Shown here in pieces: positions 1-64,000 of a DNA stretch of 64,000 nucleotides. Below the pieces are notes generated by a model that was given only the letters and a program-made list of their open reading frames with translations, made no database searches and was not told the DNA's origin. The DNA lies in NCBI RefSeq assembly GCF_013394305.1, contig NZ_AP019810.1, forward strand, positions 2,234,001-2,298,000, given 5' to 3'. The stretch comes from Enterococcus mundtii. Its GTDB lineage: Bacteria > Bacillota > Bacilli > Lactobacillales > Enterococcaceae. Every line of letters starts with the position of its first letter. Position 1 is the stretch's first letter. The position numbers and the translations under genes were made by a program.

Positions 1-11
1 GTAATGGAAAA

Positions 12-869
12 ATGATTCAATCGTTTATTGAGGGGTTAATGGATTATCAATTTCTGCAATATGCATTGATTACATCTATGTTAGTTGGATTGGCTTCAGG
101 GGTGATTGGCTCTTTTATTATTTTGAGAGGGATGTCTTTGATGGGGGATGCGATTTCTCACGCGGTACTGCCTGGAGTCGCGATTTCGTATATGTTTGGT
201 TTTAGTTACATTCTAGGAGCCACTGCATTTGGGATGTTGACAGCTGGCATAATCGGATTTGTCACACAGCGTAGCCGTTTGAAAAATGATACAGCTATTG
301 GGATCGTTTTTAGTTCGTTCTTTGCATTAGGTGTCATCTTGATTTCTTTTGCTCAAAGTGCAACTAATCTGTACCATATCTTATTTGGAAATGTTTTAGC
401 AGTTAGAGAAAGTGATATGTTGATGACTGCCATAGTGAGTGGGATCGTCTTATTGTTTGTATTTATTTTTTATAAAGAACTGAAAATCACTTCTTTTGAT
501 CCGATGATGGCAAAAGCTTATGGGTTGAATACGACACTTGTTCACTATTTGTTGATGTTCTTCTTAACACTGGTTGCCGTTGTGAGTTTACAGACAGTAG
601 GAACGATTTTGGTCATCTCGATGTTGATCACACCAGCAGCAACTGCATACCTATTGACCGATCGATTGGCAAAAATGATTTTTATTTCGGCAACAGTCGG
701 CGTGTTAAGTGCGATCATCGGTGTGTTTTATAGTTATAGTTATAATTGGCCTTCTGGGGCGACCATCGTGTTGACCAGTGCAGTATTCTTTACGTTGGCC
801 TTTTTATTTTCACCGACTAAAGGGATTATTTTTTCAAGAAACAAAACGAAAAAAAATGCCGAGTCGTAA
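12..869 (+). CDS. efaB: Manganese ABC transporter, membrane permease EfaB
   Basis: Membrane permease of an ABC-3 family metal importer, expected to carry Mn2+ (possibly Zn2+ or Fe2+) across the cytoplasmic membrane. The 285-residue protein is almost entirely hydrophobic, with about eight helices. It has the family segment G-M-S-L-M-G-D-A-I-S-H-A-V-L-P-G at about residues 38-53 and T-I-L-V-I-S-M-L-I-T-P-A-A-T-A-Y near 195-210. The lipoprotein gene efaA follows 31 bp later on the same strand. The ATPase gene efaC normally precedes efaB; only a possible stop (taa, bases 2-4) is inside the window. The permease-lipoprotein order matches efaCBA of enterococci and psaBCA/mtsABC relatives. Regulation by the DtxR-type repressor EfaR is known in E. 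faecalis, but the operator would lie upstream of the window. Confidence 0.93.
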   Translation: MIQSFIEGLMDYQFLQYALITSMLVGLASGVIGSFIILRGMSLMGDAISHAVLPGVAISYMFGFSYILGATAFGMLTAGIIGFVTQRSRLKNDTAIGIVFSSFFALGVILISFAQSATNLYHILFGNVLAVRESDMLMTAIVSGIVLLFVFIFYKELKITSFDPMMAKAYGLNTTLVHYLLMFFLTLVAVVSLQTVGTILVISMLITPAATAYLLTDRLAKMIFISATVGVLSAIIGVFYSYSYNWPSGATIVLTSAVFFTLAFLFSPTKGIIFSRNKTKKNAES

Positions 870-900
870 AAAATCTAACGAATAGAAATGGAGTATGTAC

Positions 901-1836
901 ATGAAAAATAAACTGAATATCTTATGGTTAATGGGAGCTGTCTTATTTATTTTTGCAGGTTGTGGCAGTTCCGCAGCAGAAGAGAAAGAAGAAAACCTGA
1001 CCGTCGTAGCAACAAATTCGATCATCGCCGACATGGCGAAAGAAGTTGGAAAAGAACATGTCGATGTGCATAGTATCGTCCCTGTTGGAACTGACCCACA
1101 TGAATACGAGGTATTGCCAGAAGATATCAAAAAAGCAAGTGATGCTGATGTCATCTTATACAATGGGTTAAATTTGGAAACAGGGGATGCTTGGTTTGAA
1201 AACTTGATGGATACGGCAAATAAAAAAGAAGATGAAGACTATTTTGCAGTAAGTAAAGAAGTTGAACCACTTTATTTGACCGGTGGAGAATCAGAGACAG
1301 AAGCAGATCCACATGCGTGGTTGGATCTTTCAAACGGAATCAAATATGTACAAGAAATCGCACGCATCTTTGCCGAAAAAGACCCAGACCATGCTCCGCA
1401 ATATGAAGAAAATGCAGATGCATATATCGAAAAATTGAAAGAATTAGATAAACAAGCGAAAGAGAGTTTCGGATCGATCCCAGACAATAAAAAACTATTA
1501 GTAACAAGTGAAGGAGCTTTTAGATACTTCTCACAAGCATACGATCTACCAGCAGGGTATATTTGGGAAATCAACACAGAAAGCCAAGGTACACCTGAAC
1601 AAATGCAGTCGATCATCAGCCAAGTTCGTACTTCGGATGTTCCAGTCTTATTTGTGGAAACAAGTGTTGATCCGAGAAGCATGGAACGTGTCGCAAGTGA
1701 AACAGGCCTTGAAATCTATGATGAGCTATTCACTGATTCCATTGCAAAAGAAGGAGAAACTGGTGATTCTTATTATGGAATGATGAAATGGAACATCGAA
1801 ACGATCCACGATGGTCTATCTCAAGAAAAGAAATAA
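901..1836 (+). CDS. efaA: Manganese-binding lipoprotein EfaA (adhesin-family solute-binding protein)
   Basis: Cluster A-I metal-binding lipoprotein that hands Mn2+ to EfaB; EfaA is also a known endocarditis antigen. It is 311 residues. The signal peptide ends in the lipobox F-A-G-C near residue 20. The expected metal ligands are visible as H in T-D-P-H-E-Y, H in D-P-H-A-W-L-D, E in T-S-E-G-A-F and D in D-E-L-F-T-D-S. Two ATGs (895 and 901) lie close together; the GGAG at 890-893 is 7 bases before 901 but only 1 before 895, so 901 is chosen. It is last in the efa operon and is followed by a strong hairpin terminator. Confidence 0.95.
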   Translation: MKNKLNILWLMGAVLFIFAGCGSSAAEEKEENLTVVATNSIIADMAKEVGKEHVDVHSIVPVGTDPHEYEVLPEDIKKASDADVILYNGLNLETGDAWFENLMDTANKKEDEDYFAVSKEVEPLYLTGGESETEADPHAWLDLSNGIKYVQEIARIFAEKDPDHAPQYEENADAYIEKLKELDKQAKESFGSIPDNKKLLVTSEGAFRYFSQAYDLPAGYIWEINTESQGTPEQMQSIISQVRTSDVPVLFVETSVDPRSMERVASETGLEIYDELFTDSIAKEGETGDSYYGMMKWNIETIHDGLSQEKK

Positions 1837-2109
1837 TCACTAATCGATTTAATAATCTAAAAAGAGGCAAAAGTGTGTAGCCTCGATAAATAAGGCGTCA
1901 TCCACGAAAATTGTTCTTTAAATTTTTGTGGATGGCGCTTTGTTTTTGAAGAGAGTCCTTCTATTCCTTCCGTTTGCTCAGTTTTGGAGACGTGAGGACT
2001 AATGCTTCCGCAATTTATACAAATAAAAATTCGTTCGTTTATTGTTTTAAAGATACCAATTTTAGTGAAATTCCGTTATAGTTAAAAGAGAGGAAAGGAA
2101 GGTGAAGCT
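1837..2109. other. Intergenic region efaA to the 248-residue gene
   Basis: It holds the terminator above and then about 160 bases of AT-rich sequence leading to the next gene. A possible weak -10 (TATAGT near 2075) precedes the strong ribosome site AGGAAGGTGA. I see no RNA motif or small gene. Confidence 0.4.
1895..1947 (+). terminator. Rho-independent terminator of the efa operon; copy 1 of a dispersed hairpin repeat
   Basis: An 18-bp stem (1895-1912 paired with 1921-1938, G-U pairs allowed) is followed by T-rich sequence at 1939-1947. The hairpin and its left flank closely resemble the hairpin at 31926-31973. Both share the flank AAATAAGGCG and the loop-proximal AAAATTGTT, so this is probably a dispersed repeat used as a terminator rather than a unique site. 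Confidence 0.85.
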
Positions 2110-2856
2110 ATGAATTTTACTAGCAAAGACAAACAATTGATTGCAAAAGAAATAACAAAAAAAATCAACCAACTAGAAAATAAGGAGAAAGATCAAGATC
2201 TCCTATTTCTTGAAGCAGAAATGGCGAAAGCGTTCATAGCAAGCCCAGAAGAATTGGAAACAGAGGAATACCCTGGAAAATGGTTATTTGATGATTTTCA
2301 GCCATTAGATGAAGAAACAGGCATTGGCTACTTTGTTTTTCTTTCATCCGTCGGTTTTACTCCTGGCGTATTAGTCAAACAAAAGAACGAACTAAAGGTT
2401 CAAGCATGGCCCGCGTTGTTTTCTTTGATAGGGACAGAGGGTGTGATTCCAAAAATCCAATCCGCATTTTTCAAGAGTGCATTTATTGCAAATAGCAAAC
2501 TAATGAATACGTATTATAATCGTTTAGTAGAAATTGCTCGTCCAGGAGAAATTCCACAAACGTTCACTTATGGGCAACAAAAAAATCTATACGAAGATGT
2601 TGTTTATTCACGGGATCTATCTGAGTTCTCAGCAAGAGAACAACTACGTTTACATGAACTACTCCACACCAAACCTGTTTCGTTGAACTTTTTCAATGCA
2701 TTAGACCAACGTCGAAAATGGGTATCCGTGAATTTCTGGGAAGTATTTGCTGCTAGAAATCGTTGGATGGAAGAAAGAAAAATCCCAGATCAACAGATCC
2801 AATTCGTTCAATTGAAAAAAGAACGATTATATTACGGATTATATAGTCGTGTCTGA
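2110..2856 (+). CDS. Conserved hypothetical protein, 248 aa, upstream of queG
   Basis: I do not recognise this family. The protein is soluble and highly charged, with no signal peptide or membrane segment. The first 70 residues are helical and Lys/Glu-rich. The rest contains several aromatic and proline stretches, such as Y-P-G-K-W-L-F-D-D-F near residues 57-66, and a C-terminal basic tail. The start has a good ribosome site (AGGAAGGTGA, 7 bases upstream). It ends 15 bases before queG on the same strand, so the two are probably cotranscribed, but the sequence gives no direct functional link to queuosine. Confidence 0.8.
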   Translation: MNFTSKDKQLIAKEITKKINQLENKEKDQDLLFLEAEMAKAFIASPEELETEEYPGKWLFDDFQPLDEETGIGYFVFLSSVGFTPGVLVKQKNELKVQAWPALFSLIGTEGVIPKIQSAFFKSAFIANSKLMNTYYNRLVEIARPGEIPQTFTYGQQKNLYEDVVYSRDLSEFSAREQLRLHELLHTKPVSLNFFNALDQRRKWVSVNFWEVFAARNRWMEERKIPDQQIQFVQLKKERLYYGLYSRV

Positions 2857-2871
2857 TCGAGGGTGGTAATG

Positions 2872-4038
2872 ATGGCACTAACATTAAAGGAAGAAATCAT
2901 TCAAGAAAGTAAGCGAATCGGGATTGATAAAATCGGGTTTACTACAGCAGAGCCATTTGATCATTTGAAAGAATCGTTGGTAGAACAAAAAGCTGCTGGA
3001 CATACTTCTGGATTTGAACACCCTAATATCGATGAACGTTTATATCCGGAAATGACGTTTGATCGGCCGAAATCAATTATTGCAATTGCTTTAGCGTATC
3101 CGACAAAGATCCATGAAAAGATGCCTAGAGATGAAAAGCGTGGACAGTTTGCTCGTGCTTCTTGGGGCATCGATTATCATGATGTCTTACGGGATCGTCT
3201 GCAACAATTGATTTCATTTATTGAGTCACGAGCGACACATTGGCAAAAGGAAGAAGAATGGCGCTTGGCGCCGCAAGTAGATACAGGTGAGTTGATCGAC
3301 GTAGCTGTGGCGCAACGTGCTGGATTAGGGTTTATCGGTCGAAACGGATTATTGATCACAGAGGAATTTGGCTCGTTTGTCTATTTAGGTGAGATCGTGA
3401 CCAATATCGACCTAGAACCAGATACTCCTGGTGTCTTTGGGTGTGGCGAATGTACGCGTTGTGTGACGGCTTGCCCAACGGATGCACTTTTAGGTGATGG
3501 GCGAATGAATGCTAAATGCTGTTTGTCTTATCAAACGCAGACAAAAGGCATGATGCCAGAGGAGTATCGAAAGAAGATGAGCAACGTCATTTATGGTTGT
3601 GATATCTGTCAGTTGGTTTGTCCTTATAATAGAGGGAAAGATTTTCACTTTCATCCAGAAATGGAACCAAAAGTAGACGAAGTCTATCCGAAACTCACGC
3701 CTATGTTAACGATCTCTAATAAAGAATTTAAACAGCAATACGGTCATTTGGCTGGCTCATGGCGTGGAAGGAAACCTCTTCAACGAAATGCGCTGATTGC
3801 CTTAGCCAATTTAGGAGAACGTGCCGCTTTGCCTCATATTGAAGAGTGTCTAAGTGATGTTCGTCCAGTGATTCGCGGGACAGCAGCGTGGGCAATCGGT
3901 AAGTTAGGAATCAAAGATCCTGAAAAATGGCAAGAAGTATTAAGTTGCGCACTGGAAAAAGAAACAGACGAAGAAGCAATCCATGAAATGAACCAAGCAA
4001 TCCAATTGTTACAAAAGAAAAAAACTCCTAAAAAATGA
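2872..4038 (+). CDS. queG: Epoxyqueuosine reductase QueG
   Basis: Cobalamin-dependent iron-sulfur enzyme for the last step of queuosine synthesis, reducing epoxyqueuosine to queuosine in the wobble base of GUN-anticodon tRNAs. Visible parts are an N-terminal DUF1730-like region, two [4Fe-4S] motifs ([12 protein letters not shown] near residues 187-198, then C-C-L-S-Y and C-D-I-C-Q-L-V-C-P near 240-247) and a C-terminal HEAT-like region after residue 295. The length of 388 residues is normal. The frame is open from 2863 with GTG, and ATG codons occur at 2869 and 2872. The GAGGGTGG ribosome site at 2859-2866 favours 2872. Confidence 0.94.
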
Positions 4039-4065
4039 CTTTTTTACTCGAATACGTCATTTTTC

Positions 4066-4098
4066 CCAGTAATTGTTGTAACAATTACTGGTTTTTTT
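4066..4098 (+). terminator. Terminator after queG
   Basis: A perfect 12-bp inverted repeat (4066-4077 and 4080-4091) is followed by seven T residues (4092-4098). Confidence 0.9.
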
Positions 4099-4415
4099 GT
4101 GTTTATTGCATCAATTTTTGGGAAAATGAGAAGAATTTCGCAGAAAAATACAATAAATTGAAAAAAAATTATTCTAAATATTACAGAATGTAAGTTTTTT
4201 TAAAGTTTCTGTGAAAGGATTGAAAAACGATTCCAACGTTGATTTATAAAGCTTCTACGACTTTAGTCCTAGTTTTTCGGAAAATCAAATATTACAAATA
4301 TTAAAAATGTGACGATTTTGTCATTAAATGTCATAATTCTTTCACCTATGAAATATTTCTAGATGATAAAGTTAGTGACGTTGAAACAAATCAAAGAGAA
4401 AAAAAGGAGCTTACT
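4099..4415 (+). promoter_or_regulatory. Long AT-rich leader region before the LysM gene
   Basis: About 317 bases without a gene. Two TGTCAT hexamers lie 10 bases apart at 4318-4333, and an AAAGGAG ribosome site lies at the 3' end. The direct repeat is only loosely like a WalR box, whose half-sites are usually 11 bases apart. No riboswitch motif is recognised. Long leaders are common for abundant secreted cell wall proteins, but no transcription start can be fixed here. Confidence 0.35.
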
Positions 4416-5024
4416 ATGAATTCAATTAAAAAGATCGTTTTGGGGACAACTGTTGCCGCTGGAGCAACTGCAATGTTTGTAGGGACTACTGCTCATGCAG
4501 ATGAAGTCTATACAGTAAAAGCTGGAGATTCATTATCTAAAATCTCACAAAAATTTGCAGGTGACAATTCACTGATCAAAGCTATTGCAGAGCAAAATTC
4601 GATTGACGATATCAACCGCATTTTCGTTGGTGAAGAATTAACAATTCCAACTGACGCTTCATCAGTAAAAACAACAGAAGTAGCACCAACAACTGAAAAA
4701 GTAGAAACTCCTGTAGTAACAGAAACACCAGCGCAAGAATATACATACGTTGCGCCTGTTGAAACAGTTGAAGTAGCACCAGCTACAACTACTGTAACAA
4801 CAAACAGCAACTCTGCGAAAGAATGGATTGCACAAAAAGAATCAGGTGGTTCTTACACTGCAACAAACGGCCGTTACATCGGACGTTACCAATTAGATTC
4901 AGCATATTTGAACGGTGACTACTCACCAGCGAACCAAGAACGTGTTGTAGAAGAATACGTTGCTGGACGCTATGGTTCATGGGATGCTGCAAAAGCATTC
5001 TGGTTAGCAAACGGTTGGTACTAA
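4416..5024 (+). CDS. Secreted LysM protein with C-terminal transglycosylase-like (Apf-type) domain
   Basis: Cell-wall-associated secreted protein of 202 residues. Signal peptide residues 1-28 end at A-H-A-D. One LysM peptidoglycan-binding domain follows (about 30-75: Y-T-V-K-A-G-D-S-L-S-K-I-S, then I-F-V-G-E-E-L-T-I-P). A Thr/Val/Pro-rich linker spans about 76-133. The C-terminal domain, about residues 134-202, resembles the lytic-transglycosylase-like end of aggregation-promoting factors, with W-I-A-Q-K-E-S-G-G-S-Y, G-R-Y-Q-L and a W-L-A-N-G-W-Y terminus. The probable role is peptidoglycan remodelling or surface attachment. It is monocistronic between two terminators. Confidence 0.9.
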   Translation: MNSIKKIVLGTTVAAGATAMFVGTTAHADEVYTVKAGDSLSKISQKFAGDNSLIKAIAEQNSIDDINRIFVGEELTIPTDASSVKTTEVAPTTEKVETPVVTETPAQEYTYVAPVETVEVAPATTTVTTNSNSAKEWIAQKESGGSYTATNGRYIGRYQLDSAYLNGDYSPANQERVVEEYVAGRYGSWDAAKAFWLANGWY

Positions 5025-5046
5025 GATAACCATCAATCATGAATCC

Positions 5047-5081
5047 AAAAAAGAGGGCTACGCAAGTAGGCCTCTTTTTTT
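5047..5081. terminator. Bidirectional terminator between the LysM gene and the FAD oxidoreductase
   Basis: AAAAAAGAGG-G-CTAC, loop GCAA, GTAG-G-CCTCTTTTTT. A- and T-runs on both sides let it serve both convergent genes. Confidence 0.88.
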
Positions 5082-5088
5082 ACTTCTT

Positions 5089-6195
5089 TTATAATCTTGA
5101 AAGGTACGTATCGATTGATTTTTGATAATGGTCGCCTCGCCAAATGCCTGTGTTGAGATACTCTGCAATCAAATAGCCGATATAAGGGCCAGTAGTCAAA
5201 CCAGAGGAGCCTAAGCCACTTGCGGCGATCAAGCTTGGTTCATCTGGAACAGGTGCAAAGAACGGCGCAAAATCGGAGGTGTACGCCCGTGTGCCTACTC
5301 GCATGGTGTGTTTCCATGTAGCAAGTTGATCGGGTTCAGCTAAAAATGGTACTGTACTTTTTATCAATTGCTGATAAGCAGATTCGGTAGGAACCAAATC
5401 CCAACCCGCATCATTTTCATGGGTTGCGCCAACTAGTATAGTCCCATCGTTGAATGGGATAAAATCGGCTTCCCCTTCTAACATGGCAACAGGCCATTCT
5501 TGGCTGTTCGCATAAGGTGTTTGAAAAACGATCAGCTGTCCTTTTTGTGGACGAATATCAGCATGAAAGCCAATCTGCTCCAGTAACGGCTTCAATGAAG
5601 GGCCAGGCGCTAGAATGACTCGGTCAAAGTCAAGTTGTCCAAAAGTACCAGAGATGACCCAGTGTGCGGTTTCTTTGCGTAACTGGACACGTTCAGAGAT
5701 TACTTTGACCATTTGTTTCTCCAAGCGTGTGGCAAGGTGAGATAGATAGGCATGACCGTCTAAACGTCCCCCTCCAGTCACAAATAAAGCAGGTGTTGGT
5801 TTTAGCAATGGGAGAACTTTGGCTGTTTCTTCAGCTTGTAACAGCGAAATATCGCCGATTTCAGGTGCGTCTTTCTTTCGTTGTTCGGCAAGTGCAGCAA
5901 GATCTTCCAAAGCTTCTTTTTGGCGAAAAATCAGTGTGCCGGATTGTTTATAGATGGAATCATCAAGTGATAGATCCTGGATTAGTTTTGGGAAAAAAGC
6001 CGCACCATCTTTTGCTAACTGATACCACTGTTTATTTCGTCTTTTTGAAAGCCAAGGCGAGATGATGCCTGCACTAGCGCGAGTAGCTTGTCCTTCTTTT
6101 GCATCAAATAAGGTCACCTCAAATTTAGAGGTGTCTAAATAGTTGGCTAATGTCATACCGATGATGCCACCACCGATAATAGCAATTTTTTCCAT
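5089..6195 (-). CDS. FAD-dependent oxidoreductase, DAO (glycine/D-amino acid oxidase-like) family
   Basis: Flavoprotein of 368 residues. The Rossmann dinucleotide-binding motif I-G-G-G-I-I-G-M-T-L-A lies at residues 5-15, with the acidic strand end V-T-L-F-D-A about 20 residues later. The glycine-rich C-terminal FAD segment (A-A-S-G-L-G-S-S-G-L-T-T-G-P) lies near 330. The family oxidises secondary or primary amines of amino acids; the substrate cannot be read from sequence. No ThiO or glycine-cleavage genes are nearby. A strong ribosome site (AAAGGAGG) lies just before the ATG. It appears to be a single-gene unit. Confidence 0.85.
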   Translation of the reverse strand: MEKIAIIGGGIIGMTLANYLDTSKFEVTLFDAKEGQATRASAGIISPWLSKRRNKQWYQLAKDGAAFFPKLIQDLSLDDSIYKQSGTLIFRQKEALEDLAALAEQRKKDAPEIGDISLLQAEETAKVLPLLKPTPALFVTGGGRLDGHAYLSHLATRLEKQMVKVISERVQLRKETAHWVISGTFGQLDFDRVILAPGPSLKPLLEQIGFHADIRPQKGQLIVFQTPYANSQEWPVAMLEGEADFIPFNDGTILVGATHENDAGWDLVPTESAYQQLIKSTVPFLAEPDQLATWKHTMRVGTRAYTSDFAPFFAPVPDEPSLIAASGLGSSGLTTGPYIGYLIAEYLNTGIWRGDHYQKSIDTYLSRL

Positions 6196-6324
6196 AGAAA
6201 AACCTCCTTTACTTATCTACCATCTCATAGAATCATTAGAGATACAATATTTTATCCAAGGATTTTTTTCTATTTCATCCGAACGATTGTATGGTGAAAA
6301 CTGATTATTGATAAAGTTAGAGAC

Positions 6325-6369
6325 AAAAAAAACAAGGAGGAGTGAGCTTCATTCTCTCACACCTCCTTA
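6325..6369 (-). terminator. Terminator of the DHA2-type MFS gene
   Basis: On the minus strand, AAGGAGGTGTGAG pairs across a short loop with CTCACTCCTCCTT, followed by eight T residues (complement of A at 6325-6332). Confidence 0.88.
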
Positions 6370-6373
6370 TCTA

Positions 6374-7756
6374 TTAATTTTGTATTTGCTTAGGTTTTTG
6401 CACCATATAGCGGATAAATAGGATCAAACTAATGATCAACAAGCCAAGTAGGACACTTAAAGCAACTTTTGATCCTAACGTTGTTGCTGCTTCATAACTA
6501 TCTGAACGATGATCTTGGAAAAAGTTGATGATCACAGCCACCAACGTAGTAGCGACAGCGCCAGAAAATTGTTGCAACGTATTGAATACGGCGTTGCCAT
6601 CACCTTGTAATTCCATCGATAAAGCATTCATTCCAGTAGTCATCATATTGCTATAAGACAAACCAATACCGATCATATAGAAGAAATGACAGGCAATCAA
6701 AAAACCTAATGATGCATGACCTAAGATCAGGACAAGGGTAGTCCAGCCAACAAGTGAAAACAAGAGACCGATGAAAATTGGTTTTTTAGGTCCATGTTGG
6801 TCGAGTAGCTTTCCTGAAAAAGGTGATAACAGGGCACCAATCGTTGCACCTGGAAGCATAGCTAAACCTGCGACAAAGGCATTGTTCCCTTGGACGATTT
6901 GGACAAAGTTCGGTAGGACAAAAGAAACACCAAGTAATAAAAATTGATAAACTAAAAAGCTAAATAAGAATAAGCGAAACGTATGGTTTTTAAAAATTTC
7001 AAGTCGGATCAACGGATGATCGGCTTTTTTTGTTCGTTGATAGAAAAGGATGAATCCTAAAATGGCGATGACTAAGGATGCCCAGCCAATCCAGTCTCTG
7101 AACATGCTTAGAAAAGTTAAGCTTCCACTGAACATCAGACTAATACCAAGGACGCTGAGTAAATCTAAGCGACCAGATTTTTCCACCTTAAATTTAGGAA
7201 TCGCGTATAAGCCAATCCCAAGTGAAAGGAGTAACACTGGCAATAGAAAGATAAAAATATGACTCCATGAGAAATTAGCAGTTAAGATCCCACCATACGT
7301 AGGACCAATCGCTGGTGCAATGGCGGTTGTTAAAGTACCAAGACCCATCATCGTTCCTCTTTTTCCCATAGGAGCAAAAGTCAAGATGATGTGAAACATC
7401 AATGGCAAGGCTATCCCTGTCGCAGCACCTTGGAGTACCCGTCCTAAAAGCAGTAACAAGAAGGTAGGGGAAAAGTAATCGACCAATAAACCAGCAATAA
7501 ATAGTAAATTGGAACTCAAGAAAAGAGTACGCAGGCTAAAGTTTTTTGTCAGATAAGTTGAAAGTGGCACAATGATCGCAATCATTAATAAGTAAATGGT
7601 TGTTACCCATTGTACTTGGGAGGTACTGATTTGAAATTCCTGAATCAGCGTTGGGAAGGTCACGTTCATTGCGGTTTCGATCAAAACACCTGCAAATGAC
7701 ATGATCCCTGTGGCAAGTACAGCAGGAATTAATTGTAGTTGTTTTTGTTTTTGCAT
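6374..7756 (-). CDS. MFS drug exporter, DHA2 (14-helix) family
   Basis: Proton-coupled multidrug exporter-like membrane protein of 460 residues with about 14 predicted helices. It has the MFS motif A region (L-G-R-V-L-Q-G-A-A-T-G) near residues 105-115 and the motif C-like G-P-T-Y-G-G-I-L near 150. The frame is open further upstream, but the ATG at 7756 has the good site AGAGGTGA, and the upstream 26 codons lie inside a leader hairpin, so 7756 is taken as the start. An apparent transcription terminator sits in its leader, so expression is probably controlled by attenuation. The substrate is unknown. Confidence 0.88.
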   Translation of the reverse strand: MQKQKQLQLIPAVLATGIMSFAGVLIETAMNVTFPTLIQEFQISTSQVQWVTTIYLLMIAIIVPLSTYLTKNFSLRTLFLSSNLLFIAGLLVDYFSPTFLLLLLGRVLQGAATGIALPLMFHIILTFAPMGKRGTMMGLGTLTTAIAPAIGPTYGGILTANFSWSHIFIFLLPVLLLSLGIGLYAIPKFKVEKSGRLDLLSVLGISLMFSGSLTFLSMFRDWIGWASLVIAILGFILFYQRTKKADHPLIRLEIFKNHTFRLFLFSFLVYQFLLLGVSFVLPNFVQIVQGNNAFVAGLAMLPGATIGALLSPFSGKLLDQHGPKKPIFIGLLFSLVGWTTLVLILGHASLGFLIACHFFYMIGIGLSYSNMMTTGMNALSMELQGDGNAVFNTLQQFSGAVATTLVAVIINFFQDHRSDSYEAATTLGSKVALSVLLGLLIISLILFIRYMVQKPKQIQN

Positions 7757-7781
7757 GTTTTTCACCTCTAAATTATTTCGT

Positions 7782-7830
7782 AAAAAAAGAGAGAGATTTC
7801 TATTCGAAAATAGAAACCGCCTCTCTCTCG
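7782..7830 (-). promoter_or_regulatory. Leader terminator (probable attenuator) upstream of the MFS exporter
   Basis: Read on the minus strand, GAGAGAGAG pairs with CTCTCTC around an inner TTTCTATT-CGAA-AATAGAAA stem and is followed directly by seven T residues, about 25 bases before the exporter start codon. This has the form of an intrinsic terminator inside the 5' leader. Smaller hairpins lie just upstream (ACACGC-CTA-GCGTGT at 7831-7845 and ACGA-TAAA-TCGT near 7850-7863). I found no ATG leader peptide and no known riboswitch signature, so the trigger is unknown. Confidence 0.7.
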
Positions 7831-7871
7831 ACACGCTAGGCGTGTTATCTGTACGATTTATCGTTCGGCTT

Positions 7872-7901
7872 ATTCTAGCACAAGTCTAAAAATAGTGTCA
7901 A
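7872..7901 (-). promoter_or_regulatory. Sigma-A promoter of the MFS exporter
   Basis: On the minus strand, TTGACA (7901-7896) and TAGAAT (7877-7872) are separated by 18 bases. The -10 is preceded by TGC (extended -10). This gives a leader of roughly 110 bases that contains the attenuator. Confidence 0.8.
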
Positions 7902-7965
7902 CCAGATTAGCCAATCCAATGTAAAAGAGTTATGATAGTAGTGAAGAAGAAAACAAGGAGGGCCT

Positions 7966-8616
7966 ATGGAAAAAATCGAATGGAGAAAAACCGACCCTAG
8001 TTATCGTATGTCAAAGAAACCGCAATTGATCACACTCCCTGCTCAAAATTTTTTTTGCATCAACGGAATAGGTGATCCAAATGGAGAAGAATTTAAGCGT
8101 CGTGTAGGTAGTTTGTATGCTGTTAGCTATACGATCCGAATGGCACCTAAAAATGATTGGCTGATCCCTGATTACTCCCCCTATACTGTGTATCCTTTAG
8201 AAGGTCAGTGGGGACTGCAAGAAAAATTTTTGAACGAACCAGTGATGTTAAAAGAGCATTTTTCTTATCAGTTGATGATCAAGCAACCGGATTTTGTGAC
8301 TCCTCAAGTTGCTGCAGAGGCGTTAGTACGAGCCAAAACCAAAATTCCAGAAGACCTAGCTAGTCAGCTCGTTTTTAAGACGATTGAAGAAGGCCTTGTG
8401 GCGCAGATCTTACACATTGGTTCCTACGACGATGAACCAGAAACATTTGAAAAGTTGGCTTTATCACTCAAGGAAAAAGGCTATCGCCGAACTTCAAAAG
8501 AGCATAAAGAAATCTATATGAGTGATCCCAGAAGGACGGCACCAGAAAAATTAAAGACGATTTTGCGAGTAACCGTTGAACAAGACAAATCAGTCGAAGT
8601 GTCAGACATCAACTAA
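7966..8616 (+). CDS. GyrI-like small-molecule-binding domain protein
   Basis: Soluble 216-residue protein matching the GyrI-like/SOUL-fold family that binds or hydrolyses small hydrophobic molecules. Typical features are the start K-T-D-P-S-Y-R, the segment G-D-P-N-G-E-E-F-K-R-R near residues 37-47, Y-A-V-S-Y-T-I-R-M near 51-60 and the late H-I-G-S-Y-D-D-E-P motif near 147-155. There is no DNA-binding domain. It is transcribed divergently from the MFS exporter 210 bases away, which could mean a shared role in handling a drug-like molecule, but this is only inference. A strong AGGAGGG ribosome site precedes the ATG. Confidence 0.85.
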   Translation: MEKIEWRKTDPSYRMSKKPQLITLPAQNFFCINGIGDPNGEEFKRRVGSLYAVSYTIRMAPKNDWLIPDYSPYTVYPLEGQWGLQEKFLNEPVMLKEHFSYQLMIKQPDFVTPQVAAEALVRAKTKIPEDLASQLVFKTIEEGLVAQILHIGSYDDEPETFEKLALSLKEKGYRRTSKEHKEIYMSDPRRTAPEKLKTILRVTVEQDKSVEVSDIN

Positions 8617-8641
8617 AAGAGAGAAAGATTCCCTGTTTTTT

Positions 8642-8650
8642 TGCTATAAT
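8642..8650 (+). promoter_or_regulatory. Extended -10 promoter of argR
   Basis: TG at 8642-8643, one base, then TATAAT at 8645-8650. No good -35 is seen. It lies 23 bases before the argR start. Confidence 0.6.
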
Positions 8651-8673
8651 AGATACGAAGAGGTGTTTTTTGT

Positions 8674-9129
8674 ATGAAAAAAAATCAACGACAATCATTG
8701 ATTCGCCAATTGATTACTGAGCATGCCATCGGTACGCAAGAGGAATTATTGAATCATTTGCAGATGAATGGGGTCAATGCAACGCAAGCAACGATCTCAC
8801 GAGATATACGTGAGTTGAAACTTGTGAAAATCCAAGATGAGAATAAACAAATACGCTATGCGTTATTCAATCAACAAGCGGATTCTTTGATGGAAGATCG
8901 CTTGCGAAGTGCGGTCAAACGAGAAGTATTACGAATTCAACGGATTCAATTCATGATCGTTGTCTTAACAGAAAAAGATGGTGCGGATGTGGTAACAAAC
9001 TGGTTAGATGAAGTTGATTATCCAGAAGTGGCTGCGACGATTGCCGGCGTTGATACGTTCATTATTATTTGTCGCACAGAAGAAGAAGCCCAGGCTTTCG
9101 CTGAAAAATTAGAGCAAATGAGAGAATAG
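8674..9129 (+). CDS. argR: Arginine repressor ArgR/AhrC
   Basis: Arginine-responsive hexameric transcription regulator of 151 residues, which is the usual length. The N-terminal winged helix carries the family signature (N-A-T-Q-A-T-I-S-R-D-I-R-E-L near residues 35-48). The C-terminal hexamerisation and arginine-binding domain has G-A-D-V-V-T-N-W-L-D near 103-112 and the G-V-D-T-F-I-I-I-C-R segment near 126-135. Enterococci often carry two or more ArgR paralogues, and which one this is cannot be told here. No arginine gene is adjacent. The ribosome site is GAGGTG. Confidence 0.92.
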   Translation: MKKNQRQSLIRQLITEHAIGTQEELLNHLQMNGVNATQATISRDIRELKLVKIQDENKQIRYALFNQQADSLMEDRLRSAVKREVLRIQRIQFMIVVLTEKDGADVVTNWLDEVDYPEVAATIAGVDTFIIICRTEEEAQAFAEKLEQMRE

Positions 9130-9322
9130 CTCACGTTTAGTCTAATGATCAATGGAAGCGCTAAACTTATTGACGTTGTGTAAATCGTACTAAATTCCAT
9201 GGATACTGGACTTGCAAGAATGGTACGTAATGATTGGAAGGGTGTCTTTACAATCTGGATCATTCTAAAGCTCCAATCAATTTGAACAAGTATACAGTGA
9301 AAGAGGGGCGAGCAGTCCAGTG

Positions 9323-9526
9323 ATGACAAACATGATCATTTTTCTGACGATTTTAGTTTACGGCGTCAATTTTTTGGCATTTATGTACATTAAAATAAAA
9401 GAAATCAAAAATTACCTAGAAAAAATTGCGATCTATTTTGGTGTGAACATGACATTGTTGTTCACCAGTAGTATTTTCCTATTTTTTGGTAAGATCGTCG
9501 AAGACGGAATATTGTTGATAGAATAA
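9323..9526 (+). CDS. Small two-helix membrane protein, unknown
   Basis: Sixty-seven residues with two hydrophobic helices (about 5-20 and 38-56) separated by a lysine-rich loop. No known family is recognised. GTG 9320, ATG 9323 and ATG 9332 are all possible starts. The only ribosome-site-like sequence (GAGGGG, 9303-9308) is rather far away, which lowers confidence. It is followed immediately by a good terminator, which supports a real transcript ending here. Confidence 0.5.
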   Translation: MTNMIIFLTILVYGVNFLAFMYIKIKEIKNYLEKIAIYFGVNMTLLFTSSIFLFFGKIVEDGILLIE

Positions 9527-9530
9527 TAGA

Positions 9531-9567
9531 AAAAACTGATGCCCATTAATATAGGGCATCAGTTTTT
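9531..9567. terminator. Bidirectional terminator before manganese catalase
   Basis: AAAAACTGATGCCC pairs with GGGCATCAGTTTTT around a nine-base loop. It is symmetric, so it serves both converging units. Confidence 0.9.
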
Positions 9568-9576
9568 AATTTTCAT

Positions 9577-10407
9577 TTATTTTTTTTTGGGAGGGGTACC
9601 GTACATTTTAGGTGTTACCGGTTTTAATTTAGGTGCTTTGCCTTCGATCTTAGGTTCTTCCAACCATTGATACTCCCCTTCACCATCTAAAGCTTTACCT
9701 TTTGCCCAAGAACCTTCGCTACTTTCGTCACCTTCTGAAAAGTTATAGAAATCATAAGCAATATCTTTACGTTCTTCTTCTCTTGGGAAAGTCGTAGGAA
9801 CAAGAATACCGCCTTCTGTTTCTTCTAATTCTTTGACAGCCGCTGCCCAAAGGTTTTGATGATAACTGTCTCTAGCCAATAAAACTGATAGTAGGTCTTT
9901 TACGCCACGATCATCGATCATTTCGTAAATACGTGCCACTTGTAGTCTTCCTTGAGATTCTGCGTTTAAGTTTGCACGAAAATCAGCAAGTAAATTTCCA
10001 CTAGCAACAATATAACCACCACTCCAAGGATTACCAACGCTATCCGCAGGACGAGGTCCTAAGCCAGCTACAATAGCGTGTTGAGGATTCATGCCGGAAA
10101 TGATCGCACCAATCGTTGGGTCTTTTTTCATTGCTTCTTCTTGATCTTCAACAGGTGCATCTTCAAGTAAGCGAGCAACCATTGTCGCTAACATTTCAAC
10201 GTGTCCAAGTTCTTCTGTTGCAATGTCCATCAGCATATCTTTATATTTTTCTTCTCCACGACAGCTCCAACCTTGGAAAAGATATTGCATCGCTACACTC
10301 ATTTCACCATACTGTCCGCCAATCAATTCTTGTAAATATTTTGCGATTAATGGATTCGGACGATCTGGTTTTGCCTCAAACTGTAATTCTTTTTGGTGTC
10401 TAAACAT
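9577..10407 (-). CDS. Manganese catalase
   Basis: Non-haem di-manganese catalase that converts hydrogen peroxide to water and oxygen. The 276-residue ferritin-like four-helix protein shows the metal ligands in G-Q-Y-G-E-M (Glu near 35), A-T-E-E-L-G-H-V-E (Glu and His near 66-69), N-A-E-S-Q-G-R (Glu near 148) and D-S-Y-H-Q-N-L (His near 181). The C-terminal tail is Lys/Pro-rich. The in-frame TTG at 10410 is ignored because the ATG at 10407 has the AGGAGGAG site at a better distance. It is a single-gene unit. Together with efaBA it indicates a manganese-centred oxidative defence, which is inference. Confidence 0.95.
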   Translation of the reverse strand: MFRHQKELQFEAKPDRPNPLIAKYLQELIGGQYGEMSVAMQYLFQGWSCRGEEKYKDMLMDIATEELGHVEMLATMVARLLEDAPVEDQEEAMKKDPTIGAIISGMNPQHAIVAGLGPRPADSVGNPWSGGYIVASGNLLADFRANLNAESQGRLQVARIYEMIDDRGVKDLLSVLLARDSYHQNLWAAAVKELEETEGGILVPTTFPREEERKDIAYDFYNFSEGDESSEGSWAKGKALDGEGEYQWLEEPKIEGKAPKLKPVTPKMYGTPPKKK

Positions 10408-10709
10408 CAAATCTCCTCCTAATCATTTTTTAATACATTACTATTGTTATATGTAATGGAAAAAAATTCAAAGAAAACGCTCTAGATATTATAGTTATTT
10501 TATAAACGTTGATTTATCAATGTTTTATTCTGTGAAAATGACTTCGTTAAAAGAAAATATTAGGAATAGCTCAATGAAATATTTTTGTTTATAAATGATA
10601 ACTATTGATAATTTCCAATTGTATTCTCATTTTTGTTAACAGAAAGTAAGTAACGAGAAAGAAGAGCTGGTCACATCAAAGAACGATTGTTTTTAAGTCT
10701 CAGGTCAAA
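10408..10709. other. Non-coding region upstream of manganese catalase
   Basis: AT-rich leader and promoter space of the catalase. Direct TGATAA-like repeats near 10595-10612 could be a metal- or peroxide-regulator site, but no exact PerR, Fur or MntR palindrome is seen. The last bases (CGCTTTT at 10711-10717) look like the end of a further degenerate unit of the repeat that follows. Confidence 0.35.
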
Positions 10710-10975
10710 ACGCTTTTGTCACGACCTGATCCACGGTGTTTGAAAGCCAACTCCTACGATATTAAGTCAAAAATTGAAAAAATATGAGAAGCTATTTTCT
10801 CAATTTCCGTCTTAATACTTGGAGCTGACCGGCTTTCTCACGACCTGATAAACGGTGTTCAAGAAGCAACACTTCGGTCCTAAGCAAAAAAAAATCAAAA
10901 ATGAAAGAGCCATTTTCGCTTTTTTTGCTTATGCCTTAGTGCTGATCGCTTCTTTCACGACCTATTGTTACTTGT
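10710..10975. repeat. Modular intergenic repeat: two long hairpins joined by a conserved linker
   Basis: The linker TCACGACCTGAT-2 nt-ACGGTGTT occurs at 10719-10740 and 10838-10859, and its first 9 bases recur at 10955-10963. Between linkers lie two imperfect hairpins of about 92-94 bases: 10743-10836 (AAAGCC...GGCTTT outer, TATTAAG...CTTAATA middle) and 10862-10953 (AGAAGC...GCTTCT outer, AAGCAAAAAAA...TTTTTTTGCTT inner). The arms differ in sequence but keep the same plan and a shared right-arm GCTGAYC motif, so base pairing is conserved while sequence is not. It resembles the modular EFAR-type repeats described in E. faecalis, which I could not confirm. Confidence 0.75.
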
Positions 10976-11029
10976 AGAATGTTTGCTTCTTTGATATGGT
11001 TAGTACAAGAAAAACATCGGAGGTATATC

Positions 11030-11704
11030 ATGGCTAAAATTATGGTAGTGGAAGATGAAGAGATCATTCGTCAGCTGATTATGGAAGAGTTGGAGAAATG
11101 GCAATTTGAAACCTATGGAACGTCAGATTTCAATCAGGTTTTTGCTGATTTTGAGAAAGAAGAACCACAACTTGTTCTTTTAGATATCAATTTACCAGTG
11201 TTTGATGGTTATTATTGGTGCCAGAAAATACGAGAAATTTCCAAAGTCCCAATCATTTTTATTTCAAGTCGTAATACGAATATGGACATGATCATGGCGA
11301 TGAACATGGGGGCAGACGATTTTGTGACGAAGCCGTTTCAAATCGATGTCTTGATTGCTAAAATCAATGCTTTGTTGCGTCGTTCATATAATTATGGTGA
11401 GTTGTCGAGTGAAATGATGACCCATAATGGAATCACGTTGAACGTCGATAATGGCAGTATGGAGATTAATGGTGAAATGATCGATTTGAGTAAGAATGAG
11501 TATCGCTTGTTGTTTATTTTAATGAAGCAACACGGGAAAATTTTGACTCGTGAAAAATTGTTGCGTGCGTTGTGGGATGATGAACGGTTTGTCGATGACA
11601 ATACACTGACGGTCAACATCAATCGCTTACGTCGTAAAATCGAACAGGCAGGGATCACCGATTATATCGAAACAAAAGTCGGCCAGGGGTATATTGTTCC
11701 CTGA
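11030..11704 (+). CDS. BceR/SapR-type OmpR-family response regulator
   Basis: DNA-binding response regulator of 224 residues. The receiver domain (1-120) has the acidic pair E-D-E near 8-10, phospho-acceptor Asp in L-L-D-I-N-L-P near 53 and Lys in T-K-P-F near 102. The C-terminal OmpR winged helix has R-E-K-L-L-R-A-L-W-D and V-N-R-L-R-R-K-I-type motifs. The frame extends upstream to 10979, but only the ATG at 11030 has a proper site (GGAGG). It is cotranscribed with the kinase 17 bases downstream. Bce-type regulators control cell-envelope antibiotic (bacitracin, lantibiotic) resistance transporters. Confidence 0.9.
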   Translation: MAKIMVVEDEEIIRQLIMEELEKWQFETYGTSDFNQVFADFEKEEPQLVLLDINLPVFDGYYWCQKIREISKVPIIFISSRNTNMDMIMAMNMGADDFVTKPFQIDVLIAKINALLRRSYNYGELSSEMMTHNGITLNVDNGSMEINGEMIDLSKNEYRLLFILMKQHGKILTREKLLRALWDDERFVDDNTLTVNINRLRRKIEQAGITDYIETKVGQGYIVP

Positions 11705-11721
11705 AAGGATGAAATACAACT

Positions 11722-12747
11722 ATGAACTTTTTTAAGTATTTGAAAGATCAATGGTCGCTGATCGTCGGTTGGATATTTTTTATTTTATTGACGATTTTTG
11801 TGATGTGGTTAGCCCCTAATATAACGGTCGATTGGGCCACGATTGCTTACTTAACATTGATCGAAGGTGTTTTCTTAATCTTTTTTTTACTTGTCTGTTA
11901 CTTGAGTAAACGTCGGTGGTGGGCAAAATTGGCAAATCTACAAAAAAATTCTCCCTTGCAAAATTATTTAGATGGTGGACATACAGAGGAAGAGAAGTTG
12001 ATAGAAGACTATATCAATCAACTGATACGTGAACATCAGGAAGTGATGCAAGAAGCCATCACGAACCAGCAAGATCAAAAAGATTATATCGACTCATGGG
12101 TCCATGAAATCAAAGTACCCGTAGCGGCTTCAGAATTATTAGTACGATCGATCGAGTTTGATATCGATGATCAAAAATATACATTGTTAGAAAATGAGTT
12201 GTCTAAAATCGATGAGTATGTGGAACAAGTATTGTATTATGCGCGCTTGGATAGTTTTTCAAGAGACTACTTGATCCAAGAATACAGTATCAAGAGTATC
12301 ATCCAACCCGTCATTCGTAGCCAAGCAAATTATTTTATCCAAAAGAAAATACGTTATGAAGTGATAGGTGAAGATCAAACGATTTTGACTGATTCCAAAT
12401 GGGTGGCTTTTATTTTCAAACAGATTCTTAGTAATGCCATTAAGTATACGCCGGATGAAGGCGAGATCAAACTATTGATCGAGAAGACGACAAAAGGCGT
12501 AAAATTTTCTGTCAAAGATTCAGGCATCGGTATACCGAAAGAAGATGTTGGACGGATTTTTGACAAAGGCTTTACAGGGGCGAATGGCCGTCTGAGCAAA
12601 ACCCACTCTACTGGTCTAGGATTATACCTCGCTAAAAATCTTGCGGAAAAATTAGGGATTTCTCTCACTGTTGACTCGATCGAAGGAGAAGGGACGACTA
12701 TGTCTTTGTTTTTCCCTATCTTGAGTTTTTACCAAGAAGAACGCTAA
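11722..12747 (+). CDS. BceS/SapS-type intramembrane-sensing histidine kinase
   Basis: Histidine kinase of 341 residues. Two N-terminal helices (about 13-31 and 38-60) are joined by a very short loop, so there is no extracellular sensor domain; this is the hallmark of Bce-type kinases that sense through a partner ABC transporter. The H-box is S-W-V-H-E-I-K-V-P-V near residues 130-139, followed by N-box I-L-S-N-A-I-K-Y-T-P, D-S-G-I-G-I-P and G-L-G-L-Y-L-A. No BceAB-like transporter lies next to it. This matches the orphan placement of SapRS in E. faecalis, where the transporters are encoded elsewhere. Confidence 0.9.
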   Translation: MNFFKYLKDQWSLIVGWIFFILLTIFVMWLAPNITVDWATIAYLTLIEGVFLIFFLLVCYLSKRRWWAKLANLQKNSPLQNYLDGGHTEEEKLIEDYINQLIREHQEVMQEAITNQQDQKDYIDSWVHEIKVPVAASELLVRSIEFDIDDQKYTLLENELSKIDEYVEQVLYYARLDSFSRDYLIQEYSIKSIIQPVIRSQANYFIQKKIRYEVIGEDQTILTDSKWVAFIFKQILSNAIKYTPDEGEIKLLIEKTTKGVKFSVKDSGIGIPKEDVGRIFDKGFTGANGRLSKTHSTGLGLYLAKNLAEKLGISLTVDSIEGEGTTMSLFFPILSFYQEER

Positions 12748-13078
12748 AAAAATGGGATTGCGACATGTTCACGCGTATTTCTGAAGGAACTACCGGTTGA
12801 ACATGGTCTAATTTGGTTGTGATAGAAGTGTGTTGACCTTAGATGATGATTGGAAAAGTTTTAATATAGTTATACATCAGCTGTTGCCCCGAAAGTAGAA
12901 GAATTTTCGAGGTAACGGTTGATTTTGTTTATGATTTATTAGTGACTGATTGAACTTCATAGAATCGTCAAGGAAGTTAAGTTAGAAAAAAGTGAGAAAT
13001 AAAAAATAACTCTTGTGTTGTTAACGTTTTCGTTGATATGTTCTATAACATGTGACATTTAAAAGAAGGAGAATGTTT
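12748..13078 (+). other. Intergenic region between the kinase and glcU
   Basis: About 330 bases without a convincing gene. There is an imperfect hairpin at 12883-12916 (GTTgCCcCGAAA against TTTCGaGGtAAC) without a T-run. A weak catabolite-response-like site lies near 13018-13033 (TGTTAACGTTTTCG, two mismatches to the usual consensus). The glcU ribosome site AAGGAG follows. Confidence 0.35.
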
Positions 13079-13945
13079 ATGGAATTATTAATCGCATTAG
13101 TCCCAATGGTCGCGTGGGGAAGTATTGGTTTAGTCAGTGGAAAGATCGGTGGCGATGCCAATCAACAAACATTAGGAATGACGATCGGTGCATTTCTTTT
13201 TTCACTCGTTGCTTTTTTCATCGTTAATCCAACGATCACGCCATGGATCACATTGATTGGATTTTTATCTGGTCTAGCGTGGAGTGTCGGACAAAATGGG
13301 CAGTTTCATGGGATGAAATTCATGGGAGTATCTGTAGGATTGCCGTTATCCACTGGTTTTCAATTAATTTTGAATACGATTGCGGGCGCTGTTTTTTTCC
13401 ATGAATGGACACAAACAAAAGATTACGTTTATGGTATTTTAGCGCTGATTCTTCTTGTAAGCGGTGCGTATTTGACTGCTCGACAAGATGATGAAGGAAA
13501 AGTCGATACAGATAATAAAATGCTTGATTTTGGTAAAGGATTCAGAGCATTGATCTATTCTACTTTAGGTTATGGTGTCTATACGATCATCGTCAACTGG
13601 GCGAATTTAGATGCGATGTCGATTATTTTACCGCAAAGTATCGGTATGATCTTAGGGGCAAGTTTCTTTGCTTTCCGAAAAGTAAAAGTTGATCAATATG
13701 TTTGGAAAAATATGGCGAGTGGATTGCTATGGGGAATCGGTAACGTATGTATGCTATTGACCGTTAAGTCATTAGGACTAGCAGTCGGTTTCTCTCTTTC
13801 TCAAATGGGGATCATCATTTCAACTCTAGGTGGTATTTTTATCTTAGGGGAGAAAAAGACAAAAAAAGAGCTTATATTTGTAATTGTAGGTTGCCTTTTA
13901 GTTATTTTTGGTGGTATCCTTTTAGGGTATATGAAAACAGCGTAA
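13079..13945 (+). CDS. glcU: Glucose uptake protein of the GRP/GlcU family
   Basis: Ten-helix drug/metabolite-superfamily permease of 288 residues that imports glucose or a related sugar without phosphorylation, driven by the proton gradient. The start M-E-L-L-I-A-L-V-P-M-V-A-W-G and the segments G-Q-N-G-Q-F-H-G-M-K-F-M-G-V-S-V-G and G-N-V-C-M-L-L-T are typical of the family. ATGs at 13073 and 13079 are in frame; AAGGAG is 8 bases before 13079 and almost touches 13073. It is transcribed alone, ending in a terminator that overlaps its stop codon. Confidence 0.9.
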   Translation: MELLIALVPMVAWGSIGLVSGKIGGDANQQTLGMTIGAFLFSLVAFFIVNPTITPWITLIGFLSGLAWSVGQNGQFHGMKFMGVSVGLPLSTGFQLILNTIAGAVFFHEWTQTKDYVYGILALILLVSGAYLTARQDDEGKVDTDNKMLDFGKGFRALIYSTLGYGVYTIIVNWANLDAMSIILPQSIGMILGASFFAFRKVKVDQYVWKNMASGLLWGIGNVCMLLTVKSLGLAVGFSLSQMGIIISTLGGIFILGEKKTKKELIFVIVGCLLVIFGGILLGYMKTA

Positions 13946-13957
13946 AGCTGTTTTTTT
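13934..13957 (+). terminator. Terminator overlapping the end of glcU
   Basis: AAACAGC, loop GTAAA, GCTGTTT with a T-run; the stop codon TAA sits in the loop. Confidence 0.8.
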
Positions 13958-13988
13958 ATATACTCAAAAATCAGGGGGAGGGAATTTA

Positions 13989-15368
13989 ATGGATTTGTTT
14001 CGTAAGAAAGAAATCAGTCTCAATCATACGAGTGAGATGAAGAAAGAACTAAAAACATCCGATTTGATCATGCTTGGCATTGGCGCGATCATCGGTACAG
14101 GTATATTTGTCGTAACAGGAGTGGCAGCAAACCAAAATGCAGGTCCGGCACTATCATTATCGTTTGTTTTAGCAGCGATCGTTGTGATTTTATCTGGTCT
14201 AAGCTTTGCAGAATTTGCTTCGCGGGTACCAGTGATTGGCGGACCATATGCGTATCTATACGTCGTATTCGGTGAATTTGCCGCTTGGTTGACTGGATGG
14301 TTATTGATCGGTGAGTTCTTATTGGCCGTTTCATCCGTTGCGTCAGGTTGGTCCGGTTATGTACAAGGGTTTATTGAAAGTCTTGGTTTTGGCTTACCAA
14401 CGGCGCTAACAGGTGGATATAATCCAGCCAATGGTACATACATCGACTTAATTGCGGTGCTTGTTGTGATTTTCGTCACATACATTGTTTCTTTGGAAGC
14501 GAAGAAAGCGTTACGATTGAACAACATGATGGTTTATGTGAAATTTGGAATCATTGCATTATTTATTATTGTAGGAATCTTTTTTGTTAAACCAGAGAAT
14601 TGGCAACCATTCACACCATTTGGCTTTGAAGGTGTCCTAGATGGCGCAGCATTAGTTTTCTTCGCATTCTTAGGATTCGATGCGGTAGCGATGGCTGCGG
14701 AGGAAGTAAAAAATCCTCAAAAAGATGTACCACGTGGAATCATTGGCTCGATCTTGATCGCAACCGTGTTGTACATCATCGTGACATTGATTTTAACAGG
14801 GATCGTGCCTTATACAGAATTAGGTGTGAATGATCCTGTGGCATTCGCGATGCGTTATGTAGGACATGGTACAGTAGGAGCGATCATCGCCGTTGGCGCG
14901 ATCTTGACCTTATTGACTGTGACGATCTCCATGATGTATTCATTAGCTAGGTTATTATTTGCAGTAAGTAAAGATGGCTTGTTACCACAGTTCATGACAG
15001 AAATCGACAAGAAACATCGCACACCGAAGAAAGCGACGTATGCAGCAGGTATCGCCGCATTATTCTTCGCAGGATTCTTCCCATTGAATATCTTGGCAGA
15101 GTTGACGAACATCATGGCATTGGCTTATCTAATGTTAGTTAGTCTAGGCTTACTGAAATTACGTAAAATGTTTGGCAAACCAAAAGCAGGCGAGTTCAAA
15201 GTACCATTGGTACCGATTTTACCAATCATTTCGATCTTATCTTGTCTAGTCTTGATGTCACGTTTACAAGCGGTGACTTGGTTAGTCTTTGGGATTACGA
15301 TGGTGATCGGCCTAGTGATTTACTTTGGCTATGGTTACAAACACAGTAAGATGAATACCGAAAAATAA
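13989..15368 (+). CDS. APC-superfamily amino acid permease
   Basis: Amino acid/polyamine/organocation permease of 459 residues with about 12 helices. The first helix has the substrate-binding G-I-G-A-I-I-G-T-G-I-F near residues 32-42, and G-F-D-A-V-A-M-A-A-E-E near 232-242 follows the cationic amino acid transporter/YfnA type pattern. The substrate is not determinable. The ribosome site is unusually G-rich (GGGGGAGGG, 13974-13982). It lies between two terminators, so it forms its own unit. Confidence 0.9.
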   Translation: MDLFRKKEISLNHTSEMKKELKTSDLIMLGIGAIIGTGIFVVTGVAANQNAGPALSLSFVLAAIVVILSGLSFAEFASRVPVIGGPYAYLYVVFGEFAAWLTGWLLIGEFLLAVSSVASGWSGYVQGFIESLGFGLPTALTGGYNPANGTYIDLIAVLVVIFVTYIVSLEAKKALRLNNMMVYVKFGIIALFIIVGIFFVKPENWQPFTPFGFEGVLDGAALVFFAFLGFDAVAMAAEEVKNPQKDVPRGIIGSILIATVLYIIVTLILTGIVPYTELGVNDPVAFAMRYVGHGTVGAIIAVGAILTLLTVTISMMYSLARLLFAVSKDGLLPQFMTEIDKKHRTPKKATYAAGIAALFFAGFFPLNILAELTNIMALAYLMLVSLGLLKLRKMFGKPKAGEFKVPLVPILPIISILSCLVLMSRLQAVTWLVFGITMVIGLVIYFGYGYKHSKMNTEK

Positions 15369-15378
15369 AAAGATAAAC

Positions 15379-15421
15379 AAAAAACCTTGTATCAAGCAGC
15401 ATTGCTGATACAAGGTTTTTT
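15379..15421. terminator. Bidirectional terminator between the permease and the TelA-like gene
   Basis: AAAAAACCTTGTATCA against TGATACAAGGTTTTTT with an inner GCAGC/GCTG-like loop. It serves both converging genes. Confidence 0.92.
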
Positions 15422-15432
15422 CATTCTATTTG

Positions 15433-16632
15433 TTATTGCGTTAAATCGAGTAATTTTTGTTTCAAGTCTTCTTCCATATGGCCAAGTTCGACTTCTGCAT
15501 GACGACGTTTTTCTTTTCCTTCTTGTTGGATACGAAGTGTTTCTTGGATCGTTTCGATCAAATCATTTTGTGTAGTTTGCAATGTTTCGATATCCACGAT
15601 GCCACGTTCATTTTCTTTAGCAGTTTCGATGGCAGAGATTTTCAACATTTCTGAGTTTTTCTTCAATAAATCATTGGTTGTTTCAGAAACTTGTCGTTGT
15701 GCTGTAACTGCATCTTTTTGTCGAAGCAAGGTCAATGCGATAACCACTTGGTTTTTCCATAATGGGATGGCTGTAGCAATCGATGCTTGGATCTTTTCTG
15801 CCAATGCTTGGTTTGTATTTTGGATCAAACGGATCTGTGGCGCTTGTTGGATCGTGATCTGTCTGGCTAAGCGTAGATCATGAGTGCGCTTGTCTAGGCG
15901 ATCAAGAAACTGTGTATAATCATTGGCGATCTGTACATCCATTTGATCCCCTGTTTCTTCTGCTTTTCGCATGGCTTCTGGAATGATCTTTGTCTGTAAT
16001 TCTTCCATTTTTAATTCGCCAGCAGCGATATAAATGTTCAACGCATCAAAATAATCTTTATTTTTTTGATAAAGTTGTTCTAACATCAGATTGTCTTTTA
16101 ATAGGCCATCTTTTTCTTTGTCTAATTTGACTGAGATCTTGTCGATTTGCGCACCGATTTTTTGGTATTTGGCAGTGACTTCATAAATCGATTGTTTGAC
16201 TTTACCGAATACGCGTTGGAAAATATTTCCTTCTCCTGCACGTAATTCATCTGGATTTGCTTCTTGAAGGCGGTACATCAGTTCAGTCAATGAATCACCG
16301 ACTGGTCCGATATCTTGTGCTTGCACGTGATTCAACATCGACTGTGAGAACTCACCTAATTTTGTTTGAGCAGCTGAACCGTAGCTGATGACCGATTGAG
16401 AATCAGTGACATCGATTTTTTCAGCCAATTGTTTGGCTTGTTCTTGTCTTTCAGCAGGTAATTTATCAATCAGCCGAGCAGCAGTTTGCTGTTCTTGAAG
16501 TGCATTGATTTCATTTTGTTGTGTTTGAGTCAATTTATCGACGGGTGTCGAAAAAGGATTATTCAATAAATCTTCTAAAGTATCATTTACAGGGGTTACT
16601 TCGTGTTTTGGTTCATGTGGATTATTTTCCAT
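15433..16632 (-). CDS. TelA-like toxic anion resistance family protein
   Basis: Cytoplasmic, largely helical 399-residue protein of the TelA/KlaA family. The N-terminal 60 residues are acidic and low in complexity. The body is rich in charged coiled-coil segments (for example about 100-250) and carries the family pattern [15 protein letters not shown] near 265-280 and W-K-N-Q-V-V-I-A-L near 292-300. Members were first linked to tellurite resistance, but chromosomal copies in Gram-positives are more often tied to envelope stress. The gene ends the operon begun by the XpaC-like gene 89 bases upstream. Confidence 0.88.
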
Positions 16633-16721
16633 TAAAATTCCTCCTTATCGATTAAGCTAGAAAAAGTACCCGAAACAATCAGACGATGTCTAAGTGTTCC
16701 GAGTCCAAGAAATAAACGTGC

Positions 16722-17378
16722 TTATTCTTCTGGTACATCTTTATTATCACGCTTTAAGCTTTGTTTCGCAACAGATATCTCTACATCGATATCTTCCAAA
16801 TCTTCCGAAACGAAATCTTGATAGTCTTTCGCGACTAATGAAGCAAGTTGATCAATGATCTGGGTACTTTCTTCCAGTTTTTGATAGGTCTGTTTGTTTT
16901 TGATCTCGTGTTCATTGATCTCAATATATTTGTTTGTCAAATCCACTAGGTTTGGCAAGTGGGTGTAAAGGAACTGACTCGCATCGTGCAATCGAGTGGG
17001 TTCTTTTACGAGTTCTTTGAACAAACCTTTTGCTGCTTTTACCGGTTCGTGACGAAGATCGATCGCTTTAAGCTTTGCCGTTTCGTACATATTTTTTTCT
17101 AGTTGTTCGATTTCATTTTTTGTTTGATTCATCGTTTCTCTAAAAAAAGAGATTTCACTCGGTGTCATGCCGTTTTCGCTATAATGGGTCGCTAATTTGT
17201 CAGATAGATTTGGTAAAGCTGTTTTGTCCTTAGGTTTTTTACGAAAACCAAAAAGCCCCCAAATCAGCAAAACTGCGCCAATTAACAAGATCATTGATAT
17301 GATCGATACATCATTATAACTGAAGAACAGTATCACTAAGAGTAAACCTACGATCCATTTCCAATTCTTTTTAATCAT
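16722..17378 (-). CDS. XpaC-like protein (5-bromo-4-chloroindolyl phosphate hydrolysis family)
   Basis: Membrane-anchored protein of 218 residues with two closely spaced hydrophobic helices at the N-terminus (about 8-25 and 27-45) followed by a long charged cytoplasmic helical region. XpaC homologues are regularly found immediately upstream of TelA-like genes, as in Bacillus xpaC-yceH-type pairs, and the same pairing is seen here. The biochemical role is unclear. A GGAGG site lies 8 bases before the ATG. Confidence 0.85.
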   Translation of the reverse strand: MIKKNWKWIVGLLLVILFFSYNDVSIISMILLIGAVLLIWGLFGFRKKPKDKTALPNLSDKLATHYSENGMTPSEISFFRETMNQTKNEIEQLEKNMYETAKLKAIDLRHEPVKAAKGLFKELVKEPTRLHDASQFLYTHLPNLVDLTNKYIEINEHEIKNKQTYQKLEESTQIIDQLASLVAKDYQDFVSEDLEDIDVEISVAKQSLKRDNKDVPEE

Positions 17379-17595
17379 CCTAAAAACCTCCGTGTATATT
17401 CATTGTCCACTCTGCTCATCTACTTCTTTATTTTAGCACAACCTTCTTAATAATTAGTATCGGACTAAAGGTGGATTTTATGAGTTTATAGAATTTCTAA
17501 GGTTTGGATATGGTAAACTAAGTAAGAAATCAAAAAGAAAATTGAAAAAAACAAAAAAAGTAGTTATTATAGGACAAAAGAAAGCAGGGGAAAAG

Positions 17596-18159
17596 ATGCT
17601 TGAATATGAACAGTTTGAAGAGAAAACGATCCAACGAAAAGAAATTTATCATGGAGCGATCATTGATGTCGCTGTGGATGATGTTCGCTTACCAGATGGA
17701 AATATCGGGAAGCGTGAATTAGTCTTTCACCCCGGTGGTGTAGGAATCATTGCTTTTGATGAAAAGGATCGTCTACTATTAGTCAAACAATTCCGCAAAC
17801 CTTTAGAGAAAGTGATCCTCGAAATACCAGCTGGTAAAATTGATCCAGGAGAAAAACAAGCGCCTGAGATCACTGCTGCTAGAGAATTAGAAGAAGAAAC
17901 TGGATACCGCGCAGAGCGTTTGGATCATTTGACTTCTATGTATTTATCACCAGGATTTGCGAATGAACTCCTGCATATCTATCATGCAGTAAATATCGAA
18001 AAAGTGGAACAGCCTCTCGCACAAGATGAGGACGAAGTATTGGAACTTTATGCGTTGACTTTAGCAGAAGCAAAACAAGCGATGTCAGATCAAGTCATTT
18101 GCGATGCAAAAACGATTTATGCGATTCAATACTGGGAATCAATGAACAAAGGAAAGTAG
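17596..18159 (+). CDS. Nudix hydrolase, ADP-ribose pyrophosphatase type
   Basis: Hydrolase that cleaves ADP-ribose or related nucleoside diphosphate sugars to AMP and sugar phosphate. It is 187 residues and carries the Nudix box G-K-I-D-P-G-E-K...R-E-L-E-E-E-T-G-Y near residues 83-105, including the catalytic E-E-x-E-E-like cluster. The G-F-A-N-E-L motif after the box is typical of NudF/YqkG ADP-ribose pyrophosphatases. The frame is open from 17542, but the first good start with a ribosome site (AGGGG) is 17596. It is first in a cluster with the next three genes, with gaps of 12, 17 and 12 bases. Confidence 0.92.
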   Translation: MLEYEQFEEKTIQRKEIYHGAIIDVAVDDVRLPDGNIGKRELVFHPGGVGIIAFDEKDRLLLVKQFRKPLEKVILEIPAGKIDPGEKQAPEITAARELEEETGYRAERLDHLTSMYLSPGFANELLHIYHAVNIEKVEQPLAQDEDEVLELYALTLAEAKQAMSDQVICDAKTIYAIQYWESMNKGK

Positions 18160-18171
18160 AGGGATCGATTG

Positions 18172-18456
18172 ATGGTCAAAGGACCGCTAGTCACACGTAG
18201 CGAAATCCGTAAACGACAGCAAGAACAAGCACAAGAATCATTAAAAAAACAAAGAAAAGCGGAAGCTACGTACAAACAAGAAGAAAAAAAGATCGCGAGT
18301 TTTTATCGTAAAGAACAAAAGAAAAATAAGCCAATCACGAAAACAAGAGCAGGCGAACGAGAAAAAACACGTAAATGGAATGCTGTTTTGATGAAAGGCT
18401 TGGTTATAGTCATTTTATTGTTAGCCATCGTTTTTCTGGCAGTTGCATTTATATAG
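18172..18456 (+). CDS. Small Lys/Glu-rich protein with C-terminal membrane anchor, unknown
   Basis: A 94-residue protein. About 70 residues are extremely charged and probably helical (many K-x-x-x-E repeats), followed by one hydrophobic helix at the C-terminus (about 72-92), making it a tail-anchored protein. No recognised family. It sits in a tight operon between the Nudix hydrolase and mtnN. The start is ATG 18172 rather than the preceding TTG. Confidence 0.8.
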   Translation: MVKGPLVTRSEIRKRQQEQAQESLKKQRKAEATYKQEEKKIASFYRKEQKKNKPITKTRAGEREKTRKWNAVLMKGLVIVILLLAIVFLAVAFI

Positions 18457-18473
18457 AAAGAAGGAACAACTAA

Positions 18474-19166
18474 ATGAAAATTGGAATCATCGGAGCAATG
18501 GAAGAAGAAGTAAAAATTTTAAGAGAGCAACTAGGACAACCCTTATCATGGGAAAGAGCAGGCGCTCTGTTTATCTCAGGCTCATTAGGCAACCATGAAG
18601 TCATCGTTGTACGTTCAGGTATCGGGAAAGTCTTAGCATCGATCACAACAAGCTTATTGATCCAACAATATGGTGTAAACATGGTCATCAATACAGGATC
18701 AGCTGGTGGCATTGGTGAAGGTCTACGTGTAGGGGATGTAGTGATCTCTGACAAAGTTGCCTATTTTGATGCAGATGTTACAGGGTTCGGTTACAAGCCA
18801 GGACAATTACCAGGTATGCCTCTTTATTATGAAGCAAGCACGTATTTACGTTCAGAAATGAAAAGAGCCGCAGAAGCAACCAACTTGAATGTAAAAGAAG
18901 GCTTGATCGTCACAGGAGATACATTTGTTGATTCGCCAGTCAAAGTCCAAGAGATCTTAGGCAATTTCCCTGAAGCACTTGCTTGTGAGATGGAAGGGGC
19001 TGCAGTCGGTCAAACGGCACAACAATTCAATATTCCTTTCTTGATCGTGCGAGCAATGAGTGATACTGCGGACCATTCAGCGACACAAAGCTTTGACGAA
19101 TTCATCGAAGAAGCAGGGAAACGTTCAGCTGAAATGGTGATTGAATTTGTCAAACATCTTGTATAA
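18474..19166 (+). CDS. mtnN: 5'-methylthioadenosine/S-adenosylhomocysteine nucleosidase
   Basis: Pfs/MtnN enzyme that cleaves adenine from methylthioadenosine and S-adenosylhomocysteine, feeding methyl cycle recycling and the AI-2 precursor pathway. It is 230 residues, the usual length. Key elements are the start K-I-G-I-I-G-A-M-E-E-E with the catalytic Glu near 12, I-N-T-G-S-A-G-G near 78-85, E-M-E-G-A-A near 172-177 and the catalytic Asp in A-M-S-D-T-A-D near 197. It is third in the Nudix operon. Confidence 0.96.
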   Translation: MKIGIIGAMEEEVKILREQLGQPLSWERAGALFISGSLGNHEVIVVRSGIGKVLASITTSLLIQQYGVNMVINTGSAGGIGEGLRVGDVVISDKVAYFDADVTGFGYKPGQLPGMPLYYEASTYLRSEMKRAAEATNLNVKEGLIVTGDTFVDSPVKVQEILGNFPEALACEMEGAAVGQTAQQFNIPFLIVRAMSDTADHSATQSFDEFIEEAGKRSAEMVIEFVKHLV

Positions 19167-19178
19167 GGAGTGAACCGA

Positions 19179-19730
19179 ATGAAAGCATTGATTTCGATTG
19201 ATTACACCTATGATTTTGTGGCAGACGATGGGAAATTGACGACTGGAAAGAGCGGTCAGGCAATTGAACCAGCTTTAACGAAGTATACAAAAAAGTTTAT
19301 TGATGAGAAAGAATTTGTCGTATTTGCGATCGATGCACATGATCCCGAAGATGCTTTTCATCCGGAAAACCAATTGTTTCCACCACATAATGTAGTCGGA
19401 ACGAGTGGCCGCGATCTGTATGGTTTATTGCAAGAGATTTATGCGGAACATCAAACACAAGCCAATGTTTATTGGATCGATAAACGTCACTATTCTGCAT
19501 TCAGTGGAACAGATCTTGACATTCGTTTACGGGAACGTGGGATTACAGAGATTTATTTGACAGGTGTTTGTACAGATATCTGTGTCTTGCATACAGCAGT
19601 CGATGCCTATAACCTAGGCTATCAATTATTTATTTACGAAGATGCAGTTGCCAGCTTTGATCCAATCGGACATGACTGGGCATTGAAACATTTTCAAACA
19701 GCCCTTGGTGCGGAGATCATTAAGGGATAA
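19179..19730 (+). CDS. Cysteine hydrolase of the isochorismatase family, nicotinamidase-like
   Basis: Probable PncA-type nicotinamidase (nicotinamide to nicotinate, NAD salvage), 183 residues. The catalytic triad is visible as Asp in S-I-D-Y-T-Y-D near 6-11, Lys in W-I-D-K-R-H-Y near 100 and Cys in G-V-C-T-D-I-C-V-L-H-T-A near 128. Metal-binding D-A-H-D and H follow the PncA pattern near 52-60. A GTG at 19170 is in frame, but AAGGAG better fits ATG 19179. It is last in the operon, followed by a hairpin. It could also act on a different amide. Confidence 0.85.
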   Translation: MKALISIDYTYDFVADDGKLTTGKSGQAIEPALTKYTKKFIDEKEFVVFAIDAHDPEDAFHPENQLFPPHNVVGTSGRDLYGLLQEIYAEHQTQANVYWIDKRHYSAFSGTDLDIRLRERGITEIYLTGVCTDICVLHTAVDAYNLGYQLFIYEDAVASFDPIGHDWALKHFQTALGAEIIKG

Positions 19731-19743
19731 AAAGAGTGAATAA

Positions 19744-19782
19744 AGTGGATAAAGGCGTTTATATCGTACTTTATCCACTATT
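19744..19782 (+). terminator. Hairpin at the end of the Nudix-mtnN-hydrolase operon
   Basis: Perfect 11-bp stem (19744-19754 with 19769-19779) and a 14-base loop, with only a short T-rich tail. Confidence 0.6.
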
Positions 19783-19880
19783 TCTATTGGTCATTAACTG
19801 AAACAAAGAGAAATAGATACATACAAATTGATCAATGGGGTGTGCATAAAGTCGTTTCTACGTGAAGGGAAGGAATCGGT

Positions 19881-20219
19881 ATGAGAAAAGGGAAAGCAAA
19901 TTTGGGTTTTTTAGGTTTACTGGGAATTTTAGGGTTTTTAGGATATTTGCCAAATCTCTCAGGGTTATTTTCGCTCTTTGCATTATTTTCTTTGTTTGGC
20001 TTTTTTTTGGATAACAAAAAATGGGGAAGGTTTGAAAGATTTTTTTACGAAAGAAAGGTTTTAACCAGAAGTATCTTACTGAAAATTATAATTTTTTCAC
20101 TGTTATTAGCATATATTCTAACTATAAAACTGGGAGAGTTACAAGCGTTCGTCACTATATTTATTAGTATGTTTTTTTCTCTGTTAATTGTTTTAAATTC
20201 ATATCTGAGCAGAGACTAG
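19881..20219 (+). CDS. Three-helix membrane protein, DUF3796-like
   Basis: A 112-residue protein that begins M-R-K-G-K-A-N-L-G-F-L-G-L-L-G with repeated Phe-Leu-Gly, typical of DUF3796. Helices lie at about 8-26 and 27-42 and in the region 63-105. A basic D-N-K-K-W-G-R-F-E-R-F-F-Y loop lies between. Function unknown. The ribosome site GGGAAGGAA is good. It stands at the left edge of a stretch of decayed genes. Confidence 0.7.
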   Translation: MRKGKANLGFLGLLGILGFLGYLPNLSGLFSLFALFSLFGFFLDNKKWGRFERFFYERKVLTRSILLKIIIFSLLLAYILTIKLGELQAFVTIFISMFFSLLIVLNSYLSRD

Positions 20220-20495
20220 TAGGAGTAGTGTCTGCTGATCGGTGAAGAAAGTGTAAAATCATACATAAATTCAAATTAAAAATATCAAAAAGAAATATGA
20301 AATAAGCTGAAAAAGGCTCTTCGACAAGTAGTGTTTCTATTTCTACCATTAAGGGGAGTAGAAATGAATCTGGCGACTGAACCCGTCAGCAGTACTTGCA
20401 AGTTTGGTAGTAGGTTGTGATTAAGAATATTCCTTTGAATACCATAAGTTAAATAATTGTTATTTGCGAAACTTTTAGAGTATTAATGATAATAA
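20220..20495. other. Gene-poor degraded stretch
   Basis: No intact gene. A plus-strand fragment near 20365-20430 reads as a short peptide with stops every 10-15 codons (G-N-E-S-G-D-stop-T-R-Q-Q-Y-L-Q-V-W), suggesting remains of a coding sequence. Confidence 0.35.
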
Positions 20496-20738
20496 AAGCC
20501 AGCTTTGAAATATACTAATCTTGTAGTAGAAATAGATTTGTTTGCATTCTTTACTGCTCTCTCATTTGGGGAAGTAGTTTCTTCTTGAGGTATTTTTGGA
20601 ATAACTACAAAAGGTTTTAGTACTGAAGATGCTATTGCTAGAGGATTGGACACAAGTGGAAATGGTTGGATTGGATGATAGGTTGGTGAACCAAGCAATG
20701 TTTCACAGACTGTTTATTACGTAAGGTACATGAAATAA
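20496..20738 (+). pseudogene. Decayed coding fragment, possible toxin C-terminus
   Basis: One frame across 81 codons holds only three internal stops. Between them it reads like real protein (for example A-L-S-F-G-E-V-V-S-S, then G-F-S-T-E-D-A-I-A-R-G-L-D-T-S-G-N-G-W, then V-G-E-P-S-N-V-S-Q-T-V-Y-Y). There is no start codon. Composition and position just before a small hydrophobic gene recall the C-terminal end of a secreted toxin followed by its immunity gene, but no family is recognised. Confidence 0.45.
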
Positions 20739-20761
20739 AACAATGTAAGTAAGGTGAAATA

Positions 20762-21090
20762 ATGAAACAACTGGATTCCCGATATATCGTGGGTGTATTT
20801 CTTTTATTGTTTGTTTTAAGAGGAATCTTAGAATTTATTTGGAAAGGAAATTATTCATTTACTCTCGATGAAATTTATTTTAGAGTCCCGATTGTTGTTG
20901 GTGTTGTGATTGGATTGGATTGGTACCAATTCATAAAGGCTGGGGTACATTTAAATCTCTTTTTTTCATCTTTTTGAGTGATTATTTACTGAAAAAATCA
21001 TTTGATCTTTTAGGATTAGAAAAAATAACTTTTACACTAGTACCTTATCTTATTATCTTAGGAGTCCTTTTAATTATTTTTTTTTGCTAG
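20762..21090 (+). pseudogene. Frameshifted small membrane protein, possibly immunity-like
   Basis: The frame opens with ATG at 20762 after an AAGGTG site. It encodes two hydrophobic helices for 71 codons and then meets a stop at 20975-20977. A neighbouring frame continues at once with coherent sequence (F-L-S-D-Y-L-L-K-K-S-F-D-L-L-G, then a third helix P-Y-L-I-I-L-G-V-L-L-I-I) to the stop at 21088. One inserted base in the G4 (20941-20945 area) or the T7 run near 20960 would restore about 109 residues. Confidence 0.6.
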
Positions 21091-21411
21091 ATTGATTATA
21101 AAAAACAAAAAAGGGGTTTCCCTACACTAAAAGAAGATCAGATAAAAAGGGGTTGTGACAGAAGTGTTCAGCCTTATTTTCGAAGAGGTTAATTCTGTTC
21201 CTACCCTTAGGTGGTGGAAGGGTACTAATGTATCACTCCTTTTTTGGTGTTTATTTATTAATGAGGAATGGAAGAATATAACAAATAAGAAGAATCGGTA
21301 ATTTTCCATTATTTTCAGATTCAGACTTCTGTTTGTGGTTGATAGGAGAAGTGAGTGCAAGTTTCTAAGCTCACTTCAGCTGATTAAGTAGGAGATTATC
21401 TATAAAAATGA
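21091..21411. other. Degraded intergenic sequence
   Basis: No intact gene with a ribosome site. The short minus-strand frame at 21127-21360 lacks coding character. Confidence 0.35.
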
Positions 21412-21594
21412 GCTAAATATAACAGAGCTTTTTTCGATTGGAGAAATGCACAAACTTTTGAAAATAGAGGTGGGTGGAAAAAACCAGGAAACCCACCTGA
21501 AAAACTGAACACCGCTGAAAGTCAGTTAAGTCAAATTGTGGGAGTAACCACCACTCGAGAATCAGAGTCAAAGATTGGTATAGAGATAAAATGA
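21412..21594 (+). pseudogene. Second decayed coding fragment
   Basis: A 60-codon frame without a start follows a TGA. It reads R-A-F-F-D-W-R-N-A-Q-T-F-E-N-R-G-G-W-K-K and then P-P-E-K-L-N-T-A-E-S-Q-L. The composition is protein-like and unlike the random frames around it. Probably the C-terminal remnant of a larger gene; identity unknown. Confidence 0.45.
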
Positions 21595-21632
21595 AAAAAG
21601 ACTGTTTATCGAAGAAATCACTGTAAATAATA

Positions 21633-21641
21633 TGATATAAT
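21633..21641 (+). promoter_or_regulatory. Extended -10 promoter of the type I toxin mRNA
   Basis: TGA then TATAAT (21636-21641). No clear -35. It gives a leader of roughly 90 bases before the toxin start. Confidence 0.6.
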
Positions 21642-21735
21642 TTTGAGGTAGAGAAGTGAAAAGATGGTGGCTAATCTCTTGAAAAAGGGGTGATGCCTAT
21701 GGTTCATAGCTTTATCCCTAGAAGGGGGTAGGCAA

Positions 21736-21822
21736 GTGTCAAGTTTTGAAGCAATGCAACTGATGATCGCTTTTGCGACATTAGTTTTGCTGATTATTGC
21801 CGATAAAGACCAAAAAAAGTAA
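21736..21822 (+). CDS. Type I toxin peptide, holin-like (Hol-Tox) family, 28 aa
   Basis: A 28-residue peptide with a GTG start and AGGGGG ribosome site. The sequence M-S-S-F-E-A-M-Q-L-M-I-A-F-A-T-L-V-L-L-I, then I-A-D-K-D-Q-K-K, matches the putative holin-like toxin family: one membrane helix and a short charged tail. The leader can fold to hide the ribosome site (CCCT at 21716-21719 against AGGGG at 21723-21728; TGCCTA at 21692-21697 against TAGGCA at 21729-21734), as in other type I toxins. A convergent antisense RNA is encoded over its 3' end. Confidence 0.82.
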   Translation: MSSFEAMQLMIAFATLVLLIIADKDQKK

Positions 21823-21936
21823 CCATCTAATCCACTTTGGCGAGTAATTAGATGGTTAGAATATCAAACTAATAAAAGCTGCCGTCTTTTTAACGGTTCT
21901 ACAAATGAGCTATGTTAGCGCATAGCTCATTTTGTT
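21812..21936 (-). ncRNA. Predicted antisense RNA antitoxin of the type I system
   Basis: Predicted transcript of about 125 nt. It would start near 21936 from the promoter at 21943-21971 and end at a minus-strand terminator: the 11-bp stem 21857-21847/21831-21821, then the complement of the A7 at 21812-21818. It covers the last codons and the 3' untranslated part of the toxin mRNA and starts inside the toxin's own terminator, so the two RNAs overlap tail to tail as in txpA/RatA and Fst-type systems. Confidence 0.7.
21903..21936 (+). terminator. Terminator of the toxin mRNA
   Basis: 12-bp perfect stem AAATGAGCTATG / CATAGCTCATTT with a six-base loop, followed by TTGTT-like sequence. Confidence 0.75.
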
Positions 21937-21942
21937 AATCAT

Positions 21943-21971
21943 AGTATAGCAAAATAATTTTACCCTTGCAA
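21943..21971 (-). promoter_or_regulatory. Sigma-A promoter of the antisense RNA
   Basis: On the minus strand, TTGCAA (21971-21966), 17 bases, TATACT (21948-21943), with a TGC extended -10. It is a near-consensus promoter pointing into the toxin gene. Confidence 0.82.
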
Positions 21972-21986
21972 ATATGAAATAGACAA

Positions 21987-22074
21987 GTGTCGATTTTTTG
22001 AAGCAATGCAACTGATGATCGCTTTCGCAATGTTAGTTTTGCTGATTATTAACTATAAGACGTTAATACAATGA
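21987..22074 (+). pseudogene. Second holin-like toxin copy, frameshifted
   Basis: Nearly identical to the first toxin over the core E-A-M-Q-L-M-I-A-F-A, but GTG-TCG-ATT-TTT-TGA stops after four codons. Removing one T from the T6 run at about 21993-21998 restores a 28-residue toxin ending N-Y-K-T-L-I-Q. It has no ribosome-site-hiding leader and no obvious strong ribosome site. Translation could only start in frame at the internal ATG after E-A. Confidence 0.7.
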
Positions 22075-22091
22075 AATATAACTTTAAAAAT

Positions 22092-22137
22092 AAGAGTATA
22101 AAGCAAACATTTTGGTGTGTCTGCTCTATACTCTTTT
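22092..22137 (+). terminator. Hairpin after the second toxin copy
   Basis: AAGAGTATA (22092-22100) pairs with TATACTCTT (22127-22135), with inner GCA/TGC pairs and a T-rich tail. Confidence 0.65.
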
Positions 22138-22262
22138 GACTTGTTATTTAACTAAGGTTAGCTTTTGGAACATCGTTTATTTGAATTTAAATCAGAAACA
22201 AAAATGAATTTGCAAATGAATTTATTTTTTTGCCCCATACGCCTAGTTTGTTAGGGAATTAT

Positions 22263-24170
22263 TTACCAAATATGCACACGTTCTTCAGGTGCTAGATACA
22301 TCGGATCTTCTTCAGTGATCGCAAATGTTTCATAAAACTCTGCTAAGTTTTGTGGCTGGATATTCGCCCGAAGTTTCGCAGGTGCATGAACATCGATTTG
22401 TAAAAGTAATTGTTGGTATTCTTTTTTCGCTTTTGTACGCCAGATTGTCGCCCAATTCATGAAGAAATCGGCTGCTGAATAATCGTCTTCTGTCATTGCA
22501 GCTTCTAGTGCGCAACTTAATCCGCCAGCATCTGCAATATTTTCAGAAACGGTTAGTTTTCCATTGACTGTGCCATCAGCAAAAGGTACACCGTCAAACT
22601 GTTCGATCATGGCTTGCGCTTTTTCTTGGAAATGAGCGAAGTCTTCTTCTGTCCACCAGTTATTCAAGTTACCGAACTCATCAAATTTCGCCCCGTTGTT
22701 GTCAAACGCATGGGAAATCTCATGGGCAATGACTGCACCGATTCCGCCGAAGTTTGCCGAGCTAGATTGTTCCAAACTATAAAATGGTGCTTGTAAAATC
22801 GCAGCTGGGAAAACGATCACGTTTCGGAATGGATGATAGTACGCATTGACTGTATCCGCGCTCATTTCCCATTCATCACGATCAACAGGCTTGTTCCATT
22901 TACTGAAACGGTCTTTTAGGGTTAGATGACTAAAGTTCAACGCATTTGAAAGCAAGGTTCCACCTTCATTTGCGGGAACTGTTTGGAACGCATCGAACAA
23001 GGCAGGGATTTTATCAGGGTAACCGACTTGGATGCCTAATTTGTTCAATTTCACAATTGCTTTTTCTCGTGTCGCATCACTTAACCATTCATTCGTTTCG
23101 AGTCGTTTTTGGTAAACATTGATCATTTTCTTGACCATTTTTTCGACATCTTTTTTCGCTGCTTCGCCAAAATACTTGTTACCGTAGTAATCGCCCAACA
23201 CATGATCAAACTGTCCAGAAGCAAGGTAGTAAGCTGCTTTCTTTTGTGGCATTGCTTCATCGGTTCCTGATAAAGTCCGAGAGAAGATCCCACTGACTTG
23301 ACGGAAATCTTCAGATAGATAACTGCTTAGTGAACGCACCGTTTTTACGATCATCCAGCTTTTAAGTAGTCGGAAATGTGGTGTCGTCAAAAGTTCAGCT
23401 AAATGTTCAAAGTAGACAGGGTCAGTAACGATCACTTGGTCTGGACGTGTGCCGATCAAGCCAGTAGTCAAGGTAGTTAAGTCAAGAGCATCGGTATATG
23501 CCGTAAATTCATTAAAGGCACGTGGATTGTACATTTGGCTATAATCTGCATTTTCTTCCGCGCTTTTAACATGGGGCGCAATCAATTTATCGAATTGGAT
23601 CGCTTGTTCGACGATTGCTTCTGCCTGACTTCTTTCTCTGCCTGTCATTTCTAAAAGTTGGACCATCATATCAAAAAAGACGGACAATAATTGAGCACCA
23701 TTTGGATGTTCTGCTTCATAATAAGTTTTATCTGGTAAAAATAAAGAGGGTGGTGAAGCGAAAAAGGCATTGACTTGCGCATTTTTCATATCTGCATCCA
23801 CATCTAAGACAACAGGCAACGGTAAGCTGTCCAATGTCCATTCGGGAAATTGCTGATTTAATTCGTCAAAGGAAGTGAGTTGCTCGATTCTTTCGAGGAT
23901 TGGTTGTAAAGGTGTAGCACCTAATTGATCTCTATATTCATAATCATTTGCTAGTTGATAATATGCAAGGAAGTGACGCATTTTATCAGATGTAACTTTT
24001 GTTGGATCAGCTAACATCTCATCTGTATCTCGCATCATTAGTTGATCAATGCCATCAACTAAATCCTGAAACCCACCAGTTGCTGGCTTATCGGCAGGAA
24101 TTGTTGCTGTTTTTAACCATTCTTCATTTACTGCTTCAAAAAAATCTTGTTTCAAACGTTCTTGGTTCAT
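22263..24170 (-). CDS. pepO: M13-family zinc endopeptidase, PepO/neprilysin type
   Basis: Zinc oligoendopeptidase of 635 residues, the usual PepO length, acting on peptides up to about 30 residues. There is no signal peptide, so it is probably cytoplasmic, though streptococcal PepO can appear at the surface. The zinc motif H-E-I-S-H lies within V-I-A-H-E-I-S-H-A-F-D-N-N-G near residue 475, with the third ligand in E-N-I-A-D-A-G-G near 535. The frame opens earlier, but ATG 24170 (AGGAG about 10 bases upstream) fits the family start M-N-Q-E-R-L-K-Q-D-F-F-E-A-V-N. Monocistronic. Confidence 0.93.
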   Translation of the reverse strand: MNQERLKQDFFEAVNEEWLKTATIPADKPATGGFQDLVDGIDQLMMRDTDEMLADPTKVTSDKMRHFLAYYQLANDYEYRDQLGATPLQPILERIEQLTSFDELNQQFPEWTLDSLPLPVVLDVDADMKNAQVNAFFASPPSLFLPDKTYYEAEHPNGAQLLSVFFDMMVQLLEMTGRERSQAEAIVEQAIQFDKLIAPHVKSAEENADYSQMYNPRAFNEFTAYTDALDLTTLTTGLIGTRPDQVIVTDPVYFEHLAELLTTPHFRLLKSWMIVKTVRSLSSYLSEDFRQVSGIFSRTLSGTDEAMPQKKAAYYLASGQFDHVLGDYYGNKYFGEAAKKDVEKMVKKMINVYQKRLETNEWLSDATREKAIVKLNKLGIQVGYPDKIPALFDAFQTVPANEGGTLLSNALNFSHLTLKDRFSKWNKPVDRDEWEMSADTVNAYYHPFRNVIVFPAAILQAPFYSLEQSSSANFGGIGAVIAHEISHAFDNNGAKFDEFGNLNNWWTEEDFAHFQEKAQAMIEQFDGVPFADGTVNGKLTVSENIADAGGLSCALEAAMTEDDYSAADFFMNWATIWRTKAKKEYQQLLLQIDVHAPAKLRANIQPQNLAEFYETFAITEEDPMYLAPEERVHIW

Positions 24171-24387
24171 TGAATCATCGCTCCTTTTTAGTTCCGTGTG
24201 CCCATTATCTAACAAAAAAGCAGAATAAACAAATGGAATGTAAAATCTATTTCAAAGCGACAAATTTTGTAATCGGTTTCTTTTGTAAGCAAGCTCTAAA
24301 AATCATTTTACATACGAATCAGGAAAAATGTTCAAAACGCGCAATCAACCATTAGTCGATCTGATTTATTTTTTTAGGACTATCCCT

Positions 24388-24393
24388 TATAAT
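24388..24393 (+). promoter_or_regulatory. -10 element before the C39-like gene
   Basis: TATAAT 15 bases before the TTG start; only a weak -35 is visible. Confidence 0.45.
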
Positions 24394-24407
24394 GTAGGTG
24401 GAGGTGA

Positions 24408-25262
24408 TTGATTCTGAGTAAAGTAAGTGGGAAATGGCAAGAAATCACGCTCGATGGCAAAACAGAGCGAATCAGTGAGTTTCGTCTGCTAAAGAGAAGA
24501 CGGGAGAACGAATACTATTTAGCAGTGATTTTTGAAAATGAGAGTTATTTGATCGTTGATCCTCATGGAAAACCAGTCGAATTTATTACAGCGGTAAACG
24601 CCTATTCAACAAGCATTGCAACATCCACTATGTGGCAAGAAGCCAGTATAAATGCAGAAGGAATTGACGATGAGCTGATCGATAAACTTCTGGCAAAGTG
24701 GGCGCAACAAGCGCCAACGACTTATTTAGTTGATTGTTGGGTAGGCTTGCCAGAGCAACGTTTCTTGACTTATAAAAAGTGGCGAACAACGTCTGGTTAT
24801 CTTTGTGGCACTTATGCGGCAGCAGTGTTACTTGCCTACTATCAAGATTATCGTATGCCGAATCTGATTCCTTCAGATATTCGCCGAAAAGATTCCCGCG
24901 ATGCGAAAGAATTGATCCAAAAACTGCGTAAAACGATCCAACCTTTAGGCTTGCCCACTGTACCTATCCAAGTAAGTACAGGGATCTCAGCCTTTTTTAG
25001 AACACAACAACAACCGATTTATGCCAGAAGTACAGTAGTCGGTTCTTGGCAACGAGCAACAAAGCGGATTCGCGAAGGAAAACCTGTGATGATCGGTATT
25101 TTAAGATTGCTAGGCAGTACCTACGGCAATCATTGGGTCACTGCTTATGCTTACTATGAATCAGCTTCTGGTGAGCGTTATTATAAAGTCCATGATAATT
25201 GGGGAAACACAAATAAAGTGATTCCTGCAAGTTGGGGAAATGGAACAGCCTCACTTCCTTGA
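24408..25262 (+). CDS. Papain-fold C39-like protein, no signal peptide
   Basis: A 284-residue protein. The N-terminal half (1-95) is beta-rich and of unknown type. The C-terminal half looks like a peptidase C39-like domain: Cys in [15 protein letters not shown] near 137, His in G-N-H-W-V-T-A-Y near 243 and Asn in H-D-N-W-G-N near 265. No secretion signal or membrane helix is present, so it would act inside the cell or leave by another route. Start by TTG with GGTGGAGG just upstream, since no ATG is available. The substrate is unknown, and a non-peptidase role is possible. Confidence 0.7.
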
Positions 25263-25339
25263 TTATTTTCAGAAAATACCAGAAATACGGAACGAAATAT
25301 GTTAAACTATCGAAGAATAGAGAAGTTTGGGAGGATGTC

Positions 25340-26320
25340 ATGAGTAAAAAGTATCAGGACGACACGTTGAAAATCTTTAGTTTGAATGGGAATCGACCGT
25401 TAGCAGAAAAAATCGCCAAAGTATTTGGAACAGAGTTAGGGAAAAGTGTAGTCAAACAATTTAGTGATGGAGAAATTTCAATCAACATTGAAGAAAGTAT
25501 CCGTGGCGACCATGTCTACATCGTTCAATCGACGAATGCACCAGTCAATGATTACTACATGGAATTATTGATCATGATCGATGCGATGAAACGTGCAAGT
25601 GCCAAAACGATCAATGTGGTGTTGCCTTATTATGGTTATGCGAGACAAGACCGTACAGCGAAGCCCCATGAACCAATTACAGCAAAATTGATTGCGAACA
25701 TGCTTGAAGAAGCAGGAGCGACTCGTGTATTGACCTTAGATCTGCATACGGTGCAAGTACAAGGATTCTTTGATATTCCAGTAGATAACTTATTTACAAT
25801 GCCATTATTTGCGCATTATTACCGTGAACTTGGTCTGGTCGGCGATGACATTGTCGTTGTTTCACCAAAGAACAGTGGTGTCCAACGCGCGCGTAGCTTA
25901 TCAGAGTACTTGAATAGTACGTTAGCGATCGTTGATCATGCGGACGAAGAAGTCGAAGGGACAGCAGCAAGTTACGTGATCGGGAATGTTCAAGGAAAAA
26001 CGTGTATCCTGGTTGATGATATTTTAAATACTGGATTGACATTCGCTCGAGCAGCCAAAGTCTTGAAAGAAAATGGCGCCAAAGATATCTATGTTTGTGC
26101 TTCCCATGGCTTGTTGTCAGAGCCTGCAAAAGAGATCTTGGACGAAGCACCAATCAAAGATATCTGTATCACTGATTCTGTGTATACACCAGAAGACCGT
26201 CACCCAGAAAAATTGACGATCGTCACTTGTTCAAACTTGATGGGTGAAGCCGTCAAGCGTATCCATGAAAACACGCCAATGAGCCCACTGTTCCGTTTGG
26301 AAGAGAAGAGCTTTAGATAA
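25340..26320 (+). CDS. prs: Ribose-phosphate pyrophosphokinase, divergent paralogue
   Basis: Makes PRPP from ribose 5-phosphate and ATP for nucleotide, histidine and NAD synthesis. It is 326 residues with the family order L-F-S-L-N-G-N near 12, F-S-D-G-E near 36-40, Y-G-Y-A-R-Q-D near 97-103 and the [10 protein letters not shown] flexible loop near 150. The PRPP-binding loop reads [11 protein letters not shown] rather than the usual D-D-x-x-D-T-A/G-G-T; such variants occur in second Prs copies of streptococci, lactococci and enterococci. The start at 25340 follows GGGAGG. A second canonical prs is expected elsewhere. Confidence 0.9.
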
Positions 26321-26325
26321 AAATG

Positions 26326-26371
26326 AAACACCATAAAATGACGGAATTTAGGTCATTTTATGGTGTTTTTT
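26326..26371 (+). terminator. Terminator after prs
   Basis: 17-bp stem (AAACACCATAAAATGAC with GTCATTTTATGGTGTTT), eight-base loop, T-run. Confidence 0.93.
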
Positions 26372-26486
26372 GCTAGGAACTTGGACATATCTACTAAAAA
26401 ATCCTCTTTTTGCCTAAGTTTATTTTTGGTAACTGGCTATTTCTATGCTAGAATGTGCCTAGTTCTATTTGAAAGGGATGAATACA

Positions 26487-27617
26487 TTGGGCAATATTTA
26501 TTTAGATCATGCAGCGACGACGCCGATGCATCCGTTGGTAATCAAAGAAATGATGGATATCATGGAAGGGACATTTGGCAATCCTTCGAGCATTCATGGA
26601 TTTGGTCGGATGGCTCATGAAAAATTAGAAAATGCTAGACAAATCGTGGCAGATAGTTTGCACGCCCGCCCGCATGAGATTATTTTTAACAGTGGCGGAA
26701 CGGAAGGTGATAATACTGCGATTCTTGAAACAGCATTCTCACGTCAAAATGAAGGGAAACATCTAATCACTACAGTTATTGAACATCCAGCAGTCTTGAA
26801 TACGATGAAGTATCTTGAAAACAAGGGTTTTGAGGTTACATATCTACCAGTTGACCAAAAAGGAAATATCTCGATCGCTGACTTCCGCTCGGCTTTAAGA
26901 GAAGACACGATTCTAGTCTCGATCATGTACGGGAACAATGAAATCGGTAATTTATTACCAATCAAAGAAATCGGTGAAATTTTACGAGAACATCCAGCCT
27001 ATTTCCATACGGATGCTGTTCAAGCTTATGGTAATCAAACGATTCATCCTCAAGAGTTAGGAATCGATCTTTTGAGCATATCTGGTCATAAAATCAATGG
27101 ACCGAAAGGAATCGGTTTTTTATATAAAAGAGATGGCGTAAATATCCCACCTTTGCTTTTAGGGGGAGAACAAGAAGAAAAACGCCGTGCCGGTACAGAA
27201 AACTTAGCGGGGATCTGTGGATTAGCGAAAGCGGTAGAAATATTAACACTTGAAGAAAGAGAAGCACGTAATAAAAAATACTTGGACTTCCAACAACTGA
27301 TTTTAGATAAATTGACAGAAAATGAGATTGAATATGCAATCAATGGGGATTTGACGAATAAATTACCTCATGTACTGAATTTACGTATTCCAGGGATCGT
27401 CAACGATCTATTGTTGATGAAATTGGATCTACAAGGCTTTGCGATCTCGATCGGTTCGGCATGTACTGCTGGAAATATCGAACCTTCTCATGTACTAGAA
27501 GCCATGTATGGAAAAGGAACACCATTCTTGAAAGAATCCATCCGCATCAGTTTTGGCTATGGGAATACAGAAGAAGAAGTCCAACGATTTGCTGATGGTT
27601 TAGTCAAAGCAATCTAA
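26487..27617 (+). CDS. Cysteine desulfurase, NifS/IscS (YrvO-like) type
   Basis: Pyridoxal-phosphate enzyme that takes sulfur from cysteine as a persulfide. It is 376 residues. The start I-Y-L-D-H-A-A-T-T-P is typical; the PLP lysine is in S-G-H-K-I-N-G-P-K-G near 200 and the catalytic cysteine in G-S-A-C-T-A-G near 325. The usual start would be TTG 26487 (site AAGGGATG); ATG 26478 sits on the ribosome site. A DUF1831 gene follows and mnmA lies 11 kb downstream. In Bacillus the yrvO-trmU pair supplies sulfur for tRNA 2-thiouridine, so this is the likely sulfur donor of MnmA. Confidence 0.9.
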   Translation: MGNIYLDHAATTPMHPLVIKEMMDIMEGTFGNPSSIHGFGRMAHEKLENARQIVADSLHARPHEIIFNSGGTEGDNTAILETAFSRQNEGKHLITTVIEHPAVLNTMKYLENKGFEVTYLPVDQKGNISIADFRSALREDTILVSIMYGNNEIGNLLPIKEIGEILREHPAYFHTDAVQAYGNQTIHPQELGIDLLSISGHKINGPKGIGFLYKRDGVNIPPLLLGGEQEEKRRAGTENLAGICGLAKAVEILTLEEREARNKKYLDFQQLILDKLTENEIEYAINGDLTNKLPHVLNLRIPGIVNDLLLMKLDLQGFAISIGSACTAGNIEPSHVLEAMYGKGTPFLKESIRISFGYGNTEEEVQRFADGLVKAI

Positions 27618-27692
27618 GCGCTAAAAAACCTAGTAAAACGAGTTAGAAACTTTTATAATAAAGAGGAAACTAAACTTACTGAGGTGAAAAAG

Positions 27693-28040
27693 ATGGCATT
27701 TGAACAAACAGCGTCCGTACTCGGTTCTCCAGTTAGCTACCGTTTACATCCAGATGCAAAAAGATACACATTACGCGACAATGGCTTTACAGAAACAAAT
27801 GGCGGGAACTATCAATTGATACGTCCGCTTGATGCAACACCACAAAGCAAAGAGGGTTTTAAATTAAAAATCACGGTTGCAAAAGACATCAAGACAATGA
27901 AGATGTCGATCACGACAGCCAATGGCTTGCGTGCAGTCGATATTTTTAAAGATCCAAAGCAAAAAATGAGTCAAGATAAGTTTTATTTCTTGATGGATAG
28001 CATGATCAGTCGTGGACTATTTGAAAAAGTAGAAGGCTAA
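27693..28040 (+). CDS. DUF1831 family protein
   Basis: A 115-residue cytoplasmic protein of the DUF1831 family, which in Lactobacillales is regularly found just after a cysteine desulfurase gene. Typical segments are Y-R-L-H-P-D-A-K-R-Y-T-L-R-D near 17-30 and M-S-Q-D-K-F-Y-F-L-M-D near 92-102. A role in sulfur transfer or tRNA thiolation is inferred only from gene neighbourhood. ATG 27693 is chosen over GTG 27684 because GAGGTG fits it. Confidence 0.85.
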   Translation: MAFEQTASVLGSPVSYRLHPDAKRYTLRDNGFTETNGGNYQLIRPLDATPQSKEGFKLKITVAKDIKTMKMSITTANGLRAVDIFKDPKQKMSQDKFYFLMDSMISRGLFEKVEG

Positions 28041-28068
28041 GTACTCATGTGAAACAATAAAGAAAAAC

Positions 28069-28166
28069 AAAAAAGTACCTAAACACTAGAAAAACAAGTG
28101 CATGTATCGTCTTCATGTGACAGCGAGCATGCGTAACTGTCCTTCCTAGCGCTTGGGTACTTTTTT
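28069..28166. terminator. Long (98-base) hairpin between DUF1831 and the next gene
   Basis: AAAAAAGTACC at the left pairs with GGTACTTTTTT at the right, with further pairing CTAG/CTAG and an inner part containing GCATG/CATGC and GACAG/CTGTC. The A- and T-runs make it a bidirectional terminator, but the stem is far longer and more elaborate than needed. Confidence 0.65.
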
Positions 28167-28182
28167 ATTTATCGGTCAATGA

Positions 28183-28962
28183 TCATTCAACTTTTGACCA
28201 TTCATCTAATGTTTTTCCTTGGGCATCTTTTAGTTCTAACCAACTATTTGTTCCGCCATAATACAGTAATAGGCTAGCTTCATTCACACTTTTGACGATG
28301 ATGTCCTCCACAACTTTCCCATCTTTGATCTGCTCTTGGTAGTCAGCCCGCATCTTATCTCCATATTTCGCGGCATAACTAACCGAACCATCTTTATTCA
28401 AAGGGGCATCAAGTAATAACGTAGCGCCAGCTTTGATCAACATCTCATTGCGACTGATCCAGTAAAGTGTTGCCTTGCTACCACGAAATTCCACAGTAAA
28501 AGGAATCTCGCTGATTTGTTTCGTCCACCGATGACGCGCTTTGGCAGGTTTCTTTTTCGTTGCAGCAAGCGGAGCAAATCCGTAGCCAAACGTTGATAAC
28601 ACAGTCATTACTTTTTCGATCGTCGGGGCTAATTTTTTGGTTGCTTCAACTGGGATTTTTTCTTTGAAATCTTTGTCTTTTTCTAATGTTAGACCAGCTT
28701 CGGTGGCTTGATTATTCATTAGATACATAAAATAATCTGCTTCAAGATCCCATGGTAAATGGATAGTGATGACTTGGTCAAAGGATTTTGGGCGGATCTT
28801 TGTACCAATTGCCAGACACTTTTTGTCTAAGTAATAAAGATAAAAGGAATTTTCTATTTCTTTTACTGGCTTTGAACAAATAGAGAGTTGGATTTGTTCT
28901 TCCTCTAATTGGATCTGTGTTTCAGAAGCAGTGATCGTTGTGTGAAAACTAACCTTAGTCAT
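28183..28962 (-). CDS. Hypothetical protein, 259 aa
   Basis: I do not recognise this protein. It is soluble and lysine-rich, without signal peptide or membrane helix. A beta-rich N-terminal part (1-90) precedes a basic linker (K-K-K-P-A-K-A-R-H-R-W near 145) and a C-terminal part with many aromatic residues. ATG 28962 has GGGAGG upstream; the longer open frame to 29007 lacks a site. It is convergent with DUF1831 and divergent from the MFS gene, and it forms the left end of the accessory block before mnmA. Confidence 0.75.
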   Translation of the reverse strand: MTKVSFHTTITASETQIQLEEEQIQLSICSKPVKEIENSFYLYYLDKKCLAIGTKIRPKSFDQVITIHLPWDLEADYFMYLMNNQATEAGLTLEKDKDFKEKIPVEATKKLAPTIEKVMTVLSTFGYGFAPLAATKKKPAKARHRWTKQISEIPFTVEFRGSKATLYWISRNEMLIKAGATLLLDAPLNKDGSVSYAAKYGDKMRADYQEQIKDGKVVEDIIVKSVNEASLLLYYGGTNSWLELKDAQGKTLDEWSKVE

Positions 28963-29092
28963 AGGTGTATCCTCCCGTTTTTTTCTACAGTGTACCATGT
29001 TTTTCAAGCAATAATAAAATAATCATAATTATAAAAAAATATAAGACAAATGAATGGTAAAATACAGAAAGAATACAAAATTAGGAGGCGTT

Positions 29093-30325
29093 ATGCAGAA
29101 ATACTGGAAAAAGAATATTAATTTATTTTTGATGGGACAATTTTTATCAGGAATCACAAGTATGGTTGTTCAATATGCTATTATTTGGTATTTGACGCAA
29201 GAAACAGGTTCTGCGACTATTTTAAGTTTTGCCACATTATTAGGAATGCTGCCGATGGTTCTATTAAGTCCATTTGTTGGGCCACTGATCGATCGCTGGG
29301 ATAAGAAAAAATTATTGATTTATACGGATATCATTGTTGCGATCTTTGCACTTATTTTATCCATTGTAGGAACAGTGATGTCGACCTTTCCGCTCTGGTT
29401 AGTGTTTGTCTCTTTATTTATTCGTTCGGTCGCACAGACATTCCAAATGCCGACGATCCAATCAATTTTACCAACAATGGTTCCAGAAGAAGAATTAACA
29501 AGGATCAATGGGCGATTGGGTATGGTGCAATCAGCGAATTATATCGTTGCTCCTGGATTAGGTGCTTTTTTATTTGCTGCGGTACCAATGAATGCTTTGA
29601 TTCTTTTGGATGTATTAGGTGCCATTCTTGGTGTAGGATTGTTGATTCTTGTGGTAATTCCCAAGATGGACATCCAAGGAGAAACGGTTCATTTGTTAGC
29701 GGATACTAAATTTGGAGTAAAGAAACTATATGAGAAGCGAGGGTTATGGCATATCATGCTCAATGGGGCAGTTTTCATGCTGTTGTTCATGCCTGCCGCA
29801 AGCTTATATCCACTGATGACCATGGGTTATTTTAATGGCACAGTTGGACAAGCGGGATTGATCGAAGTCATTTACGCCGTTGGGATGTTAGTCGGAGGCG
29901 CAGTCATTGGTTTTTCTGGTCATTTTAAGAATCGAATGCAGCTAGTGATCATCTCTTATATCGTTTTAGGGGTATCCGTCACAGCAAGTGGTTTATTGCC
30001 AGCAACCTCACAAGGATTTATTTACTTTGTTCTGTTGAATGCCATTGCCGGTTTGGCTACGCCTTACTACAATACATTAGTCATGGCGATGATCCAACAA
30101 AGTTTTGAGCCAAGCATTTTAGGAAGGGTGTTGGGTGTGTTCAATTCACTGATGTCTCTGTCTGGTCCAATCGGTTTGATCTTTGCTGGACCACTAGCAG
30201 ATGCTCTTGGCGTGGAGAAATTGTTTGTGATTGCTGGTGTCGGTACATTACTTTGCGCAATTGCACTGTACCTGGTTCCTTCAGCCAGAAACTACGATTT
30301 AGAATTACAAAGTAAACATAGCTAA
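29093..30325 (+). CDS. MFS exporter, macrolide-efflux (Mef)-like
   Basis: Twelve-helix major facilitator protein of 410 residues. The start W-K-K-N-I-N-L-F-L-M-G-Q-F-L-S-G and the motif G-P-L-I-D-R-W-D-K-K near 62-72 are typical of the MFS_3/Mef-type exporter group. The substrate is unknown; similarity of type is not proof of macrolide export. ATG 29093 has AGGAGG directly upstream, whereas the longer frame from 29054 has none. It ends before a clear terminator. Confidence 0.87.
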   Translation: MQKYWKKNINLFLMGQFLSGITSMVVQYAIIWYLTQETGSATILSFATLLGMLPMVLLSPFVGPLIDRWDKKKLLIYTDIIVAIFALILSIVGTVMSTFPLWLVFVSLFIRSVAQTFQMPTIQSILPTMVPEEELTRINGRLGMVQSANYIVAPGLGAFLFAAVPMNALILLDVLGAILGVGLLILVVIPKMDIQGETVHLLADTKFGVKKLYEKRGLWHIMLNGAVFMLLFMPAASLYPLMTMGYFNGTVGQAGLIEVIYAVGMLVGGAVIGFSGHFKNRMQLVIISYIVLGVSVTASGLLPATSQGFIYFVLLNAIAGLATPYYNTLVMAMIQQSFEPSILGRVLGVFNSLMSLSGPIGLIFAGPLADALGVEKLFVIAGVGTLLCAIALYLVPSARNYDLELQSKHS

Positions 30326-30352
30326 GACAAAGCAATAAATTTCTTTTTTAAA

Positions 30353-30379
30353 GATAGGCATTGATTGCCTATTTTTTTG
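30353..30379 (+). terminator. Terminator after the Mef-like gene
   Basis: ATAGGCA, loop TTGA, TTGCCTAT followed by seven T residues. Confidence 0.88.
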
Positions 30380-30417
30380 TTTTCACATACGATATTTATA
30401 AAGGAGAGTGAGCTTAG

Positions 30418-31026
30418 ATGAATTATTTTATCAGTGATATGCATTTTTTCCATGAACGGTTGCTCGGTAATAGTGATTTTTCGCCACGACCATTTAAAAA
30501 TATTGCCCACATGCACCATCAATTAATCACTAGTTGGAATGCAGTCGTAAAGGAATCCGACCATGTTTATCATCTAGGGGACCTCGCGATGCACCCTAAG
30601 TATGAAAAAGGTAGCGCAGAAATTCTTTCCTTAGTCAAAGAACTGAATGGCACGATCCACTTTATCAAAGGGAATCATGACAGTCGGGCCTTTTTCAACT
30701 ACTTGGAACAACATGATCCGTGGAAAAAGGAAGGAAAGCAAAAGTTTCACTTTTATGATGTAGGTGTCATCATAAAATTCAATCACCAACAATACTATTT
30801 GACCCATTATCCATTGTTGCTCGGAGGCAATGATAAAATACGCAATCTTCATGGACATATCCATCACTACAGCGTACCCATCGGCAACGACGTCAATGTA
30901 GGCGTAGATGCTCCAGAGCGAGAATTATTAAAAACAAAACGCCCGTTTGGCACGCCACTTTCGGAAGCAGAGATTGAAGAAATCTATGAAGCAAAGTTTC
31001 AAGAGCTACAAAAAATTCAACGCTAA
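30418..31026 (+). CDS. Calcineurin-like metallophosphoesterase
   Basis: Cytoplasmic phosphoesterase of 202 residues with the full metal-binding set: S-D-M-H-F-F-H near 5-11, L-G-D-L near 53-56, K-G-N-H-D near 82-86, T-H-Y-P near 128-131 and H-G-H-I-H near 144-148. Small stand-alone members act on cyclic nucleotides, dinucleotides or phosphodiesters; the substrate cannot be assigned. Good ribosome site AAAGGAGAG. Confidence 0.9.
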   Translation: MNYFISDMHFFHERLLGNSDFSPRPFKNIAHMHHQLITSWNAVVKESDHVYHLGDLAMHPKYEKGSAEILSLVKELNGTIHFIKGNHDSRAFFNYLEQHDPWKKEGKQKFHFYDVGVIIKFNHQQYYLTHYPLLLGGNDKIRNLHGHIHHYSVPIGNDVNVGVDAPERELLKTKRPFGTPLSEAEIEEIYEAKFQELQKIQR

Positions 31027-31182
31027 ACATCGCTCGATAATTTTAAACCGTTAGTTATTTTTAAATTATTCTTAATTAAAGAATAGTTTAGATAATAAGC
31101 GGTTTTTGTTTAAATTTAAATCCATTTTTTACCTAGATTTTAAGTTATTATAAATCCATATCAAATAGAGAGGTGATGACAT

Positions 31183-31869
31183 ATGATCAAAAAATTGAGT
31201 GTAAGTTTAGCTTCAGTTGGCCTATTCAGTGCATTTGCTTTTGGTGCTGTTCCTACCTTTGCTGACACATCGCAAGGAACAGAACAAGTCGGTGAAGAAG
31301 TAGAAACAAAAGAAGAACTATTAAAAATGTTGCAAGAAGAATACGGCACAGAAGACAGATTTTATCTTGAATTTGAGGATGATGAATACAAAGAAGAAAT
31401 CAATCCAGTAACTGGAATGGCTAGAACCACTAATAAAAAAACAGGGGAAACGGAAGAATATGAAGCATTCGGGGAATTTGAATTATTTACAAAAGAAGAA
31501 TTTCTAAAATCACTACAAGAAGAATACGGGACAGAGGACAAATTCTTTTTAGAGTATGAAGATGATCAAACGAAAGAAGAAATCAATCCGATTACTGGAA
31601 TGGCTCGAATAACAGATAAGGAAAAGGGGACGATTGAAGAGTACGATGCGTTCAAAGCACTTGAAACAGTCACAAATGACAAACTGCTTCAAACATTGCA
31701 AGAAGAATATGGTACAGAAAATCGGTTTTATCTAGTCTATGAAGATGAAGAGATCAAAGAAGAGATTAATCCTGTAACAGGAATGAGTCGACTGACTGAT
31801 AAAGAATCCGGTGAAGTCGATGAACTCTCCCTCATCGAAGAGACAGAAGTTGCTGGATCAAAAGAATAA
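31183..31869 (+). CDS. Secreted acidic protein of three 61-residue repeats
   Basis: A 228-residue protein with signal peptide (1-28, cut near F-A-D-T). The mature part is almost wholly three tandem repeats with an exact 61-residue period, starting near 42, 103 and 164. Each has the core L-Q-E-E-Y-G-T-E-D/N, then F-x-L-x-x-E-D-D/E, K-E-E-I-N-P-V/I-T-G-M-A/S-R and T-D-K-E-x-G. The mature protein is strongly acidic. There is no LPxTG, LysM or membrane anchor, so it is probably released or held by charge. No known family recognised. A GAGGTGATG site precedes the start. Confidence 0.85.
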   Translation: MIKKLSVSLASVGLFSAFAFGAVPTFADTSQGTEQVGEEVETKEELLKMLQEEYGTEDRFYLEFEDDEYKEEINPVTGMARTTNKKTGETEEYEAFGEFELFTKEEFLKSLQEEYGTEDKFFLEYEDDQTKEEINPITGMARITDKEKGTIEEYDAFKALETVTNDKLLQTLQEEYGTENRFYLVYEDEEIKEEINPVTGMSRLTDKESGEVDELSLIEETEVAGSKE

Positions 31870-31925
31870 CCATTAGGAAAAGTAGGTGAGAAGAAGGTGG
31901 GGGATGGATTACCTCAAGAAATAAG

Positions 31926-31973
31926 GCGACAGCTACAAAAATTGTTTTCAAATTTTTGTAGCTGTCGCTTTTC
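31926..31973 (+). terminator. Hairpin terminator; copy 2 of the dispersed hairpin repeat
   Basis: Stem GCGACAGCTACAAAAATT against AATTTTTGTAGCTGTCGC, then TTTTCT. The left flank (ACCTCAAGAAATAAGGCG) mirrors the flank of the terminator at 1895 (GCCTCGATAAATAAGGCG). An outer GGTTACCTCA-type pairing extends the stem to about 31909-31987. Confidence 0.82.
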
Positions 31974-32013
31974 TGATGAGGTTACCTATGTTTCCAACGC
32001 ATATGCGGTTTTA

Positions 32014-32064
32014 AGGTGTGAGACAAAAGGAAATGTTACTTTTGTCTCACACCTGTTTTATTTT
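32014..32064 (+). terminator. Second terminator after the repeat protein
   Basis: AGGTGTGAGACAAAAG pairs perfectly with CTTTTGTCTCACACCT, followed by GTTTTATTTT. It directly follows the previous hairpin, giving a tandem terminator. Confidence 0.88.
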
Positions 32065-32173
32065 CGACATTCATCTAGATACTAGGTGGAAAAAGTGTAG
32101 AGTTCATTTGTTCAATCCTTGTTAACAACTTTATAGATTCATCAGACATAAAATCCAAGGAGCTATTGAAAGT

Positions 32174-34087
32174 TTAAATAATACAATTGACGAGTTTTCC
32201 TTGATTATTCAATCCTTTACCAACAGTGGCTGTCCCATCATTCAAACGTTTAAGATCATTCGTGATATTTGTTGAGTAGACGATAAGGACCTCTTCTTTT
32301 GTATATTGATTCAACCAGTCGATCGCGTAATCCACAGATTGGTTGACGCCGATATGATAGTAATAATTTTGGTAAATCGTTTTGGCTTCATCGGTCATTG
32401 TAAAATCATGGTTCAGTCCATACCCGTTTCTCTGAGAAGCAGGCGTAGTGAAAGAGCCATGGAATCGTAGATAAGTAGCGGAACGATAGGTACCATTTTC
32501 TAGCTTGATCAAGGCATGGAAGTTATTAAAGAAGTAATACCAAGTCGGACGGTTCTTCGTGTAGGATACATCATAATTCAATGGATTCGGATAGGCCAGA
32601 TCATAATTTTCATAGACACTTAAATTCTCCGTGTAATCAAATTTTCTTTGAGTAAATGCTGGAGGAGTATGTACTACTTGACTAACTAAATAGCCATATG
32701 AAGGATGTGCTTTTTGATCGATTTTTGAATAAGTCGGATTATAGCGTAAGTGATTACTATCCGTCGTGATATCTTTTGAGTAAACAATATCAAAGCTACA
32801 CTGAGTATAGCGATTGATCCAATTCATCACGTAATTTGGGATATCCGCAAGTTCAATACCATTAGGTACAACAGGGATATTTTTATCTGCGTATTTTTGC
32901 TTCGCTTCATCAGTCAAAGCGAAATTGGTGAATAAATCTAATTGTGCAACAACATTTCCATTGGCGTTCCGACCGAGTGTAAGTGATTTATTGGTGTAGG
33001 GACGTTGGTTGTTTTGGTCGATGGCTAAGAAATGATAGTCGTTTTCAAGGTAATAAAGGTTAGAATTCGGGCTGAAAACAAAATCTTCACCTTGAAGCGG
33101 CGCACCTTCCCCTGACCAAGTAATATTTTTTATATAATCGATGTGTTCGGGAAACGAAGGACTGATTTTTTCCAGTTTATCGGAGCGTTTTATATCATTA
33201 GGCGTAATCGTTGGTGATTCGAATAGGTCATCTTTTGACTCGATGTCGATTCCATGGAAATTTGGGTCATCTCCAGGCGTCAGGTCATCAATGCTGCCAT
33301 CAGGTGTAGCGTTCATATATGCAGCCCATACGAGCATGGAACAGTACCAACTTTGTCTGCTAAAAGTACGATCCCGATGTCCGATTATATCTAATGCAGA
33401 ATATTTTTTTCCTAATTGACTTTTCATAAATAAAACAGCAGCTTGTTTTTGTAAAACAGTTGCTTCAGGGACTCTTAAGATAGAGGCATTGGTATAATCA
33501 AAACGCTCGTCATCTAATACGCCGTAGACAACGCCATCACTTTTGGCGCCGAAGTTTCCTTTTGTCGCTTCAATTGTTCGAATATATGTAAAGGTTTCTT
33601 CTTTTCCGTTGATCATATGAGTTTCTTCAACAATATCATCGACAATCATGACATGATGCAGATATCTGATGACCATATCAGCTCTGTTTACCTCAAAAAT
33701 AACATCTCCAGGCTGGACCGTATTTAACAAGTCATAAGTACCATATTCCGGCTTCTTTTCAAAAGTAATATTATCTAAAGAATTGCCAATATTGAAAGAC
33801 CATAGTGGTGGGATTTTCGCTAACCATTCTGCTTCCTCGGTTAAATACGTGTCATTGACGGAATGTGCATATTCTTTTAATTGATCCTCATCTAAATAAG
33901 GTGTCTGGTTGTAGTAACCAGCTGAAAATTCCTCAAATGTCTGCTCGAAGGAAGCGTATTCATTTTTGAAAAATTCATAATAATCCTCTAAAGACTGATA
34001 AGAGTCCGCTTCGGCATGTACCTGCATATTTGAGAATTGAAGTGAAACGATTAATAAAAAAGTTGTGAAAAAAAGTTTGAGCTTCAT
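32174..34087 (-). CDS. Large secreted protein: permuted NlpC/P60 (YiiX-like) enzyme domain plus duplicated C-terminal domain
   Basis: A 637-residue protein with signal peptide (1-25, cut near V-H-A). Residues about 100-270 look like a circularly permuted papain-fold hydrolase (YiiX/YebB type): His in L-H-H-V-M-I-V near 142, Glu in T-I-E-A-T near 170 and Cys in W-Y-C-S-M-L-V-W near 247. The C-terminal half holds two related copies of about 140 residues (near 335-470 and 495-630), each with an aromatic start, the phrase F-T/A-x-T-D-E-A-K near its middle and an N-W/D-W-L/I-N-R/Q-Y-T segment followed by V-Y-S-K/T-x-I-T. Possible role: wall-associated or secreted hydrolase with paired binding domains. 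Strong AAGGAGG site. Confidence 0.75.
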   Translation of the reverse strand: MKLKLFFTTFLLIVSLQFSNMQVHAEADSYQSLEDYYEFFKNEYASFEQTFEEFSAGYYNQTPYLDEDQLKEYAHSVNDTYLTEEAEWLAKIPPLWSFNIGNSLDNITFEKKPEYGTYDLLNTVQPGDVIFEVNRADMVIRYLHHVMIVDDIVEETHMINGKEETFTYIRTIEATKGNFGAKSDGVVYGVLDDERFDYTNASILRVPEATVLQKQAAVLFMKSQLGKKYSALDIIGHRDRTFSRQSWYCSMLVWAAYMNATPDGSIDDLTPGDDPNFHGIDIESKDDLFESPTITPNDIKRSDKLEKISPSFPEHIDYIKNITWSGEGAPLQGEDFVFSPNSNLYYLENDYHFLAIDQNNQRPYTNKSLTLGRNANGNVVAQLDLFTNFALTDEAKQKYADKNIPVVPNGIELADIPNYVMNWINRYTQCSFDIVYSKDITTDSNHLRYNPTYSKIDQKAHPSYGYLVSQVVHTPPAFTQRKFDYTENLSVYENYDLAYPNPLNYDVSYTKNRPTWYYFFNNFHALIKLENGTYRSATYLRFHGSFTTPASQRNGYGLNHDFTMTDEAKTIYQNYYYHIGVNQSVDYAIDWLNQYTKEEVLIVYSTNITNDLKRLNDGTATVGKGLNNQGKLVNCII

Positions 34088-34397
34088 GATATTTCCTCCT
34101 TAATTTTATGATAAAATAATAACATACAAATATTTATAAAAGCACCTATTTTTTTGATTTTATATGTTTTTTTATATGAATTTATGGAAAAGCTTTTATC
34201 TAATTATGTTTATCATTAAAAGTTAATGTGAAGAATTTTCCATTATTTCTCTGCAAGTTAATTAATTCATTTTAAAGTTATTTTAACTTTTATTTTAAAT
34301 AACGATTTATTGGTTTTTGATTGTTAGATGTATAATTTTTCTATTAATCCAAAAATAGCTTTGATTATTTTAAATGAAGCGAAGAAAGGAGTAGCTT
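34088..34397. promoter_or_regulatory. AT-rich divergent promoter region
   Basis: 310 bases between the divergent secreted protein and the small membrane protein array. A TATAAT lies at 34331-34336 on the plus strand, 62 bases before the first array gene, without a good -35. Many T-rich runs. No gene or known RNA motif is seen. Confidence 0.4.
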
Positions 34398-34658
34398 ATG
34401 AATGGGTACAAAATCGGCTTGTGTACGTCAATGTCCTTATCTATTCTGTGTATTATTGGTTCGCTGGTTGATGGACGTGGACTAATTGGATTATTGTTAG
34501 TTTTTTTAACAATTATTCCAGGATTTTTTGGGATCTATTTTACAACTAAAATCACTATGGATAAGCTTCTGAAATCTTTTTTGTTCATCGTAAATTATTT
34601 ATTCGCAACGCATCTTCATATCAGATATTTCATCCAGTTTTTAACGAGGGTTCTATAG
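34398..34658 (+). CDS. Array gene 1: small three-helix membrane protein, alpha type
   Basis: An 86-residue protein that is almost wholly membrane. Helices lie at about 5-24, 28-49 and 58-80. It carries the alpha signature I-I-P-G-F-F-G-I-Y-F-T-T-K near 39-51 and V-N-Y-L-F-A-T near 65-71. First of 13 same-strand genes to 38809, each with its own ribosome site (here AAAGGAG). Function unknown; no database family recognised. Confidence 0.78.
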   Translation: MNGYKIGLCTSMSLSILCIIGSLVDGRGLIGLLLVFLTIIPGFFGIYFTTKITMDKLLKSFLFIVNYLFATHLHIRYFIQFLTRVL

Positions 34659-34738
34659 GTTGTCAGAGATCAACGAATAAAAATCAGCTGAATCAGCGAA
34701 TAGCGTTACCTAAAATTTTTAGAAGAAAGGAAGATTAG

Positions 34739-35005
34739 ATGAACGGTTATAAAATCGGGTTAATTGTTTCTATGATTTTATCGATCTTATGTTTATTGGG
34801 AATACTCATAGATTATAGAGGGTATGTTGGTTTTATTTTGTCATTTGTAATCATAATTCCTGGCTTTTTGGGAATTTATTTTACTACAAAAACTACCATG
34901 AAAAAGTACATAGAGTGGACTCTGTTAGTCGTGAATTATTTATTTGCGACTACGCTCATCGGATGGGACGTTGTCCATGTTTTCTTACGATTTTTTTATA
35001 AATAA
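34739..35005 (+). CDS. Array gene 2: alpha type
   Basis: An 88-residue protein, closest to gene 1: both start M-N-G-Y-K-I-G-L and share I-I-P-G-F-L-G-I-Y-F-T-T-K and V-N-Y-L-F-A-T. Three helices. Ribosome site AAAGGAAG. Genes 1 and 2 are the only two alpha genes in a row, so they may be a recent tandem duplication. Confidence 0.78.
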   Translation: MNGYKIGLIVSMILSILCLLGILIDYRGYVGFILSFVIIIPGFLGIYFTTKTTMKKYIEWTLLVVNYLFATTLIGWDVVHVFLRFFYK

Positions 35006-35051
35006 AAAGGACCAGACGTATCAATAAAGATATTGAAAGCAGGAGAAAAAA

Positions 35052-35306
35052 ATGATTCAAAATAAAAAATACTGGATTTTGTCGTTTGTATTATTGATAC
35101 TTTCATGTCTACTTGCTAGACATTATTTTTTATCCTATAGACTATATCCACTTGTATATCAAAGGATTATTGTCTACGGTTGTTGGATACTAAGCGGATT
35201 TAGTTTATTTTTTTGTCGGGCGATCAGTAATAAATTTCTGAAACGTATTGTCATTAGCATCAACATTTTCTGTATTTATGGTTGGTGGTTTATATATGAT
35301 TTTTGA
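35052..35306 (+). CDS. Array gene 3: small three-helix membrane protein, beta type
   Basis: An 84-residue protein with the beta signature: C-W-I-L-S-G-F-S-L-F-F near 45-55, then L-K-R and I-N-I-F-C-I-Y-G-W-W-F near 70-80. The spacing between the F-F-S/C-T-like box and the conserved Asn matches the alpha proteins, so the two types are probably sister families. Near-duplicate of gene 8 (36666). Ribosome site AGGAG. Confidence 0.78.
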   Translation: MIQNKKYWILSFVLLILSCLLARHYFLSYRLYPLVYQRIIVYGCWILSGFSLFFCRAISNKFLKRIVISINIFCIYGWWFIYDF

Positions 35307-35342
35307 AAATACAGATATTCATAAATTTAAAAGGAGAATAAG

Positions 35343-35612
35343 ATGACGAATAACCAATTCAGATTATCTATAGCAATGTTTTTTTCGATGAGTTGCTTTG
35401 TTGGAGGAATCATTTCCGGAGAGAGTGCTCTACGGATTATTTTGTTTTTCATGATGACTTTTCCAAGTCTGCTAGGACTTTATTTTTCCACTAAAGCGGA
35501 ACTTCGACAGTATAAATGGTTGCTTATTTCTTTGAATTACTTTTTTGCTACGTATATTGTTATTGGGCAATTCATTGAATGGTTTATTAGAAAGTTTATC
35601 CAAATGAGTTAA
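35343..35612 (+). CDS. Array gene 4: alpha type
   Basis: An 89-residue protein starting M-T-N-N-Q-F-R-L, with L-L-G-L-Y-F-S-T-K near 43-51 and L-N-Y-F-F-A-T near 64-70. Near-duplicate of gene 9 (36964) including the upstream AAAAGGAGAATAAG site, so genes 3-4 and 8-9 are copies of one beta-alpha pair. Confidence 0.78.
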   Translation: MTNNQFRLSIAMFFSMSCFVGGIISGESALRIILFFMMTFPSLLGLYFSTKAELRQYKWLLISLNYFFATYIVIGQFIEWFIRKFIQMS

Positions 35613-35636
35613 GACTATTTACGAGGAGGAATAGGA

Positions 35637-35894
35637 ATGTTAACCAAGAAAAATTATTTAGAATTTATTCTTTCAATTGTTTTATTGGCAATCTCTATTC
35701 TTTTATTTTTATTCTATGCCTATCCGTATTCTAAATTGCAATATGAAATCAGAATATTCATCATGACGGTTTGTTGGTTATGTAGCACTGCAAGTTTGTT
35801 TTTTTCAACGAAAATCACTTATCCATATTTGAAAAGAGGAATCATATTAGTGAATTTTTGTTGTATCTATGGTTGGTTATTTTATTTTGGTTAG
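35637..35894 (+). CDS. Array gene 5: beta type
   Basis: An 85-residue protein with C-W-L-C-S-T-A-S-L-F-F-S-T-K near 46-59 and V-N-F-C-C-I-Y-G-W-L-F near 71-81. It keeps S-T-K like the alpha proteins, which links the two types. Ribosome site GAGGAGGAA. Confidence 0.77.
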   Translation: MLTKKNYLEFILSIVLLAISILLFLFYAYPYSKLQYEIRIFIMTVCWLCSTASLFFSTKITYPYLKRGIILVNFCCIYGWLFYFG

Positions 35895-35933
35895 TCTATG
35901 TGTGCTTGTAAAATAGTAAAAAGGAGCGTATAA

Positions 35934-36231
35934 ATGTCTTTTCCAAAAAAATAAGTCTCGTACAAAAAAATCAGTAGTTCTATTGGTATTATCAATTTTT
36001 CTTGTATTTATTACGTGTGTCTTTGCTAGTCCCATCTTGTTTGACTCATTTAAGTATCAACCGCATCTATTTATAGTCACAATTTCGATTTGTTGGGTCA
36101 TCAATGGAGGGAGTATCGTTTTTGCGTTAGGAATCGCAGATAGATACCTGAAAAGGACGTTGATTACGTTGAATTTTGTGTTTAGCTATGTCTTTTTATC
36201 TACGATTTTTCATTTTTCTTTGAATTTTTGA
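35934..36231 (+). pseudogene. Array gene 6: beta type, interrupted in an A7 tract
   Basis: AAAAAGGAG is followed by ATG at 35934, but the frame stops after six codons (TAA 35952-35954) directly after an A7 run (35945-35951). With A6 the frame would continue M-S-F-P-K-N-K-S-R-T-K-K into the open frame ending at 36231, giving about 98 residues with C-W-V-I-N-G-G-S-I and a late L-N-F box. The match to the beta box is weaker than in its neighbours. It could be a switched-off, decayed, slippage-translated or mis-sequenced gene. Confidence 0.6.
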
Positions 36232-36286
36232 AGCTATTTCTGTTTTTAGTGAGAAATATTGATGTTGATAAGGAGGAGAAAGAAGT

Positions 36287-36574
36287 ATGAAACGTGCATT
36301 GAATCTAGTCGTTTTATTTTTGTCAATACTTGCATGTGTCAGTGGTCTGTTTTATATACATATTTATTTAAGTGGAGAAATTGAGGGGATTCTTTTTGCA
36401 TTAGGTTTAGGTTTTCCGGGTTTGATTGGTTTTTATTGTTCGACAAAAATAAAAAAGACGAAGTTGAAATGGCTACTGCTAGGGCTGAATTACCTTTTCG
36501 CTACTTACAGTACCGTCTTGATTATCGTAATTTATTGGTTACAAGTCTTCGGGATAGAGTTTTTTACAAGTTAG
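36287..36574 (+). CDS. Array gene 7: alpha type
   Basis: A 95-residue protein, the longest single-module member. F-P-G-L-I-G-F-Y-C-S-T-K near 44-55 and L-N-Y-L-F-A-T near 68-74. Helices at about 5-26, 34-52 and 60-88. Ribosome site AAGGAGGAG. Confidence 0.77.
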   Translation: MKRALNLVVLFLSILACVSGLFYIHIYLSGEIEGILFALGLGFPGLIGFYCSTKIKKTKLKWLLLGLNYLFATYSTVLIIVIYWLQVFGIEFFTS

Positions 36575-36665
36575 TACATTTTATTTTATGTATCAATTGA
36601 ACAATTTAAAAATTAATAGAAATTATATCTAGTTGTGAGTGGATTTAAGAAAGAAGGAGTCACAT

Positions 36666-36920
36666 ATGATTATAAAACAGAATAACAAGTACTGGATTTT
36701 ATCGATCATCTTTTTGTTCGCTTCTTGTTTATTTAGTAGCAGTTATTTTTCATCTTATAGAACTTTGCCTCTTGTATATCAAGGAATCATCGTTATCAGT
36801 TGTTGGTTATTGAGTGGATGTAGTTTGTTTTTTTCTACAGGAATCAACAATAAATTTATTAAGTGTATTGTTGTAGGAGCGAATATTTTTTGTATTTATG
36901 GTTGGTGGTTTATATTTTGA
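36666..36920 (+). CDS. Array gene 8: beta type
   Basis: An 84-residue protein nearly identical in plan to gene 3 (shared N-K-Y-W-I-L-S, S-Y-R-x-x-P-L-V-Y-Q and N-I-F-C-I-Y-G-W-W-F-I). C-W-L-L-S-G-C-S-L-F-F-S-T-G near 45-58. The frame opens at 36639, but ATG 36666 follows AAGAAGGAG. Confidence 0.78.
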   Translation: MIIKQNNKYWILSIIFLFASCLFSSSYFSSYRTLPLVYQGIIVISCWLLSGCSLFFSTGINNKFIKCIVVGANIFCIYGWWFIF

Positions 36921-36963
36921 TTTTTGAAACTACAGATATTCATAAAATTAAAAGGAGAATAAG

Positions 36964-37227
36964 ATGACGAATAATCAATTCAGATTATTAATAGCGATGT
37001 TTTTTTCGATTTGTTGTTTTGTTGGAGAAATCGTTTATGGAGATAGTCCTCAGAGTGTCTTATTGTTTTTCATTATGACATTTCCTGGATTAGCTGGGTT
37101 TTATTATTCGATAAAAGCGAATCTTGGACGATACAAATGGATGATTGTTTCTCTGAATTATTTTTTTGCTACATTTATTATTATTGGACAATTCATTCAA
37201 TTAATTGTTTTAACTTTGAACAATTAA
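36964..37227 (+). CDS. Array gene 9: alpha type
   Basis: An 87-residue near-copy of gene 4: M-T-N-N-Q-F-R-L start, F-P-G-L-A-G-F-Y-Y-S-I-K near 41-52 and L-N-Y-F-F-A-T near 64-70. The upstream 40 bases are also almost the same as those before gene 4. Confidence 0.78.
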   Translation: MTNNQFRLLIAMFFSICCFVGEIVYGDSPQSVLLFFIMTFPGLAGFYYSIKANLGRYKWMIVSLNYFFATFIIIGQFIQLIVLTLNN

Positions 37228-37260
37228 TAGAGTTAAATATTACTTGAAAGGGAGATTGAA

Positions 37261-37510
37261 ATGAAAAGTACATACAAAAGATATTGTTCATTGATTATTT
37301 TACTCTTATCGATCAGTGTGATTACGTTCAGTATGGTTCAAGGAGGTCGCTATAGTATTGAATGGCGAGTAATATTGACATCGATTTGTTGGCTACTTAG
37401 CAGTATAAGTTTATTTTTTTCAAGGTTCATTGAAAGTAAAGCCTTAAAAAACTTAGTCATTTTTTTTGAACTTTAGTTGTATCTATGGTTGGCTGTTTTC
37501 CTTTAGTTAA
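37261..37510 (+). pseudogene. Array gene 10: beta type, interrupted in a T8 tract
   Basis: ATG 37261 with AAAGGGAG opens a frame of 71 residues, including C-W-L-L-S-S-I-S-L-F-F-S near 44-55, then stops at 37474-37476 just after a T8 run (37460-37467). Removing one T continues the frame as F-L-N-F-S-C-I-Y-G-W-L-F-S to a stop at 37508-37510, exactly the conserved beta ending. As sequenced the product lacks the last conserved box. Confidence 0.72.
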
Positions 37511-37600
37511 GACTCTATTTACTGGTGAAATGAACAGTAACTGTACATAGAAAAAAGCACCATAACGCCACAATAAATAAAAGATGAATAGGAGATCACC

Positions 37601-37864
37601 ATGAAATTCCATAAAATAGGATTGGGTCTTTCGATGCTGTTGTCTATCTTATTTATGATAGGGAGCTTTCTATATCGAGAAGAGCCACTTTCAAGTTTTG
37701 CATTTATCCTGTACATGGTAATTCCTGGACTTATGGGGATTTATTTTACGAACTGTCTTACGATGAGTAACTATCAGAAAGGATTTCTCTTAGTCGTAAA
37801 TTATGGATTTGCGACCGCTATGAGTTTGATGCGTGTGATTGAGTTTATTTCTAGTAAGCTATGA
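37601..37864 (+). CDS. Array gene 11: alpha type
   Basis: An 87-residue protein with I-P-G-L-M-G-I-Y-F-T-N near 44-54 and V-N-Y-G-F-A-T near 66-72; the usual K of T-T-K is replaced (N-C). Start K-I-G-L-G-L-S-M-L-L-S-I-L resembles genes 1 and 2. Ribosome site AGGAGAT. Confidence 0.77.
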   Translation: MKFHKIGLGLSMLLSILFMIGSFLYREEPLSSFAFILYMVIPGLMGIYFTNCLTMSNYQKGFLLVVNYGFATAMSLMRVIEFISSKL

Positions 37865-37895
37865 TCGGTAATCGTTGAAAAAAGGAGTGAGATGA

Positions 37896-38160
37896 ATGAT
37901 TTCGATTGAACCTAAAAGATTTAAGTTTTTTCCCTACTATTTATGTGCTTGTCAGTTTTTTTGCGATTTTTTATTTTTTACCGTATTTACCATATTTACC
38001 ATATACTGGCGAGACTAAATTGATGATTTCCACGATTTGCTGGTTCTTGAGTGGGATTAGTTTATTTTTTTCGACAGGAATAAAATTCGGTTGGGTAAAA
38101 GTATTGATCATTTTGGTTAACTGGTTCTGTATCTTTGGCTGGTGGTTTTCTACTAGATAA
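37896..38160 (+). pseudogene. Array gene 12: beta type, interrupted in a T6 tract
   Basis: AAAAGGAG is placed for ATG 37896, which reads M-I-S-I-E-P-K-R-F-K-F-F and then leaves the conserved frame at a T6 run (about 37925-37931). Removing one T joins it to the frame ending at 38160, with C-W-F-L-S-G-I-S-L-F-F-S-T-G and V-N-W-F-C-I-F-G-W-W-F. A TTG at 37906 is in that frame but lies too far from the ribosome site. Confidence 0.65.
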
Positions 38161-38185
38161 GTATGTTTTAAAAGGAGTGAGTGGA

Positions 38186-38809
38186 ATGTTTGTAAAAAAA
38201 AGTATGCCGAATAAATATATTTCGTTCTATCTATTGGCGCTTTGTTTTCTATTAGGAAGTTTAGTTTTTGTTTTCAAATTTTATTGGTTATTTGCAACAG
38301 TCCAATATTCTTGGTGGATCATCAGTGGAATCAGTTTGTTTTACTCAACTAGAATCCCCTCAGCATTCTTAAAAAGAGTGCTCATTGGCATTCATCTTGT
38401 TTTGATGTACGGTATTGTACTAGGAACTTTATTAGGTTTTGTCAGCTTTGGTAAGGTGGAGTATTTATTGTTCCCTGTTGCGTACGTATTAATTGTGGGC
38501 GCGCTTCATGAGTTAGAGAAAAAGAAAGCATTCTTTATCATGGGATTGATCATCCCGATGTCTATTTCTACACTCGCATTTATTTATGCTCATTATTTGA
38601 TTATTTTTCAAAGTCATTCATTCGAAAGTTATTATTTGATTCCTTTACTGATGTTGATGGTGATCTCTGGCTTGATTGGATTATACGCCGCAACAAAGCT
38701 TGAAACTAGCCGGCGAAAATTTTACTTATTGTTTATCAACTATTTGTTTTCTACATATTTCAATGTTGTGCTGTTACTTTTGTTTTTGGTGAATGTAGTA
38801 AGAAACTGA
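38186..38809 (+). CDS. Array gene 13: beta-alpha fusion membrane protein
   Basis: A 207-residue protein that joins one beta module (residues about 1-95: W-W-I-I-S-G-I-S-L-F-Y-S-T-R then I-H-L-V-L-M-Y-G) to one alpha module (about 110-207: I-S-G-L-I-G-L-Y-A-A-T-K then I-N-Y-L-F-S-T). About six to seven helices. The fusion suggests that separate alpha and beta products act together in one complex. ATG 38186 follows AAAGGAGTGAG; the longer frame from 38135 overlaps gene 12. Last gene of the array; no strong terminator follows. Confidence 0.8.
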   Translation: MFVKKSMPNKYISFYLLALCFLLGSLVFVFKFYWLFATVQYSWWIISGISLFYSTRIPSAFLKRVLIGIHLVLMYGIVLGTLLGFVSFGKVEYLLFPVAYVLIVGALHELEKKKAFFIMGLIIPMSISTLAFIYAHYLIIFQSHSFESYYLIPLLMLMVISGLIGLYAATKLETSRRKFYLLFINYLFSTYFNVVLLLLFLVNVVRN

Positions 38810-38993
38810 ATCACGAACAAAACGCCTCTCATAGCAAAGTTTTGGTATCTGAAAAGTACAGAATAGGCCAACTAAAAAACGTCGTTTTTTTAAATTGATT
38901 ATTTAGGGGTGAAATTTTCAGAAAGATGACGTATAATGTAAAATACTGAAAAGTTGCGACCTTCAACTCGTAGATGTTTCAGAATCTAATTGA

Positions 38994-40130
<1,137 letters not shown>

Positions 40131-40160
40131 GATAGTCTAAAAAAGCCACAGGATTTTTTG

Positions 40161-41423
40161 CTATTTATTGACAAAAGCATGACCATTGCTTGTTTCTTCC
40201 TGCTTATGAATCTCCTTCGTATTATGGTGAACCAGCACAAAGTTTGCAAGTACAAGTAAGGATGTGGATAAAAAGACACCACGATAACCGAAGATACTTG
40301 AAACGCTTGAACCGATCAAGGGGCCAACGACATTTCCAGTGGCTTGGAAGGATTGGTTGTAACTAAAGATTCTTCCGGCAGCTTGTGGGGGAGAGTATTT
40401 AGTGATCAATGCTTGCACGGCTGGAAGGAGGCAAGCGTCTGAGATCCCGATCAAAAATCGTAGTCCTGCAAGTTGCCATACATTCGTTACGAAAGCCATT
40501 GGGATATAGACGATCAAGGCGAAGCCTAATCCGATGGCTAAGATTCGTTCACTCCCGATCTTATCACCTAAGCGGCCGAAACGAGGAGCGGCTATCAGGG
40601 TGGCAATCCCAGGAATAGAAGCAATGATCCCGCTGACCAACGTGACGTTGCCATGTCCATGTAATAATTGCCGGATATATAAACTAATGATCGGACTGAT
40701 CGAATTATTTGATGCTTGAATGATCATTGTGGTAATAAACATGCCGATGACGACATGTGGGTATTTCAGGTCACGGAAAATTTGTTTAGCAGAAACCAAC
40801 TCGCTTTTTTCTACTGGCACAAATTGTTCATGGACAAAAAATAAGCTAAGTAAGAAAACGAAGAACAAAATTGTCCCGGTAATAAAGAAGGTAGGGCGAT
40901 ACCCAAAAGCAGAAGCAGAAAGTCCGCCAAGTAAAGGACCAAGTAATGTTCCGGTCACAGAGCCGGTCGCCAAAGTGCCAAGTACTTGTCCACTTTTTTC
41001 TCTTGGGGTACCAGTGGCGACTAAAGCTGTTGCGTTACTGATATAGCCGGAAAAAATTCCCTGCAACAGACGTAATGCGACTAATTGATACACGCTGGTT
41101 ACTAGACCCATCAAGGAAATCACTACCGCCATCCCTAGAGAAGCGCGCAACAACATCATCTTTCGGCCTTTTTGATCGGCAAGTCGTCCCCACCATGGAG
41201 AAATCAAAGTAGTAACAAGGAATGTAGAGGAGAAGGTCAAGCCACTCCAAAAGTTCAATTGTGACGTACTGTAATTTCCTAACGTATCTATGTAAAGCGA
41301 CATAAAAGGCATCACTAGACTAAACCCAATCCCTGCCATAAATGTACCAAACCACAAAACAACTAGGTTTTTCTCCCATGTTTCTCTTTTTCTGAATACT
41401 GTCTCTTTTACTCTTGACACCAC
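40161..41423 (-). CDS. MFS multidrug exporter, PmrA/NorA-like
   Basis: Twelve-helix drug:proton antiporter-like protein of 420 residues. Motif A is G-R-L-A-D-Q-K-G-R-K near 70-80, and motif C is G-P-L-L-G-G near 148-153. Closest in type to pneumococcal PmrA. The frame opens at ATG 41453, but that codon lacks a ribosome site; AAGAAGG is well placed for GTG 41423. The promoter overlaps a perfect 10+10 palindrome next to a divergent TetR-family gene, so expression is probably induced by a ligand of that repressor. Confidence 0.88.
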   Translation of the reverse strand: MVSRVKETVFRKRETWEKNLVVLWFGTFMAGIGFSLVMPFMSLYIDTLGNYSTSQLNFWSGLTFSSTFLVTTLISPWWGRLADQKGRKMMLLRASLGMAVVISLMGLVTSVYQLVALRLLQGIFSGYISNATALVATGTPREKSGQVLGTLATGSVTGTLLGPLLGGLSASAFGYRPTFFITGTILFFVFLLSLFFVHEQFVPVEKSELVSAKQIFRDLKYPHVVIGMFITTMIIQASNNSISPIISLYIRQLLHGHGNVTLVSGIIASIPGIATLIAAPRFGRLGDKIGSERILAIGLGFALIVYIPMAFVTNVWQLAGLRFLIGISDACLLPAVQALITKYSPPQAAGRIFSYNQSFQATGNVVGPLIGSSVSSIFGYRGVFLSTSLLVLANFVLVHHNTKEIHKQEETSNGHAFVNK

Positions 41424-41465
41424 AATTAAAGCCTTCTTTCTGAAAATTTTCATCTACAATCATTT

Positions 41466-41494
41466 ATTATAAACTACAACGTGTAGTTTATCAA
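41466..41494 (-). promoter_or_regulatory. Promoter of the exporter with embedded TetR-type operator
   Basis: On the minus strand, TTGATA, 17 bases, TATAAT. Between and over these boxes lies the perfect palindrome ATAAACTACA-3 nt-TGTAGTTTAT (41469-41491). A repressor bound here would block RNA polymerase directly. Confidence 0.85.
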
Positions 41495-41570
41495 TAACAA
41501 GTCTTTTTTCTCTTCGTCTTTCATGGTAAACTTAAAGGGATTGAGTTTATTCCATAAGAGGGGAAATCAA

Positions 41571-42137
41571 ATGAAAAAACGAACGCTGTCACAAGAGAAA
41601 ATCATCGACTGCTTTCGAGAATTGGCAGAAGAGATGGCTGTACAGCAAATCACTTTCCAACATTTAGCTAAGGCATTGAATATCAAATCACCGTCGCTTT
41701 ATAACCACTTTAAGAATATTCGAGAAGTGAAAACGGCGTTGACTGCGAAACTTTTAACGGAGTTGAATGATCAATTACGTCGAGTGTTAGTTGGGAAAAG
41801 TAAGGGAGAAGCGATCCAAGCGTACGCGCAAACCTATCAGTCATTTGCGTTTCAAAATCAGGCAGTCTATGAACTGCTGATCAGTGTACCGCATACAAAT
41901 GAAGAAATTCTATTAGAGGGAATACACGAAACGAACCAAATCATTTTACAAATATTTGACGCTTTTTCTTTGTCGAAAGAAGAAAAGGTCCATCGAAGTC
42001 GAGAACTGCGAAGTATGATCCATGGGTACCTTTCGTTACGTTTTTTAGGGTACTTTACCAATGAACCGAATGTTTCTCCAGAAGAAAGTTATGTCTGGAT
42101 GATCGACGACTTTATTGCAACTTTACCAATAAAATAA
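41571..42137 (+). CDS. TetR-family transcriptional repressor
   Basis: A 188-residue regulator. The N-terminal helix-turn-helix spans about 5-52 with F-Q-H-L-A-K-A-L-N-I-K-S-P-S-L-Y-N-H near 28-45. The C-terminal part (TetR_C_33/WHG-like) is helical and probably binds the ligand, with M-I-H-G-Y-L-S-L-R-F near 150-159. ATG 41571 follows AGAGGGGA. It is divergent from the MFS exporter and most likely represses it and itself through the palindrome between them. Confidence 0.9.
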   Translation: MKKRTLSQEKIIDCFRELAEEMAVQQITFQHLAKALNIKSPSLYNHFKNIREVKTALTAKLLTELNDQLRRVLVGKSKGEAIQAYAQTYQSFAFQNQAVYELLISVPHTNEEILLEGIHETNQIILQIFDAFSLSKEEKVHRSRELRSMIHGYLSLRFLGYFTNEPNVSPEESYVWMIDDFIATLPIK

Positions 42138-42261
42138 AAGGCATCATTTAAATTAATTTTCTGAACATTCATAAAAAGCCCCTTTTAAGCAAAATTTCTT
42201 GCAACTTTCTTGGAAAGTGACTAATATGTTTTTAAGATGACCTGAGAAAAGGAGCGCATGT

Positions 42262-42639
42262 ATGTATCAAGTAATTACAATGTTCGGTGATAATGAGCCT
42301 TGGTGGTTCTTTGAAGATTGGCAAGAAGATATTCAAATGGAGGAAACTTTCTCCTCTTTTGAAGAAGCGCAACAAAACTATGAAGAAAAATGGCTGGCCA
42401 TTAAAGACAACTATGAGTATATCCATGCCAAAAATAATTTTCTTAGCGCTTTTTGGAATGATGGCGATGAGCGCTGGTGTGAAGAATGCGATGATGATTT
42501 GCAGCAATACAAAGGACTGGCTTTGCTGAAAGATTATCAACCGATCACTTTGGAAAGCAGAAAGGATTTTTATGAAACAACTAATTCTAGCGGAAAAGCC
42601 AAGCGTTGCGAAAGACCTAAGCAAGGTGCTTGGTGCTAA
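42262..42639 (+). CDS. DUF1033 family protein
   Basis: A 125-residue acidic cytoplasmic protein of the DUF1033 family (Y-Q-V-I-T-M-F-G-D-N-E-P-W-W-F-F-E-D-W near 2-20, and W-C-E-E-C-D-D-D-L-Q-Q-Y near 72-83). Function unknown. Its last 68 bases overlap the start of topB in another frame, so the two are probably translationally coupled; this family is often found near topB or comG-type genes in Lactobacillales. Ribosome site AAAAGGAG. Confidence 0.85.
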   Translation: MYQVITMFGDNEPWWFFEDWQEDIQMEETFSSFEEAQQNYEEKWLAIKDNYEYIHAKNNFLSAFWNDGDERWCEECDDDLQQYKGLALLKDYQPITLESRKDFYETTNSSGKAKRCERPKQGAWC

Positions 42640-44647
42640 TCAAAAACACAAAAACTATTACGAAGGACCCAAGGTGATCGTGACTTGGGCCCTTGGTCAT
42701 TTATTAGGTCTAAAGATGCCAGAGGATCTGAATAAGGAATGGCAAAGCTGGCAGATGGAGACCTTGCCGATGATCCCTAAAAAACTAGGGATCAAACCCT
42801 TACCAAAAACTGGTCATCAATTGAAAGCCATCAAGCAATTGGCTAGTCGTAAAGATGTCTCAGAAGCAGTGATCGCCACAGATGCCGGACGTGAAGGAGA
42901 ACTCGTTGCACGTTGGATCTTGGAATACGTTCACTTCAATAAGCCGGTGAAACGTTTGTGGATCTCCTCTCAAACGGACAAAGCGATCAAGACAGGTTTC
43001 AGCCAATTGAAACCAGCTAAAAGCTATGATGCGCTGTATGAGTCTGCTTTGGCCAGGGCAAAAGCAGATTGGTTGGTCGGGTTGAATGTGACACGTGCAC
43101 TGACAGTAAAATATCAAGACAATTTATCAGCGGGTCGGGTACAAACCCCAACCTTAGCTTTGGTGCGTAATCAGGAAAAGAAAATCGAATCATTCCGACC
43201 ACAAACGTATTTTACGATTTCATTGACAGTCGGCAATGAACAAGCAAAAATGGTCCAAAAAAACCAGTTTGCTTTGAAATCCCATGAAGAAGCCCAAGCG
43301 TTTGTTAAAACCCTTAGTCAGAGTAAGGGAACAGTAGTCAACATTGAAGAAAAAACAAAGACAGAAAAAGCTCCTCTGCCTTATGATCTCACGGAGATCC
43401 AACGAGAAGCCAACCAACGTTATGGTTATTCTGCAAAGAAAACGTTAGGACTTGTTCAAAGTTTATACGAAACGCACAAGATCGTCACCTATCCACGAAC
43501 AGATAGTAAATATTTGACGAATGATATGAAAAGTACCATGAAAGAAAGACTTCAAGCCATCAGCGATTTTGCACCAGAAGTGAAAACTTATTTGAAGAAT
43601 GGGGCAGTGGTTCGTCAAACGAGTGTCTTCCAAGATAGTAAAGTAACAGATCACCATGCTTTGTTACCGACGGAAAATCGTCCACGCTATGAAAAATTAA
43701 GTAACGAAGAACAAAAAATCTACCAAATGATCGTGACACGATTCTTAGGGTTATTTGCAGAACCACATAAAATCAGTCAAACGAAAATCACTGTCGTATT
43801 TGGGAACGAACAATTTGTTTTCCGCCAAAACCGGGTGTTGGAAGCTGGTTGGAAAACGTCTGCTGAAAGTCATGTGGATTCGTTTGACTGGAAAAAAGAC
43901 ATGCGCATCCAACCTGATTTTACGATCAAAAAGGAATTGTCGGCACCGCCAAAACCTTTGACAGAAGCAAGTCTGTTAGGTTTGATGGAAAAACACAGTT
44001 TAGGCACGCCCGCGACTCGTGCGGAGATCATTGAAAAGTTGATCAAATCCGAATTAATGGAACGCACACCGCAAGGCTTACAAGTCTCACCGAAGGGCAA
44101 GCAGTTGTTAGAACTGGTCAATCCATCACTTGTGACACCAGATTTGACTGAAAGTTGGGAAAGAGATCTAGAAGCGATCGCGCTTGGAAAAAAACAAGCC
44201 AACGTCTTTTTACAATCCATCGAAAAAGAAACGAAGCGACTTGTCCAAGAAATCAAAACAAGTAAGCAAGAATACCAAGATTTTTCGATTACCCAAAAGA
44301 AATGTCCGGATTGTGGCTCGAATCTTCGTGAGAAGAACACAAAAGATGGCAAAATCTATGTGTGTACGAATCAAGATTGTAGCTATCGTCGTCGGAAAGA
44401 TCCGAAAGTCTCTAACCATCGTTGTCCACAATGTCACCGCAAAATGGAGATCATTGAAGGCAAAAATGGCGCTTACTTCCGTTGTAAATTTGACGGGACG
44501 ACAGAGAAGATGCTAGAAAAAAAAGAGCAGAAGAAAAAAATGACAAAACATGAAGAACGTCGCTTGATGAAGAAATATTCTCAAGCAGAAGAACCGGAAG
44601 AAAGCCCATTAGCAGCAGCCTTAAAAGCTGCGATGAAGGATAGTTAA
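42572..44647 (+). CDS. topB: DNA topoisomerase III
   Basis: Type IA topoisomerase of 691 residues that relaxes and decatenates DNA by single-strand passage. TOPRIM start L-I-L-A-E-K-P-S-V-A near 3-12 and D-A-G-R-E-G-E near 104-110. The active-site tyrosine lies in T-Y-P-R-T-D-S near 308. The C-terminus carries two zinc-ribbon modules (C-P-D-C-G-S-N-L near 576 and C-P-Q-C-H-R-K near 614). ATG 42572 has AAAGGA 6 bases upstream and lies inside the DUF1033 gene. Confidence 0.95.
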   Translation: MKQLILAEKPSVAKDLSKVLGANQKHKNYYEGPKVIVTWALGHLLGLKMPEDLNKEWQSWQMETLPMIPKKLGIKPLPKTGHQLKAIKQLASRKDVSEAVIATDAGREGELVARWILEYVHFNKPVKRLWISSQTDKAIKTGFSQLKPAKSYDALYESALARAKADWLVGLNVTRALTVKYQDNLSAGRVQTPTLALVRNQEKKIESFRPQTYFTISLTVGNEQAKMVQKNQFALKSHEEAQAFVKTLSQSKGTVVNIEEKTKTEKAPLPYDLTEIQREANQRYGYSAKKTLGLVQSLYETHKIVTYPRTDSKYLTNDMKSTMKERLQAISDFAPEVKTYLKNGAVVRQTSVFQDSKVTDHHALLPTENRPRYEKLSNEEQKIYQMIVTRFLGLFAEPHKISQTKITVVFGNEQFVFRQNRVLEAGWKTSAESHVDSFDWKKDMRIQPDFTIKKELSAPPKPLTEASLLGLMEKHSLGTPATRAEIIEKLIKSELMERTPQGLQVSPKGKQLLELVNPSLVTPDLTESWERDLEAIALGKKQANVFLQSIEKETKRLVQEIKTSKQEYQDFSITQKKCPDCGSNLREKNTKDGKIYVCTNQDCSYRRRKDPKVSNHRCPQCHRKMEIIEGKNGAYFRCKFDGTTEKMLEKKEQKKKMTKHEERRLMKKYSQAEEPEESPLAAALKAAMKDS

Positions 44648-44648
44648 G

Positions 44649-45134
44649 TTACAAGACTTCATACCTTGGCAGATGATCCACATGAGCGAGTAGTCGTTCA
44701 AAATCTGCAAAGGGAAAAATGATGGTACTGGTGTTGCTGTTTGGATGAAAGCCCACGGTATCTTTGCGATCGATCGAGGAATCAATGACGACTTGGATCT
44801 CGTTTTCTAAATCGTTGACTAAGGCAAATGGATTGACGGTACCTGGCGGAACATGTAACAACTGTTTGACTTGGTCTCCTGACACAAACGATAATCGTTT
44901 TTCATTCAACTGTTCTGCCAATAACTTCAAGTCGGCTTGTTTTTCATCAGGTAAGACGACAAAATATATTTGTTTGCCTTTCTTTGATTTGACCAAAAGA
45001 TTTTTAACTTGTGGACCTGGTAAAGTAAAAGTTAGATTTTTGACAGAAGTAATGGCTGGATGATTCACTTCTTGGTAATTGATTGCCAATAGATCAAGCA
45101 ATTCATAGGCCTCTTGTTTCGTGGCATGACACAT
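44649..45134 (-). CDS. YbaK/ProX-type aminoacyl-tRNA deacylase
   Basis: Editing-domain protein of 161 residues that hydrolyses mischarged tRNA, most like PrdX/ProX family members that clear Ala-tRNA(Pro) or Cys-tRNA(Pro). The conserved Lys lies in N-L-L-V-K-S-K-K-G near 50-58 and the G-T-V-N-P-F-A-L segment near 100. ATG 45134 is preferred, since GGAGG lies about 9 bases before it and after the ATG at 45155. It is convergent with topB, separated by one base. Confidence 0.85.
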   Translation of the reverse strand: MCHATKQEAYELLDLLAINYQEVNHPAITSVKNLTFTLPGPQVKNLLVKSKKGKQIYFVVLPDEKQADLKLLAEQLNEKRLSFVSGDQVKQLLHVPPGTVNPFALVNDLENEIQVVIDSSIDRKDTVGFHPNSNTSTIIFPFADFERLLAHVDHLPRYEVL

Positions 45135-45224
45135 AAAAAACAATCCTCCATTCATTTTTTATTTATTTTAGCACAAAAAAGATTGACAAATAAAAATGAA
45201 TCAGGTAAATTACTCATTAAGTTA

Positions 45225-45482
45225 AATAAAAGACATCGAAAAGAAGAGTAGCAATTAAGTGTTTGAAGAGAGTCTCTGGTTGGTGAGAAGAGGCAATAAC
45301 TGATTGTGAAACACATCTTGGAGTCGATTTTCTGAACAGCCAGTAAGAAAATCCGGGAAGCCCGTTATAGCTGCGGTCGTTGTTAGACGACCAGATAAGG
45401 TTAGTTTTGCGAGAAACTAATAAAAAAAGGTGGAACCACGTATTTTGCGTCCTTTGATCTTCGGATCAAAGGACTTTTTTTG
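45225..45482 (+). promoter_or_regulatory. T-box riboswitch, probable histidine specifier
   Basis: The T-box sequence AAGGTGGAACCACG (45427-45440) is followed by a terminator (stem GTCCTTTGATC, loop TTCG, GATCAAAGGAC, T7; 45449-45481). Stem I has the AGAGAG and GGTTGGTGAGA elements at about 45264-45292. Aligned with glyQS (GAAA-GGC-ATTCTTGAG), the segment GAAA-CAC-ATCTTGGAG puts the specifier at 45312-45314, reading CAC (His). The TGGA bulge would pair with discriminator U73, whereas bacterial tRNA-His usually has C73, so the His call is tentative. Confidence 0.88.
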
Positions 45483-45548
45483 TTTTTCATGTGGTTGGAA
45501 GGGACAGCTAACAATGTACCCCTTTAAAGAAAAGAGGAGGAAAAGAAA

Positions 45549-46190
45549 ATGAATGATTTATTAGAAGTGATGCCACAGTTGTTAGTAGGGGCGCTGACAA
45601 CCTTGAAATTATTTGCCTTTACCTTGATTGGTTCTTTGCCATTAGGAATTATTTTAGCCTTAGGGTTGTCGTTACATTTTAAACCGATCCGTTATTTCCT
45701 ACAAACGTATGTCTGGATCATGCGAGGAACACCGCTATTATTACAATTGATCTTCGTGTTTTACGGTTTGCCAACGATCGGGATCGTGTTTGATCGTTTC
45801 GAAGCTGCTTTGATCGCATTCGTTTTAAATTATGCTGCCTATTTTGCTGAGATTTTCCGTGGTGGTATCCAGTCTATCCCTAAAGGGCAGTATGAAGCAG
45901 CTCAAGTCTTACAGTTGAGTCCTTTCCAAACAGTGACAAGAATCATTATTCCGCAAGTAACAAAAATCGTGTTACCTTCTGTCGGCAATGAAGTCATCAA
46001 TCTAGTGAAAGATTCTTCGTTGATCTATATCTTAGGTTTAGGTGATGTGATGCGAGCGGGTAAGATCGCGATGGAGAGAGATGCAAGTTTACTTCCATTG
46101 CTTGGCGTGGCACTGATCTATCTCGCACTAACAGGAGTGCTGACGATCGTGTTGAAGCAAATTGAAGAAAAATTAAATTATTACCGCTAA
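45549..46190 (+). CDS. Polar amino acid ABC transporter permease (HisX/GlnP type)
   Basis: Membrane permease of 213 residues with about five helices and the amino acid permease signature P-L-L-L-Q-L-I-F-V-F-Y-G near 60-71 and E-I-F-R-G-G-I-Q-S-I-P-K-G-Q-Y-E-A-A near 102-119 (EAA loop). First gene of a three-gene operon behind the T-box, so it is made when its cognate tRNA is uncharged. Substrate: histidine is the best guess from the specifier. Confidence 0.93.
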   Translation: MNDLLEVMPQLLVGALTTLKLFAFTLIGSLPLGIILALGLSLHFKPIRYFLQTYVWIMRGTPLLLQLIFVFYGLPTIGIVFDRFEAALIAFVLNYAAYFAEIFRGGIQSIPKGQYEAAQVLQLSPFQTVTRIIIPQVTKIVLPSVGNEVINLVKDSSLIYILGLGDVMRAGKIAMERDASLLPLLGVALIYLALTGVLTIVLKQIEEKLNYYR

Positions 46191-46210
46191 GAAACGAGGA
46201 GGGAACAGCG

Positions 46211-46846
46211 ATGATTGAATTAAAAAAGATTAGTAAATCATTTGGTGACAAACAAGTGATCAAAGATTTTGATTTAGTAATACCGGAAGGACAAACATTA
46301 GCGATCGGCGGACCGTCAGGAGGCGGTAAAACAACGATGTTACGGATTTTAGCCGGTTTAGAAAAAGCTGACAGTGGTGAGTTTTACCTGGATGGCACGA
46401 AATTTGACCCTTTTGAATTGAAAACAGAAGAACAAGTGGTAGGCGTCGTGTTTCAAGATTTCCAGCTTTTCCCACACTTGAGTATTTTTGACAATATTAC
46501 TTTGGCACCTAAAATGGTGTTGAAACAAAGTAAAGAAGAATACACGAAAAAGGCGGAGGAATTAGCGGACTCATTAGGGATTCGTGATTTATTAGGAAAT
46601 TATCCTTATCAATTATCTGGAGGACAAAAACAACGTGTGGCCATTGCTCGTGCGTTAGCGATGAACCCACGAGTGTTAGCTTATGATGAACCGACGAGTG
46701 CATTAGATCCAGAGTTACGCCAACAAGTAGAGAAGTTGATTCTTTCATTAAAAGAAGAAGGCGTGACACAAATCATCGTGACCCACGATTTAGTCTTTGC
46801 TGAAAACGTTGGGGATCAATTGATCAAAGTTATGCCAAGTAAGTAG
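46211..46846 (+). CDS. Polar amino acid ABC transporter ATPase
   Basis: ATP-binding subunit of 211 residues, slightly short for the family. Walker A G-G-P-S-G-G-G-K-T-T near 34-43, signature L-S-G-G-Q-K-Q-R near 137-144 and Walker B V-L-A-Y-D-E-P-T near 158-165. GAGGAGGG ribosome site. Middle gene of the T-box operon. Confidence 0.94.
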   Translation: MIELKKISKSFGDKQVIKDFDLVIPEGQTLAIGGPSGGGKTTMLRILAGLEKADSGEFYLDGTKFDPFELKTEEQVVGVVFQDFQLFPHLSIFDNITLAPKMVLKQSKEEYTKKAEELADSLGIRDLLGNYPYQLSGGQKQRVAIARALAMNPRVLAYDEPTSALDPELRQQVEKLILSLKEEGVTQIIVTHDLVFAENVGDQLIKVMPSK

Positions 46847-46864
46847 GAAAGCGGTGGGGAGAAA

Positions 46865-47677
46865 ATGAAAAAATTCAGCTTTTTGATTTTATCTTTGATT
46901 GGTTTTTTCTTTTTAACTGGCTGCACGAATGAGCGGACAGCGACAGAAAGCTGGTCAAGAATCAATGAAGAAAAAAAGATTATCGTAGGACTAGACGACA
47001 GCTTTGTACCAATGGGTTTTCGTGATAAAGATGGTAAACTGACAGGATTTGATATTGAGTTAGCGAAAGCTGTCTTTGATGAATATGGCATTACTGTTGA
47101 GTTCCAACCAATTGACTGGTCAATGAAGGAGTTCGAATTAAACAACGGAACAATTGATTTGATCTGGAACGGGTATTCAAAAACGCCAGAACGTGAAGAA
47201 AAAGTCTTGTTTACAAAACCATATATGAAAAATGATCAAGTATTGATCACACCAAAAACTTCTGGTATTACAAGCTTTGAACAAATGCAAGACAAAATCT
47301 TAGGCGCACAAAACGGTTCTTCTGGTTATGATATGTTTGTCAGACATCCAGAAATACTCAAAGACTATGTGAAAAATCAAGAGGCAGTTTTGTATGCAAG
47401 CTTTAATGAAGCATTGATCGATTTGAAAAGTGGCCGTACAGATGGTGTGTTGATCGACAAAGTCTATGCCGAGTATTTTTTGAACATACGAGACGAATTA
47501 GACAATTTCAATGTGATCAAAGGGGACTTTGATGGAGAAGATTTTGCTGTCGGTGCGCGAAAAAATGACGAAATACTTGTGGAAAAAGTCAATGATGGCA
47601 TAGCCGAATTGGTTGAAAACGGAAAATTTAAAAAGATCTCAGAGAAGTGGTTTGGTGAAGATGTCACACCAGAATAG
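46865..47677 (+). CDS. Amino acid-binding lipoprotein of the T-box ABC transporter
   Basis: Solute-binding lipoprotein of 270 residues. Signal peptide with lipobox L-T-G-C near residue 20. SBP family 3 pattern: I-V-G-L-D-D-S-F-V-P-M-G-F near 41-53, G-F-D-I-E-L-A near 62-68 and W-N-G-Y-S-K-T-P-E-R near 102-111. Last gene of the operon, 18 bases after the ATPase, followed by a terminator. Confidence 0.93.
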   Translation: MKKFSFLILSLIGFFFLTGCTNERTATESWSRINEEKKIIVGLDDSFVPMGFRDKDGKLTGFDIELAKAVFDEYGITVEFQPIDWSMKEFELNNGTIDLIWNGYSKTPEREEKVLFTKPYMKNDQVLITPKTSGITSFEQMQDKILGAQNGSSGYDMFVRHPEILKDYVKNQEAVLYASFNEALIDLKSGRTDGVLIDKVYAEYFLNIRDELDNFNVIKGDFDGEDFAVGARKNDEILVEKVNDGIAELVENGKFKKISEKWFGEDVTPE

Positions 47678-47721
47678 GTGACAGGATGACATGAAGGATC
47701 GAATCATAGGGGAAGTCAAAA

Positions 47722-47754
47722 TAGTGGAACAGCATCTGCTGCTCCGCTTTTTTT
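47722..47754 (+). terminator. Terminator of the T-box ABC operon
   Basis: AGTGGAACAGC, loop ATCT, GCTGCTCCGCT (one mismatch, one G-U) followed by seven T residues. Confidence 0.82.
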
Positions 47755-47867
47755 ATTTGTTTTGGACTTATTTTTTAAATGACTAGACTTTTATTTAGAA
47801 ATGTCAAAAATCTACTTGGTAATGAAAAGGGTTTCGTGTTATTCTAAAGAGGTAAAGATTGAACTAG

Positions 47868-49328
<1,461 letters not shown>

Positions 49329-49370
49329 ATATTGCACGAATAATACGTACTAAAGTGGATGGCACAATTT

Positions 49371-49420
49371 AAAAAAAGGAACAAAAGAGGAGGTACTGCT
49401 CATCTTTTGTTCCTTTTTTT
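49371..49420. terminator. Bidirectional terminator between the beta-glucosidase and the phosphoesterase
   Basis: AAAAAAAGGAACAAAAGA pairs with TCTTTTGTTCCTTTTTTT around a 14-base loop. Confidence 0.93.
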
Positions 49421-49464
49421 GTTTGTCTTTTAGCTTTTACATCACCTAGAATTTCTGTTGATCA

Positions 49465-51006
49465 CTAGTCTAACATAAATTGTTGAAGCACCGTTACACC
49501 AAAATCAGGTGCAGTCAATAATGTTGCGCCGATTGCGGCATCCGTCAATTTCCCACTATACGAATTTAGTGTGAGTAGTTTTCCGCTTCGAACGTTTCTG
49601 AACTTGTACAAAGGAATGGTTCCATAGGCATTTCCTGCGCTTACTACTCGCCATTGTGCCCGTTTATCTGAAGCATTTAAAACCCCAGTGCGTACAATAG
49701 AGAAGCCATTCCATTTACTATCTGATTCATACATTGAAAAATTATTTGCTCGATTATGGATGACAAAGGAATTGTTAGCCTCATAGAATACAAATCTCCA
49801 TTGTTGGTTCGTATTCCTATGTTCATTAAAATAGATGACATCATCACTACTTGCTGAATCATCTAGCGCTCTACTATTATTAAGAGAATTAATGATGTGA
49901 TAAGAATTACCTACCCTATTAGCCAATTCTTTTTGCTGTTGGTAGTCTCTGTCATCATTCACAGCAGTGAGTCCTTTCGAATTTATAGCAATTGTATCAA
50001 TGAGTTGTTTCTTTTCCCAAACATTCCCAATCACTCGATAGATTTTCATCTCATTTTTTGAATGATCGACTTCTGCAGTTAAGTAAGTTTTTTGAGAAGC
50101 ACTGCCAGAAGAATAAACTGGGACTTTGCCAAAATACTGTGGGTAAGAAACCTTACCGATTGTTTTGTGATAATGCCCTGCAAAAACGGCTCGCAACGTT
50201 CCATTATCATAATATTTTTCTACCATTGCCTTGAATCTTCCTTGGGGATCACTTCCCAATTTCCAATCATTTGGTTTATGTATATAAAGAATAGCCGGTT
50301 GGTTTGCACTTCTTGCTTCTTCTAACTGTCTCTCGATATAGTCCATCCCAGGTGTTAACCAATAAGTAGGACCAGGCCCTTCAGAGCAAGAAAGATGCAT
50401 CGTGGGATAATTGTTGGCTGTGATCATTCTAAAATCCCCAATTTTTTGTGAATAGTTTAGGCTATCAACATGCTTAGATTCAAAAAAGTAATCTTCTTTC
50501 CAAGTATCTTTTGAAATCCAATTATGAGGTCTATAGGTATGCATTCTGTTAAAGGTTATCCGCCAAGCTTGGTTGAGGAAAGTATCCTCGAAATTATTTT
50601 CAATATCGTGGTTTCCTAGGCCATAAGAATAAGGCATTTTTAGTCTACTGAATAATTGATCCATGCGACTCCACTGAGAGCCTTGACCGTAAGCAGTGAC
50701 ATCCCCATTGACATAGGTATGTATTACTTTATTGCCGATGCTTGTTGAATAATCATTGATACTGTCATACTGATTTAAAATTAACGCAGCGGACTCCGCT
50801 CTGAGATCGCTATCTGATTGATAAATACCATCATCTGTTTTTGCTGTCCATGGAAATTGAGGATCAGAGGTAACTACAAACGAATAGTCGATGTCTGCGA
50901 ATGCCGTAGTGCCAACCATAATTGTACCTACTAGAATACTCGCACTCAAAGTAATGCTTTTGATCATTTTATTTATTAATATTTTAGTACGCTTTTCAAA
51001 TTTCAT
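49465..51006 (-). CDS. Secreted metallophosphoesterase with C-terminal ricin-type beta-trefoil domain
   Basis: A 513-residue protein. Signal peptide at about 1-37 (cut near A-F-A-D-I). Metallophosphoesterase domain at about 40-330, with V-T-S-D-P-Q-F near 44-50, Y-V-N-G-D-V near 97-102, G-L-G-N-H-D near 129-134 and A-G-H-Y-H near 276-280. The C-terminal 150 residues form a beta-trefoil lectin-like domain, with Q-Q-W-R-F near 402 and Q-W-R-V-V near 449 as QxW repeats. Such domains bind sugars, so the enzyme may act on surface or host glycans, nucleotides or phosphate esters. GGAG site before the ATG. Single gene. Confidence 0.82.
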   Translation of the reverse strand: MKFEKRTKILINKMIKSITLSASILVGTIMVGTTAFADIDYSFVVTSDPQFPWTAKTDDGIYQSDSDLRAESAALILNQYDSINDYSTSIGNKVIHTYVNGDVTAYGQGSQWSRMDQLFSRLKMPYSYGLGNHDIENNFEDTFLNQAWRITFNRMHTYRPHNWISKDTWKEDYFFESKHVDSLNYSQKIGDFRMITANNYPTMHLSCSEGPGPTYWLTPGMDYIERQLEEARSANQPAILYIHKPNDWKLGSDPQGRFKAMVEKYYDNGTLRAVFAGHYHKTIGKVSYPQYFGKVPVYSSGSASQKTYLTAEVDHSKNEMKIYRVIGNVWEKKQLIDTIAINSKGLTAVNDDRDYQQQKELANRVGNSYHIINSLNNSRALDDSASSDDVIYFNEHRNTNQQWRFVFYEANNSFVIHNRANNFSMYESDSKWNGFSIVRTGVLNASDKRAQWRVVSAGNAYGTIPLYKFRNVRSGKLLTLNSYSGKLTDAAIGATLLTAPDFGVTVLQQFMLD

Positions 51007-51431
51007 TTCTACTCCATTCTCTTATATTAATTTATTTTTTAAAGTTTGTTTCACTTTTATTTTGAAATTCTACACTCGAAGGCTTTTTTGATTCTTGTGA
51101 GTGTTATGACAAAACAAAAAGTGGTGTGATTTCCTATATTTTCGTAACCTCCTTTAAAGTTGATTGTTTTAAAAAAAGTATATCTTCCTATAATAGGTAC
51201 TGTTCATAGTGTGTGGTGTTGCAACAAATAATTCTTCTTACAAAGACATAAAAGAATTTCTATCCTCACCTCAACGAAAGAGCGAAGACCATGGAGGCAA
51301 AAGGGGTGGCGAGGATCGTAGGAAGAGTTTTGAAGAATCAGATAAAAAGAAAATCAGCAATCGGGCAAACAAAACTTTTGTTCGCTTGCTTTTTTTTGTA
51401 TAATGGAACTTGATGAAAAGAGGGATATATC
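51007..51431. other. Intergenic region upstream of ftsK with a possible structured RNA
   Basis: 425 bases. ATCCTCACC (51262-51270) can pair with GGCGAGGAT (51308-51316) around inner CTC/GAG pairing, giving a compact fold of about 55 bases. TATAAT at 51399-51404 lies about 28 bases before ftsK and probably belongs to its promoter. The short open frame at 51209-51403 has no ribosome site and is not called. No known RNA family recognised. Confidence 0.35.
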
Positions 51432-53864
51432 ATGGCAAAGAAAAAACGTCCTGCTAAGAAGAAGAGAAAAACTAAAAAACAAAAACAGCAGCAGGAGCAA
51501 ATGATTGCGATCGGTGTTGGCTTTGCTTTTATACTATTTGCCGTCTTTGGGTTTTTGAAATTAGGCTTTTTAGGCATTTTAGTGGCGAATGGCTTTCGCA
51601 TAGTCGCTGGAAATACGTATCAGATCCTCTGTGTATTATTAGCAGTTTTAGGATTTTGGATCATGGTCAAAAATAGAGAATTCACGATGGGTAAGAGTCG
51701 TCGTTGGCTGGGAGTCGGTCTGTTTTATTTAGGTATCTTACTCTTTTTACATGCCAATCTTTTTGGAAAATTGAACAGCGGAGAACCCAATATCATTGGA
51801 ACGACTTGGGATCTACTATCGGCAGATATTCGTCAAAGCCAAATCACCACGAATGTTGGTGGCGGTATGTTAGGTGCATTTATTTATAATCTGACATTCT
51901 TTTTGATTGCTCAACCGGGAAGTTATTTCGTAGCTGTTTTATTGATTATTGGCGGAGCAGTATTATTCAGTAATGTTGAGGGTCATCAATTATTGAATGC
52001 CTTACAAGTCATGGGAGATAGATTCCAAGAACTGTTAGAAGGCGATCCAGAAAAGCAGGCACGTAAACAAGCTGCGAAAGAAGAGCGGCAAAAGCAACGA
52101 GCAGAAGCGAAGGAAGCAAAACGTCTTGCTGCGAAAGAAGCAGCCGAAGCTGCGGAAATAGAACAAAAGCGAGCCACTCGTCAAAAGAATCAGGTACAAA
52201 AGGAAACTTCTCCTATTTATGAAGAAAGTGAACCTGAACAATTAAGTTTTGTGCCGATTGACAGTTTCCAAGGAAATGTCCAACCTCCTGTTATGGAACG
52301 TCCTAAACAGGATGAGATGAGCCAAGTACAAGAGTCTTCCGAAGATGAGTTATTTGAAGATGATGGCACTGCATTAGAATTTGAGATCGAAGCAGAAGAA
52401 GAAAATCAAGCATACGAGCTACCTTCAATCGATTTATTAGACTCAGCGCAAACCGTGGATCAAAGTGATGAGTACAAGAAAATTGAAAAGAACATTGGCG
52501 TGTTAGAACAAACTTTCCAAAGTTTTGGTGTCGATGCGAAAGTCGTCAAAGCAAGTTTAGGCCCATCTGTGACGAAGTTTGAGATCCAACCAGCTGTCGG
52601 AGTAAAAGTAAGTAAAATCGTTAGTTTGACTGATGATATTGCCTTAGCTTTAGCCGCAAAAGATGTTCGTATGGAAGCACCGATCCCTGGGAAATCACTG
52701 ATTGGGATCGAAGTGCCGAATAGCAAGATCAGTATGGTTTCGTTTAGAGAGATCATCGAAGCCCAACCGGATCATCCAGACAAGCTATTAGAAGTACCTC
52801 TAGGACGAGATGTTTCGGGTCGTGTCCAAACGGCCGATTTATCGAAAATGCCTCACTTGCTCGTTGCCGGATCGACTGGTAGTGGGAAGTCAGTAGCGAT
52901 CAACGGCATCATCACAAGTATCTTGATGCGAGCAAAACCTCATGAAGTCAAACTGATGATGATCGACCCGAAAATGGTTGAGTTGAATATGTATAATGGT
53001 ATCCCGCATTTGTTGACGCCAGTTGTGACCAATCCTAGAAAAGCAGCACAAGCATTGCAAAAAGTCGTTCAGGAAATGGAAGAACGTTATGAGAAGTTTG
53101 CTGCAACTGGTGTGAGAAATATCTCTGGGTACAATGAATTTGTCCAACAAAAAAATCTAGAAAATGGAACCAAACATCCGACCTTACCATTTATCGTTGT
53201 CATTGTTGATGAATTAGCGGATCTGATGATGGTTGCAAGCAACGAAGTCGAAGATGCGATCATCCGTTTAGCGCAAATGGCTCGTGCCGCAGGTATCCAT
53301 ATGATCTTAGCAACACAACGCCCAAGTGTGGATGTTATCACCGGAATTATCAAAGCCAATGTGCCTTCACGAATGGCGTTTGCTGTTTCCAGCGGAACAG
53401 ACTCACGAACGATCATTGATTCTAATGGGGCGGAAAAGCTCTTAGGACGAGGGGATATGCTCTTCTTACCAATGGGTGAGAACAAACCGATCCGTGTCCA
53501 AGGGGCATTCATTTCCGATCATGAAGTCGAACGGGTGGTTAACTTTGTCACCGATCAACAAGAAGCCAATTACGAAGAAAAAATGATGCCAACGGATGAA
53601 GTTGAATCAGCTGGTTCAGCTGAACAACCTCAAGATGAACTATTTGAAGAGGCAAAAGCATTAGTTATCGAAATGCAAACCGCTAGTATTTCTCTGTTGC
53701 AACGTCGTTTTAGAATCGGCTACAATCGGGCAGCTCGTTTAGTCGATGAATTAGAAGCTCACGGCGTCGTAGGCCCTTCAGAAGGCAGTAAGCCTCGAAA
53801 AGTTTTTATTGAGCAAGTGGAAGAGTCAATGGATCAATCATCATCTGAAAATCAGGACATATAA
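51432..53864 (+). CDS. ftsK: DNA translocase FtsK/SpoIIIE
   Basis: Septal DNA pump of 810 residues that clears chromosomal DNA from the division site. A very basic N-terminus (about 1-22) is followed by four helices (about 23-180), a charged Lys/Glu/Ala linker to about 340, and the RecA-like motor with Walker A G-S-T-G-S-G-K-S near 479-486 and Walker B I-V-V-I-V-D-E-L-A-D near 588-597. The C-terminal gamma domain (L-Q-R-R-F-R-I-G-Y-N-R-A-A-R near 753-766) binds KOPS-like sequences. Length is normal for Firmicutes. Confidence 0.95.
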   Translation: MAKKKRPAKKKRKTKKQKQQQEQMIAIGVGFAFILFAVFGFLKLGFLGILVANGFRIVAGNTYQILCVLLAVLGFWIMVKNREFTMGKSRRWLGVGLFYLGILLFLHANLFGKLNSGEPNIIGTTWDLLSADIRQSQITTNVGGGMLGAFIYNLTFFLIAQPGSYFVAVLLIIGGAVLFSNVEGHQLLNALQVMGDRFQELLEGDPEKQARKQAAKEERQKQRAEAKEAKRLAAKEAAEAAEIEQKRATRQKNQVQKETSPIYEESEPEQLSFVPIDSFQGNVQPPVMERPKQDEMSQVQESSEDELFEDDGTALEFEIEAEEENQAYELPSIDLLDSAQTVDQSDEYKKIEKNIGVLEQTFQSFGVDAKVVKASLGPSVTKFEIQPAVGVKVSKIVSLTDDIALALAAKDVRMEAPIPGKSLIGIEVPNSKISMVSFREIIEAQPDHPDKLLEVPLGRDVSGRVQTADLSKMPHLLVAGSTGSGKSVAINGIITSILMRAKPHEVKLMMIDPKMVELNMYNGIPHLLTPVVTNPRKAAQALQKVVQEMEERYEKFAATGVRNISGYNEFVQQKNLENGTKHPTLPFIVVIVDELADLMMVASNEVEDAIIRLAQMARAAGIHMILATQRPSVDVITGIIKANVPSRMAFAVSSGTDSRTIIDSNGAEKLLGRGDMLFLPMGENKPIRVQGAFISDHEVERVVNFVTDQQEANYEEKMMPTDEVESAGSAEQPQDELFEEAKALVIEMQTASISLLQRRFRIGYNRAARLVDELEAHGVVGPSEGSKPRKVFIEQVEESMDQSSSENQDI

Positions 53865-54049
53865 AATGAAAGCAAGAAATCTTTTCTTATCGAATTGATT
53901 TTTTGCTTTTATTTTGCGTTTAGTCCATAAAAATATTTTTTGTGAAAAAAAACAGGTAGTAACAACACGACTATTATAAAATCATTCATGTTAAAAAATG
54001 ATAAGCGTAAAGTCACAATAGTTTTTTTAGATGAAAGGAGATTCACTGA

Positions 54050-54754
54050 ATGAACGATGAGACAATGAAAAAGATTGATCAAGTAACGAATGAAGTTTCC
54101 GAAAAAATCACGAATGAACAATTAACAGAAACAAGGGATGAAGCGACTGGAAAACCAGTCAACGAACAACCTAAAGAACGAGCCAAAGAACCAATCGAAG
54201 AACCAGTCAAAGAACTGGATGCGGATGCCGGTGTAGATGCAACCGAAGAACCAATCGAAAAACCGATCGAAGAACCGATCGAAGAACCGATACAACCAAC
54301 GAGTCACACAAAAAAAGCAACGCGTGATGAACCCCGAGTCGGCTTGGCAAATTCTGAGTTTCAAAGGGGCAATCAGGAAGTACCGGAAGAAATCAAAAAA
54401 TGGAATTGGGGCGCCTTCTCTCTTAACATCATCTGGGGAATTGGGAACAAAACGTATCTTCCATTACTGTGTCTGATTCCACTATTCAATTTTGTTTGGG
54501 TGTTTATTTGCGGATTCAAAGGCAATGAAGGGGCATGGAGAGATGGAAACTATACGGATGTTGAAACATTCAAACAAGTCCAAAAAACTTGGAGTAGAGC
54601 TGGCATAGCGATGTTTATTATTCAAATTGTGATTATCCTCTTATATCTTGTTTTCGTCGTATTCATTCTTTCTAGCTTATGGTATATTCGTGATTCTTTT
54701 ATCCGGGATTCTTATAACTATGATCCTTACATTTATGATGGTTATTACTACTAG
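54050..54754 (+). CDS. Membrane protein with acidic proline-rich repeats, unknown
   Basis: A 234-residue protein. The N-terminal ~110 residues are hydrophilic, with tandem E-P-I/V-E/K repeats (E-P-I-E-E-P, E-P-I-E-K-P and others near 47-82). The second half has the membrane-family pattern N-W-G-A-F-S-L-N-I-I-W-G, I-P-L-F-N-F-V-W, G-F-K-G-N-E-G-A-W-R and helices near 130-160 and 180-207. The Tyr/Asp-rich end (Y-D-P-Y-I-Y-D-G-Y-Y-Y) is unusual. Probably cotranscribed with the next gene, 15 bases later. Function unknown. Confidence 0.78.
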   Translation: MNDETMKKIDQVTNEVSEKITNEQLTETRDEATGKPVNEQPKERAKEPIEEPVKELDADAGVDATEEPIEKPIEEPIEEPIQPTSHTKKATRDEPRVGLANSEFQRGNQEVPEEIKKWNWGAFSLNIIWGIGNKTYLPLLCLIPLFNFVWVFICGFKGNEGAWRDGNYTDVETFKQVQKTWSRAGIAMFIIQIVIILLYLVFVVFILSSLWYIRDSFIRDSYNYDPYIYDGYYY

Positions 54755-54769
54755 AAAGGAGAAAACAAT

Positions 54770-55183
54770 ATGCATCAAAAAATGATCAAAACTATTTTTA
54801 TATTGAATATCGTTCAAACAGTGATTTATCTTTTTGGTTTCTTTAACCGAGTAGCAGAGCAGTCAGGTCTGGTTCCTCTCGTCTATGTGACACGTCTATG
54901 GGGGAATTTTTATGGAATTATTTTTTGGTCGATCCTAAGTATGATTTGCGTGATCGGCTTCACTTTGAGCTTATATTTATTGCTTTCAAAAGCAGTAGAT
55001 TCTAAAAAAACAGTCGGGTTGATCATTTCTGCTATTGGTTATGGTTCCCCACTACTATTCAGTTTTTTCTTGATCATTCCAGCAACCTTGTTGATTTTAG
55101 GGCTTATCTTTATTAAATGGATGATTATAGATCCAGAAAAATCAGTAGAAGAATACGATGAGTGGCATGATACCCATGCATGA
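54770..55183 (+). CDS. Four-helix membrane protein, unknown
   Basis: A 137-residue protein with helices near 6-24, 45-75, 83-100 and 98-118 and an acidic C-terminal tail (D-P-E-K-S-V-E-E-Y-D-E-W-H-D). AAAGGAG ribosome site. Paired with the preceding membrane protein; no family recognised. Confidence 0.75.
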   Translation: MHQKMIKTIFILNIVQTVIYLFGFFNRVAEQSGLVPLVYVTRLWGNFYGIIFWSILSMICVIGFTLSLYLLLSKAVDSKKTVGLIISAIGYGSPLLFSFFLIIPATLLILGLIFIKWMIIDPEKSVEEYDEWHDTHA

Positions 55184-55303
55184 CCTAAATAAGATTTAGT
55201 ACAAGTTTTTAACGATTATTTAGTTTCTTTTGTGAACTATTGCATTAATAAAGGGAATCAGTTATAGTATGTAGCGATACTTTGAAAAAAAGAGGGAATA
55301 ATC

Positions 55304-56377
55304 GTGGAAAAACAATCCATTTATGGTTTAACAAATAAAGAATTGACTGCTTGGTTTTTAGAACATGGTGAAAAGAAATTCCGTGCCTCACAAGTATGGG
55401 AATGGCTCTATCAAAAGCGTGTCACAAGCTTTGAAGAAATGACGAATCTTTCAAAAAGTTTGATTGAAAAACTATCAGAAAATTTTGAGATCAATCCATT
55501 GAAACAAGTGATCGTGCAAGAGGCAAGTGATGGGACAGTCAAATACTTGTTTGAGTTGCCAGATAAAAATATGATCGAAACGGTGTTGATGAGACAAGAA
55601 TATGGCTTATCTGTGTGTGTAACTACACAAGTCGGATGTAATATTGGCTGTACTTTTTGTGCCAGTGGTTTATTAACGAAAAACCGAGACTTAACTGCGG
55701 GTGAGATCGTGGCTCAGATCATGATGGTCCAACATTACTTTGATGAACGTCAATTGGGGGAACGTGTATCCCATGTCGTGGTGATGGGGATCGGTGAACC
55801 GTTCGACAATTATGACAATGTCATGGATTTCTTGCATATCATCAATGATGCCAAAGGTTTAGCAATCGGTGCTCGTCACATCACAGTGTCAACTAGTGGG
55901 TTGGCAAATAAAATCAAAGAGTTTGCTGAAAATGGATTACAAGTCAACTTAGCAATTTCATTACATGCACCAAATAATGAAGTCCGTACGTCCATGATGC
56001 GCATTAATCGCCGTTTTCCAATCGAAAAATTGATGGAAGCAGTGGATGAGTACTTGGAGAAAACTAATCGCCGGATCACGTTTGAGTACATCATGCTGAA
56101 TCAAGTAAATGATCGGCCAGAACATGCGCAACAACTTGCTGATCTGTTGAAAGACAAGAAAAAATTAACTTATGTCAATTTGATTCCTTACAACCCAGTA
56201 AGTGAACATGATCAATATTCAAGAAGTCCAAAAGCGGATGTATTGAAATTTTATGATGTGTTGAAAAAGAACGGCATCAATTGTGTGATTCGCAAAGAGC
56301 ATGGGACAGATATTGATGCAGCTTGTGGGCAATTGCGTAGCAAACAAATGAAAAAAGAAAAAACTGTAGCAAAATAA
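55304..56377 (+). CDS. rlmN: 23S rRNA/tRNA adenosine-C2 methyltransferase RlmN
   Basis: Radical-SAM enzyme that methylates C2 of A2503 in 23S rRNA and A37 of some tRNAs. It is 357 residues with a GTG start. Radical SAM Cys motif [10 protein letters not shown] near 110-119, catalytic Cys pair partner in D-I-D-A-A-C-G-Q near 342 and the G-I-G-E-P-F-D-N-Y near 162-170. Loss of RlmN is known to raise linezolid resistance slightly in cocci. It lies 85 bases before the aac(6')-I gene. Confidence 0.95.
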
Positions 56378-56462
56378 ATATTCTTAAAGTTAAGTTTTCT
56401 TTCCTTCTCTTTTTCCCGTTTGGCTGATAGAATAGGCTGAAATTGGAATGGAGGGGAATAGG

Positions 56463-57005
56463 ATGATCATCAGTGAATTTGATCGTAGAAATATCGGTTT
56501 GAAGGATCAGCTAGCTGACCTTTTGCGATTGACTTGGCCGAAGGATTACGGTGAACAACCAATGAAAGAAGTCGAGCAACTGCTGGCGATGGATCGAATC
56601 GCTGTCTCAGCGGTGGAACAAGATCGTTTGGTTGGTTTTATCGGTGCGATTCCGCAGTATGGAATGACTGGTTGGGAAATTCACCCTCTAGTAGTAGAAA
56701 CTTCTTATCGAAAGCAGTATATCGGTAGCCGCTTAGTTGCTTATGTGGAGAAAGAAATCGCTTCTAAAGGTGGTGTGATGGTTTATTTAGGAACAGATGA
56801 TACGGATGGGGACACGAGTCTTAGTCATACGGATCTTTTTGATCATCCGTTAGATAAACTGAAATCAATCGAAACTTTCAACAAGCATCCTTATACATTT
56901 TATGAAAAAATGGGCTATCAAGTCGTTGGAGCGATTCCTGATGCAAATGGGCTCAATCAACCAGATATCATTCTGGCAAAACGACTTGGAGAAATAAATC
57001 AATGA
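56463..57005 (+). CDS. Chromosomal AAC(6')-Ii-type aminoglycoside N-acetyltransferase
   Basis: GNAT acetyltransferase of 180 residues that matches the intrinsic AAC(6')-I group of the E. faecium lineage: start M-I-I-S-E-F-D-R, L-L-R-L-T-W-P near 23-29, V-G-F-I-G-A-I-P-Q-Y-G near 60-70, L-V-V-E-T-S-Y-R-K near 79-87 and Y-L-G-T-D-D near 107-112. These enzymes acetylate the 6' amine of tobramycin and kanamycin and account for species-wide low-level resistance. It is not identical to E. faecium AAC(6')-Ii as I recall it, which points to a sister species. GGAGGGG site favours ATG 56463 over 56448. Confidence 0.9.
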   Translation: MIISEFDRRNIGLKDQLADLLRLTWPKDYGEQPMKEVEQLLAMDRIAVSAVEQDRLVGFIGAIPQYGMTGWEIHPLVVETSYRKQYIGSRLVAYVEKEIASKGGVMVYLGTDDTDGDTSLSHTDLFDHPLDKLKSIETFNKHPYTFYEKMGYQVVGAIPDANGLNQPDIILAKRLGEINQ

Positions 57006-57045
57006 ATGAAGCACCAAAATGATTTTTTAAAATCGAATAAAACAT

Positions 57046-57077
57046 GCGAGCCTCCCCTAGTGTGGAGGCTCTTTTTT
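57046..57077 (+). terminator. Terminator after aac(6')-I
   Basis: GAGCCTCC, eight-base loop, GGAGGCTC and a T-run (57072-57077). Confidence 0.9.
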
Positions 57078-57337
57078 GTAGCAAAAACCGAACATTCATA
57101 TCAAACGTTCTTATAACGACCATTTTTTTATGATTATTTTATTCGAAAGAGGATTAGATAAAAATCCTTGATTTATCTCATTTTTTCAGAAAAAAATAAT
57201 AAAACGTTCATGGAAAAGTCATTATTTTTTAGAAAAAGCGAAAAAAACTGTTGCAATTTTAATAATTATTCATTAAACTCATAAACAACTCAGAAAATAC
57301 TAATTATTCTGAAAATTTCGATAAAGGGGTACGGAAG
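57078..57337 (+). promoter_or_regulatory. Leader region of oppA
   Basis: 260 AT-rich bases with several A/T runs. No clear sigma-A pair stands out, although AATAATTATTCATT near 57260-57274 is promoter-like. GGGG ribosome site before oppA. Confidence 0.35.
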
Positions 57338-59005
57338 ATGAAAAAGAATTTAACTTTTGGTGTTGTGGCCTTATGTGGGCTTGTACTTGCTGGTTGTTAT
57401 GGTGGCAGCAGTGCAGATACAAGTGGTAGTGGTTCTTCAAGCAGTGGATCAGCAGATGGAGGAGGCGTCTTCAACTTAGTAGTACCTCAAGAAATGCCGT
57501 CAGCCGACCTATCGGTTGCAACAGATACAATCAGTTTTACTGCACTAAATAATGTGTATGAAGGAATCTATCGTTTAGATGAAGATAGTAAACCTCAACC
57601 AGCCGGTGCAAGTGAATTGGCTGAAGTTAGTGAAGATGGATTGACTTATAAAGTCAAATTGCGTGAAGACGCAAAATGGTCAAATGGGGAGCCTGTCACT
57701 GCAGCTGATTATGTTTACGGTTGGCAACGTACGGTAGATCCAGCGACGGCATCAGAATATGCGTATCTTTTTGCACCAGTTGAAAATGCTGAAGCAATCA
57801 CAGCAGGCGACAAAGACAAATCAGAATTAGGCATCAAAGCAGTTGGCGATTATGAATTGGAAATCAAATTAGCCAAACAAACACCATACTTCCAATACTT
57901 ACTTGCTTTCCCTTCATTCTTCCCACAAAGTCAAGCAGTGGTTGAAGAACATGGAGATGCGTACGCATCATCAAGTGACAACGCAGTATACAACGGACCA
58001 TTTACTTTAGCTGATTTTGATGGACCAGGTACTGATACAGAATGGACGTACAAGAAAAACGAAGAGTACTGGGATAAAGATGCAGTTAAATTATCAGAAA
58101 TAAAAGTCAGTGTTGTAAAAGAATCTTCTACTGCATTGAATCTATTCAAAGATGGACAAGCAGATGATGTCATCTTATCAGGTGAGTTAGCACAACAAAA
58201 TGCGAATGATCCAGCTTATACGTCAGTTAAAGAAGCACGTACAAGTTATATCGAGTTCAATCAAAGAGAAGATGATTCACCATTCAAAAATGTGAACTTA
58301 AGAAAAGCCATTTCTTATTCAATCAACCGTGAAGCATTAGTGAAACAAGTCATGGGTGATGGTTCAGTTGTTTCAACAGGCTTGATTCCTGCTGACATGA
58401 CTAAGAATCCTGAAACAAATGAAGATTTTGCAGCAGAAGCCGGCGAATTAGTATCATATGATCAAGACAAAGCAAAAGAATATTGGGAAAAAGCGAAGAG
58501 TGAATTAGGAATCGACTCATTAGAATTTGAATTGATGGCATCAGATGATGACTCAACGAAAAAAGTGATCGAATATATCCAAAACTCTATCCAAGAAAAC
58601 CTTGACGGTGTGAAAGTAAAACCTACACCAGTACCATTCTCTGTTCGTTTGGATCGTTCATCATCTGGTGATTTCGATACAGTATTAGGTGGCTGGGGCG
58701 CAGACTATGCTGACCCAAGTAGCTTTACTGACTTATTTGTAACAGGCAATTCTTACAACCGTGGACAATGGTCAAATGCGGACTATGACAAAGCCGTTGA
58801 AGCATCTGCTTCTAAAGATGCTGGTGACGAACAAGCGCGTTGGGCTGACTTACAAGAAGCGAATAAAATCATCGCTGAAGATATGGGTGTCGCACCAGTT
58901 TATCAAAAAGCTGAAGGTCATTTAGTTAATCCAAAAGTCAAAGGTATCGTTCATCATGCTGCTGGCGCATCATGGGATTACAAATGGACATATATTGAAG
59001 AATAA
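57338..59005 (+). CDS. oppA: Oligopeptide-binding lipoprotein OppA
   Basis: SBP family 5 peptide receptor of 555 residues. Lipobox L-A-G-C near 17-20, then a Gly/Ser-rich linker, then the family motifs D-S-K-P-Q-P-A-G-A near 84 and V-K-L-R-E-D-A-K-W-S-N-G-E-P near 105-118. It delivers peptides (in enterococci also pheromone-type peptides for some members) to OppBCDF. The gene is followed by a hairpin and then a small reverse-strand gene before oppB. Confidence 0.94.
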   Translation: MKKNLTFGVVALCGLVLAGCYGGSSADTSGSGSSSSGSADGGGVFNLVVPQEMPSADLSVATDTISFTALNNVYEGIYRLDEDSKPQPAGASELAEVSEDGLTYKVKLREDAKWSNGEPVTAADYVYGWQRTVDPATASEYAYLFAPVENAEAITAGDKDKSELGIKAVGDYELEIKLAKQTPYFQYLLAFPSFFPQSQAVVEEHGDAYASSSDNAVYNGPFTLADFDGPGTDTEWTYKKNEEYWDKDAVKLSEIKVSVVKESSTALNLFKDGQADDVILSGELAQQNANDPAYTSVKEARTSYIEFNQREDDSPFKNVNLRKAISYSINREALVKQVMGDGSVVSTGLIPADMTKNPETNEDFAAEAGELVSYDQDKAKEYWEKAKSELGIDSLEFELMASDDDSTKKVIEYIQNSIQENLDGVKVKPTPVPFSVRLDRSSSGDFDTVLGGWGADYADPSSFTDLFVTGNSYNRGQWSNADYDKAVEASASKDAGDEQARWADLQEANKIIAEDMGVAPVYQKAEGHLVNPKVKGIVHHAAGASWDYKWTYIEE

Positions 59006-59025
59006 ACTGTCCTAAAAAGAAAAAA

Positions 59026-59067
59026 GAGTGTCTGGGATGTATTACAAATCCCAGACCTCTCAATTTT
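59026..59067 (+). terminator. Partial terminator after oppA
   Basis: GTCTGGGAT, nine-base loop, ATCCCAGAC, then a modest T-rich tail. It may reduce rather than stop transcription into the rest of the operon. Confidence 0.65.
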
Positions 59068-59097
59068 CTGATCCTAGTTATTCTTTTGGCCGTTCAT

Positions 59098-59442
59098 TTA
59101 GACAAGTGAGATGAGCGCAAAGACAATCGAAAACACAAGCAAAATTCCAGCGATGATCAGCCAAAAGGTATACATACCGTAGCTGACCGAAGATAGGGAA
59201 GTAAATTCTGGTTTTTCCTTCCGGTTTCTCGTTCGTGCTAAGTGAAACGAACGTTGAAAGTGATCAAAGAAACCTGAGGAGAACACCCATAAAAATCCGC
59301 CGATAATCAAAAACGGCAACGCACATAAAAATAAATCATTGGATAATTGAAGAAGGGTCAACTGATCAGTCAAAGCATTTTTAAGTAACACGAGGACGAT
59401 CACTAAACCGGCAAACAAATAAGGACGATATTTTTTTTTCAT
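59098..59442 (-). CDS. DUF3899-like membrane protein
   Basis: A 114-residue protein with three helices (about 8-22, 32-55 and 88-112) and the F-F-D-H-F-Q-R-S-F segment near 58-66 typical of DUF3899. Lys-rich start and a good reverse-strand ribosome site (AAAGGAG). It sits opposite to and between oppA and oppB, so oppBCDF needs its own promoter or read-through. Function unknown. Confidence 0.8.
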   Translation of the reverse strand: MKKKYRPYLFAGLVIVLVLLKNALTDQLTLLQLSNDLFLCALPFLIIGGFLWVFSSGFFDHFQRSFHLARTRNRKEKPEFTSLSSVSYGMYTFWLIIAGILLVFSIVFALISLV

Positions 59443-59522
59443 TTTTTTGCTCCTTTATCATTGGTTCATTAAATAATGTAGCGAAACATTGATCAGAAGT
59501 CAAAAGCTAGGGGGAAACATTC

Positions 59523-60464
59523 GTGAATAGTTATATAAAATATGTATTAAAACGTGTCTTCTTTATGGTCATCACACTTTGGTTGATTGCAACCATCACA
59601 TTCTTTTTGATGCAATTATTGCCTGGTACACCTTACACAAACCAGGAACGTTTAAGTCCTGAAACAATTGAGATGTTGAACAAACAAGTTGGTTTGGATA
59701 AACCAGTCATCGTTCAATATGGGATCTATCTTTCTAATTTGCTCCAAGGAGATTTTGGTATCTCTTTCCAATTCAAAAACCAACCAGTTGCTAACTTATT
59801 AGCAGGACGAGTAGGACCTTCATTACAGCTTGGTCTACAAGCAATCATTTTCGGAACTTTCTTTGGAACGATCCTAGGAACAATCTCAGCAATGAAACAA
59901 AATACATGGGTCGATACGTCTTCTACATTAGTCGCGATCTTAGGACGTTCTATCCCTAACTTTGTTTTTGCTGTATTGTTACAATACATTTTTGCCATCC
60001 AATTTCGTGTATTACCGATCGCAAAATGGGATGGGTTCATGTATACGATCTTACCAACGATTGCACTAGCCATGTCGCCATTAGCCGACTCTGCCAGATT
60101 CATCCGAACAGAAATGGTCGAAGTCTTGCATAGTGATTATGTTGAATTGGCTCGAGCAAAAGGCTTGAGTCGTTGGGAAATTGCCTTCAAACATGGTCTA
60201 CGTAATAGTTTGATCCCGTTGATGACCTTGTTAGGCCCATTAGCAGTCGCTTTGATGACTGGTTCATTAGTTGTTGAAAATATCTTTGCTATTCCGGGGA
60301 TCGGTGAGCAATTCGTTAAGTCGATCACAACAAATGACTATCCAACGATCATGGCTGTCACGATCTTGTATTCATTTATGTTGATCTTAGTTATTTTAGT
60401 CGTGGATCTATTGTACGGACTAGTTGATCCGAGAATCCGAGTTTCTGAAGGGAGTCGAAGCTAG
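59523..60464 (+). CDS. oppB: Oligopeptide ABC transporter permease OppB
   Basis: Membrane permease of 313 residues, GTG start. Six helices, N-terminal T-F-F-L-M-Q-L-L-P-G-T-P-Y near 26-38 and the EAA loop R-A-K-G-L-S-R-W near 211-218. First of the oppBCDF group, immediately followed by oppC. Confidence 0.94.
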   Translation: MNSYIKYVLKRVFFMVITLWLIATITFFLMQLLPGTPYTNQERLSPETIEMLNKQVGLDKPVIVQYGIYLSNLLQGDFGISFQFKNQPVANLLAGRVGPSLQLGLQAIIFGTFFGTILGTISAMKQNTWVDTSSTLVAILGRSIPNFVFAVLLQYIFAIQFRVLPIAKWDGFMYTILPTIALAMSPLADSARFIRTEMVEVLHSDYVELARAKGLSRWEIAFKHGLRNSLIPLMTLLGPLAVALMTGSLVVENIFAIPGIGEQFVKSITTNDYPTIMAVTILYSFMLILVILVVDLLYGLVDPRIRVSEGSRS

Positions 60465-61508
60465 ATGGAACTGATACCAAAACGCTACGAAACAATTGCA
60501 GAAATTCCTGCAGATGAATTTTTACCGTTACAAAAAAACACAGAAGAAGAACGTGAAAAAATCGAAGCTCCTTCACTGAATTTTATCCAGGATTCTTGGC
60601 GTCGATTGAAGAAAAACAAAGCGGCAGTTATTTCTATGGGATTACTGATCGTGATCATCTTTATCTCGATCATCACGATTTTCGTTTCACCCCATGATCC
60701 AACCGCTCAAAATGTCGATTACATCAACTTACCACCACGTATTCCTGGTATCAATATCGACGGACTAAACGGAAAAGCAATGGTTGCTGGTGAGTTAGTC
60801 GATAAATATGCGCAAGCAAATGTTCCCGCAGACGTGAACTACTTTTTAGGAACAGATGGTCTAGGTCGTGATGTGTTAAGTCGTTTGTTCATGGGAACAC
60901 GTATCTCTCTACTGATTGCCTTCATTGCTGCGTTACTAGATGTAACGATCGGTGTTGCCTATGGTTTGATCTCTGGTTTGTTAGGTGGTCGTGTGGACAA
61001 TGCGATGCAACGTTTCTTAGAGGTCTTATCTGGTATTCCTAACTTAGTCGTGATGATTTTGATGTTGGTCGTCTTTGAACCAGGGATCTTCTCGATCGTG
61101 GCGGCGATGGCGATCACGAACTGGATTCCGATGGCTCGGATCGTCAGGGCGCAAACCTTGAAATTAAAAGACCAAGAGTATGTGTTAGCAGGAATGACAT
61201 TAGGTGAATCCAAATGGAAGATCGCCTTCAAGCATATCTTGCCAAACATTTCGAGTGTGATCATCATCCAAATGATGTTCAGTATCCCATCAGCGATTTT
61301 CTTCGAAGCTTTCTTAAGTTTCATCGGCCTAGGCTTGACACCACCTTCTGCTTCATTGGGAACGATGTTGAGTGATGGATACAAAACATTCTTATACTTG
61401 CCGTACCTATTATGGATACCGGCAGCAACCTTATCGGTGATCATGATTGGTTTCAACTTATTAGCAGATGGCTTACGTGATGCCTTTGATCCTAAAATGA
61501 AAGAGTGA
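60465..61508 (+). CDS. oppC: Oligopeptide ABC transporter permease OppC
   Basis: Membrane permease of 347 residues. N-terminal cytoplasmic part of about 50 residues, then a helix, an outer loop with P-H-D-P-T-A-Q-N and G-T-D-G-L-G-R-D-V-L-S-R near 130-141, then the permease core with R-A-Q-T-L-K-L-K near 227-234. The start follows the oppB stop directly. Confidence 0.95.
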   Translation: MELIPKRYETIAEIPADEFLPLQKNTEEEREKIEAPSLNFIQDSWRRLKKNKAAVISMGLLIVIIFISIITIFVSPHDPTAQNVDYINLPPRIPGINIDGLNGKAMVAGELVDKYAQANVPADVNYFLGTDGLGRDVLSRLFMGTRISLLIAFIAALLDVTIGVAYGLISGLLGGRVDNAMQRFLEVLSGIPNLVVMILMLVVFEPGIFSIVAAMAITNWIPMARIVRAQTLKLKDQEYVLAGMTLGESKWKIAFKHILPNISSVIIIQMMFSIPSAIFFEAFLSFIGLGLTPPSASLGTMLSDGYKTFLYLPYLLWIPAATLSVIMIGFNLLADGLRDAFDPKMKE

Positions 61509-61513
61509 GTACG

Positions 61514-62596
61514 ATGACGAAAATTCTTGAAGTAAAGAACTTACAAATCTCCTTTGATACCTATGCTGGAAAAGTCCAAGCAATCCGAGGCGTCGATTTT
61601 CATTTGAACAAAGGTGAAACATTGGCAATCGTTGGCGAATCCGGTAGTGGGAAATCTGTAACGACTAGAAGTATCATGCGTTTACTGTCAAGTAACGCAT
61701 CGATCGATTCTGGTGAGATTTTATTCAAAGGACAAAACATTGTTGATAAAACAGAAAAAGAAATGCAAAAGATTCGTGGGAAAGAAATTGCGATGATCTT
61801 CCAAGATCCGATGACTTCATTAGATCCAACGATGACGATTGGTAAACAAGTAGCAGAATCTTTACGTAAGCATAATAAAGTATCGAAAAAAGAGGGGCAA
61901 AAAGCCGCTTTAGAATTATTGAATCTTGTAGGAATCCCGGAAGCTGAGAAACGCATCCATAGCTATCCTCATCAATTTTCAGGGGGACAACGGCAACGGA
62001 TCGTGATCGCGATCGCGTTGATTTGTTACCCAGAAATCTTGATTGCAGATGAACCAACGACAGCCTTAGATGTGACGATCCAAGCACAGATTTTAGAGTT
62101 GTTGAAAAAAATCCAATCAAAAATCGACACGTCGATCATTTTTATCACCCATGATCTTGGTGTCGTAGCGAATGTCGCTGATCGAGTAGCAGTGATGTAC
62201 GGTGGAAAAATCATTGAAGTGGGGACATCTGAAGAGATTTTTTACAATCCACAGCATCCGTATACATGGGGCTTACTTGGCTCTATGCCTACATTGGAAA
62301 GTGGCAATGACCGCTTATATGCAATCCCAGGTTCTCCACCGGATTTATTGAATCCGCCAAAAGGTGATGCCTTCTATCCACGAAATGAATTTGCATTGAA
62401 AATCGATGCGGAACAAGCACCACCGTTTTTCGAACTATCACCAACACACCAAGCAGCTACTTGGCTATTAGCCCCACAAGCTCCAAAAGTGACACCGCCA
62501 GAAGAGATTCAACGGCGCTGGGCGATTTTTCAAGAAAAGCAAAAAGCACATGGCCAAGGGGGATTGAACAATGAACAAAAAACTGCTCGAGGTTAA
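61514..62596 (+). CDS. oppD: Oligopeptide ABC transporter ATPase OppD
   Basis: ATPase of 360 residues. Walker A G-E-S-G-S-G-K-S near 40-47, signature F-S-G-G-Q-R-Q-R near 156-163 and Walker B I-L-I-A-D-E-P-T near 176-183, plus the C-terminal oligopeptide extension (H-P-Y-T-W-G-L-L near 248). A GTG at 61505 overlaps the oppC stop; ATG 61514 is preferred because GAAAGAG lies 8 bases before it. Confidence 0.95.
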
Positions 62597-63524
62597 AGGC
62601 TTAAAACAGTATTTTAATGTAGGAAAGAAAAATGAAGTCCATGCGGTGAATGATATCAGTTTTCACATCTATGAAGGAGAAACATTCGGCTTAGTTGGCG
62701 AATCTGGTAGTGGAAAGTCAACCACAGGTCGAACGATCATCCGTTTGAATGAACCAACGGGTGGCGAGATCTTATTTGATGGGCAAGATGTGACGAAATT
62801 AAAAGGCAAACAAGCCATGACAAAGTTTCGTCATGAAGTCCAAATGATTTTCCAAGATCCATATGCTTCATTAAATCCAAGAATGAAAGTACGAGATATT
62901 ATTGCAGAAGGAATCGATGTCAACGGACTAGCTAAATCACCCGAAGAACGTGCAGAAAAAGTCAACGAGTTACTAAAAACAGTTGGCTTAAATCCCAGCC
63001 ATGGCACACGCTATCCTCATGAATTTTCAGGGGGACAACGCCAACGGATCGGGATTGCACGAGCATTAGCAGTCAATCCGAAGTTTATCATTTGTGATGA
63101 ACCAATCTCTGCTTTAGACGTATCGATCCAAGCCCAAGTGGTCAATCTTTTACAAGATTTACAAAAAGAGCAAGGATTGACTTACTTGTTTATCGCGCAC
63201 GATCTATCCATGGTGAAACATATCAGTGACCGTATTGGTGTGATGCACAATGGCTTGTTGCTTGAGATGGGAACCAGTGAAGAAATCTATAATCATGGAG
63301 TGCACCCATATACGGAAAGCTTACTATCAGCGATCCCATTGCCTGACCCTGATCATGAACGCCAACGTCGCCGGATCAAGTATCAACCTGAACCAGATGA
63401 TGGACAAATCCGCACGTTAAGAGAAATTGCTCCTGAACATTTTGTATATGCAACAGAACAAGAAGTTGCTTATTATGCGAAAAAATTAAAACGGCAGAAA
63501 GAAGCCTTGCTAGTCGCAAACTAG
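62571..63524 (+). CDS. oppF: Oligopeptide ABC transporter ATPase OppF
   Basis: ATPase of 317 residues. Walker A G-E-S-G-S-G-K-S near 43-50, signature F-S-G-G-Q-R-Q-R near 155-162, Walker B F-I-I-C-D-E-P-I near 175-182 and the C-terminal H-P-Y-T-E-S-L near 244. It overlaps oppD by 26 bases, indicating translational coupling. Confidence 0.95.
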
Positions 63525-63535
63525 GGGAGAAGCCG

Positions 63536-64000
63536 ATGCTAAAAGCCTTTAAATTTCGAATCTATCCCACTGATTCACAAAAACAGTGGTTGATCCAAAC
63601 ATTTGGTTGTGTGCGTTTCACTTACAATCATTTATTAAAAGCCAGACAGGCGTATTATTTAGAAACACAAGCGATCGATTATACGCTGACACCAGCTTCT
63701 TTAAAAAAGCAATATCCGTTTTTAAAAGAAGTCGATAGTTTAGCCTTAGCGAATGCCCAATTAAACTTGGATCGTGCATTTCGTAATTATTTTAAAGGAC
63801 GCGCAAGCTTCCCCAAACTAAAAAATAAAAAAAGTATTTGGCAGTCGTATACGACGAATAATCAAAAAGGAACAATCTATTTAGAAGAAACATACCTCAA
63901 ATTGCCAAAGCTAAAAGAGAAAATTCGCATCCATGCCCATCGTCCGATTGAAGGAACGATTCGTTCAGCAACGATCTCATCTCGATACAACGAGATCTTT
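63536..64000 (+). CDS. tnpB: TnpB (OrfB, IS200/IS605-type) RNA-guided nuclease, N-terminal part, cut by the window edge
   Basis: An open frame of 155 codons runs off the end. Start M-L-K-A-F-K-F-R-I-Y-P-T with G-C-V-R-F-T-Y-N-H-L-L near 26-36 is the typical TnpB beginning; A-N-A-Q-L-N-L-D-R-A-F-R near 78-89 and S-F-P-K-L-K-N-K-K near 96-104 follow. The catalytic Asp/Glu residues and the right-end guide RNA would be beyond the window. It starts 11 bases after the oppF stop with an AGGGGAG site and no tnpA between them. Confidence 0.88.
   Translation, partial: MLKAFKFRIYPTDSQKQWLIQTFGCVRFTYNHLLKARQAYYLETQAIDYTLTPASLKKQYPFLKEVDSLALANAQLNLDRAFRNYFKGRASFPKLKNKKSIWQSYTTNNQKGTIYLEETYLKLPKLKEKIRIHAHRPIEGTIRSATISSRYNEIF

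Follow-up and report, generated by a model that had tools for sequence, protein, structure and literature searches.

What is a string of 13 genes for tiny membrane proteins, belonging to two interleaved kinds, doing on one strand of an Enterococcus mundtii genome? We examined this array in a 64,000-nt stretch of E. mundtii DNA (the window, by which we mean the whole stretch), together with 16 genomes of the genus and 106 of the family. The initial annotation had offered two readings, paired subunits of a multiplied membrane complex or a stock of immunity proteins against membrane-acting toxins.

Layout of the array and its two protein families

On the + strand the genes follow in the order alpha, alpha, beta, alpha, beta, beta, alpha, beta, alpha, beta, alpha, beta and a final beta-alpha fusion, and the coordinates, order and counts given initially (13 genes with seven alpha and seven beta modules on a single strand) all hold. 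In particular, we located alpha1 (34398..34658, 86 aa, three predicted transmembrane (TM) segments), alpha2 (34739..35005, 88 aa), beta1 (35052..35306, 84 aa), alpha3 (35343..35612, 89 aa), beta2 (35637..35894, 85 aa), beta3 (35934..36231), alpha4 (36287..36574, 95 aa), beta4 (36666..36920, 84 aa), alpha5 (36964..37227, 87 aa), beta5 (37261..37476), alpha6 (37601..37864, 87 aa), beta6 (37896..38160) and the beta7-alpha7 fusion (38186..38809, 207 aa). The intergenic distances were 24–124 nt, as short as had been claimed, and a ribosome site of the GGAG/AGGA/GGGAG type lies upstream of 13/13 starts, though the sites at 35934 and 37896 enter frames that close early. Alpha and beta profiles were built from the 12 single-domain window genes, with both fusion halves kept out; the beta half of the fusion then scored 34.6 bits by the beta profile and -2.2 bits by the other, and the alpha half 38.4 bits by the alpha profile and -2.1 bits by the other. 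Given this placement and the recurrence of the array in other species, it is not a chance arrangement. The locus is also larger than first described, since it takes in a divergently oriented gene for a putatively secreted enzyme (32174..34087, - strand).

From their sequences, alpha and beta look like homologous three-helix sister families. The common ancestry that had been suggested for them was supported by profile-profile comparison (score 32.5, probability 82%, P 1.1e-5; maximum 19.3 over 100 column shuffles and 10.8 with a reversed profile), in an alignment that spans 37 columns only. The possibility raised at the outset, that the two belong to unrelated known families, was not borne out, as no known family claims either and the libraries searched hold no annotation for them. 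Pfam and NCBIfam scans returned scattered single weak matches only, both for nine array ORFs at E 1 and for 25 array domains at E 0.1 (best 0.0012, to YniD, in one member), and we found no convincing Pfam, NCBIfam or PDB match for either family; the array profile matched no PDB sequence at E 1, Foldseek gave none at E 0.001, and PADLOC assigned 0 families to three array proteins and the enzyme, with a weak match for a repeat protein of the locus.

The AF2 model of the window fusion had seven helices (three, one linker and three; pLDDT 62.4, pTM 0.55), and hydropathy of 11 two-domain ORFs gave seven segments in six of them, six in four and five in one. SemiSWEET/SWEET proteins and microbial rhodopsins have three-helix halves and fusions of three, a linker helix and three in parallel orientation, and the array may resemble them in build. 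The alpha-beta pairs could on these grounds form a small transporter or channel of SWEET, SMR or Fluc-like build with no role in conflict, which we consider quite improbable: a whole-genome search with PF03083 (MtN3_slv) at E 10 found two weak places, neither in the array, SMR, CRCB and SWEET are absent from the Pfam matches of the 25 domains, the Foldseek search gave no hit, and the copy number, frameshifts and crossover reported below are unlike such genes.

The beta-alpha pair and its reshuffling

In 13/13 scorable fusions (seven genomes, the window's included) beta comes first and alpha last; this count omits ORFs with a single classifiable half, and domains below 12 bits, including the N-terminal half of one 200 aa ORF of genome L034, were dropped. 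Moreover, one entire beta-alpha unit is duplicated inside the window with its intergenic DNA, as beta1-alpha3 (35058..35580, + strand; repeat families D1, 81%, and D2, 72%) and beta4-alpha5 (36678..37201, + strand). The fusion order and the duplicated whole unit show that the unit of the array is the beta-alpha pair. The paired-subunits reading gains from both observations, and turned out to be compatible with poly-immunity and no longer a choice against it. We also found that beta and alpha distances covary within genomes overall (r 0.63, reached in 3/5000 shuffles). This co-inheritance was set aside as evidence, because it is carried by one duplication in close relatives (three genomes in the comparison are closely related) and is missing in genome G012 (r -0.21).

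The array has been recombined. Relatives have two tandem alpha paralogues, and in alpha2 60 sites resemble one of these copies (x) and are followed by 23 sites, 21 like the other copy (y) and two like neither; with gap columns omitted the x stretch counts 40 sites and is followed by 16 y and two other. The crossover falls inside the conserved LLVVNYLFATTL box (34919..34957, + strand), between the final x-like site at 34919 and the earliest y-like site at 34957. Alpha2 is a chimera of tandem paralogues whose formation deleted one beta-alpha unit.

Compared with one or more related species, three of the seven window beta genes (35934, 37261 and 37896) carry frameshifts, which sit in homopolymer tracts or close to them: beta3 near its start, beta5, which is truncated and has full-length copies without the frameshift in L028 and L029, and beta6 in its N-terminal part, which is open in L029. 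All seven alpha modules of the window are open; the fusion in L030 and several modules of other genomes are broken. Such losses would be expected if a lineage-specific family were drifting by birth and death and had retained little or no function, an explanation we hold to be very improbable, since dN is below dS in most orthologue comparisons (alpha1 and alpha6 are the exceptions, in some), ribosome sites stand at all 13 starts and the locus persists in 11 genomes. The initial annotation had named general decay without homologous arrays elsewhere as a sign against its reading; homologous arrays exist, and decay is present and not general.

An islet shared with a putatively secreted enzyme

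Relatives of the array were present in 11/16 genus genomes, with 2–16 modules per genome, and in 9/11 of these they lie between yfcE and mnmA. The left edge of this islet in the window is a yfcE-like phosphoesterase gene (30418..31026, + strand) and the right edge is a gene that we take to be mnmA from its sequence (39009..40130, + strand). An enzyme gene or its remnant shares the interval with the array in the window and in 8/10 relatives read. In 4/5 array-less genus genomes yfcE adjoins mnmA with neither array nor enzyme gene between them (185 nt in three, 361 nt in one). The islet of the window, L028 and L029 also contains a gene whose product looks secreted and has three repeats, each about 55 aa long (31183..31869, + strand in the window).

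Among 396 genomes of the order, 18 were matched at E 0.001, eight of them outside the genus with one weak match each. The out-of-genus matches in G022, G278, G201 and G212 were lone 3-TM ORFs (two side by side in G201), and neither array nor enzyme was recognised in their wider context. A search of 50,697 phage records with the fusion was negative, no match to it could be confirmed in viral contigs, and 72,556 plasmid records contained no match to the enzyme.

The divergent gene encodes a 637 aa permuted NlpC/P60 (C92, YiiX-like) enzyme with an N-terminal signal-peptide-like stretch, a core at about residues 124–308 and an internal repeat in the C-terminal half. The Peptidase_C92 profile (PF05708) matched 6/6 full-length members at E 0.01 (best 2.8e-9), with the window enzyme by itself at 24.5 bits, under the Pfam curated cut-off of 27. 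His144/145, Glu173, Tyr229 and Cys249 are invariant in 6/6 full-length enzymes and stand in permuted order; the roles of these motifs are described in PMC3142127. The structure model, considered for the papain-like fold of permuted NlpC/P60 enzymes, had a mean pLDDT of 44.7, and PDB sequences gave no match to the enzyme profile at E 1 or to the enzyme alone at E 10.

We detected the enzyme gene in 10/106 family genomes, all ten array-bearing, so that an enzyme gene or remnant accompanies 10/11 arrays, and an enzyme without an array was seen in none of the 106. The enzyme is full length in six of the ten; the other four have fragments without the catalytic core, and their array modules are still there. 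In G002, array modules lie outside the islet and the enzyme gene was not detected. At E 1e-8 the enzyme profile matched one of 398 class genomes, the window's own. Since all 16 genus genomes share ancestry, the co-occurrence of enzyme and array may represent one event.

The enzyme core is mosaic among the window, L029 and L030: core windows had dN 0.09–0.18 and dS 0.52–1.84, against at most 0.06 and 0.48 in the flanking enzyme parts and at most 0.08 and 0.96 in 60 control windows from four neighbouring genes (a TetR gene was excluded as a control, its alignment being an artefact). In distant species the core was not less conserved than the rest (62–67% vs 50–74%). With this conservation, and with dN/dS well below 1 in the mosaic core, the core is not a classical swapped polymorphic tip.

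A possible toxin and poly-immunity locus

We favour, with moderate confidence, the reading of the islet as a toxin/poly-immunity locus in which beta-alpha membrane modules counter the variants of a secreted enzyme that probably targets lipids. The enzyme would work at the outer face of the membrane of neighbouring cells, where lipid acyl groups are its probable substrate, and the small membrane proteins of the array would shield the producer. The protective unit would be one beta-alpha pair (3+3 helices, or a single 3+1+3 chain), whose variable loop and tail are predicted to face outward, where enzyme and pair would meet. Among paralogues, loop 1 and the C tail show the lowest identity (14–27%) and loop 2 a higher one (33–42%); the alpha N terminus is likewise low (20%), so the variability supports the outside-facing idea weakly. 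Each pair may block one enzyme variant, and pairs would be gained, lost and reshuffled through recombination between tandem copies, so that the locus could persist as a stock of protection even after the loss of the enzyme gene. What the poly-immunity idea of the initial annotation has gained is the copy number of 2–16, the recombining paralogues and the company of one secreted enzyme gene; protection itself we infer.

A close parallel for the enzyme is Tox-Act1, a permuted NlpC/P60 phospholipase toxin of the Salmonella T6SS, whose neighbour Imm-Act1, a small integral membrane protein with two transmembrane helices, is the proposed protector there (PMC12994826). The pairing of such a core with a small membrane protein is common to both loci. 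In contrast to the T6SS-delivered Tox-Act1, for which phospholipase activity was shown and which has a single 2-TM immunity protein (as described in PMC12994826), the window enzyme bears a signal-peptide-like stretch, comes from a Gram-positive and adjoins an array of two 3-TM sister families.

LnsA/LnsB, a lipoprotein N-acylation system, also combines a YiiX-like permuted enzyme with a membrane protein: LnsA requires a membrane partner, the CPBP-like LnsB, which is described as single copy and encoded elsewhere (PMC7387801), unlike the multiplied array adjoining the enzyme gene here. By this analogy, enzyme and membrane proteins could form a joint surface-modifying machine whose copies diversify substrate choice, as their common islet and divergent promoters might suggest. 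Enzyme gene and array are oriented divergently and do not form one operon; the region between them (34088..34397) is the place for such promoters, and a scan gave fewer promoter-like sites than shuffles (29 vs 36.1), establishing no promoter. We judge the machine improbable: a partner is expected to vanish with its enzyme, yet the array outlives it in 4/10 genomes, and up to 16 modules would be unusual for a partner. The 25 array domains also lacked a CAAX/CPBP-type Pfam match at E 0.1, a weak test because LnsB is only remotely similar to CPBP/CAAX (PMC7387801).

A bolder form of the toxin/poly-immunity reading, which we think rather unlikely, has beta and alpha as obligate heterodimers with a new 3+1+3 membrane immunity fold, any beta pairing with any alpha, fusions elsewhere fixing good pairs, and as partner a permuted NlpC/P60 toxin that targets lipids and is exported by Gram-positives through Sec, independently of the type VII pathway. 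With such free pairing of separate genes, seven of each could give many more pairs than genes.

If the favoured reading is true, this would be an undescribed enterococcal antagonism system, in which a secreted permuted NlpC/P60 enzyme stands against two tiny membrane-protein sister families acting as a pair; until recently such enzymes were known as toxins only from T6SS effectors. Experiments could then address by what means proteins embedded in the membrane confer immunity to enzymes that attack lipids, and whether the pairing of two chains broadens the immunity repertoire. Even without immunity, the invariable beta-alpha order and the traces of crossover make this a clear example of a two-part membrane module that has been multiplied and reshuffled. 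The initial annotation knew of no described system of this form, and a literature search at the level of titles and abstract openings, with subscription papers and preprints outside its scope, found no description of the locus.

The pairs might instead be a poly-immunity stock directed at different toxins made by competitors, such as bacteriocins, LXG proteins or further membrane-acting toxins, with the enzyme gene just a neighbour in the islet. The array of G002 and the four genomes with enzyme fragments fit this, as do LXG genes in 5/16 genus genomes, all five array-bearing; we nevertheless regard it as unlikely, with the enzyme or its remnant present in 10/11 array-bearing genomes and 6/11 of them without an LXG match. 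A link to type VII toxins was not supported by the same LXG counts, and the sole LXG match of the window's genome (C1:912062-912637) lies more than 1.3 Mb from the array. The likeness to TsaI that had been drawn initially does not extend to the family, as DUF443 (PF04276) was matched by none of the nine array ORFs (E 1) or 25 domains (E 0.1), and a whole-genome search at E 10 gave two weak places, neither in the array.

As for organisation, esaG, tipC and tsaI form tandem T7SS immunity arrays of non-identical paralogues, with orphan copies without a toxin, and esaG and tipC change copy number via recombination of tandem copies through conserved blocks (PMC9484751). Those arrays comprise one family each, whereas ours has two sister families in beta-alpha order, and its locus lacks a type VII toxin. 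Our array shares with them the string of paralogues, the recombination of tandem copies and copies without the putative toxin gene, and TsaI is also a membrane protein (PMC9484751). A crossover at a conserved block, as in esaG and tipC, occurs here in alpha2, which switches once between 34919 and 34957.

Composition and distribution of the array

We examined the small-gene array of the window (G000:C1:2234001-2298000, in a genome of 3.30 Mb), which the initial annotation had described as an interleaved set of genes for two sister families of tiny membrane proteins, here alpha and beta. This description was borne out: 13 genes comprising 7 alpha and 7 beta modules (numbered by order) were located on the + strand at 34398-38809, the last gene being a beta7-alpha7 fusion. 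Three hydrophobic segments were detected in 11 of the 12 single-domain genes, while the truncated beta5 had two, and neither alpha nor beta corresponded to a known family in the libraries searched. A ribosome site was present at all 13 gene starts, intergenic gaps measured 24-124 nt, and three beta genes were frameshifted relative to at least one relative. A transporter and drift are two of the main rival readings of these genes.

Alpha and beta shared a box around [GS]-L-Y/F-F-S-T-K, followed by L-K and L-V-N, and comparison of their profiles gave a P of 1.1e-5, with a score exceeding all 100 column shuffles. The N terminus and loop 2 were rich in positive residues in both families. The position of positive residues is linked by rule to membrane orientation, and this clustering suggests that both are oriented N-in, C-out.

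The relatives were Enterococcus species, namely E. mundtii, E. lactis, E. villorum, E. durans, a strain filed as E. faecalis 13-SD-W-01 and Enterococcus sp. ZJ1622. The family-profile search recovered array modules in 11 of the 16 genomes of the genus, and in 12 of 106 genomes of the family at E 1e-6, the twelfth (G022) being represented by a single lone ORF. With a cut-off above 12 bits and fragments counted, the highest numbers of modules were found in the related loci L028 and L029 (16 each), followed by the window (14), L030 and L031 (13 each) and L035 (11); smaller loci contained 5 (L034), 4 (L032 and L033), 3 (L037) and 2 modules (L036). Outside the genus, a weak relationship to the array family was seen for 3-TM ORFs about 90-105 aa in length: two adjacent ones at L105:6619-7170, and one at L104:6505-6822 after a 131 aa gene.

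Paired modules, fusions and crossover

Domains were classified in the window and ten other genomes with profiles built solely from the 12 single-domain genes of the window. Beta came first and alpha last in all 13 ORFs with both halves scorable (one each in the window, L028, L029, L032, L033 and L034, two in L031, of which one was beta-beta-alpha, and five in L035), though the fusions of the window, L028 and L029 are orthologues and the independent cases therefore fewer than 13. In the window, an alpha module directly followed 5 of the 7 beta modules and a beta followed the other two, and a 0.5 kb block of beta1, gap and alpha3 was duplicated as beta4-alpha5. Judged by this gene order, the unit of the array is the beta-alpha pair.

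The two halves of the fusions are connected by an additional helix. In the model of the window fusion, of which the helix count alone was used (mean pLDDT 62.4), two three-helix halves (helices 9-28, 34-53, 60-85 and 115-141, 146-170, 176-206) were joined by an extra helix at 90-109. Because a three-helix module starts and ends on opposite sides, this linker helix would be needed to keep the second half in the orientation of the first.

The order alpha-x, beta-x, alpha-y, beta-y was present in L028, L029 and L030, whereas the window had only alpha2 and beta1 in its place. We compared alpha2 at the 83 sites that distinguish x from y and at which each is identical across its three copies. It matched x at 60 consecutive sites and then y at 21, with 2 other and no x after the switch (once gap columns were removed, 40 x were followed by 16 y and 2 other); the switch fell between 34919 and 34957, inside the conserved NYLFAT box. 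Given this single x-to-y switch, a crossover between tandem alpha copies deleted one beta-alpha unit in the window. The same process is described for esaG and tipC in PMC9484751.

By eye, a 312 aa ORF at L031:6314-7252, classed as beta-beta-alpha, seems to join an alpha TM1 to a beta TM2, which would make it another case of units recombined by crossover.

The putative partner enzyme and its one-way loss

Directly upstream of the array, on the opposite strand, a gene of 637 aa (32174-34087) encodes a putative secreted, permuted NlpC/P60 enzyme of C92 type, with a signal-peptide-like start by eye. Alone, it matched the C92 profile weakly; as a family, all 6 members matched firmly (best 2.8e-9), and the permuted His, Glu, Tyr and Cys set was invariant in all of them. 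Its second half was internally repetitive (30% over 109 columns). The C-terminal end carried a conserved Cys-Ile-[Ile/Leu] and a further invariant Cys was found at 430, which makes a disulphide possible.

In 60-codon windows across the enzymes of the window, L029 and L030, the catalytic core showed dN of 0.09-0.18 and dS of 0.52-1.84, while the N- and C-terminal parts did not exceed dN 0.06 and dS 0.48. In 60 control windows (yfcE, mnmA and two MFS genes) dN reached at most 0.08 and dS 0.96, so that core dN exceeded all controls and the low end of core dS overlapped them. In more distant species the core was conserved as much as the remainder. We read this as a core probably exchanged between lineages under constraint, rather than a freely changing toxin tip.

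The enzyme gene was present in 10 of the 106 family genomes, all of them array-bearing; no enzyme without an array was found among the genomes searched. Array and enzyme gene or remnant were flanked by yfcE and mnmA in the window, L028, L029, L030, L031, L033, L034, L035 and L037, while no yfcE was found within the stretch read of L036. In L032 (genome G002) the enzyme was absent and the modules lay outside the yfcE-mnmA interval, an alternative arrangement of these modules: the fusion gene was found downstream of mnmA, and upstream of yfcE there was a beta-alpha pair (L032:5738-6337 and 10459-10985). In four of the five array-less genomes yfcE adjoined mnmA, at 185 nt in three and at 361 nt in one with yfcE inverted; no nearby yfcE was found in the fifth.

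The enzyme was full-length in 6 of the 10 genomes. In the other four (G004, G005, G006 and G014) tblastn gave only fragments without the catalytic core, with short open frames, and all four kept the array. In G006, the enzyme gap was occupied by two frames that presumably resemble IS200/IS605 genes. This one-way loss is the pattern of immunity outliving a putative toxin, in few genomes that are related to one another. A Lns-like partnership of enzyme and array, and immunity against other toxins, are the further main rival readings.

A candidate toxin and protective array

The genetics of the locus point to conflict. The permuted NlpC/P60 enzyme would be exported by its signal peptide as a toxin and the paired beta-alpha membrane modules would form a protective stock, a reading to which we give about an even chance. 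According to PMC12994826, the permuted NlpC/P60 enzyme Tox-Act1 attacks phospholipids and is countered by the membrane protein Imm-Act1, and binding of fatty acids by YiiX-type enzymes is described in PMC3142127. The locus would follow the logic of Tox-Act1/Imm-Act1 in a Gram-positive host, with export through a signal peptide and a whole array of paired membrane modules on the protective side. A toxin with tandem immunity genes is a known kind, and the two-family paired array with a partner enzyme is new within it; none of the papers that our literature searches found describes the locus.

The yfcE-mnmA interval of the window, L028 and L029 also held a secreted-looking protein of 228 aa (window 31183-31869) built from a repeat of about 55 aa in three near-identical copies, matched by Pfam over short stretches only (DUF2492 just above the cut-off). 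Finally, at L036:5805-7436, adjoining the enzyme remnant, two near-identical stretches flanked a pair of small genes, which we take to resemble a toxin-antitoxin module.
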